The position numbers and the translations under genes are program-made. A model generated the notes under the pieces. The model saw nothing but the letters and a program-made list of their open reading frames with translations, did no database searches and had not been told where the DNA came from. From NCBI RefSeq assembly GCF_958295425.1, contig NC_081142.1:12758324-12822323 (forward strand): a DNA stretch of 64,000 bases. Reading direction: 5' to 3'. The DNA comes from Solea solea (taxonomy: Eukaryota > Chordata > Actinopteri > Pleuronectiformes > Soleidae). Shown here in pieces: positions 1 to 64,000 of the stretch (the first letter of the stretch is position 1; every line of letters begins with the position of its first letter).

Positions 1-2767
1 TAAAAAAAACCTCCTTGGACCTCCTTAATGGTGCTTTCATATTATCTTATTAGAATTGTAATAATACCTCTTATTGCAATTTTGTGTTTAGACATCTCCC
101 ATGCTGAAACAGTATACCTTGCGTGGATTACAGAAACCCCAAGTGCTAAAAAGGAATCCTACATCTGTTTAACATTTATGTCTGAATGCTGAATTTACCG
201 CGTATTAAGTAATTTCTCCTTATGTTCTTTTTTTGCCACAATCTGCACACACAGGATAACTCAGGTTTGCACAAAGTAGCAAATTACATCCATGTAAATC
301 ATATACATTAAGCAATGATACATGGATACATGGGGGCGGGTGGTGGATGAAGGGATTGTTAACATATTATTGTGTAAAAATAAAATCCTCTTACGTTTAA
401 CAATAAAAGATGGTTATTTAAACACAGAATATAGCAGCCTGGTATAGTATTGGCCTCACAGCCCTAAAGTAGGTTGGAGAAACAGGTGCCTGCTGGTAAT
501 GTGGAGCTAGTCCCTGTGTCCCAGGGTCCTAGGGAATCGCTCTTTAAAAGGAAAGGGCCATTGGCACAGTACAGGATGTGCTCAATCACTGAATTTGACC
601 TGGTAAAAGTGGAAGCTCCATTGCTGTCACACAAGGGTCCCTCCCTAGGGATAGAGTGTAATTATAAGAGTGGGGGCCCTGGGGCCTCATCGCTCCAAGA
701 TCCACCCACTAATCACACAACCATGGTGCAGGAGGTGGCTCCCCTAAGAAACTGAACCAAAAACCTTTTAACAGATAAAGGTCAGACTCAAAGGTAACTT
801 ACTTGGGACTCAGGTTCTCAGAGAGAGAGAGAGAGAGAGACAGAATGCTGCAGAGTTTTGGGACCAATTTACAGTCCAGGTTTTGACAGAATACTGCAAA
901 AACATTGGATAGTTCGACTTAATGTAACATAATGACATTTCTACCACATTGTAGCTCAGATTAAGGCATTTGGTGGATGCCCAACAAAACGCCAGTCAAG
1001 GATCAATTGTGTGTTACTTTTTTAATTGGCTCTTAACCTGAGCTTAAATCTAAGAGCTCGTAGGCTCAGAAGAAAAAGTGCTGTTGCATTTAATTCATCG
1101 TTCGTTAATGTCACAATGAATTAAAATAAACCTTATCCTTCGCTATCTTCATTAGTAATTGACCCAGAAGTGGGAGGATGTGTGTCTATATTTAAAACAA
1201 AATAATAAAGATAGAGCTACAACTTCATTTGCTGCCTTGACACTATGGGGAGACATTTCAATTATTGATGAACGCAGAGGCAGAGAGGTTTTAGCTTGGT
1301 TATAGGGTGTTAATACCTGTTTTATTTCAGCGATGTAAAGAGATGTACATAAACCAACGAATTGCTGTGCTGTGCGAGACGCTAACTTAACCCAGTCCAC
1401 TTTGAGTCAGATGTCTCGAAGCAAGCGCTTTCTATTCATTGTCCCTTTTTTCCATCCACGCATCAAAAACTAGTCGTTCCCTATCATTATCGGTTATTTT
1501 GCTCCCTCGCAAACTCTCATGCCATAGCACCAATTGACCTACCTTAATATCTGTCTTTGTCATCCCTGCTATCTATCGCTGTCCTCCTCAAGTCTTCAGA
1601 TCCCCCTTCCCCTCTAACCAAAAGGGCTTTCATGGTCTAGTCAGATAACGTCACTGCGGCTATGCATCTGTTTCCAATCTGTGCAATTAACCAGGCCAGT
1701 TTAGGAATGCTTCCTTGTTTTCATCCTCCTTTTTTCTGCTTTCCTTGCCCCATTTTTCCTCTTCTGCCAGTCTCACACCCTCCTGGTCCACGGTTCTTTG
1801 GTATCACTGCGTAACTATGTAGACTCTCGTCATATTTCCTTTCATTTTCCTGGGTTAGGGTCACTTCATAAAAAATCAATTTACTTTTCATTCACATCAC
1901 ATTCACAGAAGGATGTCAGTTCCATCTCCATGGCCCTATTAAAAAGATAAAGTGAAAATAAGAGGAATGCAAAAGTAATTTGCTTAATCAGAATAGCACA
2001 TGTGAGCACATGTAAGAACTCGGTGATGTGTACACGGCAGATTTTTCATGCATTCTGGCCCATGGCTCTGTAAGTTGGTGTGTATTTTTCTTGGTGACCA
2101 TACAGAAACCATCTGAGAAGTGCTTTTATTCCTCGCTGAAATGAGTGCTTTCCCTTTCTCGTTGCTCCAGCACGCTATAAATCCTGGAACTGTGTAGAGT
2201 GCATCTAACATGGATGCCAATATCTGGAGGACAGGGCTGGGAATGAGGCGGAAGAAGCTTCCGCCTCTTCTCAGCAACTGTTTCTTCAAGGAGGTCAGCA
2301 AGTGCTGTACAACCGAGGCCAAACCACAAGCCCAGAGAGGGTTAAAACCAAAACGTTTACGTACGTCTGTATACTCCAAAACCTATCAATATGGCTTCAA
2401 TGACAGCCAACGGGGAAAGCACAATACCTCATATGCCATGTGCTCAAACTGGGACTGGGTGTTTTATCATAGCCTGAGTTAGAACATTGTGTGGTCACCA
2501 CAGAGAAAGTCAACCTTTTGTTACAGATGATGAGACATGTGGGGTTCCCAAAGACTACTGCAGCGTCAAACTGCTGCAGAAGTGTGTGGGGATGAGAATA
2601 GGCAGCGTGACTTTGGGCATCATGAGGTCTAGTCTTCCACACAGCTGAAGCACTCACAAGGTTTCAGATTATGCTCACAACCCTCCCTTGATTTATCCAG
2701 TTTTCTGAATACAAATATCATGAACTAGCGCTAAACCTTATTTAAATTTACACAAGTTCATCAAAAT
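1..2767. other. Left flank, non-coding
   Basis: There is no supported exon. The 93-codon frame at 474-755 begins at TTG rather than ATG and shows no domain. A (GA)n microsatellite lies at 820-840. The rest is unremarkable AT-rich DNA. Confidence 0.5.
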
Positions 2768-2845
2768 ACAGTGAATTTCGGCCTATAGGCCGCATAGTTC
2801 AAAGCGTGGGAAAAAAGTAGCGGCTTATAGGCTGAAATTTACGGT
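2768..2845. mobile_element. 78-bp inverted-repeat element (MITE remnant)
   Basis: The 26-bp ends ACAGTGAATTTCGGCCTATA... and ...TATAGGCTGAAATTTACGGT are inverted repeats matching at about 22 of 26 positions. They enclose AAGCGTGGGAAAAAAGTAGC. I recognise the sequence style as a dispersed vertebrate repeat but cannot name the family. Confidence 0.6.
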
Positions 2846-3139
2846 AACTGAAATAAGTATTTCATGGAGAAACCTGACTTTTTGTCAACATTGAATATTC
2901 TGGCTCATATCTGACTTTTGCTCTCTGTGCTGAATTATATCTGCCTGCTGTTTTTCAGGTTTGGTATGCATGACTGTTGTCCTCCTGTATATACTGCTTA
3001 TATATTCGGCAAGATCCAAGATCACAGACTTATTGAAGATCAAAGACCATGTAGGTTGTTTCTCCCAACCCAATATTCTGATTCAACCCCAAAGAGCATA
3101 TTCACCCAGCCTGACTTTTTGTCCACCCAAATGTCATTG

Positions 3140-3240
3140 CTCTTTTATAACCTTAATTTAACCAGGTAAAAGACCCATTGAGGTTAAGATCTCATTTACC
3201 ATGGTGACCTGGCTTAATACACATCACAAATACAAGAAAC
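3140..3240 (+). repeat. Dispersed teleost repeat scrap
   Basis: TTTAACCAGGTAAAAGACCC, followed by a GAGGTTAAGATCTC block and GGTGACCTGG, resembles a very common fish retroposon fragment. The family is not certain. The neighbouring 3241-3947 holds nothing recognised. Confidence 0.4.
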
Positions 3241-3947
3241 AGATAAACTAGAACTGTCCAAACAGTTGACAGTTAAAGCAGGAGTTTTGAACACACTAAC
3301 ACTTTCAAGGCCACAGGCACTGGTCAATTGGATACCTGTTGTCTGTCATTTAAGCAAATAGCTTAAAATAAAATGTATTTTGTCACGGTGAGATTCAGAT
3401 TCCAAGCAGAGGGGGCAGCAAAACTACAAAACATCACTTGACTCCATTCTTTGCTCCCCTCAGAACTCAGTTACTTGAACCTGTGTTGTTCTGCAGCATT
3501 TGCCAACAAGACTGATGTTTTATGTCTTCTAGAAGCCTCTTAACTATAAAGGTACCCGTAACTCATAATAAGCTGCTTGTACAAACAACCTATGGGGTGT
3601 TTCTTTATAGAAGGTCAGTCTCTTCTGGTCATAGAGTGTTGTGGAGGGCAAAGCGTGTGTGGAAGAGAGCTACACTTACACGCTGTAACTATAGTTTTAT
3701 GAGCGCTGTTAAAGCTCTTTAATTTACTTGGGGAACAAATAACTGGGTTTCGGGTAAAGCCAGTTCTGCTCTGCAGAAGTGAGTGTGGGCAAACAGACGT
3801 AGCCTGTTTAGGCCACCACATGTATTCACATCACAAGGGAAAAGCTTTATTATTGAACAGATATACTTGCACATGCACTAAAATTATGCACCGTTGTCTT
3901 CAATCCAAACGAACCTGCCAAGAAAACATGTGATACTTTAAACGTGT

Positions 3948-3955
3948 GTTTTATA
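3948..3955. repeat. Target-site duplication, left copy (GTTTTATA)
   Basis: The octamer GTTTTATA directly abuts the first base of the left inverted repeat and is repeated perfectly beyond the right end. Eight bases is the duplication length expected of Zisupton-type insertion. Confidence 0.9.
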
Positions 3956-4082
3956 CAACCCAGTCTCATAGAAAAACGTACCCTGGCTACGTTGGTCCAC
4001 AGTGCAAAAACGTAAAGGGGTTACAATAATGGCCCTGGAATTGTATGACTGTTACATTTTTTTCTGCCTATTCTTTTGCGTC

Positions 4083-4134
4083 CAGGTCACGTGACTTTCA
4101 AGATTCCGGCCGTGAGAACAAAAACATGGCGGAC
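4083..4134 (+). promoter_or_regulatory. Mirror copy of the promoter-like cluster in the left inverted repeat
   Basis: This is the same E-box (4086-4095), ETS and YY1-like cluster, pointing inward along the plus strand. If active it would transcribe antisense to the second gene of the element. No plus-strand reading frame of note follows it apart from a 20-codon frame. Confidence 0.4.
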
Positions 4135-4362
4135 ATTTCTCTCATTTTTAGTGAAAGAAATCAATATTTTGAGTATGATTCTGCATAAAAATGCGTTTTG
4201 ATTACATTTCTAGCGAGAAATATATATTTTAATTTCATAATATTCACTTAGTGAATGTACATAATCACTCGCTTGCTCGTTGTTGCGAAGATTATTCAGA
4301 TCTCGCCAGAAAAATGTGAACCTGATACGTTTTGGTTGTGGCCCCAGATTACACATAGGACA

Positions 4363-4408
4363 CCCTTGCGATCTGACGGATCAAACCCTTGCGATCTGAC
4401 GGATCAAA
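4363..4408 (+). repeat. Two tandem 23-bp units inside the left inverted repeat
   Basis: Two head-to-tail copies of a 23-bp unit beginning CCCTTGCGATCTGACGGATC lie about 410 bp from the end. The same pair occurs mirrored in the right repeat. Subterminal repeats of this kind often bind transposase; that role is inferred only. Confidence 0.75.
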
Positions 4409-4619
4409 CCCTCGACAACTACATGCCTTGCGTCTGAGGTTGATTTGCCGATCGACACATTATTCTGTGGCAGCGGGAGAAACTAATATTGACAAAGTGA
4501 CGAGTTACGATCAAATGTCCGCTGTGTTTAATTTTGGAATCTACCGGATCCTGTAACTTCCTGTGTGGTGCGATCTCATTGATGGGGTTTGGCGCGTCAT
4601 GGGCCTACGAAGAATAAGG

Positions 4620-4669
4620 GGACGAAGAAGAAGAAGACGACGAAGAAGAAGAAGAAGAAGAAGAAGACG

Positions 4670-4699
<30 letters not shown>
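4620..4699 (+). repeat. (GAA/GAC)n purine tract at the inner edge of the left repeat
   Basis: About 80 bp of GAA with GAC interruptions lie on the plus strand. The corresponding tract at 19329-19443 (CTT/GTC on the plus strand) has a different length and pattern of interruptions, as expected of a slippage-prone sequence. Confidence 0.9.
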
Positions 4700-4700
<1 letters not shown>

Positions 4701-5671
4701 CATTTTAGCTTGCTTGATGGAGTCTGATTGTTAACTGAATATTTTCACGACTAGCGTGTTATTTGTGGTATTACTCCTCGATCACGATATTTCAATAAAT
4801 ATTCCATTCCATTGATTAAGTTTCTTATGACATACACAGTGCTGCCACCACGTGTCTGTTCTTAGTAATAACTTATTTCTGTATGATCACGTTTTTGTCT
4901 GCTTGGAGGTTAATTAATTGTACTTATATTATTGGAAATATGCAATATCTATCTATCTATCTATCTGAGATGATCTGTCAAGCTTTTGCAAACAGTATGT
5001 GTTGTCTGGTTCCTTACAAAGTGGGAGTCTTTCAGGCTTTTGAATGTTTTTTAATAAACTTTATAACAACATACACACACACATATTACACACATATTTT
5101 CTTTCCTTAATTTGTGGTGTTCTCCTTCTTCACCCACTGTGGCGGCCAAGTTTTCCCACTGTAATAAAAAAAGATTATTTTTCATTTAGGTCTTTACATC
5201 AGCCATAAGTTAATTTCAAAACATGACAACCCTAACCCTAACAGTAAATGACCTGCCTATGGTAATATTTTGGTTAAGGTTTGTATATGCATTACCTACG
5301 GTGTAGCCGTTTATTTTAAATCATATACCTCTTCTCTGAAGGTATCCATTGTGAAAGACCTCTGCAATTTTCTGCACAATAATAGTCCCAAGTCATTGGA
5401 CTTTTGTAAATGTCATTAAACCAATGTGTGTTTGTGAAATCTAATTTATTATTATCATTATTATTATTATTATTATTACTTTAGCATCCCAATGCACGCA
5501 TTCACACACCCAGTGACACACTGGGGGGCAAGTGTGGGTTCAGTGTCTTGCCTAAGGACACCTCGACAAATTGAGCCACAGCCGCCCACAAATACAAGCC
5601 AAGGCTATTACTAAGTTTGAAGGACTAAGAATTAGGCTATTCCAATCAAAACTATGAGAAATTGTACATAC
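4700..5671. other. Spacer between left repeat and second gene; microsatellites and a retroposon scrap
   Basis: There is no gene on the plus strand. It contains an (ATCT)n run at 4948-4967, an ATT microsatellite at 5450-5480, and at 5484-5590 a fragment containing TTCAGTGTCTTGCCTAAGGA, which looks like a widely dispersed teleost retroposon. TTTATT at about 5309 and 5446 would be AATAAA on the minus strand and could serve the second gene. Confidence 0.5.
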
Positions 5672-8600
5672 CAGAGTGAACAGGGCTCCCACTCCACCAA
5701 CTGCATTTGGATCCCCTGAAAAAACATCAAAGTTTAAGGGGTTTCTAGTTGGGGTGCTTGCAATTCCAGTACATCTAAGACTTTTAATATTGTAAAGCTA
5801 ACCTTCAGCAATTTGCAGCGGATCACCCTCTTCACTGGGTAGTAAGGATCCCCTTCTAGGATCCCATGGTTACATTCTGAAAGAGCAAAATAGTACTTGA
5901 GTTTGACCTCATACATCGTCATCAATGTATCAAAAGCTATTTTGACACACAACACATGATATATATATGACTTAAGTATATCTGGTATATCTTATTACTG
6001 TATTTGAAGTCTGATTTGAAATGGTGAAATGTAAATCTAGGAAAGCTTAATAACCTGTGGGTGATGTTTTCCCCCTCAGTTTCCTCCTTGTAGACATGTC
6101 TACTGAGGCTGCAGAATTCTTCTGCTTCTTTTTTTTTGCATCTGTTGAGATTAAGGAAATGTATCTGTGAAGAGCTGTTATTGCAATGAATACTGGTCTA
6201 AATACCTCTATTCCAATAACAAATATAAAATGTAACATTACAATTGTAAATATATAGATTAGAGCTGAAACAATTAATCGATTAATCGATTATGAATCGA
6301 TTACTAAATTAAGCGACAACTATTTTGATAATCGAATAATCAGTTTGAAGCTTTTTTCATGATTAAAACAAGATTTCCGATTGTTTAAGCTTCTTAAATG
6401 TGAATATTTTCTACATTTCTTTGCTCTGGATAACAAAGACATCATTCAAAGTCAATCATTTTCGTTTGTGGACAAAGCAAGACATTTGAGAACATCATCA
6501 TTTCAAGGTTTGACGAACACCAATCAACATTTTTTTAAGATTTTCTGATATTCTGATCACCAAACGATTAATAGAGAAAACAATAAACAGATAAATCGAT
6601 TATGAAAATAATCGTTAGTTGCAGCTCTAATATATATTGTAATCTTTTGCAGGGCACCCATTGAAATACTTGGAAATTGTTTAACCATATGCTGTATGAT
6701 CACTTATTCGCTCTACCAAGGGTTATAGACTACAAGATGGACAAACAGGTGACCAATTGAAGGAAAAGACTGAAAGATGAGGGGAAAAACAATGAATGTA
6801 GATCCTCCCACACAGACTATCTCAATAATAATAATGATCTCAATATTGATGGGAGTTGTGTCTTGCATGGTCTCACTGAATGATTTACTAAGTATGAAGA
6901 TTCTGTCAATCTGATTCAATGGGTTTTACAAACCCCAATTCCAATGAAGCTGGGACAACTGTAAAACGAAAATAAAAACATTATACAACGATTTGCTAAT
7001 CATTTTCAACCTATATTAAATTTAAAACTCTACAAAGACAAGACATTTAATGTTCAAACTGATAAAATGTATTGTTTTTTAGCTAATATTAACTGATTTT
7101 GAATTTGAGGCCTGCAACATGCTCCTTAAAACCTGGGACAGGATGAAGACTGGGAATGTTTGGAACATTCCACAGGTGAACAGGTTCATTGGAAACACTT
7201 GAGTGTCATGATTGGGCATAAAAGGGGCATCCCCGGAATTCATTCACAAGCAAGTCATCCTTGGTTGTGAATAACTGAGCCTTCTGGCGATGCTTTGTGA
7301 CAGTCAGAATCACTGCTGTAAAGGATATTACCATGTGGGCTCAGGAATACCTTGGAAAACAATTGTCAGTTAACACAGATTGTCGCTATTACAAGTTCTA
7401 CAAGTGCTGTCCACACCACATTTAAAATAGTTTTTGGAAATCTTGGATGTCGTATTCCTCTGGGTAAAGAGGAAAAGGACCTCCCAAATTGTTATCAGCG
7501 CTAAGTTCAAAGGCCAGCATCTGTGATGCTATGGGGGTGTATAGTGTCCATGTCATACCCATGTCCCATGACATTCAAAATGAGTGAATCTTTGCAAACA
7601 AACCAATAAATATCTTGTTATATATTCATTGAATATAGGAAATTAATTGGAATAGGGATTTGTATGATCATCTGGGGCCTAATTTATAAATGTAAAAACA
7701 TATGAACAAACTGAGAAATAAGACACTGATTATGATGACAGAAATTCACGCTCCCCGCAGAATATGAAAGCTTGCTAAATTACACAATGTTTTGAGTTGA
7801 TTATCATTTATAACAGAAACCAGCATAGGACGTGAATTGTTATGGCCATGTATTTTGATGTGTGTGTGTGCGCATACTGAGCTTGTCCATATATACAGTA
7901 GACTGAAGTGAATTCTATACAGCTAAAAATGAGGCACCAAAGATTGAAGCTGTTCTGGTACATTTCTTCATTTAGAGTATTATTTCAGATTAAGAAGGAG
8001 AGACCGATTAGATGTTTAACATGGTTTTGTATACCATGATTAAACAACATATGAAAAAGAAACAGACTAGTAATTGAATCATGATTTATATGCTATTTGA
8101 AAATATTAGCAGAATTTACCATGTTTCTGCTGAGGTGGTTGGTGGGCTGGATGGTAGGGCTGGATGGGGGAACTGGTTGTGGGCTGGATGGAAGGACTGG
8201 TGTTGAGCTGGATGGTGGGCTGCATGGGAGGACTGGTGGTGGGCTGGATGGTGGGGATGGGAGGACTGGTGTTGAGCTGGATGGTGGGCTGCATGGGAGG
8301 ACTGGTCGTGGGCTGGATGGTGGGGATGGAAGGACTGGTGTTGAGCTGGATGGTGGGCTGCATCGGAGGACTGGTGGTGGGCTGCATCGGAGGACTGGTG
8401 GTGGGCTGCATCGGAGGACTGGTCGTGGGCTGCATCGGAGGACTGGTGGTGGGCTGCATCGGAGGACTGGTCGTGGGCTGGATGGTGGGGATGGAAGGAC
8501 TGGTGTTGAGCTGGATGGTGGGCTGCATCGGAGGACTGGTGGTGGGCTGCATCGGAGGACTGGTCGTGGGCTGGATGGTGGGGATGGAAGGACTGGTGTT

Positions 8601-10280
8601 GAGCTGGATGGTGGGCTGCATCGGAGGACTGGTGGTGGGCTGCATTGGAGGACTGGTGGTGGGCTGCTGTTTAGTAAAACCTCAATGGTACAAAAAGAGG
8701 AAAGTATTAACCTCCTGTAGTAAGAACAAATGTCCTCTTTTTTCTAGCAGTGAGTGTGATCCATAAGGAAATGTATGTCTTTTGTATTCTTCTGTCTATA
8801 AATGCTGCCCTATGGAATCTATGCTCTCTGTTGAACTGGGGTGAGGCTGATTTTGATGCAAATTGTAGGCTCTCGTGAAGTAGAGATATGTGTTTATAGT
8901 TTTTTGAAGCCTCTTGCTGTTGCCTCTTTTGCTATGTATGGCAGACAATCAGTGAGCTATGTGGCTCACTGACTAGTAAAAGAAACAAGGTCTGCAAACT
9001 AGAGCTGGAACTAACTAATTATTTTCATAATTGATTAATCTGTCGATAATTTCTGGATTAATCTATTGATCCTTTGGTCCATAAAATATCAGAAAACCTT
9101 AAAAAATGCTGAGCAGTGTTCGTCAAACCTGGAAATGATTATGTTAAATGTCTTGTGTTGTCCACAAACCAAAATGATTGACTTTTAATGATTTCTTTGT
9201 TATCAAGAGCAAAGAAATTACGAAAATATTCACATTTAAGAAGCTTAAACAATCATAAATCTTGTTTTAATCATGAAAAAAGCTTTGAACCCATTCATCG
9301 ATTATTTAAAACAGTTGTTGATTCATTTAGTAATCGATTAATTGTTTCAGCTCTACTGCAAACAATGGTTATTTTTACAATCTGTCAATTTTTTTTTTTT
9401 TTTCAATGGATCGATTAGTTGTTTGGCCCAAAAGGCATAAAAAAATGTTAAAAAATACTGACCAGTGTTTCCCAAAGTCAAAGATGATGTATATACTGTA
9501 TACATATATATTTATATGTATGACTCTGAAGGCAGAGACTCTTTTAACTTAACTTTACTTATGACATAACTTAACTTATGACTCAAACCTATTCATCACT
9601 TATCAAATTTGTTGGTGATTAATTGTATAATTGATTAATAATCCCAAATATCAATTAATTATTGCACCTCAGAAAGAAATACCTATTGGATAAAGCAAAG
9701 ACTAAATTTAATGAAGCAACAGGTGAAAAGCTATTTTTGGCCCACATTTATATTTATGTTGACTGTAGAGTAAGATTTTAAACAATCGCACACACTTACC
9801 ATTAAGTAAAACTTCATATAGAGCCTTCATCCTGTCAAGGCATTTGTCAGAATGCTCTGACAACTGCCATTTTGGATGGAGGACTTGTGCGGACCAGGTG
9901 TTCTGCTTCTTCCTTTTCTTTCCAAGAAAGACTACGGCCATGTAGCCCAATGTGTTTAACTTTTCTACCTGAAAATACAGATATACATTATATAAAACAT
10001 ACAGACATATAAGCAATTATATGGGCTGTAATCATGTAAATAATTACTATAGAATTTAAACACATACTAAGACAGATGCCTCATCAACAACATGAGAGGT
10101 GGTTTGGTTTTTTTTTTGGTTTTTCAACCACATCTCCTTTCTGGCCTCAAATTTCTGGAGCTTTTTTGCCAGTCGTTGCTTCCTGGGTTGTACTGACTGG
10201 CAATATTTGCAGGTCTTGGTGGCCACACCAATAGCTGCTCTGCAGGTCACACAGGTTGTTGTTGTTGATCCTCGTGGCAT
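5672..10280 (-). CDS. Second gene of the element: zinc-ribbon (UPF0547-like) basic protein, 5 exons read, 3' end not found
   Basis: Coding exons: 10280-10068, 9968-9800, 6141-6055, 5876-5803, 5715-5672. All borders are GT/AG and phases agree, giving 195 complete residues. Residues 1-30 start MPRGSTTTTC and hold C10, C13, C24 and C27, a spacing and sequence like the short zinc ribbon of UPF0547 (human C16orf87). A basic, charged helix follows (about 31-60), then a segment containing LGYMAVVFL, a KKKKQK basic cluster near 130, and a C-terminal VKRVIRCKLLKGIQMQLVEW that resembles the beta-strands of a chromo-like fold (inference). After exon 5 (phase 2) I could not choose between reading into the intron and an acceptor near 5626, so the stop is unassigned. 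Exons 2 and 3 are separated by 3.7 kb of repeats. The role is unknown; nuclear DNA or chromatin binding is a guess. It could instead be a captured host exon set. Confidence 0.62.
6260..6629 (+). mobile_element. hAT-type MITE, copy 1
   Basis: The ends TAGAGCTGAAACAATTAATC and ...TTAGTTGCAGCTCTA are inverted repeats rich in ATCGATTA. The flanking octamers ATATAGAT and ATATATAT match at 7 of 8 bases. The interior is related in reverse orientation to the copy at 9000-9355. It lies in the 3' part of the second gene's large intron region and has no coding capacity. Confidence 0.75.
6931..7660 (+). mobile_element. Decayed, internally deleted Tc1/mariner element
   Basis: It begins AACCCCAATTCCAATGAAGC and ends with the partly preserved complement (AATTGGAATAGGG). 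Between them, in-frame islands of a Tc1-type transposase survive, for example VKDITMWAQE (about 7320-7350) and FGNLGCR...KEEKD...NCYQR (about 7434-7500), followed by a degraded version of the SVMxWGC motif. At about 730 bp it is less than half of full length. Confidence 0.75.
7661..8129. other. Intron sequence, nothing recognised
   Basis: AT-rich DNA between the Tc1 remnant and the minisatellite, with a short TG run at 7859. I see no open frame or repeat signature. Confidence 0.5.
8130..8664 (+). repeat. G-rich minisatellite, 24-bp unit with higher-order variants
   Basis: More than fifteen units built on GGACTGGTGGTGGGCTGCAT and the spacer CGGA occur, with interspersed longer variants containing GGATGGTGGGGATGGAAGGA. 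Because the unit is a multiple of three, long frames are open by default on both strands (CIGGLVVG and MQPTTSPP repeats), so these are not genes. The plus strand has dense GG/GGG runs. The array lies in the large intron of the second gene. Confidence 0.95.
9000..9355 (-). mobile_element. hAT-type MITE, copy 2, with perfect 8-bp duplication
   Basis: The ends TAGAGCTGGAACTAACTAAT and ...AATTGTTTCAGCTCTA are flanked by identical CTGCAAAC octamers at 8992-8999 and 9356-9363. This matches the hAT superfamily. It is the same family as 6260-6629 but inverted. Confidence 0.88.
9364..9799. other. Intron with further fragments of ATCGATTA-rich repeats
   Basis: Two short partial matches to the neighbouring MITE family (near 9400-9470 and 9610-9670) are separated by simple TTAACTTA-rich DNA. 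No gene is seen. Confidence 0.45.
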
Positions 10281-10990
10281 CTTCAAACTACAATATAAAA
10301 CAATCAACATTTAATAACTAAAGTGACAAAAGAACTGCATTATTTAAGTGTTATCACATTACAAATGTTTGTAATTTGGCCTACTTCAGCATTATTAGTC
10401 TTGTCAGACATCAACACTTCATGTAGCACTGTTTCAATGGTGTTCATATCACAGCATCACATCCAATTAACTGCTATTATCCTTAGCAGCAAATACAAGG
10501 CTACAGATTCTATGCAACCCTAACCCATACTCTATAGTCTCACATAGCTCCAAGTTGATTTTTGTTTTCATCTAGGTATATCTGTATTTTGTTTGTGTAT
10601 GTGATTGTATCACTTGTCTTACTATAGCTCCTATCTCATTTTGATTCTGCTGAAGTGACATGTGAATTTGGTATCAATAAAGTTCTCAACTAATCTCATC
10701 ATTCTGTCCTCGGTTAGCACATTGCCGCCAACTGCAGCTAACGTTAAGTGCGGTGACTAATATAATGCTGGATAATAAACCCCTATGTCATTGACCACAT
10801 CACTATAAATTCATGTTGTTTAAATAATTATGACCTAGACAGCGCTAACTAACTTTATAATTCAGGTTCCGTTAGCATGTTGATATCAGTACGAGTGTTC
10901 ATTACCTACCTTAGAGGATGTACAGTATGAATGATGTTGGCGGAGAGCGCGGACACACCCCTCACTCACTTGTCAATCTGCTGACCTCTG
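10281..10990 (-). other. 5' untranslated exon and first intron of the second gene
   Basis: Seven bases of leader precede the ATG at 10280, and an acceptor (TATTGTAG) sits at 10288-10289. About 620 bp upstream a strong donor (CTAAG/GTAGGT, exon end 10910) follows a GC-richer stretch. A non-coding first exon of roughly 10911-10990 spliced to the ATG exon is the simplest reading. The intervening 10290-10909 shows nothing else recognisable. Confidence 0.5.
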
Positions 10991-11080
10991 TGCCTCTGTG
11001 ATAGGGCAACCCACGTGCCAATCAGCGACCTCTCGCAGCTACGTTGCCCACACGTCCATGTGCCCACACGTAAAAACGTG
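10991..11080 (-). promoter_or_regulatory. CCAAT/E-box promoter of the second gene
   Basis: GCCAATCAGC at 11017-11026 matches the NF-Y consensus. It overlaps the end of CACGTG at 11012-11017, about 100 bp upstream of the proposed first exon. Several ACGT-containing repeats follow to 11080. There is no TATA box. CCAAT boxes work in either orientation at this distance, which supports an independent promoter inside the transposon. Confidence 0.5.
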
Positions 11081-11174
11081 ATGCCACTTTTGTGACACTG
11101 ATTTTAAGATAAATTGGGCTAAGTATTTTCTACAAAACCCTGTCTCGATTGGGAATTTTATTCCCCACTATATA

Positions 11175-11540
11175 TTCTCTCACTTTGGTGGTCTGAGCTT
11201 TATTTTGAACTGCAATTACAACTTGGACAAACTCCCTGTAGAACTGTCCACTTTCCATAAACAGGTCCTTTTAGCATGGTCTCTCATTTATTTTTATCTC
11301 ATTTATTATTTCTTTCTCATCCCACACGTATCTAATTTGGAATAACAGAGATATTTTATATAAAAACAAGTCACTCTTTTTTGAGAATTGGGTACAGAAT
11401 CAGATTCTGCTATTTAACGGGGAGGGGTGACTTTTCTCTTACTGAGAATTTCTATCAACATATAATATTCCAGTTATGCCATGAGAATTTGCAGTTGTAT
11501 TTGACGCCATTCCATCAGGCTCAATAATGCTTTTTAGAAA
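11175..11540 (+). pseudogene. Fragment of an L1-type LINE ORF2, 3' region
   Basis: In shifting frames the plus strand reads NLDKLPVELSTFHKQVLLAW, then IWNNRDILYKNKSLFFENW. Both are characteristic of the part of fish L1 ORF2 downstream of the reverse transcriptase. At least one frameshift separates the two blocks and both ends are missing. It is a dead fragment inside the transposon. Confidence 0.75.
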
Positions 11541-12494
11541 TACTGGCAGACCTCCACCCACTTCTGTCTTCCTCTCCGCTGTGGCTGAATCACCTGTTGT
11601 CATTCCATTTCAAAGGTTGACTATCTACCATAACCTGAACCCAAAAACCACTATAATCTCTGTTTTTGGGCAAATTATAATCTGTGATTGCAAAATAATA
11701 ATTTATTTCATTGTAGGCTATATTTCCAGCAGGGTGCCTGGCTGCAGCTGAGGTTATGTCATCCAAAAATACTAGTTATCCATGTTATCCAATGAAGCAC
11801 TGCACACACTTTTTTGTCTACTAAAATCTAACTATAACATTAGATGCATTGTGTGACAGAGTAACTTGGCTGAAAAAGAGCACAGTCACAGCACTGCAGT
11901 CATTTTTTAACCAGGTAAAAAAACAAAAACTACTGAAATAGAGGTGGTCTGTCAAGAATGTCAGAAACACAATGTTTAATAGCAAATTAATAGAAAAACA
12001 GTGGAATACTTGTGAATTTGCATGCAGACAACCTAGACTGGATGTGGCCTACTGTTTCCAATTAGTAGCCTCTCTATCAAGGCCTACTTTCTTATCATAA
12101 TTATTATTATTAGTCTACCTAATTGTCACTCTACCTTTGTCTCCTTTGATGTATGTATATAAATGATTTGAATTACTGTATTACCTCATCCTGGCATAAA
12201 GTCCTCCAAAATCATAAAGATACAAACAATACTCAACCAATCCTCATTTTGATCATTATTTACACACACACACTTCAAAGTGCTCTCTGAACCTGAGCCT
12301 GTTAGGGCTCATGTCCAAAAAGTAAAAAAAATAAACTTTGTCATACATCACTGGAATTGTCTTGACCTTGAGAGTAACATATATCAATTTGAAGGCTCTT
12401 AATTATTTCTGCTTTGAGATATTGATCTTTGAACCTTAACCTCAGGGCATATTTGAAGGCTTATAATTAGGACAAAACATAGGCAATAATCACA
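11541..12494. other. Spacer inside the element, nothing recognised
   Basis: AT-rich DNA with a short (AC) run near 12263 and no supported gene. A 74-codon plus-strand frame at 11527-11751 shows no domain and overlaps the end of the L1 fragment. Confidence 0.45.
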
Positions 12495-12785
12495 CTATTT
12501 GCAAGACAAGTGACATTTCCCCTCCAACACTATCTTTTTAACATCAGGCTTGACAGCTTTTATGCTTGCCTTATGCGCCTGCAGTCCTACTTGACTTTTC
12601 ACAAATTCACAGATGTATGTTGATCCAAACAAAGTGAGCACATGCATGGCCAATGTCTTCTGTATATCATACTTTTGGGGACAAGCCACCCTAAAACTTT
12701 CTGTACCATAGAGAGCAGCCTTCATGTCACCAGCGGCCTGGATGTCAATCAGTTCACTGTGATTGACCACCTCATCCAGCGACAA
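12495..12785 (-). pseudogene. Fossil of a hAT transposase C-terminal dimerisation domain
   Basis: The 96-codon frame contains LIDIQAAGDMKAALYG and, farther on, YDIQKTLAMHVLTLFGSTYI followed by CE. FGSTYxCE is the hallmark of the hAT C-terminal domain. The frame then loses similarity (the usual ...SKYRxxLT block is absent), and no upstream catalytic part is visible. It is therefore a fragment unrelated to the KDZ transposase. Confidence 0.7.
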
Positions 12786-13559
12786 TCACCTTCCCCACAT
12801 TAGCAGTTGACAGCCTCAACTAGTGGCTTGCTATCATATAGGTAATATGAGTCTGTTAACACTGACAAAGGCTAAAAAATAACTTGTTTTTTCAAAGGCA
12901 AGGGTACAATATTCATTTTAATTATATATCCTATTATATTATAGTAAAATTAAAGAGTGTCTGGCCCTGATGGTGTCTGTCAGAAAAATTCCAGCTCTTG
13001 GACAAGTGTAGTTGATGAGCCCTGCCTTAGAATATAGGCCTAATGCTTACGACAGACTTACCTGAAAGAAACAACTCACACAATGGGATAAAACAGGAAA
13101 CTGGCTTAAATAAAAACTATTCATGAAACAAACAAAAGAGACATGACTATAGTTGAAACAACAGTTCACTTTACTGGGTGAAATTAATAAAGCAGGCTTT
13201 CTAAAACCAAGAGACTATGCCCTGTTCAAAATAAAGACTGTATATCTTCAGATAGAGAAGGTGTATGTGTGTGTGAGAGTGAGTGAGTGAGTGAAGGGGA
13301 GAGAGAGAGAGAGAGAGAATTAATATACTAACATGTGGAAAAATAAGCACAAATAGCACACTGGTGGAGAGAGTAACAATACATAGGCTATGTAAACTAC
13401 ACAACTACAGTGAAGCTATGTAGGATGCACAATACTAACATAATGGTTGTTTACAGTTTCAGAGGAATTTGCAGTAAACAGCAGTAAAATTGCCTCAGGT
13501 TTTACAAACAAGTTATTTACAGCACTGTTTTAGTTTGATACACATCCTGTCCCTAATAA
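12786..13559. other. Region 3' of the transposase gene
   Basis: No gene. It holds a (GA)n run at 13299-13318. I found no AATAAA close to the stop on the minus strand. ATTAAA (TTTAAT on plus) occurs near 12916 and could be the signal, which would give a 3' UTR of about 650 bp. Confidence 0.4.
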
Positions 13560-16500
13560 CTAGTCTTCCAGTTCCTCATCAGTAGAAGAAGTATTCTCCA
13601 AGTCTTCCTCTTCAGAGAAGTCATCTAAGGACAATGTTTGCAGTCCAAGAATACTATTGTATGTTGTGCGTGCTGTGGCCAGTTGTGCTTCAACTTCACA
13701 CAATCTTTTCTTCAGCACACAGAGTAGTCCCTCATGTCCTTTCTCCATCAATCCCTCTGTACTGCCTGAGAATGTGACATTAAAATAAAAATAAATAAGC
13801 CAAGTGGTTACCAGAGAAGCAAATTGAAAAAAACGACAAACTATTTATTGTCCTTACATTTGCCATTGGTGTCTTCAGTGAGCTGAAAGGTAAGCTCTTT
13901 AATCAGTCGAGCAACACTCCTCATGTACTCCATGTGCTGTTTGACTTCACGAACCACAATGACTTCTTCTTCTTTCAGTCTAGCCAGCAGCATTACCTTA
14001 TCAAAAACATTTTTTTTTCGCTCCATATCACCATGACCTGCAATACATTACATAAAGTGTTATCTTACATCTTAACTACTATAAAAATATTGTGACAGAA
14101 GATATTTCGCATACATATTGTTTTTTTTGTGATTTTGATGGCTGCAGCAAATTTCAAACAAGCTGGGGAAATTTGTTGAAAACTCCAAACCACCTGTTTG
14201 GATTTTCACCTAAACATATTCATTAGTAACAGGTGATAATCTCATGATCATGCTTTGTGTTATTTATCCACCAACAGCGAACCCACTCATACACAACCCT
14301 TCCCTAAACTGCTTACTGCTATGGGTGTATTCCTACAATAGAGAAATAAACCCTGACAGGATGTGATAGTACCTCAGCGCTTCGCAAAAGGGGTTCGATA
14401 ACATCCATTTATACATTACTGCATTCATTTTTTTGCATATTGCCTAGTGTCTTAAGATTTACATCAGATTCCATATGTACATCAAGATGTGTGCATCAAA
14501 CAATTGGTATTCAGTGCATTTCAGAGGAAGTACTTACATTCCCATGGCCAGGAGTAGTTGTCCACAGCCAGGAGTTCATTGGGAGGAGGGAGTTTTCCAA
14601 CTTCCCCCACAGTAGTATTATGGTCATTGATGGCAACTTCCAAGGCTTTTTTCTCAAGAGCAATCTTTTTTCTCAGTTGATGCCTTCGTTTATTCCCACC
14701 TACAATGAGAAACACAAAATGAGTGCACTCACACCATGACCACACAAAACCACCATAAAAAAATAAGGCTTCTCAATATACATGAATGTGTATATGATTA
14801 TTGTGACAGATGCTGTGTGATCATTTTTGCATCAAAAGTTTCATTATCATTTGAAAAATTGTAAAAACACTTCATATTTTTTTGAAATAGACAATATGAA
14901 GTGTTTTACAACATTTGTAGGTCAGGACATCTCTGCACTTTGCATAAATATTGGAAATATTTGGATATTGCACTCAAACTTATTATGATTTTGACAGTTT
15001 TTCAGTATGCTGCTCTGACTTGTGGTAAACCTACTTCAAAAGATGTTTGTTTTTTTAAATAAATGACTGTTTATACTATGTATAAGTCAGTAGTGAATTC
15101 ATTTTTTCACAAATTTGCATTACTAGTGGCCTTTTCTGCACTCACCAGACTGACGATACAGCTGAAATTTTCGCTGTTTGATGCCCAAATATAACCCCTC
15201 GATGGTCCTCTGCAGGTCATTTTGGGTTGTTGCTCCTTTGGACGACAACAAACAAATTAATTCATGCCCATCTCAGTTTACAATCAGCCTCTTTTCAGAT
15301 CCGCTGTACAAGAGCAGAGCCATCAAATATTTTCTCAAAGTACCTGAGGTCCACTGCTGAACATCAGACACCCACTGCTGGACTATGTCTTGCTGTATAG
15401 ACAACTCTGCGGTGAGTTTCTCCAGGTCCTTTGTTGCCTCTGTAATCCTTTGTACAGTCTGTCCGAAAGACATTTCTGTGTTAACAAATGCTGAGACACA
15501 ATTTAAAAACTGTTATTATACATATTTGCCTATTTGCCTAGTTAGTACCTTGATGTATCTTTTGGCCAGTGTCCGGTCAAGGTTTTCCGCCTTTCGCTTG
15601 TTCCAGCCACTTGCCTGGATTGTCAGCATGTCTGTGCGAACTTGACACACAATGTATATGCAGTAATTTAGGTCCACAGTGAGGACCAAAGGTCAGATAC
15701 TACATTGATCATTCTCTAATATTGTTACATAAACCTGGAGAGAATACACTTAATTAATGTGTCAGAAGTTAAATTATTATAAAGAGAATCTTGATCAGTA
15801 TAAAAGTGCTGACTAGACAATTATTTTCAATTATTAAGGGAGCACCTATGCATGGAAATCTAAAATGCAAAGGCCGAGCAGCAGTGTTCAAACCCCTTCT
15901 CAGAAGGGGGAACATGGGAAATATTTAAGTCTGGTGCTGTTTGTCTTCTCTGGAGTTGGACACCTGCAGAGATTTGACTCCACCTGACCACCAGGAAGCA
16001 CTCTATTGTAGAGAGGTGCTACACCTTCTGGTTTGGTCTATGTGGAGATGATATGTCGGCTTGTGGTCTCAATTTGGACACAACTATACATGAAGAATGC
16101 TTACCGGCTTTTGACATGTACTTGGAACAGATGGCTGCTCGGGAGAGGAAGCTGTTAACCTGTTCAACCTCCTCCCCGATTGTTGTTCCAGCTCCTTCTT
16201 GATTGCGTCCCCCCCATTTTAACTGTAATACATTTAGATGAATGTTATCATTTGGAAAACAAAAAGTAGGGGCAGTGGACAGACAATCATAATGTGTGGT
16301 ACAAATTGGTAAGAAATACATCTAATTGTCATTATTACCTCACACATCCAAGAATGCGCTTTTGCATGCATGATGGAGAGAAATGGGCGCATGTTCAGCA
16401 AGTCCTCCAACTCTGGACAGTGGTCCACAACTCTCTGCAGATATGGCCAATATTTGCAGACCACATCAGAGCAAAAAAACTGGACGGTCTGTGAAGCTAG

Positions 16501-19289
16501 CTGTTTCTGGAGATATAATGGGTATGCAAATATTTCTCCACGGAACATATTCAGTCCCTTCAGCAAGACCCCATGACGGCAGACAGCAACTTCAACACCT
16601 TCCTCGTCTAGTTTGCTTGCAGACTTGCTGGCAGACTCTCGTGCTGCTGTCCACTGACCCGCACCACATCTCCCTTTCCCTGGATTCTTAAACAGATGAG
16701 GGCAAATACAGACATTTATACAGTTACATTATACAAAATAAGCTGTAAATCTATTATGTATATATTATGTATTATGGCATTTGATGCAATAATTCCACTT
16801 ACTTAAATACTGTTACATACCAAATAATGTTTAAATTTTGAAAATAACAGGCAAACATTCATAAATGTTTTAAATTGTGGTGTTACACATGAAGAAATAT
16901 AAATTTAGCTTACATGTCCAGTTGTTCCATGGATATAATCAACAAAGGAGGACACCTCAGCATCACTGGCCAAAAAGACTCCATCAAAAAACCCATCAGG
17001 TCTTGAAAGAAATATATAGATGTGGGTTACATTTACAGTATAAAAGTCATTTTTAATTTTTGGCTCACTAGCATTTCATTGTACATGAATGTTACACACC
17101 CTGGTTGGCTTTTGAAACGATATAATTTGCGGTTCCCATCCACTGCAACTGCCAACATGGAGGGTGTGCATGCAGGGCACTGAAAATGCTGGACCTGAGA
17201 CAGCTTTTCAACCTCAAATTTGGCATAGGCCCATTCGAGGAAGGCCCTCTGCATTGTGTCCCCACATATCTTACCACTCTGAGAGCAAAAGTGAAAAAAC
17301 AAAACAAAACAAAACAGTAAGCAGTTAGTACACAACTGATGATATATCGAAGGTTGGCTTCAGACTGTGGTACTGGCGAAAAAAGGGCTCTGTCAAGAAA
17401 TGTGTGCTGAAATTTTGAGGATTGTAAGAACAAGTCCTAACAATTAATCAGTTATTTAAAAGGTGATCCAAATTTAAACGACAAATTCACTCACTCGCCC
17501 GAAGAGTTTCGTTCGACACTCGAGCATGCTGACAAAAGCTTGTCGTGACATCCCTGGGGCAGTGATTTTTAGATCCTCATACGTGGTGAACAAGTCCACC
17601 ATGTACAAGGTCTCAAAATTGACAGTGGCTGGCCAGTAACCACTTTCAACCAGATCGCTTATAGTCACTGACAAGGTTTTTCCACAGGAGCAGTTTACTG
17701 ATGGAAGGAAGAGGTTGTATCTTCCTGTAATGTCAGAGAAAAACAATTATCTCTTGTTCACAAGAAACAAAAAACACAATATGAAGAAATAATAACAAAA
17801 ATGTTACCATTCATTCCAATTAAAATAACTGGCTTTCCCTTGGAAAAGCTTGTTTGCCCAGTGGAGCAGTCACAGCAGGGAGGAACGATTGGTAACATGC
17901 AATCTAAAAAGCAGAATAAGTTTACACATTAGAGTAAATGAAACCAAAAACTCAACAGTGAGGATTGTTCCTGTTGGAGTAAACCAGGGTTTGTGTAAAA
18001 TGTAAAACAGCCTATATAACCTGAGACTTAAAAACTACCTTTTTCATGATAGGAGAATTTCCCTCCCTCATGCTGCTGAACAAAAGTGGATGGTGGCAGG
18101 TGTCTGAAGAACCCCTCCACCATGGATGCTCTGTTATGAAGCACCAGGGCCTCATGTGTGGAAAGGTCACAGGCTGTGCAGTAGAGTGATCGTGGTAAAC
18201 AGTCCCTACACATCACTACTGCAGCGTTGTGTCCACAATGATGGCAAACCCCCTCCTTGGGCTTCTCAGATGACAACATATTGTTCACCATGAAGGGCCT
18301 CAGCACTGTCCAATTTTCCAGAGAGGAAGTTTGCCTGTTCCTCCAGTGCGAGGGCAGAGGTTGTTCAGGACCACTTCCTAAGAGGTCTCGCACATCTTGA
18401 ACGAGGGAATCTGAAAATGAAGAGGGAAGAAGGCAATGGTAAATCGGGGCAATTACCACATAACAAATGAGGAAACAAGTACTAAGGGAAAAAAGGAAAA
18501 ACCTAAATTTTCGATGGTCACATTTTCTCCAGTTGTGTCTTGAGTGTGAGAACAGGAGGGTTTTTCACTTGCTGAAGAAACTGCAAAAATAGGAATATCC
18601 ATTTAGAATTGCTCAATCAATTAATGCAACTACTGATGAACAAACAAACAAAATTACTAACCAGTGGCTGAATCTCGCTTTCGTTTTTCCCCAGCTCTAC
18701 TTCTTTTTGGCAGAGGTTGACCATCTTTGTCCTCATCAAGCCAAACACACAACTTTGTGGATTTCTCTGATCCTTCTTTTGTGTGTTCATGCTGATCCAC
18801 CTAAATAATCAATAGAGCCACAGAATGAACAACCACCCACCAAGGTTTATCACCAACTACAAACATCTTATTATATAACCAATGTTATATATAATGATAT
18901 TACATTGTAAAAACTCAGATCTGTACTGACAGATAAGATCTGTACTGACTAAAAAACCCTTTCTACATTGAAAAAAAAGAAAAGAAAGTGAAACATTTTG
19001 TCAGTATATTGAATGAAACTCTAACTGGCTCTAAGTATGAACTCAGCTCAGCACTATAGCTTGCATGTGAATAAAGACATTGAACCAGGTACTGAATAGT
19101 TGTTTGTTTGGAGTGTTTTCAGTTTTGTACCTTGATACTTTTTCCTTGCTATACATCAGAGTCTATTACGGCCTTAGACATTGTAATTAGCAAGTAATTA
19201 GCATGGGACACTGAGATGTTATTTACCTTGCATTCATCCAGGAACGCATCAACCAGGAATATGGCATCGTCGGGGTCAAGTTGATTCAT
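13560..19289 (-). CDS. KDZ-superfamily (Zisupton-like) DDE transposase, 16 exons, 851 aa, intact
   Basis: Exons joined by me: 19289-19227, 18800-18662, 18580-18503, 18410-18039, 17903-17808, 17724-17495, 17278-17100, 17001-16914, 16686-16339, 16222-16105, 15640-15549, 15458-15344, 15235-15146, 14699-14538, 14037-13858, 13765-13560. All junctions are GT/AG and every phase fits, giving 2,556 nt with one terminal stop. Layout: acidic start (MNQLDPDD); basic, NLS-like PKRSRAGEKRKR near residue 60; Cys/His cluster 149-185 (C149, C152, C161, C164, C171, C174, H179, H185), as in the CxC modules of KDZ proteins; a conserved LVESGYWPAT block near 275; a CPAC pair at 360-363. Candidate catalytic residues are D373 (VDGNRK), D489 (SDVVCKY) and E548/E549 (GEEVEQ). 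CRHG at 451-454 and HAKAH near 520 are further family motifs. A charged, probably coiled-coil C-terminus ends in an acidic tail. Known: KDZ proteins carry out cut-and-paste transposition in the nucleus. The weakest splice call is the exon 12 acceptor at 15459-15460, chosen because it alone keeps the frame. Confidence 0.92.
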
Positions 19290-19468
19290 TTGCACAGCTT
19301 GGTCAAGTTATTTTTCCACGCTTCCTTTTCCTCGTTTATTTCCTCTTCTTCGTCTTCGTCTTCTTCTTTGTCTTCTTCTTCTTCTTCTTCTTCGTCTTCT
19401 TCTTCTTCGTCGTCTTCTTCTTCTTCGTCGTCTTCTTCTTCGTAGGCCCATGACGCGCCAAACCCCAT
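19286..19468 (-). CDS. Acidic upstream ORF overlapping the transposase start (ATGA)
   Basis: A 60-codon frame begins MGFGASWAYEEE, runs through a Glu/Asp tract encoded by the GAA/GAC repeat, and ends NLTKLCK. Its TGA (19288-19286) overlaps the transposase ATG (19289-19287) as ATGA, an arrangement used for termination-reinitiation elsewhere. The equivalent frame in the left repeat is closed by TAA, so only the copy next to the transposase is open. It could be a regulatory upstream ORF, an alternative N-terminus reached by splicing, or a by-product of the purine repeat. Confidence 0.3.
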   Translation of the reverse strand: MGFGASWAYEEEDDEEEEDDEEEEDEEEEEEEDKEEDEDEEEEINEEKEAWKNNLTKLCK

Positions 19469-19641
19469 CAATGAGATCGCACCACACAGGAAGTTACAGG
19501 ATCCGGTAGTTTCCAAAATTAAACACAGCGGACATTTGATCGTAACTCGTCACTTTGTCAATATTAGTTTCTCCCGCTGCCACAGAATAATGTGTCGATC
19601 GGCAAATCAACCTCAGACGCAAGGCATGTAGTTGTCGAGGG

Positions 19642-19687
19642 TTTGATCCGTCAGATCGCAAGGGTTTGATCCGTCAGATCGCAAGGG
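19642..19687 (-). repeat. Two tandem 23-bp units inside the right inverted repeat
   Basis: This is the mirror image of the pair at 4363-4408, with both units intact. It sits between the likely promoter and the acidic upstream frame. Confidence 0.75.
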
Positions 19688-19861
19688 TGTCCTATGTGTA
19701 ATCTGGGGCCACAACCAAAACGTATCAGGTTCACATTTTTCTGGCGAGATCTGAATAATCTTCGCAACAACGAGCAAGCGAGTGATTATGTACATTCACT
19801 AAGTGAATATTATGAAATTAAAATATATATTTCTCGCTAGAAATGTAATCAAAACGCATTT

Positions 19862-19924
19862 TTATGCAGAATCATACTCAAAATATTGATTTCTTTCACT
19901 AAAAATGAGAGAAATGTCCGCCAT
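19862..19924 (-). CDS. Short upstream frame starting in the YY1-like site (20 codons)
   Basis: AACATGG gives a strong Kozak context (A at -3, G at +4) and opens a 20-codon frame (MADISLIFSERNQYFEYDSA) ending in TAA. An identical frame lies in the left repeat (4126-4188, plus strand). It may be an upstream ORF in the transposase leader or chance. I see no domain. Confidence 0.2.
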   Translation of the reverse strand: MADISLIFSERNQYFEYDSA

Positions 19925-19966
19925 GTTTTTGTTCTCACGGCCGGAATCTTGAAAGTCACGTGACCT
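19915..19966 (-). promoter_or_regulatory. Probable transposase promoter in the right inverted repeat (E-box, ETS, YY1)
   Basis: On the minus strand, within about 50 bp, the sequence shows the palindrome GTCACGTGAC (19955-19964, USF/MITF-type), TTCCGG (19941-19946, ETS) and AACATGGCGG (19918-19927). The last is in the orientation of YY1 elements found at TATA-less start sites. This cluster is typical of vertebrate TATA-less promoters and lies about 630 bp upstream of the transposase ATG on the correct strand. The start site itself cannot be seen. Confidence 0.55.
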
Positions 19967-20094
19967 GGACGCAAAAGAATAGGCAGAAAAAAATGTAACA
20001 GTCATACAATTCCAGGGCCATTATTGTAACCCCTCTACGTTTTTGCACTGTGGACCAACGTAGCCAGGGTACGTTTTTCTATGAGACTGGGTTG

Positions 20095-20102
20095 GTTTTA
20101 TA
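20095..20102. repeat. Target-site duplication, right copy (GTTTTATA)
   Basis: This is a perfect second copy of the octamer at the left end. It fixes the right boundary of the element at 20094. Confidence 0.9.
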
Positions 20103-20739
20103 ACAGTAATGTAGCTGTTTGTTTAGTTTGGACAAAAAAATCAAATAAATAAAGACTCGCGCTCCTCTCGGCTCAAGTGGCTGGTTTCAGTACGGCGTTT
20201 GCCTATTTGTCTAACACCAGTAGCTCGGGGCTTTAAGCATAAATTATGCATAACCAATGTAATTTATTTAAAATTAATTAACCTGATTCGTAGCTGTGGA
20301 TTGTTTGCCAATGAAAACAGTAGAGCAGGAGGGCATAGGGGGCTGAAAAAAACCCAAGCAATGTGATGGCAGCTGTGACTCCACAGTTCCCCCACTGCTC
20401 TCCAGGAGAAGATTAATAGTTAATAGAAGGCCTTTAGGCTGTGGAAATACCCCCAGTGGCCCTTATCCCTGCTCTGGGAAAAGTAGGGATTATTGTTAAG
20501 GTATCACAGCCTGTCGCAAAGTGAGCCCTCGCTTGCATTTCCCAACCCTCTGAATCTTAATTCCATTACCTAAATAAGAAAAACACTGGCTACATTTGGG
20601 ACACATGCTTGGCAAATAAAGAAATCTGGTGTGTATTTTACACTTCTTTTTTTTTACAGCACAAATTTACATGTATATAACTACAGAACACTGGGGGTCC
20701 CCCCCTTTCCTCGCTCTGTTTTTTTGCCCATAGGCTTAC
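20103..20739. other. Right flank next to the transposon, non-coding
   Basis: Host DNA continues after the target duplication. No exon or repeat is recognised. Confidence 0.45.
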
Positions 20740-21060
20740 ATGATCTTTAAATAGGAAGCGAGCGAGGTCAATTTTTCAAATGTGGCAGAGCATATTATCC
20801 CTTGAAAGGCGAGTCAAATCAGCCTAGCAATTAACTTAGGCTCAGTGCTTCAATGCAAATCATCAGGCTCATTCAGGGTCGGGCAGATTCCTCTCTCCAG
20901 GCAATTAGCCTCGTTCATTAATTAAAAATTCTAATCAGGGTGTTGGATCAATAGTGTAAATCACATTTGCTGCAGCTCACCGAGGGAAGTTGCATCTTAC
21001 TTCCAAGGCCTGAATTGACAATGTAATCAGCTTAACTCACGAGAAGTGATAATAGAACAA
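20740..21060. other. Candidate conserved non-coding sequence
   Basis: Low-repeat DNA with a dense series of homeodomain-type (TTCATTAATTAAAAATTCTA) and ATGCAAAT octamer-like words, lacking the slippage runs common around it. It has the look of a developmental enhancer. Conservation cannot be shown from one sequence. Confidence 0.25.
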
Positions 21061-24000
21061 TGTCGCTCTTTCAACACATATGGTGGATGCACCAGAAAAA
21101 CACATGTAGTTATTTATGTTAGGGGCTGCAATTGAATACAAACCGTTTCAGATTGTACATATTTAGGCACGTATAAATTGATATAAATGTAATCCACATG
21201 GCAAACAAATTAAGGACTGTGAGGAATATTTCAATAGTGCACATAATTGTTTTAATTGTTTGAATGACATTAATGCAGAAATGTGTATTTGTAATAGGAC
21301 ATGAAAGGAGCCATTGTTAGTGCATCAATTAAAATGGAGGGTGTTTAATATTTAACTGTGGGAAAATGGATGAGAATAAGGCATTGCGTTTTTTTTCCAT
21401 CATTGTAGGAAGTTCATCAATAATAGAGGCACTATATTATACAACAGTGTATATACAACAGTGCGGTCTCCTACCTCACAGGGGTGAGCCACTCATAATG
21501 GCTCAGGGGGCCAATTATTGCCAGGCTAAAAGAGCTTTTTCCATTTTTCCAGTATGTAACATGCACATACTGTAGGTTGTGACATCCACAAACCGTAAGT
21601 TCACGTGCGCGCACACACACACAACCATGCCAAAACATGCACGTGTGCATTCCTACTGTGTAAACTGTGTAGGTGTGTGATTTAGAGACCCTGGAGACCA
21701 TAGGGTACCTTTTGTTCTGCAGTGCTCACCATTAACAGTTTTGTTTTAGGACTTGCAGCAATGGATCGACTAAGAAAACACCCCAAGTAAATGTTTCTGA
21801 TGGGAGGAAAATGTAGTCGTTTGCATCCCACAAGAAATCAGCAGAGAACCCCCTCTTTTCCCTTTTCATTAGCAAGAAAACAAGGAGGAGGAGACAGTGC
21901 TGCTGGAGCGCTGCATTCAGTGGCTGATTCATTTCAACAGGAGGTGAATTACAACCTCGGTGTAGCCCCTCCTCAAACAGAGCACGGCATATATCAATAT
22001 CTAGTTACTGTTTCTTGGCTCATGTTTAACTATGAGGCCATGTGGTTTGCAGGAAATGTGTTGCTGTGTACAAGTATGACCACAGGAAACAAGATGAGAC
22101 AGACTGCAGGTGTTTCCCCCACAAACGTGTGGCCGGTCATTGATTGACAGAGTTGGGCACGTCCTGCAGAAAGGTCATCTACAGCTTTGCTCTCTCTAAT
22201 GGTTAACCTGGCCCCTGTTATCTCCTCACAAGCCGCTGGTAGAGCGTGGTTCCTCGGTGCGGAGCTGCTCGAGTGCCAAAGCAGGAACTCACTATTTCAG
22301 AGCAATGTCATTGAATGTCAGCGTAGCAGGAGCTGCCAAAGTAATTAAACCTGTTTTGATGTATGTCAGCGGTAAAGTCCACAATTAGCAGGTAGTGTCA
22401 CAAAGTTGGAATGTTTAAAGCCAGATGTTTGGAACAATCTAAGGCGATGCAAGTCGTGTATAGCTGGATATATTTTTCTAATTCCCTTTCGGTTATTACA
22501 TTTTTCATCAGGCCTTTTTAGACGCAGAAACAAAAACACTGTAAGATGACTGTAAAAGGTGAAAAGAATACCGATGTTCTGGTTCTAACTTGTACAGACT
22601 TCTAGGTGCACTGTTCGTCGATCACTGAATGAACTGATAAGACAAACATACACAGAAAGAAAGATAATCAATCATGTAATAGACATGTATATGTGTGTGT
22701 GTGTGTTGTTTTAGGCATATCTACATTTTTCTCACACTTAAGTAACACAATGTTCGTAAAAAAAAGAAAAAGAAGTGTTCATTGAAATGAGGCCCAGGAA
22801 GAAAAAAAATCTACAAAAGTTGACGGATTTCATTTAAATTCAATTCAAAATTAAAGACGACATGGCCGAGGAACACCCACCTCTTGTCTTCTTTTCCAGC
22901 CCAGGAAATGACGACAGATGTCTAAATCCGTGCGGCATGTCCCTTTATTTTTTCCAGCGAGGTCTTGTCTAAAGGCATCAGCTGTACATATGGAGATTAA
23001 TTGCACTAGCCCACAGCACTTAAAAATCTCTTTTGTCTTCCCCAAATATGCATCCTCCCATTAGCCGAATAGAGGGAAAATCTGGGAGTTATTTTATTGG
23101 ACTTTTTTTTTCTTTTTTTTTTTTCCTTCCTGTGTTACATTTTGGCTGTTTATTTTCTATCATGTGTTTCCGCTTCACTAATGCATAGTTGCCTTGTGGA
23201 GCAGCCAAGCATATGCACATTCCTATTCCCACTTAGGAGTTTGGGTCTTATTGATTCTTCTCAGAAGGAAATGAATGCCACACAAGTGTTTAATACTTCA
23301 GGTTTCTTTCAGTATTAGCAGCAGGGAGTTTCACTCAAATCAAACCTGTGTCCAACTCAATGATTTTCTTAAATTTATGGCATCGCTGATAGCATGTCAG
23401 CTACTGATGTGGTGCTGTATATCACGTTACCAAGCCTATTGACAATAAACAGAGCTGGAAGGCCACAGTCGCGAGAGAGAAGGGTGGAGAGAGAGTTAGC
23501 AGGGTCAGCGTCATACAATTCTTCAAATGATTCTGGTGCAGTTCATTGCAGAAAAATCCAGATGAGATTATTTGTTTTTATTCAATAAAATACTCAGCTG
23601 TCAGACCCTGTCAGTTTGATCTATGGTCCAAATGATGAAGTCTGTCTTGAACAACTGCATGGCTGGTGTGGACCAGATTTTTAGTGGTTTTCATTCATAA
23701 TGCAAATCTCAGTGTTGGAGTTCACCACACCAACAGCTGCACATTAAAACAAGAGTACAACTTTGCCTTTATCAAAGCTAAAAGTTATGGTTCAGCTTTT
23801 TTTTTTTTTTCCTTTTTTTAAATGTGGTTGTTGGAGTTGCACTGAGAACTTCCTGTAGGATTGTTCCCACTGAGAACATGGCTGCCAGCGAAGATACGAG
23901 GAAAAACAGTTTTAAGCCGGTTAGCAAACGCTCATCAAAATGTGCTCCTGCTCAAGTCAATGATAGTTTAAGACTTTCATATTTGACTTTCTTTCTCACT

Positions 24001-24179
24001 GGCAGGCAGCCTCTGATGGGAGTCTAAAGTTTGTCAAACACGTCACATCAGACAACAATGGAGGACATCCAGCAGCTCTTTCGTCCTGCTCAGTTTGTGG
24101 CTGTTTGTCTCAACAAGACAAGTCAATCTTTGTATGAGAACAGACTGCGGGCGTTGAAGATAAAGACAAGTGACGCTGA
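21061..24179. other. Non-coding flank
   Basis: No supported gene. Short TG runs occur near 22690, and poly-T runs lie at 23101-23124 and 23800-23820. The 118-codon frame at 21791-22147 shows no domain and no matching splice structure. Confidence 0.45.
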
Positions 24180-24345
24180 TCTGGCTTCACCCCGACTGTA
24201 CCGTCCAATTTTACTCTGGTCCCCAAAGGGAAGGGTGCCAAAAAATGGAACAGTAGGGAGTAGTTATTTGGGTACTATTCCGAATGGAAACACAAAATAA
24301 ATACGTACCGTCCACTCAATGGACGACAGATGTGCCAACAGCCAT
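24180..24345. repeat. Possible fragment of a non-autonomous DNA transposon
   Basis: The stretch containing TTTGGGTACTATTCCGAATG and AAATAAATACGTACCGT resembles the terminal part of a dispersed fish MITE. No second end is found with confidence. Confidence 0.3.
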
Positions 24346-27300
24346 GCTTGAAAAAACCTGACTCTTATATGTCGGTCAAAAGTAGACACACAACTGTGCT
24401 GTAAATTAACTTGACCCTTCATTTTGACCTGTCTTGCTTAATTTAAATGGCATGCCTGTGTGCAGTGGGCTGCTTTTTCTGTTGTACTTCACCAGGACTT
24501 GCAATGGTAACAATGGTAGCAAAGGTGAAACGCCCAGCCAGGTTTGTCCTGTGTGATTGTGCACAGCAGCTGTTTCCAATTCCTGCATACTAGTATGAAG
24601 TGACTGTTTACAGAACTAACGGCACATATCAGTGACACAAGGAAGAGTTGTTTTGTAAAAGAGAGTAAAGTCTTGGGAGAAAAGGGAAAAAAGATCTTCC
24701 ACTCTGGCATTTTTAGAAGTGGCTTGAGTCATTGCCAGAAACATTTTCTCAGACATAACAAGGTTTTATGACAGGGAACTGCCCTGTGAAACTGCCCGTG
24801 CTTGATGTTCTCCAGTGTAGGCTTTGGCGATGCTGTGCGGCCCGGCAGTTTTGTTCATATCTGTGTCATATCGAAGTTCACAGACACGCTGATTGTTATC
24901 TGTGAGGGGGAAGAAGCCATTTCAGCCCTGCATCTAACAAGGTTACATTCTGTGACTGTCTGCTAAACTGTGACAGGTGAGGTCACATGCAGCACTGCAA
25001 ACCAGAGTCCTGGCTGAGCAAAACAAAGGGACAATATTAAACTGGCCAGCCTTCCTCTGAGGACACAGGCATTTGCTTCACTTTGAACACACCTCCATTT
25101 TAGTGGCAGTTGCTGGTCTTTGAAACATGGGAAGCTAATTTCAGGCCCAGTTATTTATACATAAATTCTAACCCTTTTTTTTTTGTGAGATTTTAGAGAA
25201 AGCAGAGCTTCGTTTGCTGTGTTCGAGCATATCGCCTCTGCTCCATTGGTAATGGACTCCCTTTAAGGCCAGACAAAACTAATCTTTTGTGTGCTTTGGC
25301 TGCAGTGTTTATTCAGTTCAGGGATCAGCTGTTCATCGGCGGGGCCTGACTATCCAACAGCACGACAATACATCATCTCTAGCGTTTTCAGCAAAAGTGT
25401 GTGGACTCAAAGGGGGGAATTTACCTAGTTGCTGCTCATGCCAGATGTCTTCAATCTAGATATTTTTTACAAGTGCCAAAATGTCTGTTATACCTGGCAC
25501 AATAAGTTATTATCTTCCTCCGCTTACCTCTCCCTAATTGCGTCAGTTGTTCTCTGTCATGTTTTGAGAAATAACCACAGACCAACCTCCAGTGTCTCCA
25601 TGTTGTTGTTTTTTTTTCTTTTACAAATATGTTTATGTTACAATATGACTTCTGTGGTGTGCATATATACATATATATGTATATATATATATATATATAT
25701 ACATATATACATATATTTTATATATACACACACACACATATATATACCCCAGACTGTAACACTTGCACATTAAGATCTGCCAAGTTAACACTCTCAGAGG
25801 TGACAACTTGGCAGCTGGACATAACAACCTGTGACACCACGCCAACACTGGCTCAGTATACAAATAAATCAAAGGCAACAACACTGGAGCAGGAAGGTAT
25901 AACATGGAGAATGCAGGCCAATATTGTAATGAGTAATATTCAGCATAATGTTAGAGTTAATTGGTTGTGATACAGTGGATGTAAATCACGGTGTATTTTG
26001 GGTGATTGGGGGAGTTGTGTTCATGCTAATTTCCATTCTCCACTTACTCGTGTCACTTAATCAAACTTGACACCTCTTTCGCAGCCAAAACCTGTCTACA
26101 CAGCATATTAACACAGCATGTATATATATATACTCAAACATGCACACTTCAGAATCACACTGCATTCTGTGACAGTACTACTCTGCTGGATCTCACTATT
26201 TTAAACAACATTGATGTCATGCTTGCTCATCATAAATTGTATGCCGTGGTCTGCCTCCGTGCAGGCTTCGATGTTTGTTTTCCCTCTTCTGCCATGAGAG
26301 ACTGCACATTCTCAGATGGTCTGCGTAAGTTCTTCTTTCAACCTGCTGTATCCTCCTCCTCCAGAGGACGCAGCGGCTCACCTGAGTTTTACGGGGGTTC
26401 CCTTTATTCTCCGTGTTTTTCTTACAAAACGCTCACACAGAACGTGTCCCTCTTCTCAAGCAGTTGACTGAGACCGTGTTTACAAAACAGACAGTTTTGT
26501 CGCAAATACACCCTCTAATATTATCTTAAAAACACACGCCACACACGCGTGCAAGCTTTCCACAATTCCACAGTCACATGCCAGAGCAAGGAACAATGAA
26601 GAATAGCAGTGTGGGTTATCTCTTGTCTGCACAGTCGTGCAGTTTCTCCTTTAATAAATCTGGCTTACGCTCAGTGGAGAACACCTTTTGTTAAACCAGG
26701 TTGTGCTAACAATAAATACAGAGTTTACAAAGGACGGAGGGATTTGTTTTTTCTCTTGGTTGACTTTCAGCAGCTAATATTGCGCCATACTGTATTTTGC
26801 AGTTGAAGTAAACTCGATGGCAGCATCCAGCATTGTCATGTTGCTGGAAGATTTTGCTTATTGTTGTGTGAGTGTGTGTGTGTGTGTGTGTGAGAGTGTG
26901 TGTGTGTGTAGTTTGGGTGGAACCCATTGACTGCTCTCATAGAGCTCAGCCAGTGATACTCGTTATACAGGCGCTGTGCACACTGGGCTAATAGAGCAGA
27001 ATGACCACTCCACAGCAGAGAGAGGCCATGGACAAAACTATCACTGTGATTAACTGTAATGATTGGGGGGGGGAGGGGTAGAAATAGGTGTTTAGAGGGT
27101 TGTGGAGAGGATGAGGGCCACGTTGGCCTAATCTGGAGGGGCGACGTGCTGCATGCAGGCCTCTGCCGGCTCGGCTAATAGTCCCCATGTGTAGTGCACT
27201 GGGCTGCATCCCATGAGGCACTGCACACACAGGAGGCCACTTGAAAGCCTATCTGGATGTAGCAGCAATCAGCGTCAGAACAAGCACACAGGGGAGTAAT

Positions 27301-30300
27301 CTGTTCCAGCTCTTGGAGCGTGCCAGAGGTTGGAGGAACAGGGATGAGACTCAGTATTTATATGCATGCATTTGCGTGCGTGTGTGTGTGTGTCTGTGAG
27401 GGAGGGGTTATGACTTTATTTGGACATGGTCACGCTTACTCAGATGGCAAAAACATGTACAGAGTCACACATACACACTCATGCTTCTCCGATTCCAGTG
27501 CACATCTTAGACGCAACCCGTCGGATTGGTAGGCAGCACTGGCAGCCTGTGGCATAGCCGCATCATTAAAGTCCCTCCACTGACTGAGTTATAGGTGGTT
27601 TGTTGACTTCCAAGGGCACGTCATGCGTAGTAGGTTATATTTAAGACCCAATAAGGGTTTTGCATCATTGGACAAATATGCAGAGACAGCTCTGGCCATC
27701 CGAAGCTTTAGCTAACTCGGTAGAGACCAGTCGTACGCCTTTCCTTCGTAGCATTTCACAGTTCAGCCGTCTATCCTAAAAAAAATGTTAATCCTACACA
27801 ACTCAAGTGCATTTAAAACACACACCAGCATATTCTATGTGGTGGCTGACTGTGTGGATTCAGCTGTTTACTACAACAATCATACTAAAACATAACATTT
27901 CACGAGTTTGGTTGCCTTATACTTGTTTTTACACTCTGCTGCAGTGTGTGTCTGTAATATCTCGCTGCTTTCCCTCCTGGCTTTCAAAGATGACGTGTAT
28001 TGATGTATCCAGTGATGTGTCGGAATTTAGTATTTTCTGCGTCTTACTACTGTGACTCAAAGTATATTAGGGCAACTTGATTATGGGAAAAATAATGATC
28101 ACAATTATTTAGGTCAAGTTTGAAATCACAAATGGTGTTTATTAGACTTTACTTTAGGCTTTAAACATGAATTTCTGAATGAACCTTTTAAATGACCTTT
28201 TATTTTTGTTCGAAACCCAAGTTTCGATGAATTGCACAGCCCTACTGTATATCTTAATTAACAGAGCTGACAGGAATATGATAACTACAAAGCACTACTC
28301 AACACGAAGCTGCATTAAATCAAAAAGTTAAAAGGCTTTGATATTGCTAATTGTATATGGTGATAGACCAGGTCAACTGAGAGTAGTGTCAGTGACTGAA
28401 ATGCTCTGCTCTCAGCTTGAGAAGTTCCAGACCAGGACAAAGAAACACCCCCATGACACTGATTATCAGGTTAGAAAAGCAAACAGGTCTCATCAGACAT
28501 CATGCTGTTCTGAGCTCAGATGTCAGGACAGTTCACCTGTGGAAACCACCACTCTATAGTTTTACTATTTTCAGATCGCCAGAATACATCGACCCTGTCA
28601 GGCAAAATTGGCTTTTGGATCCAGCAGGATACATCACGTCAGTGTCATACCATCCCTCTTCAAGGAGTTGATGTGAAGAAGAGGAAGCAGGAAAAAAAGG
28701 GGTATAATCAGTAGGCAGTGACCCAGAGGAGATCACACTGAGCCTTGCGGAGTTGACTGATGAAAAGTCCAATCAGCAGAGCACATGATGATTAGAAGGA
28801 GCCTCGGGCTGCGATGGAGAGATGAAGGTAAAGGAGAGCGAGCGAGCGACAGAGTGAGCGACGCTTAAATGAATGAGATGGGGATGAGTAGACAAGAAGA
28901 GCAAGTTGATATTCCCTCCTAAACACACACACACACACACACACGAACAATGTACACAATCTTTGCCCATGATAGTGACAGAGTGCAGCTGCCCATGGTG
29001 AAGATAAAGTAGCCAAACAAAAAGGTTTAGAGGGGAAATATGTGTAAGTACTTTGTCACAGTGTTGGGTAATGAAGGAGAGACATGTTAATAATTAGTGT
29101 TTATTTGTGTTTTAGAATTTATTGCACTCCCCCCAATGGATGCTGTAATGTAAGACCTGTGAAGCTGTTTGCCACGTTGTATCAAATGAGTTTGGTCAGG
29201 CTTAAGCGTGAAATATGATGGTATAGTAAATTTCTAACTTAACAGATAGTATATTTTTATAGACATGCTTCGCTAAAACATTCGGACTTTATTATAGCAT
29301 TGGAAAGAAAAAAAAAATAACATAATGAAAGGAAATGGGGTAGTACATTCACGGTTCCGACCACATTTTTAAACCATTTTCTCCTTCAAACTGTTAATAA
29401 TCCAATGAAAATAAAGTGATCACACTTGTTCTTTGTCAGTGACGCACTATTCCACATTCACACCTTCAATCTGCCCAGCACATCGACAGCTCCCCGACCG
29501 CGAGAAGCTCACACAGGCAGAATGACGAGTTTGCGACCACAACAAGGAACCACATTTGGCTTTGATTGCTTCAGTGTGGCCAAACACAATGGGCCATTTT
29601 CACTCGGGCTTTGTTCCCTTTGCCTCGACGTGTCACCTGCAAGTCATCAACAGTGTCAGCTGTTAAACAGTATCGATAGGACTGCCAAACTGGCCACCAG
29701 GTTTTTAAGTTGCCAGTCACTTTGAATTTCCTCAAATAATTCCCCTATAAATCTTTAGTCACTGCGTGGAAATAGGCGTCTTTATTAGAAAAATAGTGAT
29801 TCAAATAAAAATGTGGCCATGGGAAGGGATAATGGTTGTGAAATAATTGCTTATGTCCATTATATGTGTAACTTTTTAACAGTGGCATACATTCTACCAT
29901 ATTACATTTAACAGACAAACTGGGTCTCCGTTTTCTTAAGTGTGCAGTGAAAACAAATCCACAGCAAATGTCACAATGTCAGATTTTGAATGTCTTTACT
30001 TTTCCATACTCGTGTCGTTTTTCTCCTCCCACTATAGTGATTTAAATCAGTATTCTAATGGTTACAAACCTGCTTCCAGACCCTTAAGGGTATGGTACAA
30101 AATTAATGTGTCCCAAATCCCCAGAGCAGAATCTTGTTAGGGTAAGTTTAAAAAGAATATTTTCTCCTACCTGAACAATTGCTGTTGACATGTCCTCAAG
30201 CAAATCACTCATTCCAGGCTGTGTCTGTGTAGCTTTAAGCGGCCAGCAGGGGCTGCACGACATGGGTGGGCCTCGCAAACCAGGGATTCCAACAGTGCTT

Positions 30301-31894
30301 TTTAATGCCAGGTATTTATTTTTGTGTTTTTGCAAAACCTCAAAAACAAACACTAAACATTACACCAGATCCATTTAAAAAAAATAATGCAATAAAACTA
30401 AAGGTTTTAAAGTTTAATAATGATTCTCACTGACTGACACGTACACAAATATTGAAAGCCTTACTCCTGGGTGCAAGCAATATATTTTGTGTTTTAACTT
30501 GGCTGAGCTGACGATGGTGACGATGCACAGATGATGACAATAAAGGCCTGCAGCTGAGGAATGGACATGAATTCTCCTTAAAAGTGGACATGGCCGGTTA
30601 TTACCGCGGTCCTTGTTTTATGGTTTCATTTTCCAGATGCTGTCACCCTCAAAGTTGCATTCATGAGTGCCGCTTGTGTTGGACACACCGGGCGGTTGTG
30701 ATATCCTTCATTGTGGTTCTACTTATTCTTCTTTAACCATGTGTGTTTCTGCCTCCCTGACGCCTTTCGTAGAGTTATTGAGTTTCAAAGGCAATTTGGG
30801 CTCAAGGCAAAAGCAACTCAAGTGAGGTTTCATCTTCCTCTGTCTCTGTCCCTTTTCACCCACCCTCTATTGCTCCCTGTGCTCTTCAGCCAAGGCCTTC
30901 TGTTGGTATTGATTAAAGCAGTGTCTTTTTGTCTCTTGCCAGCATTTTCCACAACTTACTATGAGCTGAGAGGAAACAGTGACAGAGTGAAGAGGGAAAA
31001 GGTGGTGGCTCAAACCAGTGGACAGAGAAAGCATGGTCTAGATTACTCTGCCACAGAGCCAGTCGGGGAAAAACTACCCTCCCAAGGCCATATTCCTAGA
31101 GAAGGGTCATTATAAGGAACAGTACGGTGCCCTCCTCTTTTTTCACTCTTTCTCCACTCCCTCACACTGTGCTACTTCGATGCTTCATGCTCCCTCCTCC
31201 CTGCTGAGGTTGAAAAGGCTCCTGGCCTAGGATGCAAGGCCAGTCTGCTCCCTGGCTGGGTGTAAATCAGCGGTGCAGCCAATAGAACCACATCTGTGAC
31301 AATAAAGTCAGGTTAATGTGGAGTCATCTTTGAGGAGCAGGCTTTGCGTTTAGGAACATCTGGTGAGACATTTGGAGCTGCCTGAAGTCAGTCACACAGT
31401 CATTTGTCTCCCATATTGTCTCATTTTCTGAATTTGGCTGGTGTTCACTCTCTTCTTCTTTTCTTTTCTCCTCTTCTCGTTCACCTAATTACTTCTTCAA
31501 TTCCAATTCTGCTACCGCCATCTTGAGCTGTCTGTCTTAACAATTTATATTCTTCCTGACTTCCTTTTTGCTGTTTCTCTTGGTTTCGTGGGCTCACCAT
31601 CTGCTCCTTGCCCCTGCTTTACTCATGTGTTTTCCTTCATTACAGAATACAGTGCATTGTGTTCTCCGTAACCTTCTGGCAAACGCCGTCTCACAGACAT
31701 TTAGAGACTTTTGGCCTTGATGGGATTGAAAACGAGCGTCTCACAACTGTGCAGACTTGAAACTGTGCAGACAATACGGCCGTGAAAAGCCAAGGAAAAA
31801 GGAATCAGTGAACTAACACACAGAACGATGTACAGTTTATCACCTCATGGTTTTGTGTGACGTTCCCTTGAACCCAAATACTATTAAGCATTGA
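24346..31894. other. Non-coding flank with microsatellites
   Basis: Nothing genic is supported. There is an AT-rich (TA/CA) microsatellite at 25663-25748, (TG)n at 26863-26909, a G-run at 27065-27078 and (AC)n at 28921-28944. Frames of up to 134 codons here lack domains and lie in low-complexity or non-ATG contexts. Confidence 0.5.
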
Positions 31895-32052
31895 ATGTGA
31901 CTAATGCGAGTGGAAGTCGCACTCATCTTCGACTGCTTTATCCTCCACATCGGTCGAAAGGCGTGGTACACCCCTCACTCTCACGCTCACACGTACGGTA
32001 AAATTAGAGTGTCCAATCTGCCTAATCCCTAAATCTGCATGTGTTTGGACAA
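31895..32052 (-). repeat. Teleost retroposon 3' tail, minus orientation
   Basis: Read on the minus strand it gives ...CATGCAGATTTAGGGATTAG... then GTGTGAGCGTGAGAGTGA and GTGGAGGATAAAGCAG. It matches the better-preserved copy at 36540-36800 in the same order. Confidence 0.7.
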
Positions 32053-33739
32053 AGATGGAAGTTACAATCCGAACAGATGAAAAGTACATGTAAACACATC
32101 CAGACTTCAGTGAGCTGGTCATTTATGATCCACTGTGGTAAACGCAGACTCATTGATCAGTTTTTTTGCGTGATGCTGATTGTATCTGCACCTCTAACAT
32201 TCACTGTTAGTCTCGGGGGGGCCTGGGGCGTTGCTGGTTAAAATGGGAGAAGTTCAGACATATGTGTCCATGTACATGAGGCCAGATGCTGGCTGTTTGT
32301 TTTTTTTTTAAAGCTGGTGCCATTAGCTTACTCCACTTGCATTCTTTGGATGCGGTGCTGCCTACTGCCTGAGGGTGAAAGTCATTCCGTTTAATATGGA
32401 GGGACAGAAACTGAATGCAAGATTCAGGCTTGTTCTTCGCACACAAATGCTGCCATTAATGACGTCAGATAAAAGAAAATCTGCCAGTAACAGCAGTGGT
32501 TATCATATTACCGACTGATTGTTTTCATTGGTCCATTTATGCCTCATCTGACTGAAATTTAAATTCTGCACCAGCTAATTAGCTCGGCATGTTCCGAACG
32601 AGTTTAAAGACGGGCAATCATTCAACGAGAAGACGGACATGTGGAGATAATCTGTATTTAAAAAAAAAAAAAAGAAAGCATGTCAGATTACTTTGTACCA
32701 CCAATCACAAGCAGGACGTGCTATACATGTTTTCATAATTGATATGTTTATATTGACCGAGAGGACGGATAGGCAGGGAAAGAGTGACAGAATTTAAAGT
32801 TTCAAATTTTCTGTCTCTGGCAATAGAGCAAAAGTGGTTCAGTGAAAAGTCAAAGGAATATGGAAAATGTATGCAGTCAGCATAAACACGAGGATATAAA
32901 GTCAAGGAGCAAAAAATAGTCACGGTAGCAATATGAGAGAAAGATTCTGTCTGTGCTTGGGTTAGGGATATGGTTAGTGCTGAAAAACATCCCCGTGCTG
33001 CACCACAGCAACCGAGTCTTCGATGACAGACTGACTGTGTCTTTACATTATTCTTTTGAAAATTTGCCTGAGGCAGTATTTAGACTTTTTTTTCTGCCCA
33101 CAATTTGAGCCCCAAACCACACACGGAGTGGACAGTGTTTTTACCACGCCTGCAGTAAGTAGCAACTTGTGTGTTATTAGAGAATAATCTCAGGAAGAAT
33201 CCGTGACATGAAAGGTTTAAGGAGCAAAACAATGAAGAGAAGGTCTCTCTGGATATTCGGCAAGTATAAACAAGTACAACAGAATGTGTAGACGGAGTCG
33301 GAGAGATGCCCCCGAAGACGAAAACAAGCTCAAGCTCTTCCAAAAGAATGAAAATGGGATGAGCAGCCACGATGGCACCATGAATGAACACGCACGGTTG
33401 TGTGAAGAAAAAAAAAGCAAAAACAAAAACAAACAAAAAACTTAAAAGCAACAGCATAAATCACTGCTTTGGGGAACTCAAAACTAATATTACCATACCT
33501 AAGCAACACTTCAACATTGCAAATGTCAAATGCTTGACACGTCAGTAAGAGTTGTTGCAATTATCTTTAACCAGACTCTTTTAGCCGTTTTAGAATGTGC
33601 ATCTTACATCTCCTAGTGTAACGTAATGATTTATTCCCAAGCTATGCAGCCATGATCTAACTATGCAAAGCGACTCGGGGATGGGAATACACTCATGCTC
33701 CTCTTTAGTGTGGGTGGCTCCATGACAATCCCACAGCTT
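32053..33739. other. Non-coding flank
   Basis: No gene or strong repeat. Poly-A occurs at 32659-32672. The 125-codon minus frame at 33080-33457 is mostly the complement of an A-rich run, so it is rejected. Confidence 0.45.
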
Positions 33740-34350
33740 TGAAGTTGTGCTGTTTATTAATTAAAGAAGCCGAAACTCCTCTGGTTGTGTGCGCCGCTGT
33801 GGCATGTCTGCAGAGCTGATCTGAGGGCTTTGTGAATGATGGCGGTGGTGGGGAGGGGTTCACAAGTCCCACCAAGTGCTTTGCAGAGATAGACCCACAA
33901 GTAAATTAGCCATAGCTGTTACCACATGGGCTGGCCTGTGTCAGCTCAACTAATGTGGGCCAATAAGTACAGATTCACGCGTTGCCATGGAGGAACATCT
34001 TGAATGCAAATGCTTTCAAGCTGACTTTGAAAATTGCTTTGGTCTGCACGCTCGGCGTACACGGAGAGCCGTTTCTTGATTGTATAAATAAGCACATTAA
34101 CGTGACAGAGTTGGGAGATTTGCCCATATGCAGAAGTGAGCGCCAAGGAGAGACTGACATTGTCAATATGATTTAATTGAGCAATCCGAGGCTCGCTCAT
34201 TAGCAAACGAGATCTTACTTCATAAGACCTAACTTTAATTAGTCAATTCAATTAAGGACACTCATGACACACGCTGAACAGCTGCAAATGGCACTCCCTA
34301 ATGACAGGGAATCTGATTAATGGACTGTTTTCATGTGTCAATTAGAAAAG
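33740..34350. other. Candidate conserved non-coding sequence
   Basis: About 600 bp without microsatellites, containing several TTAATTA/TTTAATTAG words, ATTAGCAAACGAGATC and GGGAATCTGATTAATGG. The composition suggests a homeodomain-rich regulatory block. This is only a pattern impression. Confidence 0.28.
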
Positions 34351-36539
34351 TAAGTATCTGCTCAGAATTCGTGGGCAAATATTTCTGAATACAAATTCAC
34401 TGAAATGCCAAAGACAGTTCTGTTTGTTTTGTTCCCCTGTGTAGCTTTCAATACCTGAGTTAGACCAGAGAAGAACAGACTTAACACAGTCTGTATACCA
34501 TAGTGCATTGAACAAGGGCTGCAATGCATCATATAATGCTGGAGGTGAATTGTTACAAGGAGGGATAAATAAAGGCAAGTTCCTGGCAGGACGAGCTCTA
34601 ATGTGCTGAGAACCTCATCCTAACAAGAGTCCCACTGAATGAACAAGCAACAGAGGAATGTCTGACTTCAGCTACTGAGGAGGGAGAGAAAGATTTCACC
34701 TGACATAACACGAGCAAAATGACAATTTGTCCTGACCAAGAACCCAAGAAAACTTACACGATAACTTGTATTAAAGTGATTAAATCAATTGTTATTGCTT
34801 TGTATGTAACGCTTAACTGGAGTAGCATATCGTGTTTCCACAACTACTGTGACCGTGTTGTGTCAAGACCTTTCTCATTAAAAAAAAAAAACACATCTAA
34901 ACTAAAGGTATCTGCAGTAAAATGATCCCGTCGACAACAACGATAATTAATCATGTACGGATGTGGGCATAATGAGAACCAGCCGTCTCCGTGACCCCGT
35001 TTCGAACTCCAGACCTCAACATGGCATCGTACTTCACTCGCCCTGGGGGCAAGTCAGATAGACTCCATGTCTCACACACACACACACACAAACACAAGAG
35101 TGGAGGCATGGAGTTAAAATCCAATACCTGGCCTGCGCTCGGACAGGCAATCGGAGCAAATGTTGTTTGAAATAATACGGCAAGCATGGGAGAAGTGGAG
35201 AGTTGGATTTGTGTCGAGGAGGTAGTGCACAACAACACCTTGGGTGCTCAATACGATGGACCTACAGTGGGGGAATTATTGATCTTCCTCGTTAGTTGCG
35301 GCGCGTGAGTGCAAGGAGAAACTAAGGGGTCGGTTGCCGTTAATGAATGGCAGAGGGAAACTCACACAAACACACCTCGTCGCGTAATGGACAGGATGGT
35401 TGTACGAAAGGTTTCCTTCATTTATTTATTTATTTATTTTATTCAGAGAGGCAACGTGAGAAGTGAGTGTTGATTTTGTCGAGGGTGTTGTGTTAGAGCG
35501 TGTGTGTAATGACTCCAGAGTGTGAAGGTGTAATGACAGCGAGAGGGAGAGAGAGATGTTTGAATTGAGCTAAACTCTAGTGGGCACTGATGATGAGATT
35601 TGATCCAGTGCTTGAAGTGGGCTGGTGCTTCTTCATTTTACTGCTCTGAGTGCCCGCACTTCTCACGAGATGATTATCTGTCCAAGTCATTATTATGGCC
35701 AAGGAATAATAATTTCCCAGGCTGGGCTACATGTGGTTATTGCTGAAGAAAAGCAGTATCTGTTGGAAGCGTTTCACTGATGTTTAATTATATTAAATGA
35801 CTCTTTGCCACACTTACGTCCTGGAGGACAGCAGAATAACAACGAACAGAATGTGCTTGAAATTCAAATAGTCGTTCGAAATGTTATGGATAATCTGAAT
35901 ATACACGTTTTTGAGTTATTTCAATATAGACTGAATCTTTAAATGAATAGATGTTGTGAACGTCGCTTACATCAGTAACTTTCATGATTTAGTAACACAG
36001 ACAGAAGCCATGCACTTTCCAACCAAATCAAAAGTTTTGCGTGGAAGAATGAAAAAAAAGGAGAGTATTGGTTTGATATTTGTTTAAATACTGTTTAAAC
36101 TGAAGAAACACAACAGTCACTTAGAGGAGATTTCATGCAAACTGCCATTCCACATTGCGTAACTCTCTGGACTGTAATTGCTACTTTACGGGTCACCACA
36201 AGTAAACACATCCTCCAAGTACCTGCATGGGGCTAACGCTATAGAGCAAAGTGCAACCGTGAGCTCGAATCAAGTGAAACACATATTTTTTTCAGATCTC
36301 AAGAGGAAATCTATCCTCGTTCACTTTCTGCCAAGCCCCCTTAGTCTTCATCTGGTCTCGCTCACTCAGGTTTGCGTAAATACAATAACTGCACCCCATT
36401 TCCGATACAACACGAGCGCTTTGGAAATGTCTCAATGCTTATTGGCTTCACACCAGCACGTCATGCTACTACTTCACTGAAGTTCAGATATTATGTGAGC
36501 TTGACTGACTGAAACGAGGTTTGCGCTCTTGCCGTTTTT
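34351..36539. other. Non-coding flank
   Basis: (CA)n at 35071-35095 and (TTTA)n at 35420-35440. No supported gene. Confidence 0.5.
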
Positions 36540-36800
36540 GCATTCTGAGTTTGCATGTTCTCCCCGTGTGTGCGCGTGGGTTTTCTCCGGGGTTCTCCGG
36601 TTTCCTTTCACCAGTGCAAAAACATGCAGATTTGGGGATTAGGCAAATTAGACACCCACATTTGACCGTGAGGTGTGAGTGTGAGAGTGATGGACTGGCA
36701 ACCTGCTTATGGTGTACCTTCACCTTTCACCCTATGTCAGCTGGTGCTGACCCGCAACCCTCATGTGGAGGATAAAGCAGCGGATGAATGAATGAAGTAA
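36540..36800 (+). repeat. Teleost retroposon 3' tail with GAAT repeats
   Basis: It contains TTTGCATGTTCTCCCCGTGT, GTGGGTTTTCTCCGGGG, a GATTAGGCAAATTAGACACC block, and ends GGATAAAGCAGCGG(ATGA)n. This is a very common fish non-LTR retroposon tail. I do not name the family. Confidence 0.75.
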
Positions 36801-38850
36801 TGCTATTTAGGATTTGTCACACAAACAGTAATTGTATGCTTTTTCTTTAATGCGTGCGTTTATTTTATTATTAATGCTACTTTGTAGACTTGTGCGGTGG
36901 CTATTTTCAAAGAAATGTGAATGAGAGTGCAATGTCAGGTTGTTAAACCTTTGGCATTATGAGGCTTTTTCTATTTTCGGTCAAATTATATCGTATCTCT
37001 CACTGAAGAAAATTGAACTGCAAAGTCACAAGGTCAGCGTTTGTGGCTTTTGTTTCTGTTTGTGTGTGTGCTTGCCATACAGCATTCCTCTTAATGTCCT
37101 TGGGGTTAGGCCTGAGAATGGTTAGAGTGTGTTTAAGTACAGCTTTTTGTGCGGAGGCCCAAGCTATTTTAATAGGTGTTACCATCGCATAGACAGACCA
37201 TTGGCTTTGGGATTAGGTTTCCCCTGTACCAACAGACGTGGTTTAATTGTGTATACCTGAGCTTAAATCAATGGCAAAAATGTTGAAAGTAACATCAGGA
37301 ATGTTGGCTATTATCCAAAGGACCTTGATGAAATTGCTGAAAATATCTAAGAAAAGAATCATTGCAGCATGTCAGCAGGGTTAAGTTACACTTTTGAAAA
37401 GAAAAAAAAGAAAGATCGGGGATGTGAATGTGTCTATTTAGCAGAGCTGAAGAATTGTTCCACCTATTTCATAGTTTGTATACGGTGCCATGGCTTTGGG
37501 TCCAATACTGTGGTCAAGTATTAGCCCTCTAAACTAATAAATAGATGGTATGTCATGGTGTTGTTGCATGTTCTACATTAACTTCACCAACAATAGTAAT
37601 CCCTTTATCACCTTGAGGTAAAATAAAATGATTGCGTTCACAATGGAAGACCAGAAATAATGTCATTTCCATCAACCACAGCTGTTCTGTTTATTTATAA
37701 TTTGCAACATAAAACTAAGAATTAAGTTAACATTGTTAGGCCTGTTTATATGCTGACTTTAGCATTTAGCTCCAAGCGCTGTGGTACAACTCAAAAACTG
37801 CTTATGAAAACTGTTTTTTATTACGTTAGTATCACTACAAGAATAAATAAACAGACTAAATATTATCTTCTGGTTCAAATGAGGCTCAACTGTCTTTTCC
37901 CCTGTCCTTATTTGCCTCAAAACATAGAGTCTGTCCTCCATTATTTCTTCACATCCACACAGGCTTTACATATGAAAACAATTTTTTATTTATTTATTTA
38001 TTTTTTACACCTTTGCATTTATTTAAGGACACTTTCACTAAGGAACATATTGTTTACATGCTGTACGGGTAATTACTATTAAAGAACAAGTCCTCTAGCG
38101 TCCAGAGTTTTTTTTTAGGAACATCAGCGTTGGGCTTAGACATTCATAGATAAGCAGCATCCACCAGGGACGTCGTGTGTGCGTGCCACATTTTTATTTC
38201 AGTATGAATATGTATGGAGGATAGATCCACATGCTACCTGATGCAAACACATACATGTTGTGATAGACAATGCCATATAAGAGGAACTAGTGTGGGTTTT
38301 ATATATACATGTGTATAGTGTGCGGCTGGAGGTGGATACACTTTAAATAATGGCAACTGTACTTTCCAAGAAAGAATTAACTCCTCTTGCTCTCTTAAAT
38401 CCCATTTTTTTTTAATTCAGCAGACTCTATGCACATCTCATCTTTCTTCAAAAAAAAAAAAGAGGAGTGGGAGGTTAAGAGAGAACGTGAATATTTGCCT
38501 GTATAGTCATCTATAAGAAGCAACAGTACTGAGAGTGTGTGTGTGTGTAAGACAGTGTGGGAAGTGAAACAGCAGCCAAAGAGAAGGCTAATGGTGTAAA
38601 TGAAGCTAAGCATTACATTACAGTGTATACCCCTCCCTTGTCAGATGGGTACCTCATTACAGTAATCCATCTCACTCAATGCCGGCCTCTTATAGGCTGC
38701 AGAGATGGATGAAGCTCTAATCATACAGAAGCCCACTTGTTAAAACCTCATTTCTGTGTGACTTCTTCTGTTAAGGGTTTGTGCGAAAGCGATTTAAATA
38801 TCATAGATTTAATTAGAGTTAGTAATCACACACAAATTAGCGATAGTGAA
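36801..38850. other. Non-coding flank
   Basis: (TTTA)n at 37986-38008 and short A/T runs. No supported gene. Confidence 0.45.
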
Positions 38851-39045
38851 TTTGTCCTCTCCACACACAAACTGGGTGCAGGAGCAGTTGGCAGCCCTTA
38901 CCTGCACCCAGGGAGCAATGGGGGATTGAGTACCTTGCTCATGGGTACCCCAGCTCTACATTACATTACATTACATGTCATTTAGCAGACGGTTTTATCC
39001 AATGCGACTCACAATAAGGTCTACAAAGCGTCAATAAGTAATATG
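38851..39045. repeat. Dispersed teleost repeat (ACATTACATT...TTTAGCAGACG)
   Basis: It combines a CACCCAGGGAGCAATGGGGG block, (TTACA)n, and TCATTTAGCAGACGGTTTTA followed by CCAATGCGACTCACAATAAG. I recognise this order from abundant fish repeats. The remaining 39046-39356 holds nothing recognised. Confidence 0.65.
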
Positions 39046-39356
39046 TAAATATAGAGGGAGCAGAACAAAGTTCTCTAGAGCCTTCACTTCATTTCTATTG
39101 TTTTTAGAATATACTTTAAATTTATTCTCTTCGTGCTAAAATAACATTTCATGACCTGGCACCACGGTTCATATTGGACATGCTGTCAGTATCCCATCCC
39201 AGATCTCTTAGGTCATAAGGTGGAACTCGCTCACATGTGCCCGGGGCTTTCTCTAAGACCTGTGAGTTGACTTTCTATTTTTATCCACTGAAAGAATGTA
39301 AAAAGTTTGCTGTGACTTTACTTCAACAATCCTGCAAAAAAAGTCACTTTGGGGTT

Positions 39357-39600
39357 GGGGCGACGGTAGCTCAGTGGTAGAGCGAGTCGTCTTTCAGCTC
39401 AAACGTTGTGGGTTTGATTCCCCGTTTTCTTGGGCAAGACGCTTAACCCCACGTTGCTCCTGACGGCTGTGCTGGCAGCGTGTGAATGGGTATGAAAGAT
39501 GAGTGATAGAAAATGCGCTGTCAAAGTGTGAGTGAATGGGTGAATGGCTTGAGTGGTCATCAAGACTAGAAAAGCGCTATATAAATACAGACCATTTACT
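39357..39600 (+). mobile_element. tRNA-derived SINE with LINE-type tail
   Basis: The head GCGACGGTAGCTCAGTGGTA carries an RNA polymerase III A box (39367-39377), and GGTTTGATTCC (39411-39421) is the B box with one change from consensus. The body runs to GAAAAGCGCTATATAAATAC, a tail shared by many fish SINEs and their LINE partners. About 240 bp and apparently full length. Confidence 0.85.
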
Positions 39601-41883
39601 TATAAATCATCATTAAAATACAGTAAATAAATCCGACAGACAATGTACCTTACATCATGTAACCGGAAAAGCTTGCAAAAAAAAGTGATAGGTGTCCAAT
39701 GGACACATTATGATAACAGATCTGTGGACTGAGGACACAGATATTGGTCTGTAGACACCAGTAAAGTCTACACCAGCACAGAAGATCAGGTCTCTCCTTA
39801 AAAGTGTGTGCATGTGTGTGTGTGTGTGTGTGTGTGTGAATGAGAGAGATAAGTAACAGTGGTTTCTTTAAGTACATTGGTGAGTTCTGGTGTTAAAATG
39901 TAAAAACAGCTACAACTGCTTCTCCCCTCCTCTATATCTCACCCCTTTTTTTTTATTCCCCCCTCTCCCCCCTGGTCTCTCCTGCTGCTCTCTCTTGCTC
40001 CAGGGCTCTTTGCTAATGTGCTGGAAAACTGAAGGCAGCCCCCATACGAGGGCCTTTCCTGTGTGTATTGGTCTTGTTGGAAGTGATTAAAAATGGATTT
40101 GTGCTGGGAGAGTTGGGTTTGTTATCACTGCATGTGATTTATCGCCCTGAGCTTGTGAGGTGGGGGCTCGCTGCCGTAGGAAAACCATAAATTCCAGGTG
40201 CGCCGACAGAACTTGTGCCAGGGCTGAGAGTGAAGCACATCCAACATTGGCACATACTGACACACAATTATACACATGCTCACAACTGTTGCTCATCGCT
40301 AATCCGTTGTCCAGAAGTGCATTTTTTAAGTGTGGATCTTTAATCCTCTTATCTATTTACATCGCTTCCCTTTTTACTGGCTTCTCTTGTACACCCCCTT
40401 TTTTTTTTTTCTTGATCATTTGAAACAGATTTATTTATTTTATGTTAATATTTTATCTTGAAAATAAACATGTTGACTGTCAAAGGGTTATACGGTACAA
40501 AAAAGCATTTGATGCTTGCCTTAGAGAGTTTCAAATCTTACATGCTGAAACCATACAGACTATTCACATATTTGATCCATTTATAGTCTCAAGTTACTTC
40601 TGTGTCTTGTTCCAAAACCAAAATCTGTCAATTAGTATCACACGCAGCACAGGTAATGGCCCCAACTTCACCCCAAGAGCAAATTCAGCAGAGTTAGCGA
40701 TCCATCACGGGCTAAACCCTTTCAGACACGTTTTATTTATTTATTTATTTTGTTAATGAGGACAAGATTCGTCCCATAGAAAGTTGTGGCAATCTCCGAC
40801 AATGTTTAAACCACATCCGCAGAAATCAAAGACTTCACGTCAGCATAAAATCTCTTCCTGGAGAATCCTTTTCTTACTCGTTCATCGGTAGCTAATGGCT
40901 CAGAGTAACTCTGTGCTCTCTCCTGTCTCTCTCTGCTGCAGCTTTGGGCAAAAATAACGAGCCTGCAGTTCTTTTTCAGGGAAATCTTGAAGTTTTTTTT
41001 TTTTTCTTCTTCTTCCCTGGGAAGATGGTATAGATATGCAGAGAGAGAGAGAGAGAGAGAGAGGTGATATATCATGTTTTTCCTGCATAAGCCACTTTTG
41101 ATTAGGGTCCAACCATAACACAGCTTGTGGATGACGCTGACTTTACACACAGGAGCAGGGGTTGAGTAATGGATCAATTAATGGATTTGTGTGTGTCTGA
41201 TGATACTACCAGACAAGTATTAGGGGAGTTAGTGTTCAGGGACACAAAGGGGCTCGACCAAGAACAACAACTTTGGCCCTTGTTATGGCCAAAATGTCTT
41301 GAAAAACGCTAACATGGAGTTGAATCTTGTGCTGGGATCCAAGTTTTGACCCCTGACGACATGGAATAATGCAGAGGATGGTGTTACAAATACATGCGTG
41401 TTTTTACAAGCGCCTCAGCCTCGAAATGTAATCCTGTTTCATCTGCCTGTCTCTTTCACCTGTGACTGAAGATTTTGTGAAATGTTTAAAGATTTCTTCT
41501 TTTTTTATTCTCCAGGGTCTTTTTACATTTGGACTTAAAGATACGTTATATTTTGAAACTTGAACTATCCATTCTTTGTTTCCCAGAGTTCTCCTGATCG
41601 TCAGACGGGATGTAAAGCGACACATCAGCCGCTGACAACAAGATGATCTGGTCTAAAAAATATTATGGAAGAGAGAGAGAGAGAGAGGAATTCTGTGGGA
41701 AACAAAAAGGAAAAGGGTTTTAACCTCCATTAGAGAGAGCAGCATCGGCCATATGGAAGGAGACAGGGTCAACCAGGGAGATTTGGTTACATTAGCGAGG
41801 AGCATGCTTCCTGTGCAGTGCAGGTGTGGGTCAGTCCTGAATATTAACACACATTATTTAGAACAAAGAGCCACAGCAATAGT
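39601..41883. other. Non-coding flank
   Basis: (GT)n at 39807-39838, (TTTA)n near 40733-40750, (GA)n at 41039-41063 and 41671-41688. No supported gene. Confidence 0.45.
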
Positions 41884-42054
41884 GGCAGTGGCACAAGGGT
41901 GGAGGAGGTCAAATGCTCCTCGGGGCCTAACAGCCGGTATTTTAGATTAAAAGAGGGATAATATCTTTATGCCTTCGATCAGGAAGCGTAAACCAAATGA
42001 GGGAAGATGGGAGCTCCACAATGGGATTGTCAGAGTCCTTCAGCAGAGACATTT
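41884..42054 (+). repeat. Local direct duplication, copy A
   Basis: It shares with 42818-42973 the string GGCACAAGGGTGGAGGAGGT and the following ~130 bp, including TTCGATCAGGAAGCGTAAAC. Copy A has about 15 bp (GAGCTCCACAATGGG) absent from B. Confidence 0.9.
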
Positions 42055-42817
42055 TGTGCAGCCTTGTGCGGTCACCTTGAATCATTTCAGTGGAGGCCTC
42101 ACACTCTGAAGTAGCATGTCAAGTAAATACCGTTGACTGTGCTGCCACAGCTGTTTAATAGGCTGAACTCAATGAATACAATTGATTTGACGGTAAAGCA
42201 AAGCAAAGATGAGCTACGTGGTGTTACTGATGTTATTTATTGAAGCGTTTGGGGTCATTCAGTGGCATCTCTCTGTTTTCAAGAAGAAAGACTGTCCATG
42301 TTGTTGTTTAGTTCAATGCAAAGGCGTTCACATGTCAAATGAAAAAACAAAAGCTTACAAAGCCAAATGTCTCCGCTGATTTTTGTTGGAAACAGCCAAT
42401 CTTTCAAGTCTGTCCCTTTCATTGCGGGACCTTCAGTCAGTGTGGCGATCTGTCCGTCGTGTTTGCAGACAAGCATCTGAGCCAGCCTAGATTCTGCAAC
42501 CACACGATGACAGCGCCCGATGAAGTCATTGTAAACAGCGGGCTTGTCCTCATTATCACTTGTGTGCCTTTGGATTAACTTCACTCAGTTGCATTTACAT
42601 TCCACGCCCCCCTGACTGAAGCACTTCAGTCAATAACCTTCTGACATGGTTTAGTATGGACATTCAGTGACGCTTTACTCAGGTTATTCAGGTAAAAATG
42701 GCTTTGCTGTAATGCTTGAGCAGCAATGCAGCACAGCATTGTTCACACGACGCCAGCAAAGGAAATGATTCCAACAATTATTTCAGCAATTCTACAGTAC
42801 ATTTGTGGTGGTTTAAA

Positions 42818-42973
42818 GGCAATGGCACAAGGGTGGAGGAGGTCAAATGCTCCTCGGGGCCTAACAGCCATTATTTTAGATTAAAAGAGGGATTATATCT
42901 CGCTGCCTTCGATCAGGAAGCGTAAACCAATTGAGGAAGGATGGGATTGTGAGTGTCCTTTGGTAGAGACATT
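42818..42973 (+). repeat. Local direct duplication, copy B
   Basis: Second copy, 934 bp downstream in the same orientation and differing by scattered substitutions plus the 15-bp gap. The intervening 42055-42817 is unique-looking and has no gene. Confidence 0.9.
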
Positions 42974-45900
42974 AAAAATAATGACTTTTATTTTGTGTTC
43001 AAAATTCACTGTTAATAAGCAGCAATCCAAGATAAAGACTGGATAACAATATCCTTAAATCAACGCCAAGTTATTCTTGGAGGCTGTGCTTGTGCCGTTT
43101 GATCAGGATTGATTGACGAACCCTCACAACATAAGCCAACATCACACCCACATGTCATCACGTTTAAGACCCTCGTAAACAGAGACCACACGATGTCATT
43201 AAGAAGACACTTCAACATCTTTGCTTGTTTACATTGAACCAAACAAAGCCAGCATGATGTCAAGTCCCCCCCGAGTCTGATTTTCACGAGCAGTCATTTC
43301 CCAGGATCAGAACATGGGACACAATGGCATCAGCTGTAGTCACAAACAGCCTCTCCCTTTTACACAGATGTGGATTTGGTTCCGTATGAAGGCAAACAGA
43401 AGGATGCTTCCCAATTGTGCGTGACTCATTCTATTCACAACAGCAAGGCAGAGTGAAAGCGAGTCATTCCCACCAAGAATACGCTGAACAAACGAGGCTA
43501 TAGATTCAAGTATTGCTTAAATCCCATTGCCACATGTGGAGTATGTGGCCTTTGCGTTTTCCCCCAACTACTTAGAAGTGCACAGAGAAAACCTCAAATA
43601 CAGCAATCCTCCCCAACACACCCCAACAACAACAACCAGTGTTCTAAATTTGGCAGGACAATCTGAGACCATACATCCTGATTAGAAATTGATTCAGGAA
43701 ATAGGTTTTCAGGGATGTAAATAATTGTCTCTAAGATGGATTCTGAAACTGCACAGTGCAACCATCTGGGTAAAATATATATATCTCTATTTTCTTTTTT
43801 TTTTGGTAGAAAAACTGAATGATTTCCCCCCCCCCCCCCAGACTTTACAGACGTTGACCCTTGAAGCATCTGGTTCAACTCATTTTCTTATCAGTGCTCG
43901 TCAATACTGACTGGACATTTTCCAATTTTTAAAGGCCAATGTCAACCTGATATTGTGTATTAGATGTATTGGCCTAATCCTATTACACACTCATGCACAG
44001 ACACACACATCACACACACACACACACACACACACAATGTTCTTCTTTTCCCTCCTCTTTTAAAACACGTGTAACACAGCCACAAACCCATTTTTATCAC
44101 CAGTTCCACTGCCTTTAGTCTCCATCCTTCTCATTAGCCATCACTGGGAAGTAAGGATTCAGTAAAAATACAGAGCGCCATTAAACACTGTAAACTGTAC
44201 ACTTGGAATGGCAAAACAGTCCCATAAAAAAGGCTGGATGAGAGCCAGGGAACCTATTTAATTCCTCCAGCTGCTGGTGTGAGCTCCTGCTGCAAATCAC
44301 CCGTGCTACAGGTCTAATTTGTAAAAGACAACAAAGTTAAACATATACAGAGTGTAAAATGTCTGCAGAACAAAGGTGCTTGCTCTACGCTGAGATATAT
44401 GAGACTTGGTGGAAATAGTGTCTGAGACATTAGGGATTCTACATGCGTCCACGCTATCAGCCCACAGCACAATGGGGATGCTACAATGCAGATGTTAATG
44501 TTCAAGTAAGTCTGTGGAATGTTGATCGAATGGAAAAGTGTAAAAGATAGCAAACAACAGTTGAAAATACCGTGCAGCTGATTTAAGTTAAATATTCGCA
44601 CAGTGGGTTAAAGTTAGTCCTCTCTAGCACTAAACCATGAATGTTAAACAGATTTCAGGCAAAGCCATGAATAAAAGACGAAGGCTCTCAGCTTGTGGCT
44701 ATTAGTTTAATGGCAGTCTTCCTTTCTTTGCTTTCCTAAAATGGAAATAACTCTAAACGCTCCAAATATGTGGATGTTTCTGAGCAGCAAAGGTGACCAA
44801 AATATGCATCCAAAAATCTAAAAATGTGATGTTGACATTTCCCCAATCTTACGTTTTAATAAACCGGGGTCTGTGAGGGTGAATGAAGAAGACAGCATGG
44901 AAAAAATGTTATTTTAGGTGGACATAAATAGTATCTTTGTGTGCACTTTTGAGCCGACATGATTGGACCACAGACAGATCTGAGCTCTCAGGAAACTTGA
45001 CCAGAGTATTTAACTTGGAAGCTTGAGGTGCCGCGAGACTGTCGGGCTGCGCAGAGAAACCAGTTCACCTCACCCAGCCTCCCATAAATTCTCACCCTCT
45101 TCATCCCCTCGCATGCTGTGACGCCTTATCCATTTTCCACATTTCAGTGGGGATGAACTTCTTGAAATTTGAGTGTGATGTCAAAGTGCAGCGCAAGACA
45201 CCAGGAACCAGACCAAGGGACCAAAAATAGTGTCAAAGACATCGGCCTCCTCCGTGTCGCAGCAAGTCTCCTCCCGGGAGCACGTTTTTAAAGTCTGTCA
45301 TTCGTCTATTTTATGCTATTTTATTTTCATTTAAGTGAGGGCACAGTAAAACCTGAGTTGCCTCTTACCCTTTAGAACTCTTTATTTCAAACATATTACC
45401 TAAATCACTGGAGGTATGTTGGAAAAACAGGACACCCCATAAAACCCTGAAAAGGGCCTCTTGCTTTAACATACTCTAGGGGGGACTGAATCAGGTTCTT
45501 TGTAAAAAAGACCACTTGTGTTGGATGGAAGGACAATGAAATGGGACAGACAGAGTTCAGGTCCATTTATTGTCCTTTTCTGCCTTTTCTCAGTCGGCTC
45601 AGACCGCTTTGACTCAGCTATATAAACTGTACAGTGGATTTATAACACAAACAGGCTGTAGTAACCAGTTATTTCTGAATAGGAAACAGCATGGCTGCAG
45701 TTCTGAGGCTTAAACGGGTGCGATAGGTGAGAACAGGGCGTAAGAGGTTATTGAAGCTTAAAAAATCTCTGGCTCAACTTTCAATTTCGTTGATTGACAG
45801 ATGGGCCAAACCTGTGGCCTTTTTATCTTGTTGTCGGTAATCTGAGGGAGCACAGAAGACGAGTGGGTGGGCAGTAGAAAGAGAGACAGAGAGAGACAAA

Positions 45901-46949
45901 AGTACATTAGGATGGACAGTATGACATCATGCAGGTTGGGCGCACATTAAATTGGCAACACAATCTTCCAAAGTGCTTGCCAGATTTACCAGATTATTAT
46001 GTCATTGCATATTTATGGGATTTGATGCATATACGCAAGGTGCAAGCTCCAGGCGCCTAGTGTTGTGTAGGTTTTGGCATCAGATAAAGTGCAGGTCATG
46101 TGTTTGATTTGAAATTTAGGACACTTTGCAAAGGTAGCTGTCGGTTATGGACAGAATTCCCCAAGATCACAGATTATTTTTTGTCTCTATTCAACAATTA
46201 TTCTTGACTAAATTCTGGGTAATTATAGGTTGTATACTGTTTACATTGCTAAGGTTGTTCTTTGCATTATTATTGAGTTGTACATTCACATATCAGACTG
46301 TGGAGATTCATCTAACCAGAGATTTTGGCTCCTGTAAAGATTTGTATAGTATTAGTGGATGATATGCTAAAGATATTATATGATAGTATTAATCCATATT
46401 CAAGATAAAACATCAAGCACAATGCTGCAGCAGTTGAATAAACGATCTAAAGCTTTATAATGTATTTAATGTTTAATGTTTAACTCTTGTCATGCGTTTC
46501 TTTTTAAATTGACATCCCAAGCCATTCCATTGCTTTGGTCCCACCAGGCCTTTGTTCATCCACGCTCAGATTCCCACTGAATCCGGCAAGTGGGGACTCT
46601 CTTGTTTCATGCGGTAACTATAAAACATGTCTGAGTGCTTGCAACATTTCTGCTGCAAGCCGCAGCCACAGTATTCCCCCCGAAACACTCACCAAGGGAC
46701 AATTACAAACTTGTTGCAAATTATGGCCACATGCATTTCAGAGTTGTCAGAGGACTCAAGTGGATTTAGAACACTTTCAAAGCTGAAGGGATTGTGAAAT
46801 ATTCTTGCTCTTTGTCGAGGCAGCAGCGGTGAGGAATGCTAGCTCGGGCTGCTAAGATCACCGTCAAAGAATGTCAATGTGATTTATTAACGTAAGAGCT
46901 CCTTGGCATAGAGGAAAAAAAAATTAAAAATCTCAAAACTGTTAACCTG
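42974..46949. other. Non-coding flank
   Basis: Poly-C at 43828-43841 and (CA)n at 44011-44036. No supported exon. Confidence 0.45.
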
Positions 46950-47220
46950 AGCTTTCATGTCAATCAATGAATAATCAAATCAGGCCATTTTTCACTCACT
47001 TGCCACAGTTTCTTGGCCCAGCACTTCATGGGCTGATAATGAATTCCAGCGTGAAAAGCATGCGATCGATATTTGTTTTTATTGCCTGTTGAGATGTTCT
47101 TAACCGCATTAAAGAAACCCTCTGGTGTCACGACTTAACCCCTGGCAGGGATGATGTGATTTGTTCTCCCTGCGTACATTAGCAGTCTGGTAGAGATCGT
47201 GTTTGTGTACGCCAGGTAAG
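46950..47220. other. Candidate conserved non-coding sequence
   Basis: Balanced-composition stretch without repeats, containing CAATGAATAATCAAATCAGG, GGGCTGATAATGAATTCC and GCATGCGATCGATATTTG. It reads like regulatory DNA, with no direct proof. Confidence 0.22.
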
Positions 47221-47337
47221 AAATGTAACATTGATGAATTGTTATGGGATGAAGATGGATCTGATGTCTGTTATCTCACCATCTCACGTTAAATCATCCC
47301 TTAAAAGCATGAGATATGAGCGGTATGCATCTACTCG

Positions 47338-47375
<38 letters not shown>

Positions 47376-50300
47376 CAGTGAGCGTTAAAGCTAACGTGCA
47401 GCAGATGCCCAGGCTGTGGGAGAAAGCAGAGCTAGCAATAGTTGCAGAGGGAGGAAGTCAAGTGTGTTTTACTCTCCTGCCATGCCACTTTATTTTTTTT
47501 TCCAGCCTGGCCAGTCCTGTTGTGGCCCGTGATGCAGGGTCCCATGGGCCCGGCGGTGAAATAGTAATATGGACCATCTGACACCTGTCAAAACAGCCCT
47601 GTTAGTTGAGCGTCAAGCCCTGTCAGCTCGCAGAGGAAAGTGCTACGCAGCCTCTCAATTTACCCCCTCCTTCCCCCTCAAGTCTCGCTCTCTTCCTCTT
47701 CCCCCGTTTTTTCTCGACCAACATTATCTCACCCTCCATCTGCCTCCCTCTTTTCTTCACATGCATCTATATTCCTCCTCTTCACACGTCTCCCTCACAC
47801 TCTGACACACTCCCCATTTATCTTTGTCTGTCTTGCTCTCTTGTCTGCATTTCGCCTTGCAAATCTCCACGCTGAACTCTCAATCGCTGCTCCGATCATT
47901 GTCATTTCAGGTCCCGACGCGCGCGGATTCCTGACGCCTCCGACACTGATGTGAAGTGACAGTGAAGAAGTCACATTTGTTTCTTTAACTAGGTTTCCCA
48001 CAAGTGTCATCTATGTGCTTTGAGCTCGCACAAGACCAGTAGAACTGCTCAGCATTCCAGCGTCTCAAGTGAATGATTCACTTGTTGTGGCAACACTGAC
48101 AAACTGGGATTTGGCATCAGGGTGTGGTTTCATGAGTATATATATATATATATATATATAAAAAACAGCTTTTGTTGATAGGAGTCTGAACTGAAAACAT
48201 TTGCGTTTAAACGGAGCATCAAACTCTCCGTCGGGCCTCTTTCTTTTCTCACGTCCGTACGGTTCTCTGTATGTTCTCGATTTTCTCCTTCCTCTTCCAT
48301 AATTGTACCTCACCTCATCGCACGCTGACAGACACTGATAACACTAACACCACACACTATCCTCATCAGACTACAATGATTTCCTGCTGTGCTTACCTCT
48401 CTGCTCCCTTCACCGCACACCATGCACAGCCTCTACTCCTAACCTCCCAGTCTGATAGGCCAGCAGCTCCAGAGATGCAGCGGAGGAAGTGGGGAGGGAA
48501 CATCAGGCACCGTGCCACTATTAGGAAACACGTCCTGTCACGGTCTGTGTCAGTTTGGTTCAATTCAATCACTATCAGCCCTATCTGTTTACGTTGGATG
48601 TTTGCAATTGCTTAGTGTGGAACAGGAACCGAGCAGCGGGGGCTTCATTTTGTGTGGTCTGCCCTCTCCCATGCTCCTGAGTCATTTTTTTTATTTAATA
48701 ATGGTGAAAAAGTACGATGACGTTGAGGAAATTCATATTGCACTGCGGTCGACTTTTATTCAAACACCAACAAGTCAGCTTTGTAGATGCATTTCAAATG
48801 TGCCCAGTGTCAATGAGTGAATGGTGAAAAGCAGAGCTCGATTCATTCCTGTGGTCAGCAAAACAGATGTTCTGATAAAACTAATCTGGAACATTGCTTT
48901 CTATAGTTTATCTCACAGAGATTAAAACAAGGCTGGTTTTGGGAAGCAAGAGAAATGATGTTTTACTGATCCAGGCCACCGAGGAGACAAATATGGCATT
49001 TTTAAGGCAAAATATTGGCGCTCTTTTTTTTTTTTTTTTTTTGAAAAAGTCAAACTTAACTGAAGACAGAAAGATGTTCCCAAATAACCCACTGCCACAG
49101 AGTACACTTGTCAATAGGAAATGGTGGGGACATAAATAAGACCCCACAAAGGAACCAGCTTGCTCTCCCTTCATGTCTCATTAGAAACATACTTCTGAAT
49201 AATCTCTTATATCCTGCCCATTAAAAAGGCTTGTTGGAACTGCCACCACAGAAAATGAAGGCAATTGTTTCCAGTGTAAAATCATTAGGGCTCATAATTA
49301 GTTTCAGACTGATGATTTCAGCCTTCTTTTTTTAAGTCATCCTTCTTCGTCAACAATAGAGCCGTTAACGTTATTTCACCGATTCTGGTCCAAAATAACT
49401 AGAAAAAAAAAACTATGATCTGCCCAACAGGAATTTTATAACTAAACCATTTTCACCCTGGAAAAATGACAATAATATTGACTTTTTTTTGTTTCCCCAT
49501 GAACCTATAGATTGACTTAAAGCACAGACATGTATTTGATTGGATTTCTCCGTGGCATTGATTCTGACTCACACAAGGCTGACTATTGAGGCTTTCGCTT
49601 TCTAATTCAAGCACCGCCTGGAGCACGAGCAGCAGATGCTGATGTATTTTTGTTGCTTTGGGGATTGTTTCCTTTGTTCTAGCTCCAGTTTATGAACATG
49701 GTGGTGCTTGGTTTGACAGAATGGTCTGAACCGTCAAAACTGTCAATTTGTTCATAGAGTGATCTAATTTGTCTTTGTTATAGTTGCGCTCAATGTGGAT
49801 TAAATGAAATGATCATACTTTGGAGCATGATTTTTATATGCTTCAGAGTGATCATAGAACTGCAGGTGTCCACCGTTATTTAGTGCAGAATGGTTTGAGG
49901 GACGACTTAGGTCTATAGCAAAGTGGAAACAGTTGGTATTAGATTGAATTTAATGAACTTATGGTTCGACACACGAATAACCATATGATAGGTTTCACTT
50001 CCCCTGCTTCCCTTTCCTCTTAATGCCACTCTGCTGCACTATGAGGAGATAGTATGTACCATTCTATGGCCCAGTTACATCTAAGCACATGCATTTCTGT
50101 GTCAGGATAATGGACCTTGACATTGAGATGTATGAGGTGTGTCTGATCCAAGTGGCTGGGCCGGTCTCAGGATGGCTGATGGATTCTGGCTAGCTTGGCT
50201 GACGTGAAAATGTAGCTCGGATAAAAATAAACACGCCCCCGTCCAAAGGGAATGGAAAGCATAACCCCAGTCCAAGTAAATGATAACGTATTAAACAGCA

Positions 50301-52244
50301 TTTATTGACGGTGCAGGAGACAACAGCTGTGACATCTTGGATCCAGGAGAGATGGTAAACAAGCTGCGGCTGGTTGGTGGCCTTTATAGGCTTGTGAGCA
50401 GATGATGGTAAGCGTGAGCGTGATGTTGAAGGGTCAATAAAACTCCAAGAGATGGCGAGGAAAAGATTGTAAAAACCTTGTGCTGCACATGCAGAGCTAT
50501 TTTATAAACAGCTTCAAGCCTGGCCGAGAAAATATCTCTTCCCTAATCAACATGAATCACCAAGGCTTAATGAATGAAGAGCGTCTTTCATATTCAATCT
50601 GATCAACCAAGGATGAATTCACAGTAACTACAACAATATCCAGAGCATGCATATCTCTGCGTATGCAAACATGTGTTTTCCACATGCTTTTTTGGTTTTG
50701 TAGATTATGCAGAAAAATTGCAAATGAGTCACTTCAAGCCACAGATGTTTGTTTATATTGTTACTTTTCAGAGTAAGTTTGATTAAATGCCTCTTAATCA
50801 AATGGCGCCACTATGCCCTGCATGCACCAGTTGTGTATCCTAAACTCTGCCTCCTTGGCCATCACATGATATGTTTGCACATCTCTGGAGCCACTGAGCT
50901 GCCTTTCCGTTCTCGTCCTCCCTGGCTTTGTAAGGGTCACAGGGTGCTGACAGGGACAAGGGGGGAGGCCTGTAGATGGCGAGGAGAGGCGGAATTGGTT
51001 TTGGCCTGAGCCACAGAGACTAACTGGTCCTTCTGTTTCTGAGCTACACCTGGCCCAGGACACAAACAGGGTGGCCCCAGGCCAACATTCTTGGCCCCCA
51101 CAGTCCAAAAGCAAACAGGTGGTGCTAGATATTTTCATGCTTGTTGGGTTGTTGCTTAGTAAGCATTTATTACAGTGACTCAGCCACTCGTAAACAGATA
51201 TTAGTAAGGGATTTTTCCCAGCTCAGATTCAGGCTTGGGGCTTAGCAAGCTGAGGCACCAAATTGTAAGTTGGCAAAGGGACAACTTTCCACATATTACC
51301 ACATATTATCAACATCTAGGCACTGGGTGGTGACCTCTCTTACTGGATAGTCCAAAAATCAAGGTAAAAAAAGACTTTTTAACTGTTTAAACCTCGTGTC
51401 TTGTGCTTCTCAGACACTCAGTCACTGAGATTGTGCCTTGGGGTCCAATTCAAGGTCAGCTACAAAAATGCTCGTCCAGAAAAAACATCCCACAATTTCA
51501 TGTCAGCAGTTCATATCTTTTCCTCGTACTTCCGAAACTTAAAACTAGATAAATATTAAAAAAAAAAACAATTCTGTGGGTTTTGTTACATCTAGTCTTA
51601 AGCTCTCTGACATCACAGTGAATTGTTTCCTATCCAAGATTGTCATCCCTATCATATCCCACAACTTGTGAGTTTCTAGTTTGCTTTTGGAAGTGAAAGC
51701 ATATTATTTTCCTCTTTAATGGCATGATCTCTCAACAGCGACTGTCAGCGGCTCGGGACATGGTTTTCTCTTGTTCTTGCTTCAGTGGACAGAACTGTCA
51801 TGCGCTCCATTGATAAGATGTTGACAAAATAAGTGTAACCTGTGTTTTACAGCTGCCTTCTATAGTAGATTAAAGGTGGGCATATGATGTGCTTTCCAGG
51901 GTGCAGTAGAGTTGTGTTGTGATGCACAATCTTACAATTCTTTCTCTTTTATAATCCTTGATATGTTGCATCCTATTAATAATTCAAACTTCATTTCTTC
52001 TACCTTACATTATATTTAACAGCAAATACTCACACCGCCAGTGCTGCTGTTGTTTTGTTTTAACTGTCCACTGGATATTGGAGCAGCTGTGCTTCACTGC
52101 TTTGCACTGTGACAGTCTTTGTTGTGGAATGGAGGGTTTGTACCTTTTAAAGGTGTACAGACACGCCACATAATCCCACCTCTTCCTCACATCTTGTAAA
52201 TGTCTGACAGGGACCATAATCCAAAAACTACTCATTGCTGTTAA
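47221..52244. other. Non-coding flank
   Basis: (CA)n at 47344-47373, a pyrimidine-rich stretch 47650-47870 giving spurious frames, (TA)n at 48137-48160 and poly-T at 49024-49042. No supported gene. Confidence 0.45.
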
Positions 52245-52537
52245 AGGAATACTTCACCGATTTGCATTTAGCCTTGTATTACTAGAATAGGTTGTAGTAT
52301 ATATGAAAAATGGTGCTTCCCAACCTCAGTTTCCCCTGAGTTGAGAAATATCTTCATTCTTTTCTTTGTGCCCACCAGTGACACTTGGTCCAAGTGTCAC
52401 TGGTGGGCACGTAACAAAAAAAAGAATGAAGATATTTCTCGACTCAGGGGAAACTGAGGTTGGGAAGCACAATTTTTCAAAAGTACTACCCCTATTCTAG
52501 TAATACAAAGCTAAATGCAAATCGGTGAAGTATTCCT
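52245..52537. mobile_element. Fold-back MITE, 293-bp near-perfect palindrome, TTAA-type flank
   Basis: The left arm (AGGAATACTTCACCGATTTG...) and right arm (...CAAATCGGTGAAGTATTCCT) pair over nearly the whole element. They meet at a central hairpin, CCAGTGACACTTGG/T/CCAAGTGTCACTGG. Flanks are TTAA (52241-52244) and TTGA (52538-52541), consistent with a TTAA-targeting family such as piggyBac with one later change. Confidence 0.85.
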
Positions 52538-55500
52538 TTGACAATTTTCATTAAAAACTCATGCCAACTCATGCCAAACCCAGCCACAATTGAATGCATC
52601 ATTTTGCAAATCTGTTTGCAAACAGATGTGTCCTCATGATACATGCGTGCCAGGCCAGCTCATACATCAGTGCACATAGTGCCAGTGCCTCAGTGTGAAA
52701 ACGTGCATTTCTCTGCAGTGTGGGTATGTTTTTTCACACCGGGCCCACGTCTTTTGTGCAGCTTCTGCTATTTGTAAAATCCCAACATACGTTTAAATAC
52801 TCCTCTTAACTCAACTAAATACCAGGACTCCATGCATCTATCAGTGCTGCACGTCCCCTATTTTCACCAAAATATTGATGGACACCACTCCTTGCGCTCC
52901 CAGGACTTTTTTTTTTTTACACACTCTCCGTTCCCAGTGTACAAACATAATTTGGAACAAAGGCATTCAAGTGTGGTGCTTCTACAGACTGGAACAATCT
53001 ACAGAACACCCTCAAACTGCACAATCTGGTTTCTCTGGATCATTTTAACTTTGTGCTGAGGGACTTCTGAATCATTCGTCGGTCACTTCTTTTAGGTGTC
53101 TGTCGTCAGGCTCTCTATTGTCTGTTATTGTCTTATTGTAATTCGGATGAGTCTTTGTTGATGTTTGTGTGTGTGTGTTAGTTGCTGCTGCTGTCGGAAT
53201 GCCATTGGAAAAGAGATTTGCAATCTTATCGGAATTATCCTCGTAAAATAAAGTGTTTTTTTGTTTTGTTTTTTTAAGTTAAACTTACAATAAATAGCTG
53301 AAATGCTGGAGTGCTTTTACTTTGAAACAGGAAGAGGAGATGCTGTGTTTGTGCGACAGAACATGCGACAGATATCAATGCTAGAACTGTAAAGAAAGAT
53401 ACCTATATACCTATTTTAATATATATCTACTGTGATATGTGCGTGACTGGAGGTAAAGATAGCTGAGAGGCTGGTGAGACGTGTAGCTCATGCAGCCAGT
53501 GTGAACCGTCTCATTAGTTGACATGTGAAACTGGCCTAAGAGTCAGATCTTTGTTCATTAAGTTTGTTGTTGTTTGCTGACTCCAGAAGAACTCTTCCCT
53601 TCATCAAAAGTTCTCCGAGCAGGACACACCGGAGGGAGATGATTTCTGTTCTACAGATCTGTCCCAACATTCAGTTGTGCAACCATCATTGCTAATTAAG
53701 GGCTTACAGGGCTGTGATCTCAGCCCCAGTGCTAGTGCTTTTCCACCCAACACAGGGCTCTCAGACTCAGTGGGCATCAGAGAGCTACTGAAGAACTTTG
53801 AGGGGCAATGAAGCATTCCAACTATGTCACATAGTGGGTCACTGTTTTTACCCAACTGGGCTTTTACTCTTTATCAGCCCCTAACATCAGGGTCGGCTGG
53901 TCACACAAATTAATGGGCAATTAAGGAAGTGAAACAGCAGAGAGATCAAAGTAGACTACTGGAGGAGAAGCCACTCTGGAGAGTTGGACACTTTTATGAA
54001 GCAGTAACAGTCTAGCTTAATAGAAACCTCAACAATGAAAATACATCATAGTGTTCTCTGCTGTTTCAAAGTGAAACAAAGAGAGAGCTGTTGCATACAG
54101 CGTAGTCATTACTCTGCAAGACATGTATATAAACAGGTTTTTTTTATATATGAGTAGTATAGTTACATTTAGCCAAGATATATCTCCATTGTTCAGTCAA
54201 AAAAAAAAAGAGTTCAACAGAAACAAGTCTGCCGAGACTTTCAACAGCTGTAAACTATCATCAAGATGTCTTTATCTTTGCTGATTTTCATCAGCATGAC
54301 AGAGAATGGGGCGGAAAAAAAGAGAAAAGAACAACAAACAGCTTTCATCCTTTCTCGCTTGTGTTTCATTGTCTCGTGCGTGGCAGTAACTCTGTCAATC
54401 TCAGTCCAGGCTCACAATTTCTTCAATGAATTTGGCTTCATGGATTAAAATGTAATTTGCTACAGTTAATGAAAATGCGCTCTCTGTATAAACACATGAG
54501 TGCTTATTGAGTTGGGGTTTTGGGAGGTGGAGGCTGGCTTTAAACAAAGGGAACTAACAGGTCTTTCATAAAGAGGCTGTCTGATGTTTGGGGATGGGTC
54601 CTGCTGCTCTTGGGAGAAATGAGATACCGTGAGCTAATTTAATTTTGATACGCATGTAACAGTATCTCACTGAGTGCATGTGGCCTTGTTTATTATGGGT
54701 GCATAAAGATGCATATTGAAGACTCAGGCATGTGTATGTGTTTGTAATCATTTATTTATGACTGTATGTATAGTACACATGCTAAGATGTAATGACTGTG
54801 TTCTATTCCTAGCAAAGGATTATCTATTCCTACCTGTCCCGCCACCACCGAACTAAACACAGATATTCAGTGGCTTATAATAAACCATTCAGCCGTTCAT
54901 GTTTAGTCTCCTATCTGACCCACTCCTTTGTGAATAGAAAACACCGTTGTATGGCACACTGAGGAGTTTACTGGACAGCCACACCTGTCTAGCTGGGAGG
55001 CTGCATGAACACATTTTTCAGCATGCCATGTTGCTTAGAAATATGCCAGATTCTCTATGTGACTTCTGTGTCTGTGACACCCAGAGAGCACATATTGATA
55101 TATGTGTATCCCACTCAGCAGATTCACACTAGGAGAAAGCATATCCCTTGAGAATGTGTGTGCATATATATATATATAGGAATGTGCACTGCATTGGTAC
55201 ATTTGTCTTTCCTACATTTTTTTCCCTCCTTGTTTTAAACGAAGAGATTTGCATGCTTTGCAGTGCTTCCCATAGACCCCAGCAGCATGACTATGTAGAG
55301 GTTAGGTTATATCCACTAAGAGGTTCCGTGAGTGTGGTGGTGTGTTGGGATTTGCTGAGAGTGTTATCTGTCGGAGAACATTTGTCTGTCTGAATGTCTC
55401 CTCGTGTGGATGTGTATATGTGAAGAAGCAGCTTGTGGTGTGTCTCGTCTTCTTGGCGCAGAGAGGGTTTTGGCTCGGGGTGGAAATTTGCACTCCACGA

Positions 55501-57770
55501 GTCTTCCGAATATGTTTTATGGGAAAAATTGAACAGCAAGAGCATGATGGATTGAATGAGAAAGAAAATGTATTATCGCTAGTGATTCTTAAATGATAGC
55601 GGGGGGGGGGAAAGGGCGTTTAACTCGGATGAAGTGGTAAAATGAAGTATGTTAGGGAACCAGGCTTTGAGGCCAGCTCACAACTCTCTTAAGTGGTTAT
55701 GGATAAGGAAATTGATTCCTGGGCTGGGTCAGTCCTCGAACATCTGGGGGATACTTTATTGATTGGAAATTGACCGTGACTGTGTTCCTTGAATATAAAT
55801 GATCACTTGCTGACTTGTTAACAATCCTGCATTGGGAGAGACTTGGTACATGCCAGGTAATGACAGGATTTCAGCAGCCAGCACATTCATAATACTAGAC
55901 AACAAACTACTAAGAGGAGAAAAGGGTCCTATGTGATAGAACTTTGGTCTTCATATTGACTCATTGCCTGCTTAATGCCTAAAGTTGTGCTTCATTGTGA
56001 AAAGATGGCTCCTTAGAACAAGAACTGTAACCTCTTCACGACATTTGCCCTCCGTTTAAATATTATAACAGAGCAATTAATTAAATAATTAAAAGGGAAA
56101 TAGATTAAGTGAATTAAGTTAAAAAAAGCACGGGTGCCCTAAATACACACACCCATGCCGTCATAACTACCAGCCTCCTTTTGATCTGCTCCCAACGTCG
56201 TGACTGATCTCTGGGGAATGGGGCGAGGGTTGGGGGTTCACTGTAACTCATCTGCATGTGAAGGGATGCTGACACAAATGGTGCTGTCTGAATGTATGGC
56301 TCAAAATAAAGCCATTAATAAAGATCTCTGAGCTAAGGGATCGCTGAGGTTGAGTTCAAAGAAAGTAGTCGAGGGACTGTGCTGTCCTTAAAGATGTGGG
56401 TGGGACTCGGATTTGCCCCTCTGTCATAGGGCAAGATACCAAAGAGGTGCTTGTTGCAGGAAAGCAGAGGCGTCACACCCCACACACACACACACACACA
56501 CACTAACATTACATTGGCATCACAGGCCAATCTATCTCATTGACAGGTCACTGGCGTCAATTGCCGGGGGGGTGTGACATTGCAGAAGCTGGAGTGTGCC
56601 CTACACACACACATACACATATTACAGGAACTTGAAGAATCCTCCTGACTCACATCTGGAGACGGGGCAACTTGATCTGTGTCTGCTGCTTGGGGGGTCG
56701 TAACAGGAAGGACGGGTAGAGGCCCTTTTACTTCAGCTGATCTCTTCCATGAAACCCTCTGGCACTTACATGTGAGGTCAAGATCGTAAACCCTCAGAAT
56801 GTACAGTTGCTGGGGGTCGGAGGGGACCTGTGGGCCACGCGGTTGAGGGAAGTGTGTTTAGTCCGTGACTGGACGCTTTGGCTGTTTCGTGCTTTTACTG
56901 ATTCTGTCACAGAAGTGTTCAAGGTTTCCTGGAGTAACTTGCTTTGACTGCAAACTTTATCTTCTCTTTGCACCTTGTGGGAAATAGCTTCTTTGTTTCT
57001 GACTGTGGAAATCAACATAAACAGTCTCAATTGGCCCAGGATACTGTTCCGGGCCAGTTTCCCATTCATCCTTGTCATGTGGATGACATTGCGTGCATGT
57101 GTGACTGTTTGACTTTCCCCTGTAATGAAAGTTCCATGTGTGGCACATCAGACAGGGGCTGACGTGAGCTGCCTTTCCTGCTCTCTGCTCCTCCTGGTCT
57201 GAAAGGCCACTCAGACATGCTCACACACAAAGACATACAAAGAGCATGGAGGAAAAAAAAGCCGTGCACAATTCATTTTGACAAGCTGAATTGTTTAATT
57301 TTACACTTTCAAACCTCTCTGAGACTGAAGTGACGTTTCGCTGCACTCTCCTTCAGCCATTAACAACAACAAGCAGGGAGGTAAAATGAAGCTGTTCCGA
57401 ACAAAACTGTCCTTTATCCTTAAAGGTATTTAAATACCAAGAACGTGTGCGATTGTGAGAATCAAAGCACGCACACACACACACACACACCTTTTCAGAC
57501 AAGGAATATCAAAGAGGCAAAACTGGGTTTGTCAATATTCCTTCGTTAATGGGCAATCGATGCGGCGACAAGGGGGTCACTTCACTGTGAGATGCATTCC
57601 ATCGAGCTGCAAATCGACCAAACCAAATGGCCAACAAGTGCATTCCCAAAATGATGCCTTCTCGCTGAATGGTGAGCGAACATTTTCTGACACATTGTGA
57701 ATCACTATTCTGTAGAGCGGCTTTGAAAATTGCTTTGTGTTTTGGTATTCATTCCCCCATACTTCCCCTG

Positions 57771-57803
<33 letters not shown>

Positions 57804-58175
57804 GTATGCTCTTGGCAGTGGATGGTGACAACAGGGATGGATCTTTAATAGATTTGTCTCAGGCAACACAATGGGAGGAGGGATCGTTGTTAACATTATA
57901 ACGTATTGATCGTTTCGACTCCATTTCCCAGGGCCCTGTCAGATAGGGGCCATTACTCACAGCAGTCAACCCCATCATCGCCACACATACGCATGTATCC
58001 GCCTTCACGTAGATGGCTGTGACAGTGCACGTCTCCACCATCTCTCTCACATCACGTTCATGTCTTCTGACCCCTTTTATTCATGTTGTATCCAGTTTCT
58101 GTACAATTTGCTATTCATTTTCCTCCATCTGCTTCAACAGTCAGTCAGGATGTGAGGCCCTTATTGCTCCTTTCA
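52538..58175. other. Non-coding flank
   Basis: Poly-G near 55601-55610, (CA)n at 56479-56502 and 57470-57490, (CT)n at 57774-57799. No supported gene; frames here lack domains. Confidence 0.45.
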
Positions 58176-58522
58176 CCCTTTAACACCTAAGCGTCAAAAT
58201 GTCCGTCTGGACGTTTTTGTGTGCTTATTTAATTCATAAAAGGGCTAGAAAATAAGTGTTTTTGCCCCATTTTTCCAGAATAACTTTCAATATGTGGCAG
58301 TTATTTACAATTGATTGCACTTTAAAATAGTGTATTAACAATTTAAAATGAAGAAAAAACACTTTTATTTAGAAAGAACACCGTAGTTGAACATGCATAC
58401 CAGATTGTGCGTGTTAAATTTGAAATCTGAACAGTATAAAGTATGAGTTTTGTTTGCCTATTAAAAAAATAGGTAATGCAAAGTGCAAACATGTCGCCCA
58501 TGATATGCTCAGTGTTAAAGGG
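58176..58522. mobile_element. Candidate MITE with CCCTTTAACAC ends
   Basis: CCCTTTAACACC at the left and AGTGTTAAAGGG at the right are inverted repeats of 11 matching bases. TTCA flanks both sides (58172-58175 and 58523-58526), suggesting a 4-bp duplication. The 347-bp interior is AT-rich and non-coding. Confidence 0.6.
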
Positions 58523-58526
58523 TTCA

Positions 58527-59969
58527 TGCAGGTGCTGCAAACATTCACCATTGTTCGTGTTGATTTATACTTGCAGTCATGCCCTGGGGCCCAGCATACC
58601 AATTGGTTGCTGAATGCCCCCCCCCCCCAGTTTAATTGGTAATATCTTGTTATTCACTGAGAGTCTAGCAGCACAGAACAGCCATTCTATGCATTTGTAA
58701 GTTTCATACATATAGAACAAAACAATTACATTTAGAGTTTCTTTGGCAGGTGCAATCTTACCTGCTCCTCAAGAAAAACAAAAAGGTTTTTGTGAAAGAC
58801 CATTGGCGATAGGGACAGAGAAAGAGAGGTGAGCAATGTCAACCAGCCTTTATTCTAAGCATGTGAGAAAGCAAGCACAGGTGAATACAGTCCTGAATAT
58901 TCTCTTTGGAAAGTGAAGTGAGAAGGTGGTCATACAATTTGAAATTGTGAATAGCAGCGCATCATTTCACACTCTGTTAGAAGACATTTAATTTTTATTA
59001 ACATAAAAAGGTCCCAAATGTACCACTGTACTCCTGGCCAGTCATAGTGTGACAGTGGCACATTCCTCATGGTGGACACTAGTTGCTTAAAAAGGCCCCT
59101 TTAAAATCAATGTGTAATCACAGTGTAATCCATTGAGTGTGGTTCGGTAACGTGTTCCACCACCACGCAAACCACAAACGGCTCCAATTTTCTGCCCGAC
59201 GGTGATGGTACGTGGACTAGCTATTGTTCATTTTCAAGTTCTTGTGAATTAGAGGACTATTATGCCTGAGGGATCGCTGCTGTCACAGGATATTCCACGG
59301 AAAGTAATGTTTCACACTTTTTATAGTGAGAGGAACTAAATACTCGTATGTAAAGTATATACCTCAAGACTACCTCTTGACCTTTAGAGCAGATTTTATT
59401 ATATGTCCAGTCAGTTTTAATCCAGCCAGTGTAACTATTTAGTTTGTTCATAGGGACCCATGGCACTCAACCTCACATCATGGAGCAGGCAGGAGGAAGT
59501 CTAGTACTTTAAGATTGCTAGACCAATTACCTATTTTTTAATGTTGAAAAAGCAATTTCCATCACCAGCCTCTGTAATTACTGCGCTTGTTATTGTTTGG
59601 CACAAAAAGGGAGTTAGTTTGGAGAGCATAAAGGCAATTACTTTGCTTTTCACATGCAATGTGTCAGCCATCCATTTTTGTGGTCTCAATAGTGCAACAG
59701 AATTGCCACTACTGCAACTATCAACTTCAGATGGAACGTTGAAGGGCAGTAATGAGAAGAGTAGGAAAAGACAGAGGTTTCTTTCTGGGCTTCAGATGTC
59801 TTCCAGCTGTACAGGCTGTATGGGATGGAACTGACAAGCTTGAAATGTCCAGAGACAATTGGCTTCAGAGGGACTGTCCAAGCCAATATCCAGGGCAATG
59901 GATCGTCCCGGATGATAATGAGTTGCGATTGTTACCCGGCTACAGGCTTGACCTTGTTTAAAATCTATG

Positions 59970-60012
<43 letters not shown>

Positions 60013-63000
60013 TTTTTAATGTAATGATTTTCATTCACAAAAACAACTTACTGCTGGTTTTCCTACATCACAGACACAAGGACACGAAATCTCCGCCCTC
60101 CGTCCCATTGTTTTTTTTTGTCACCGTTTTCTGGAAGAAACAAAAAAAGGACACTCAGCAACTCTTAAAGTGGATCCATCACAAATGGTGAATCCAATTG
60201 CCTTGGCCTCCTCTGTCCCTGCCCATTTCATGACCTGCTGAAGATTGATGAGCAGAACACTCCAGGGTCAGGGAAGATACCTTCTTTGTCCCACCACCTT
60301 GACGGTGAAAAGTCTTCCACGATCTGTCTTCTTTCTTTCCTCCGCATTCCCTTTGTTGAAAGATGGTATGGATAACGGAGGGCGAGGTCTGTTACTTAAA
60401 TATCAATTTCCTAGATGGTCACGCATCACCTACAGGTTATCTGTCTCCTCTGTTATTCTTCTGAGGTTTGATTGACTCCGGGCACATGCAGATCACAGGC
60501 CTGCTGTTTGCAAAAATCTTGGGTTACAGAGTTCATCTACAACCTGCTCCACCTAAGATAACTTTACCGCTTTCTTTCTAATGTATATTTGATGTTAATG
60601 GCCTCATTAGAGCACATTTGTGGAAGGATGAAGACATTGTCAGCTGGATGTTTGAACAGTTACATTTGTCTGAATCACATGCTTTGTAACATGGGTTGGT
60701 CAGCATATACATGATTATGATCATACACGGGCATATATATATTATATATATATATATATATATAATATGTGCATGTGTTTTGCCAGCATTTCTGTTCCAA
60801 GCTCTTTGAGAGATAACTTGGGCCCCAATTAGAGAAAAGCAGGGCATGTAGACTGACCCCGACTGCATCCTCATTTAAGGATAATTAAAGGCAATGGAAA
60901 AGGAAACACTTTATCTGGTATTGAAAAGCCCCCCTCTCTCCCAGGACATGTTCTGGTACACGTCTTTTGTAGAATGGGGTTCACAAAAGACGTGCACAAA
61001 TGGGGCTGAATGAGTGACTGCACAGTGGGCTTTGAATGGTGACTGCAGGATGGCCCACTGAACAAATCACTCAACTCACAGAGGAAAAGGTTGTTCAAAC
61101 CCCTGCACTGAGCCCACACGGAGAGAAAAAACAACAACAACAAAAAAATCACCTAATGGCGCCATGAAACAGCCGATTCATACGATTACAACAATGATAT
61201 ATGTGCTATCCCTGCTGCAAATAGTGAACTTTAAGGTTTTTTTTCCTCTCTAAATGATCTTTTGTCTCTTAAATGATGTCAGAAATACCAGTAATAAAAT
61301 AAATCCTGTGTTTAGAATTGTAGACTTAGAGAAAATTAGACTTTAAATTAGACTTTGCTGCCATTAGAGGCTAAATATGTTTGGCTCTTCCTGCATCAAA
61401 ATAGAACAGATCATCAAATGTCCTCCCATGTCAAGGATAATCACCAAACATGTCAAAAAATATGACACTGTTTTATTTTCCAATCATCTGACCGGCAGAA
61501 AACAGTGAAAGGTGCAAACTCACCAAGTCAGTGCAGGGATCTTGCATTGTCCCCCTTTTCTTCTGCTGTCATCCTACAGTCTGTCCACGGTACTTTGTCA
61601 AGTTATTACTATCATCACCTCCAGAGGAGTCCACTGCTGTCCTTGAACTGAGGGAGGGGTCGAGAAATTAATTTGTTGACTGGCATCGAAGCAACCCGGC
61701 GCAGTCAGTGGCCCCGACCCCGTGTGAGGCGTGTTGAATTTTAATCATGTGTGAAGCTGGAGTTGGGAAATACTCCCAGGATTGTCCATGAAGGACAAGC
61801 AGTGACAGCGCCTCAGTGCTGCAGCTGCACTGCAGGTCCTGACTGCACTGTGAGAAATGCATATTTTAGTGTTTTTGCAGGTGATGGATTGGAAAGGGGC
61901 ATAGGTTTTGGTGGCATTAAGTTAGAGGTATATTCACATCATACAGCCATACATTGTGCGACCAGACCTCACGTATGATGCAAGTTGACATACGTGTCAC
62001 AGTGTCAATGTCACCCGACATCTGATTCAAAATAAGGAGGACGGGAGAAAGAGAGGAGGGCATTTACAGATTAGCAGGTGTATGTATTATAACAATGTTT
62101 GTTTAGTGCTAAAAAAAAAAAGACAAACTTTTTACCTTAAAAGGTCATCGTGAAAGACGTACTCGACAAAAACAAACAAAACAAAAGAGGCTGTGTGAGC
62201 AAACAGTAACTGGCAACAAAACAAACAGACAAACAGAACTGCTAATGGTAAAGCTTGCTGAGTATGTCTGTTTTTCATTCAATAACATTGGCAGACTTAA
62301 CACACAATTAAAAAGGGGATCAAAATCAACACAACAGCACCAGGGACGTCATGTTTGTTTATTCCGTGCTCACTTCTTCCTGAGCCTATCCCCAAAATGG
62401 GGCTCATTCACAAGCAATTTGTAAAAAGGTTTAAGCAAATTATGCTACTAGAGCGTCTGATAATAGTTCTCCTTTTTTTTTTCAACCTTGTAGTTTTAAG
62501 TGCCAGTGCGATGTCACTTGAGCACATTTATCATAATATGAACAGCTTTATACCCACAGCTCCAATATTTATTTTACATATTCCCATTAATGCAAAAGTT
62601 GCACTCCCTAATGTTGTAATAACACCTACTACAGAGCACCTATTCACATGTATTTAGAAACTAAACACACTTCACAGCTGCTTTTTCAAAACAATAACAT
62701 TAAGGAGGAAGAGGAGAGGGTTTGTGGATTTGGGGCCCAAGAAAAGAGCATCTGTTCCCACATAATTACAGAGACATATTTGTTGCCCTTGTTATAATAA
62801 CCTTTCACCAGATCTGCAAACTTCCAAATATGCATGAGCTGTAAGGTTAGCACACTCACATTTGTTTTTTGTTTTTTTTTCAGTGAAAGAGCACTGAGCT
62901 CATGTTATGATTTTAAAATCAATATACTGTATGTACAGTAGGCACATGAAGTCAATAATAAGAGACTAACAGTGGAATATCATTCTACAGAAATGAGCAG

Positions 63001-64000
63001 TGAGTTTTTCCTCATTGCTGAAAAGGAACAACATCAAAAAAAACAAAACACAAAGAAACAGATATTTGATTCCCTTTCCTTTTGTTTTTTGTTTTTTTAA
63101 GGCCCACAGAGGAGAAGTGATGTCAAATCCTGGATGTAATTTTAAGGTGGAAGTGTGTGCTATTTTGTCTCCTGCTTTACGGGGACTGTTATGAGTGCAG
63201 TTCAGTTCAAAGATTTTTTTGGAGAGATTCCTCCGAGCACAACTATACCAACTCAGCTCATTTTTGCGAGAGAAAAATAAGTGAGCAGCGGTGTTGTCAC
63301 GGCAACCGTGGCACATTCAATTCGGATGCAGGCAACTATGAAACCCTTACGAATCAGACTGCGCTAATTGTCTTGCAGTTACTACATCTCGCTTGTTTCT
63401 TGAGGTTTGATAAGTGATGTAAAGCGGCAATGTAGAATGTCGGGCATTCAAATAAAGTCTCCAAGATTATTTGTGATGGGACATCAATTTGCAACAGGGC
63501 GAATGGCACCGCTGTCGCAGCATCGTCTGCATTTGAATTCAACGAGCAATAGTTGGAAGAGTTGAAAACGCAAGCTACGGTTGTTCTTTTGTCATTTTTT
63601 GGGGCTTTTTTTATATATATATATATATTAAAAAATAAAACACTGCAATCATATTTGTATAAATTGCTCTAATCCTGGCTGCTGTACCTGGTCAGAGTTC
63701 ATCTGTGTCGTTGGCAAATGCACATGTTACTGCGACAGTTGTAACAAACAGTAAGTGATGGGCGGAATCCAAGAGCAAATCCTACGTTGTGTTACTTTAA
63801 TGTGAATACTTCAGCATCATGTTATTCCAAAATAGGCTATTGTTTGCTTTCCTCTCAAAATCCCACGAGACACTTTTTCTGCTGATCCACTAAATGATCC
63901 TTTATATGCTGTTGGTGAGACCCCACAAACTTCCCCACTCCTTCTATCCATCCGGTCCTCTCCCCCCCCCCCCCCCCCAAATGCTCAGCATAGGGGTTGT
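58527..64000. other. Non-coding flank to the window end
   Basis: Poly-C at 58617-58628, (GT)n at 59973-60009, an AT palindrome at 60738-60765 and poly-C at 63961-63979. No supported exon. Confidence 0.45.

Follow-up and report, generated by a model that had tools for sequence, protein, structure and literature searches.

A probable recent insertion of a structurally intact KDZ-superfamily transposon carrying a possible chromatin-reader partner gene in Solea solea

The 16,139-bp DNA transposon at positions 3956-20094 of the window, i.e., the 64,000-nucleotide stretch of Solea solea DNA that was analyzed here, is with a probability of roughly 0.8 a recently inserted and structurally intact member of the KDZ superfamily, as judged from its sequence. 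This agrees with the first-pass annotation, which had read the element as structurally intact from a perfect flanking duplication, inverted repeats and a 16-exon transposase frame without stops. It thereby offers an intact and testable vertebrate KDZ element alongside three damaged sister copies. The features of the element are collected in Table 1.

The perfect 8-bp duplication proposed for the window copy was found to be identical at both flanks, and among 200,000 random pairs of window sites, matches of 8 bp or more, with a tolerance of one base at either side, occurred at a frequency of 0.00017. The terminal inverted repeats, described before as about 745 bp long with few differences, align with 99% identity, and their first 655 bp differ by two substitutions and no gaps. 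As the inner approximately 85 bp of the repeats consist of the (GAA)n tract, the solid repeat part amounts to about 655 bp. The ends of the element read CA..TG. A search of the window against Rfam gave nothing at the gathering threshold.

Table 1. Features of the element and its flanks (window positions).
Feature	Position	Strand	Remarks
Left target-site duplication	3948-3955	.	GTTTTATA; site comparison
Left terminal inverted repeat	3956-4697	+	742 nt, starts CAACCCAGTCTCAT
(GAA)n tract, inner end of left inverted repeat	4609-4699		
Gene 2	5107-10280	-	six exons, 370 aa; strand same as transposase gene
Gene 2 exons	10280-10068, 9968-9800, 8680-8120, 5876-5803, 5715-5672, 5158-5107	-	
Gene 2 exon 3	8120-8680	-	in-frame minisatellite, Pro/Thr/Ser-rich linker; weak acceptor (..ttgag)
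Gene 1, KDZ transposase	13560-19289	-	16 exons, 851 aa, rebuilt gene model
Gene 1 exons 1-8	19289-19227, 18800-18662, 18580-18503, 18410-18039, 17903-17808, 17724-17495, 17278-17100, 17001-16914	-	
Gene 1 exons 9-16	16686-16339, 16222-16105, 15640-15549, 15458-15344, 15235-15146, 14699-14538, 14037-13858, 13765-13560	-	
Exons 5-6 with CxC3 cysteine cluster	17495-17903	-	PF18804, 50.1 bits
D373 codon, candidate first catalytic aspartate	17138-17140	-	on predicted strand
D489 codon, candidate second catalytic aspartate	16465-16467	-	right after predicted strand
E548-E549 codons, candidate catalytic glutamate	16169-16174	-	predicted helix start
(TTC)n tract, inner part of right inverted repeat	19340-19441		
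Right terminal inverted repeat	19353-20094	-	742 nt, ends ATGAGACTGGGTTG
Right target-site duplication	20095-20102	.	GTTTTATA; matches left copy exactly

Gene 1 was rebuilt on the minus strand; all of its 15 introns are GT-AG, internal stops are absent, and the protein is letter-for-letter the same as the public Solea solea model P0001 (LOC131465891), bearing out the 16-exon, 851-codon transposase read before. A 17-exon version of 876 aa with an additional exon at 17406-17332 was dropped, since this exon can be removed in phase and has no counterpart in the 11 other aligned proteins, among which P0010 also lacks the exons that follow. By profile search and structure prediction the product is a member of the KDZ transposase superfamily: the KDZ domain (PF18758) scored 103.6 bits against a cut-off of 26.6 and covers profile positions 3-217 of 217, as expected from the identity assigned earlier, and the CxC3 cluster (PF18804) exceeds its cut-off of 26.6 bits as well. 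The predicted structure contains an RNase-H-like core in which the candidate catalytic residues D373, D489 and E548/E549 are conserved and follow the expected order. Its top match in Foldseek is the 401-aa transposase of the bacterial insertion sequence ISCth4 (6xg8; E 2.8e-4), at an identity of 7-11%.

Four full-length copies are present in the sole assembly (C28, which is the window copy, C2, C29 and C30); they are 98.5-99.6% identical and sit in different flanking sequence, as anticipated for further copies of a mobile element. Two of the sister copies are 99.6% identical to the window copy, and the non-coding difference from these of only 0.4% supports the recent insertion that had been suggested. 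An empty site was searched for in one sole assembly, where the query matched the occupied site alone, through its left and right flanks. The transposase gene is damaged in three of the four copies, which might point to an ordinary dead relic or a chance assembly of repeats. However, both genes of the window copy have open frames, a perfect duplication flanks this copy, and its two near-identical sisters lie elsewhere, making such a relic highly improbable. To move, the three damaged copies would need the transposase of the window copy, the one intact version among the four, or else copies outside the assembly. Comparing the transposase of C28 with those of C2 (dS 0.0018, dN 0.0021), C29 (dS 0.0054, dN 0.0035) and C30 (dS 0.0108, dN 0.0036) revealed no clear constraint among the four copies.

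Zisupton of Xiphophorus maculatus, reportedly described by Bohne et al. in 2012, is said to be an 11-kb element with 24 exons, 99-bp repeats and a single gene. It shares with the sole element the many-exon KDZ transposase, the inverted repeats, the flanking duplications and the fish host, whereas the sole element differs, by description, in its 16 kb, 742-bp repeats, 851-aa protein, CxC3 cluster, two genes and duplications of 5-8 bp. The perfect octamer of the window copy, the KDZ domain and the fish host would fit a Zisupton in the strict sense that makes 8-bp duplications, as the first-pass annotation had placed it. This assignment is rather unlikely, and neither the branch nor the 8-bp duplication as a family trait found clear support. 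The exact duplications at the four full-length sites measure 8, 7, 6 and 5 bp, i.e., 8 bp in only one of four; in a 7-bp register the matches are 7/7 for C30, 6/7 for C2, 5/7 for C29 and 3/7 for C28, which reaches 8/8 in the 8-bp register. Moreover, no CxC7 cluster was matched in the 851-aa transposase at E values up to 1, whereas the platyfish Zisupton protein, in the part of the source consulted, carries CxC7 at residues 1333-1393 and is thus at least 1,393 aa long (PMC12062965). Kyakuja of Laccaria, likewise of the KDZ superfamily, resembles the sole element in its CA..TG ends and perhaps in a target duplication near 7 bp; in the consulted part of its description it lacks inverted repeats and carries a TET/JBP gene in the families shown (PMC12730594). 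In the sole element the CA..TG ends occur together with 742-bp inverted repeats, in contrast to the Kyakuja combination of such ends without repeats, and the accompanying gene is chromodomain-like instead of TET/JBP. The varying duplication length cautions against sorting KDZ branches from the duplication of one insertion. Large KDZ elements are also less rare than had been supposed: going by the consulted part of PMC12477816, they reach 30.3 kb in Ectocarpus, and one of 31.7 kb is actively transposing in Chlamydomonas. These giants share with the sole element the large size, and many of their families carry extra genes, but the same part of this source describes no chromodomain partner for them and places chromodomains in Gypsy elements.

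Gene 2 was absent from the first reading of the element and is conserved. It appears to encode a chromatin-reader-like protein, going by sequence layout and structural models: a CxxC..CxxC zinc-ribbon-like N terminus is followed by the minisatellite-encoded linker and a chromodomain-like C terminus. The model of protein 2 is weak overall (mean pLDDT 44.7, pTM 0.20), and just residues 251-280 reach 77-84. For the C terminus of a relative, P0122, three strands were modeled and no C-terminal helix, which chromodomains usually have. The Foldseek matches listed for this model (50 of 144) are all chromodomain or chromobox structures with probabilities up to 1.00, the best E value being 0.099 and none below 0.001. 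At the sequence level, matches to chromodomain sequences are weak (best E 0.014); the Pfam chromodomain gave no match in two C-terminal pieces or in six members of the protein 2 family, and no Pfam or NCBIfam family exceeded its cut-off for protein 2 or its pieces. One of the three cage aromatics is replaced by a cysteine in our reading of the alignment, going by the usual positions of the chromodomain cage. When just the C-terminal part of a relative of protein 2 served as query, three proteins were recovered from five candidates, all from fish and including the query.

Two cyprinid gene predictions continue from the transposase into gene 2, with the same order and strand as in the sole, which argues against gene 2 being foreign to the transposon, either as a captured host gene or as the relic of a nested element. 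A foreign origin might be suggested by an inverted repeat pair in the introns of gene 2 (6323-6498 and 9135-9310) and by its distribution in the sole assembly, where three of at least 13 gene-2 places (C2:15.99, C36:23.01 and C36:23.25 Mb) show no listed match to either the transposase or the ends at distances up to 200 kb, two (C36:21.92 and C36:22.88 Mb) lie about 50 and about 90 kb from listed matches, and two (C38:15.38 and C39:23.49 Mb) lie 14-15 kb off on the opposite strand; the 13 places and the lists of transposase and end matches are lower bounds. However, in a relic on C38 gene 2 follows downstream of the transposase on the same strand, at a distance of about 9 kb and with one exon inverted, and end relics lie 6-11 kb from the gene-2 place at C26:0.78 Mb. 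Furthermore, both genes are found on contigs of equal size in Notolabrus and in Myripristis, which means the same chromosome at best. Taken together, a foreign gene 2 is considered unlikely.

The close cyprinid relatives of the element suggest horizontal transfer, as far as sequence comparison can indicate it. In the tree, soles, cyprinids, hake and Collichthys form one clade (100/100), which excludes the flatfish Hippoglossus. Four-fold third bases are the same as in Cirrhinus P0010 at 18 of 21 determined positions and as in Onychostoma P0022 at 13 of 14, and two-fold sites agree at 22 of 27 and 11 of 14, respectively. For the notothenioid rows outside the clade the four-fold counts are 5/7 (P0017), 6/21 and 1/2 (P0019) and 7/14 (P0024). 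The count leaves out a P0010 match inside the minisatellite (35 of 49 determined four-fold bases the same), and P0018, P0134 and P0135 offer no determinable third base. The agreement at third bases and the clade speak against vertical descent under strong constraint, which appears quite improbable, even though transposases can be conserved, the comparison with other fishes was made at the protein level only and the misframed stretches used were picked up by matching. Horizontal transfer of Zisupton is already on record for nematodes in the consulted part of PMC9297572.

With regard to mechanism, the transposase would bind the two approximately 655-bp ends through its cysteine clusters and excise the element by its putative DDE core, and its insertion at a cut staggered by about 7 bp (5-8 bp seen) would create the flanking duplications. 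Protein 2 may act as an element-encoded helper, whose chromodomain-like end would most likely tether the complex to chromatin or counter silencing. Tentatively, and at slightly less than even odds, we propose a fish KDZ lineage whose mobile unit consists of the transposase and a chromatin-reader partner gene, an animal counterpart of TET/JBP in fungal KDZ elements, which moved horizontally between distant fish orders. In a limited literature search, no earlier report of a KDZ or Zisupton element with a chromodomain was found. The element suggests that this group has its own chromatin-directed helper; if so, the need of KDZ transposases for a partner becomes testable, as does the question of how generally members of the superfamily carry epigenetic helper genes.

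The ends of KDZ families related at about 65% were also inspected, and no long inverted repeat pair that might serve as ends was detected in six of seven 10-kb loci (the seventh, L051, is left out). The repeats in the six related loci are mostly simple-sequence palindromes.

The element in the window belongs to the KDZ superfamily of DNA transposons and is flanked on both sides by the same octamer. Its ends are formed by long inverted repeats, which differ by 2 substitutions across 655 bp, a GAA tract making up the inner ~85 bp. The transposase (gene 1, minus strand) was rebuilt from the sequence with 16 exons, GT-AG introns and 851 codons after one extra exon of a 17-exon draft had been taken out as false, and the resulting 851-aa protein is identical to a public Solea solea model (P0001, LOC131465891). 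For this copy, the 8-bp duplication, the nearly identical inverted repeats and the 16-exon transposase described by the first-pass annotation are thus confirmed. The 23-bp direct repeats within the inverted repeats are a possible transposase binding site. The open stretch between the two genes, which we take to resemble the end of a hAT-type transposase, gave no match in Pfam.

Features of the element and of related insertions in the sole genome (window coordinates unless a contig is named)
Feature	Position	Size	Remark
Octamer GTTTTATA	3948-3955; 20095-20102	8 bp	adjoins element on both sides
Inverted repeats	3956-4697; 19353-20094	742 nt	99% complementary
Direct repeat within each inverted repeat	4362-4412; 19638-19688	23 bp	2.2 copies
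Inverted pair in gene 2 introns	6323-6498; 9135-9310	176 bp	87%
Open stretch between the genes	12498-12785	96 aa	minus strand
Direct repeat outside the element	41884-42012; 42818-42946	129 bp	92% identical
Full-length copy C28 (window)	3956-20094	16,139 bp	
Full-length copy C29		16,013 bp	
Full-length copy C2		15,973 bp	
Full-length copy C30		16,049 bp	
Partial end insertion L036	C35:11010383		duplication CCATAT
Partial end insertion L037	C30:5037195		duplication TGTTATC
Partial end insertion L039	C2:18615255		duplication CAAAC
End copy L032	C36:21391125		90% identical to window end
End copy L033	C25:31259241		90% identical to window end

With the outermost 400 bp of the element end as query, at least 16 end matches were listed in the sole genome, eight of which represent both ends of four full-length copies being 98.5–99.6% identical to each other. 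In non-coding sequence the window copy (C28) differs by 0.41% from C2, by 0.38% from C29 and by 1.52% from C30, and under an assumed neutral rate of ~5e-9 per site per year the first two values correspond to roughly 0.4 million years. Scored against the 17-exon draft, the transposase of C2 is missing the initial 27 nt of exon 1 plus 27 nt in frame from exon 12, that of C29 has lost 4 nt in exon 13, and that of C30 has lost 1 nt in exon 9 and 24 nt in frame in exon 15; C30 also shows a shift in draft exon 7, which was not counted, as this exon was dropped from the model. Only the window copy among the four carries an undamaged transposase.

The 8-bp duplication does not hold as a general family trait: only the window copy matches at 8/8 in the 8-bp register, and in the 7-bp register the match is 7/7 for C30, 6/7 for C2, 5/7 for C29 and 3/7 for C28. 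With slack of one base allowed on each side, random site pairs match over at least 7 bp at 0.00044 and over at least 5 bp at 0.0055; taken by itself, the 5-bp match in C29 is thus weak. Among the four full-length copies the duplication length is not one fixed value, which we read as a staggered cut of ~7 bp with one base of play; alternatively, the imperfect duplications of C2 and C29 would reflect mutation after insertion. The search for an empty site suggested by the first-pass annotation gave none in this assembly, where a query joining the left and right flanks hit just the occupied site, one half on each side of the element.

Regarding its classification, the Zisupton-like label stands as far as the KDZ superfamily is concerned. 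Zisupton in the strict sense is not supported, because CxC7, the cysteine cluster of platyfish Zisupton, is absent and an 8-bp duplication is not shared across the family. The element resembles Kyakuja, a KDZ branch described in Laccaria, in its ends and its duplication, whereas the long inverted repeats are not matched there. We file it under KDZ without assigning it to a branch, as an element with a second, chromodomain-like gene.

This gene 2 (5107–10280) lies downstream of the transposase on the same strand and comprises six exons with phases in agreement, encoding 370 aa. Its reading frame is uninterrupted in C28, C29 and C30, and the C2 copy has one stop, within the repeat; exon 3 is a minisatellite of 561, 375, 303 and 591 nt among the copies, the length differences and the unit spacings all being multiples of three. 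At such low divergence the open frame is by itself weak evidence, and the conservation of protein 2 is the stronger argument for the gene. Its first 130 residues gave 15 protein matches, 14 from named fishes (8 of these from Oryzias latipes), and its ends are matched at 51–87%. Moreover, P0011 (Onychostoma) and P0034 (Cirrhinus) pass directly from transposase exons into gene 2 exons. In the sole genome at least 18 exon matches of gene 2 were found, with 13 places listed, four of them the full copies. A relic on C38 keeps both genes in order and strand ~9 kb apart, a place on C26 has end relics 6–11 kb away, and at C38:15.38 Mb and C39:23.49 Mb a diverged transposase lies 14–15 kb off on the opposite strand. 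Among the matches listed, a transposase lies ~50 kb from one place on C36 and ~90 kb from another, and three places have none within 200 kb. Judged by this placement, the link between the genes is clear for the family of the window element and uncertain for older families. Each member of the inverted pair in the gene 2 introns is presumably a copy of one short fish repeat.

The C terminus of protein 2 was modelled on its icefish relative P0122, giving a model that is poor overall (mean pLDDT 44.7) with residues 251–280 at 77–84. The best 50 of its 144 PDB structure matches are chromodomain/chromobox structures (best E 0.099). Sequence matches are weak but point in the same direction as the fold matches: 10 of 12 bear a chromodomain name in one search, and 3 of 7 bear a chromodomain or chromobox name in another, the top one (2m2l) being named just uncharacterised protein. 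Pfam made no chromodomain call on the C-terminal pieces of protein 2 or its relatives. Cys and His residues are invariant around the chromodomain-like region and may act as zinc ligands.

P0004 (718 aa; 3,936-bp contig, source 'lgn', taken to come from an assembly of public reads) extends over the transposase from inside exon 4 through the last exon, the window counterpart spanning ~4.7 kb, and is probably the spliced transcript of a relative. In a midpoint-rooted tree of 38 proteins picked from 120 listed, with P0034 as a long row, a 15-row clade (100/100) contains sole, Leuciscus, Pimephales, Onychostoma, Cirrhinus, Merluccius and Collichthys, and the flatfish Hippoglossus lies outside. Out-of-frame reading of some public proteins exposes third codon bases; at four-fold sites sole agrees with Cirrhinus P0010 at 18 of 21 determined positions (13/16 and 5/5) and with Onychostoma P0022 at 13 of 14 (4 more have no determined base), figures that lean high since the compared stretches were located by similarity. 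Sole and carp split ~230 million years ago, and four-fold sites should be saturated by then. These sequence comparisons suggest horizontal transfer between the sole and cyprinid lineages. Such a transfer would itself be ordinary, since 93.7% of 975 vertebrate transfers were assigned to ray-finned fishes in a study (PMC7070016) whose main text mentions neither Zisupton nor KDZ.

Three insertions (L036, L037 and L039) consist of just the outer 89–124 bp of one end with short flanking duplications, and L036 and L037 terminate in an extra CAACC in direct orientation ahead of the duplication; we know of no mechanism accounting for them. The end copies L032 and L033 have a common 40-base outer flank and probably go back to a single old insertion that a segmental duplication between C36 and C25 has multiplied; many other KDZ fragments lie on the two contigs as well.
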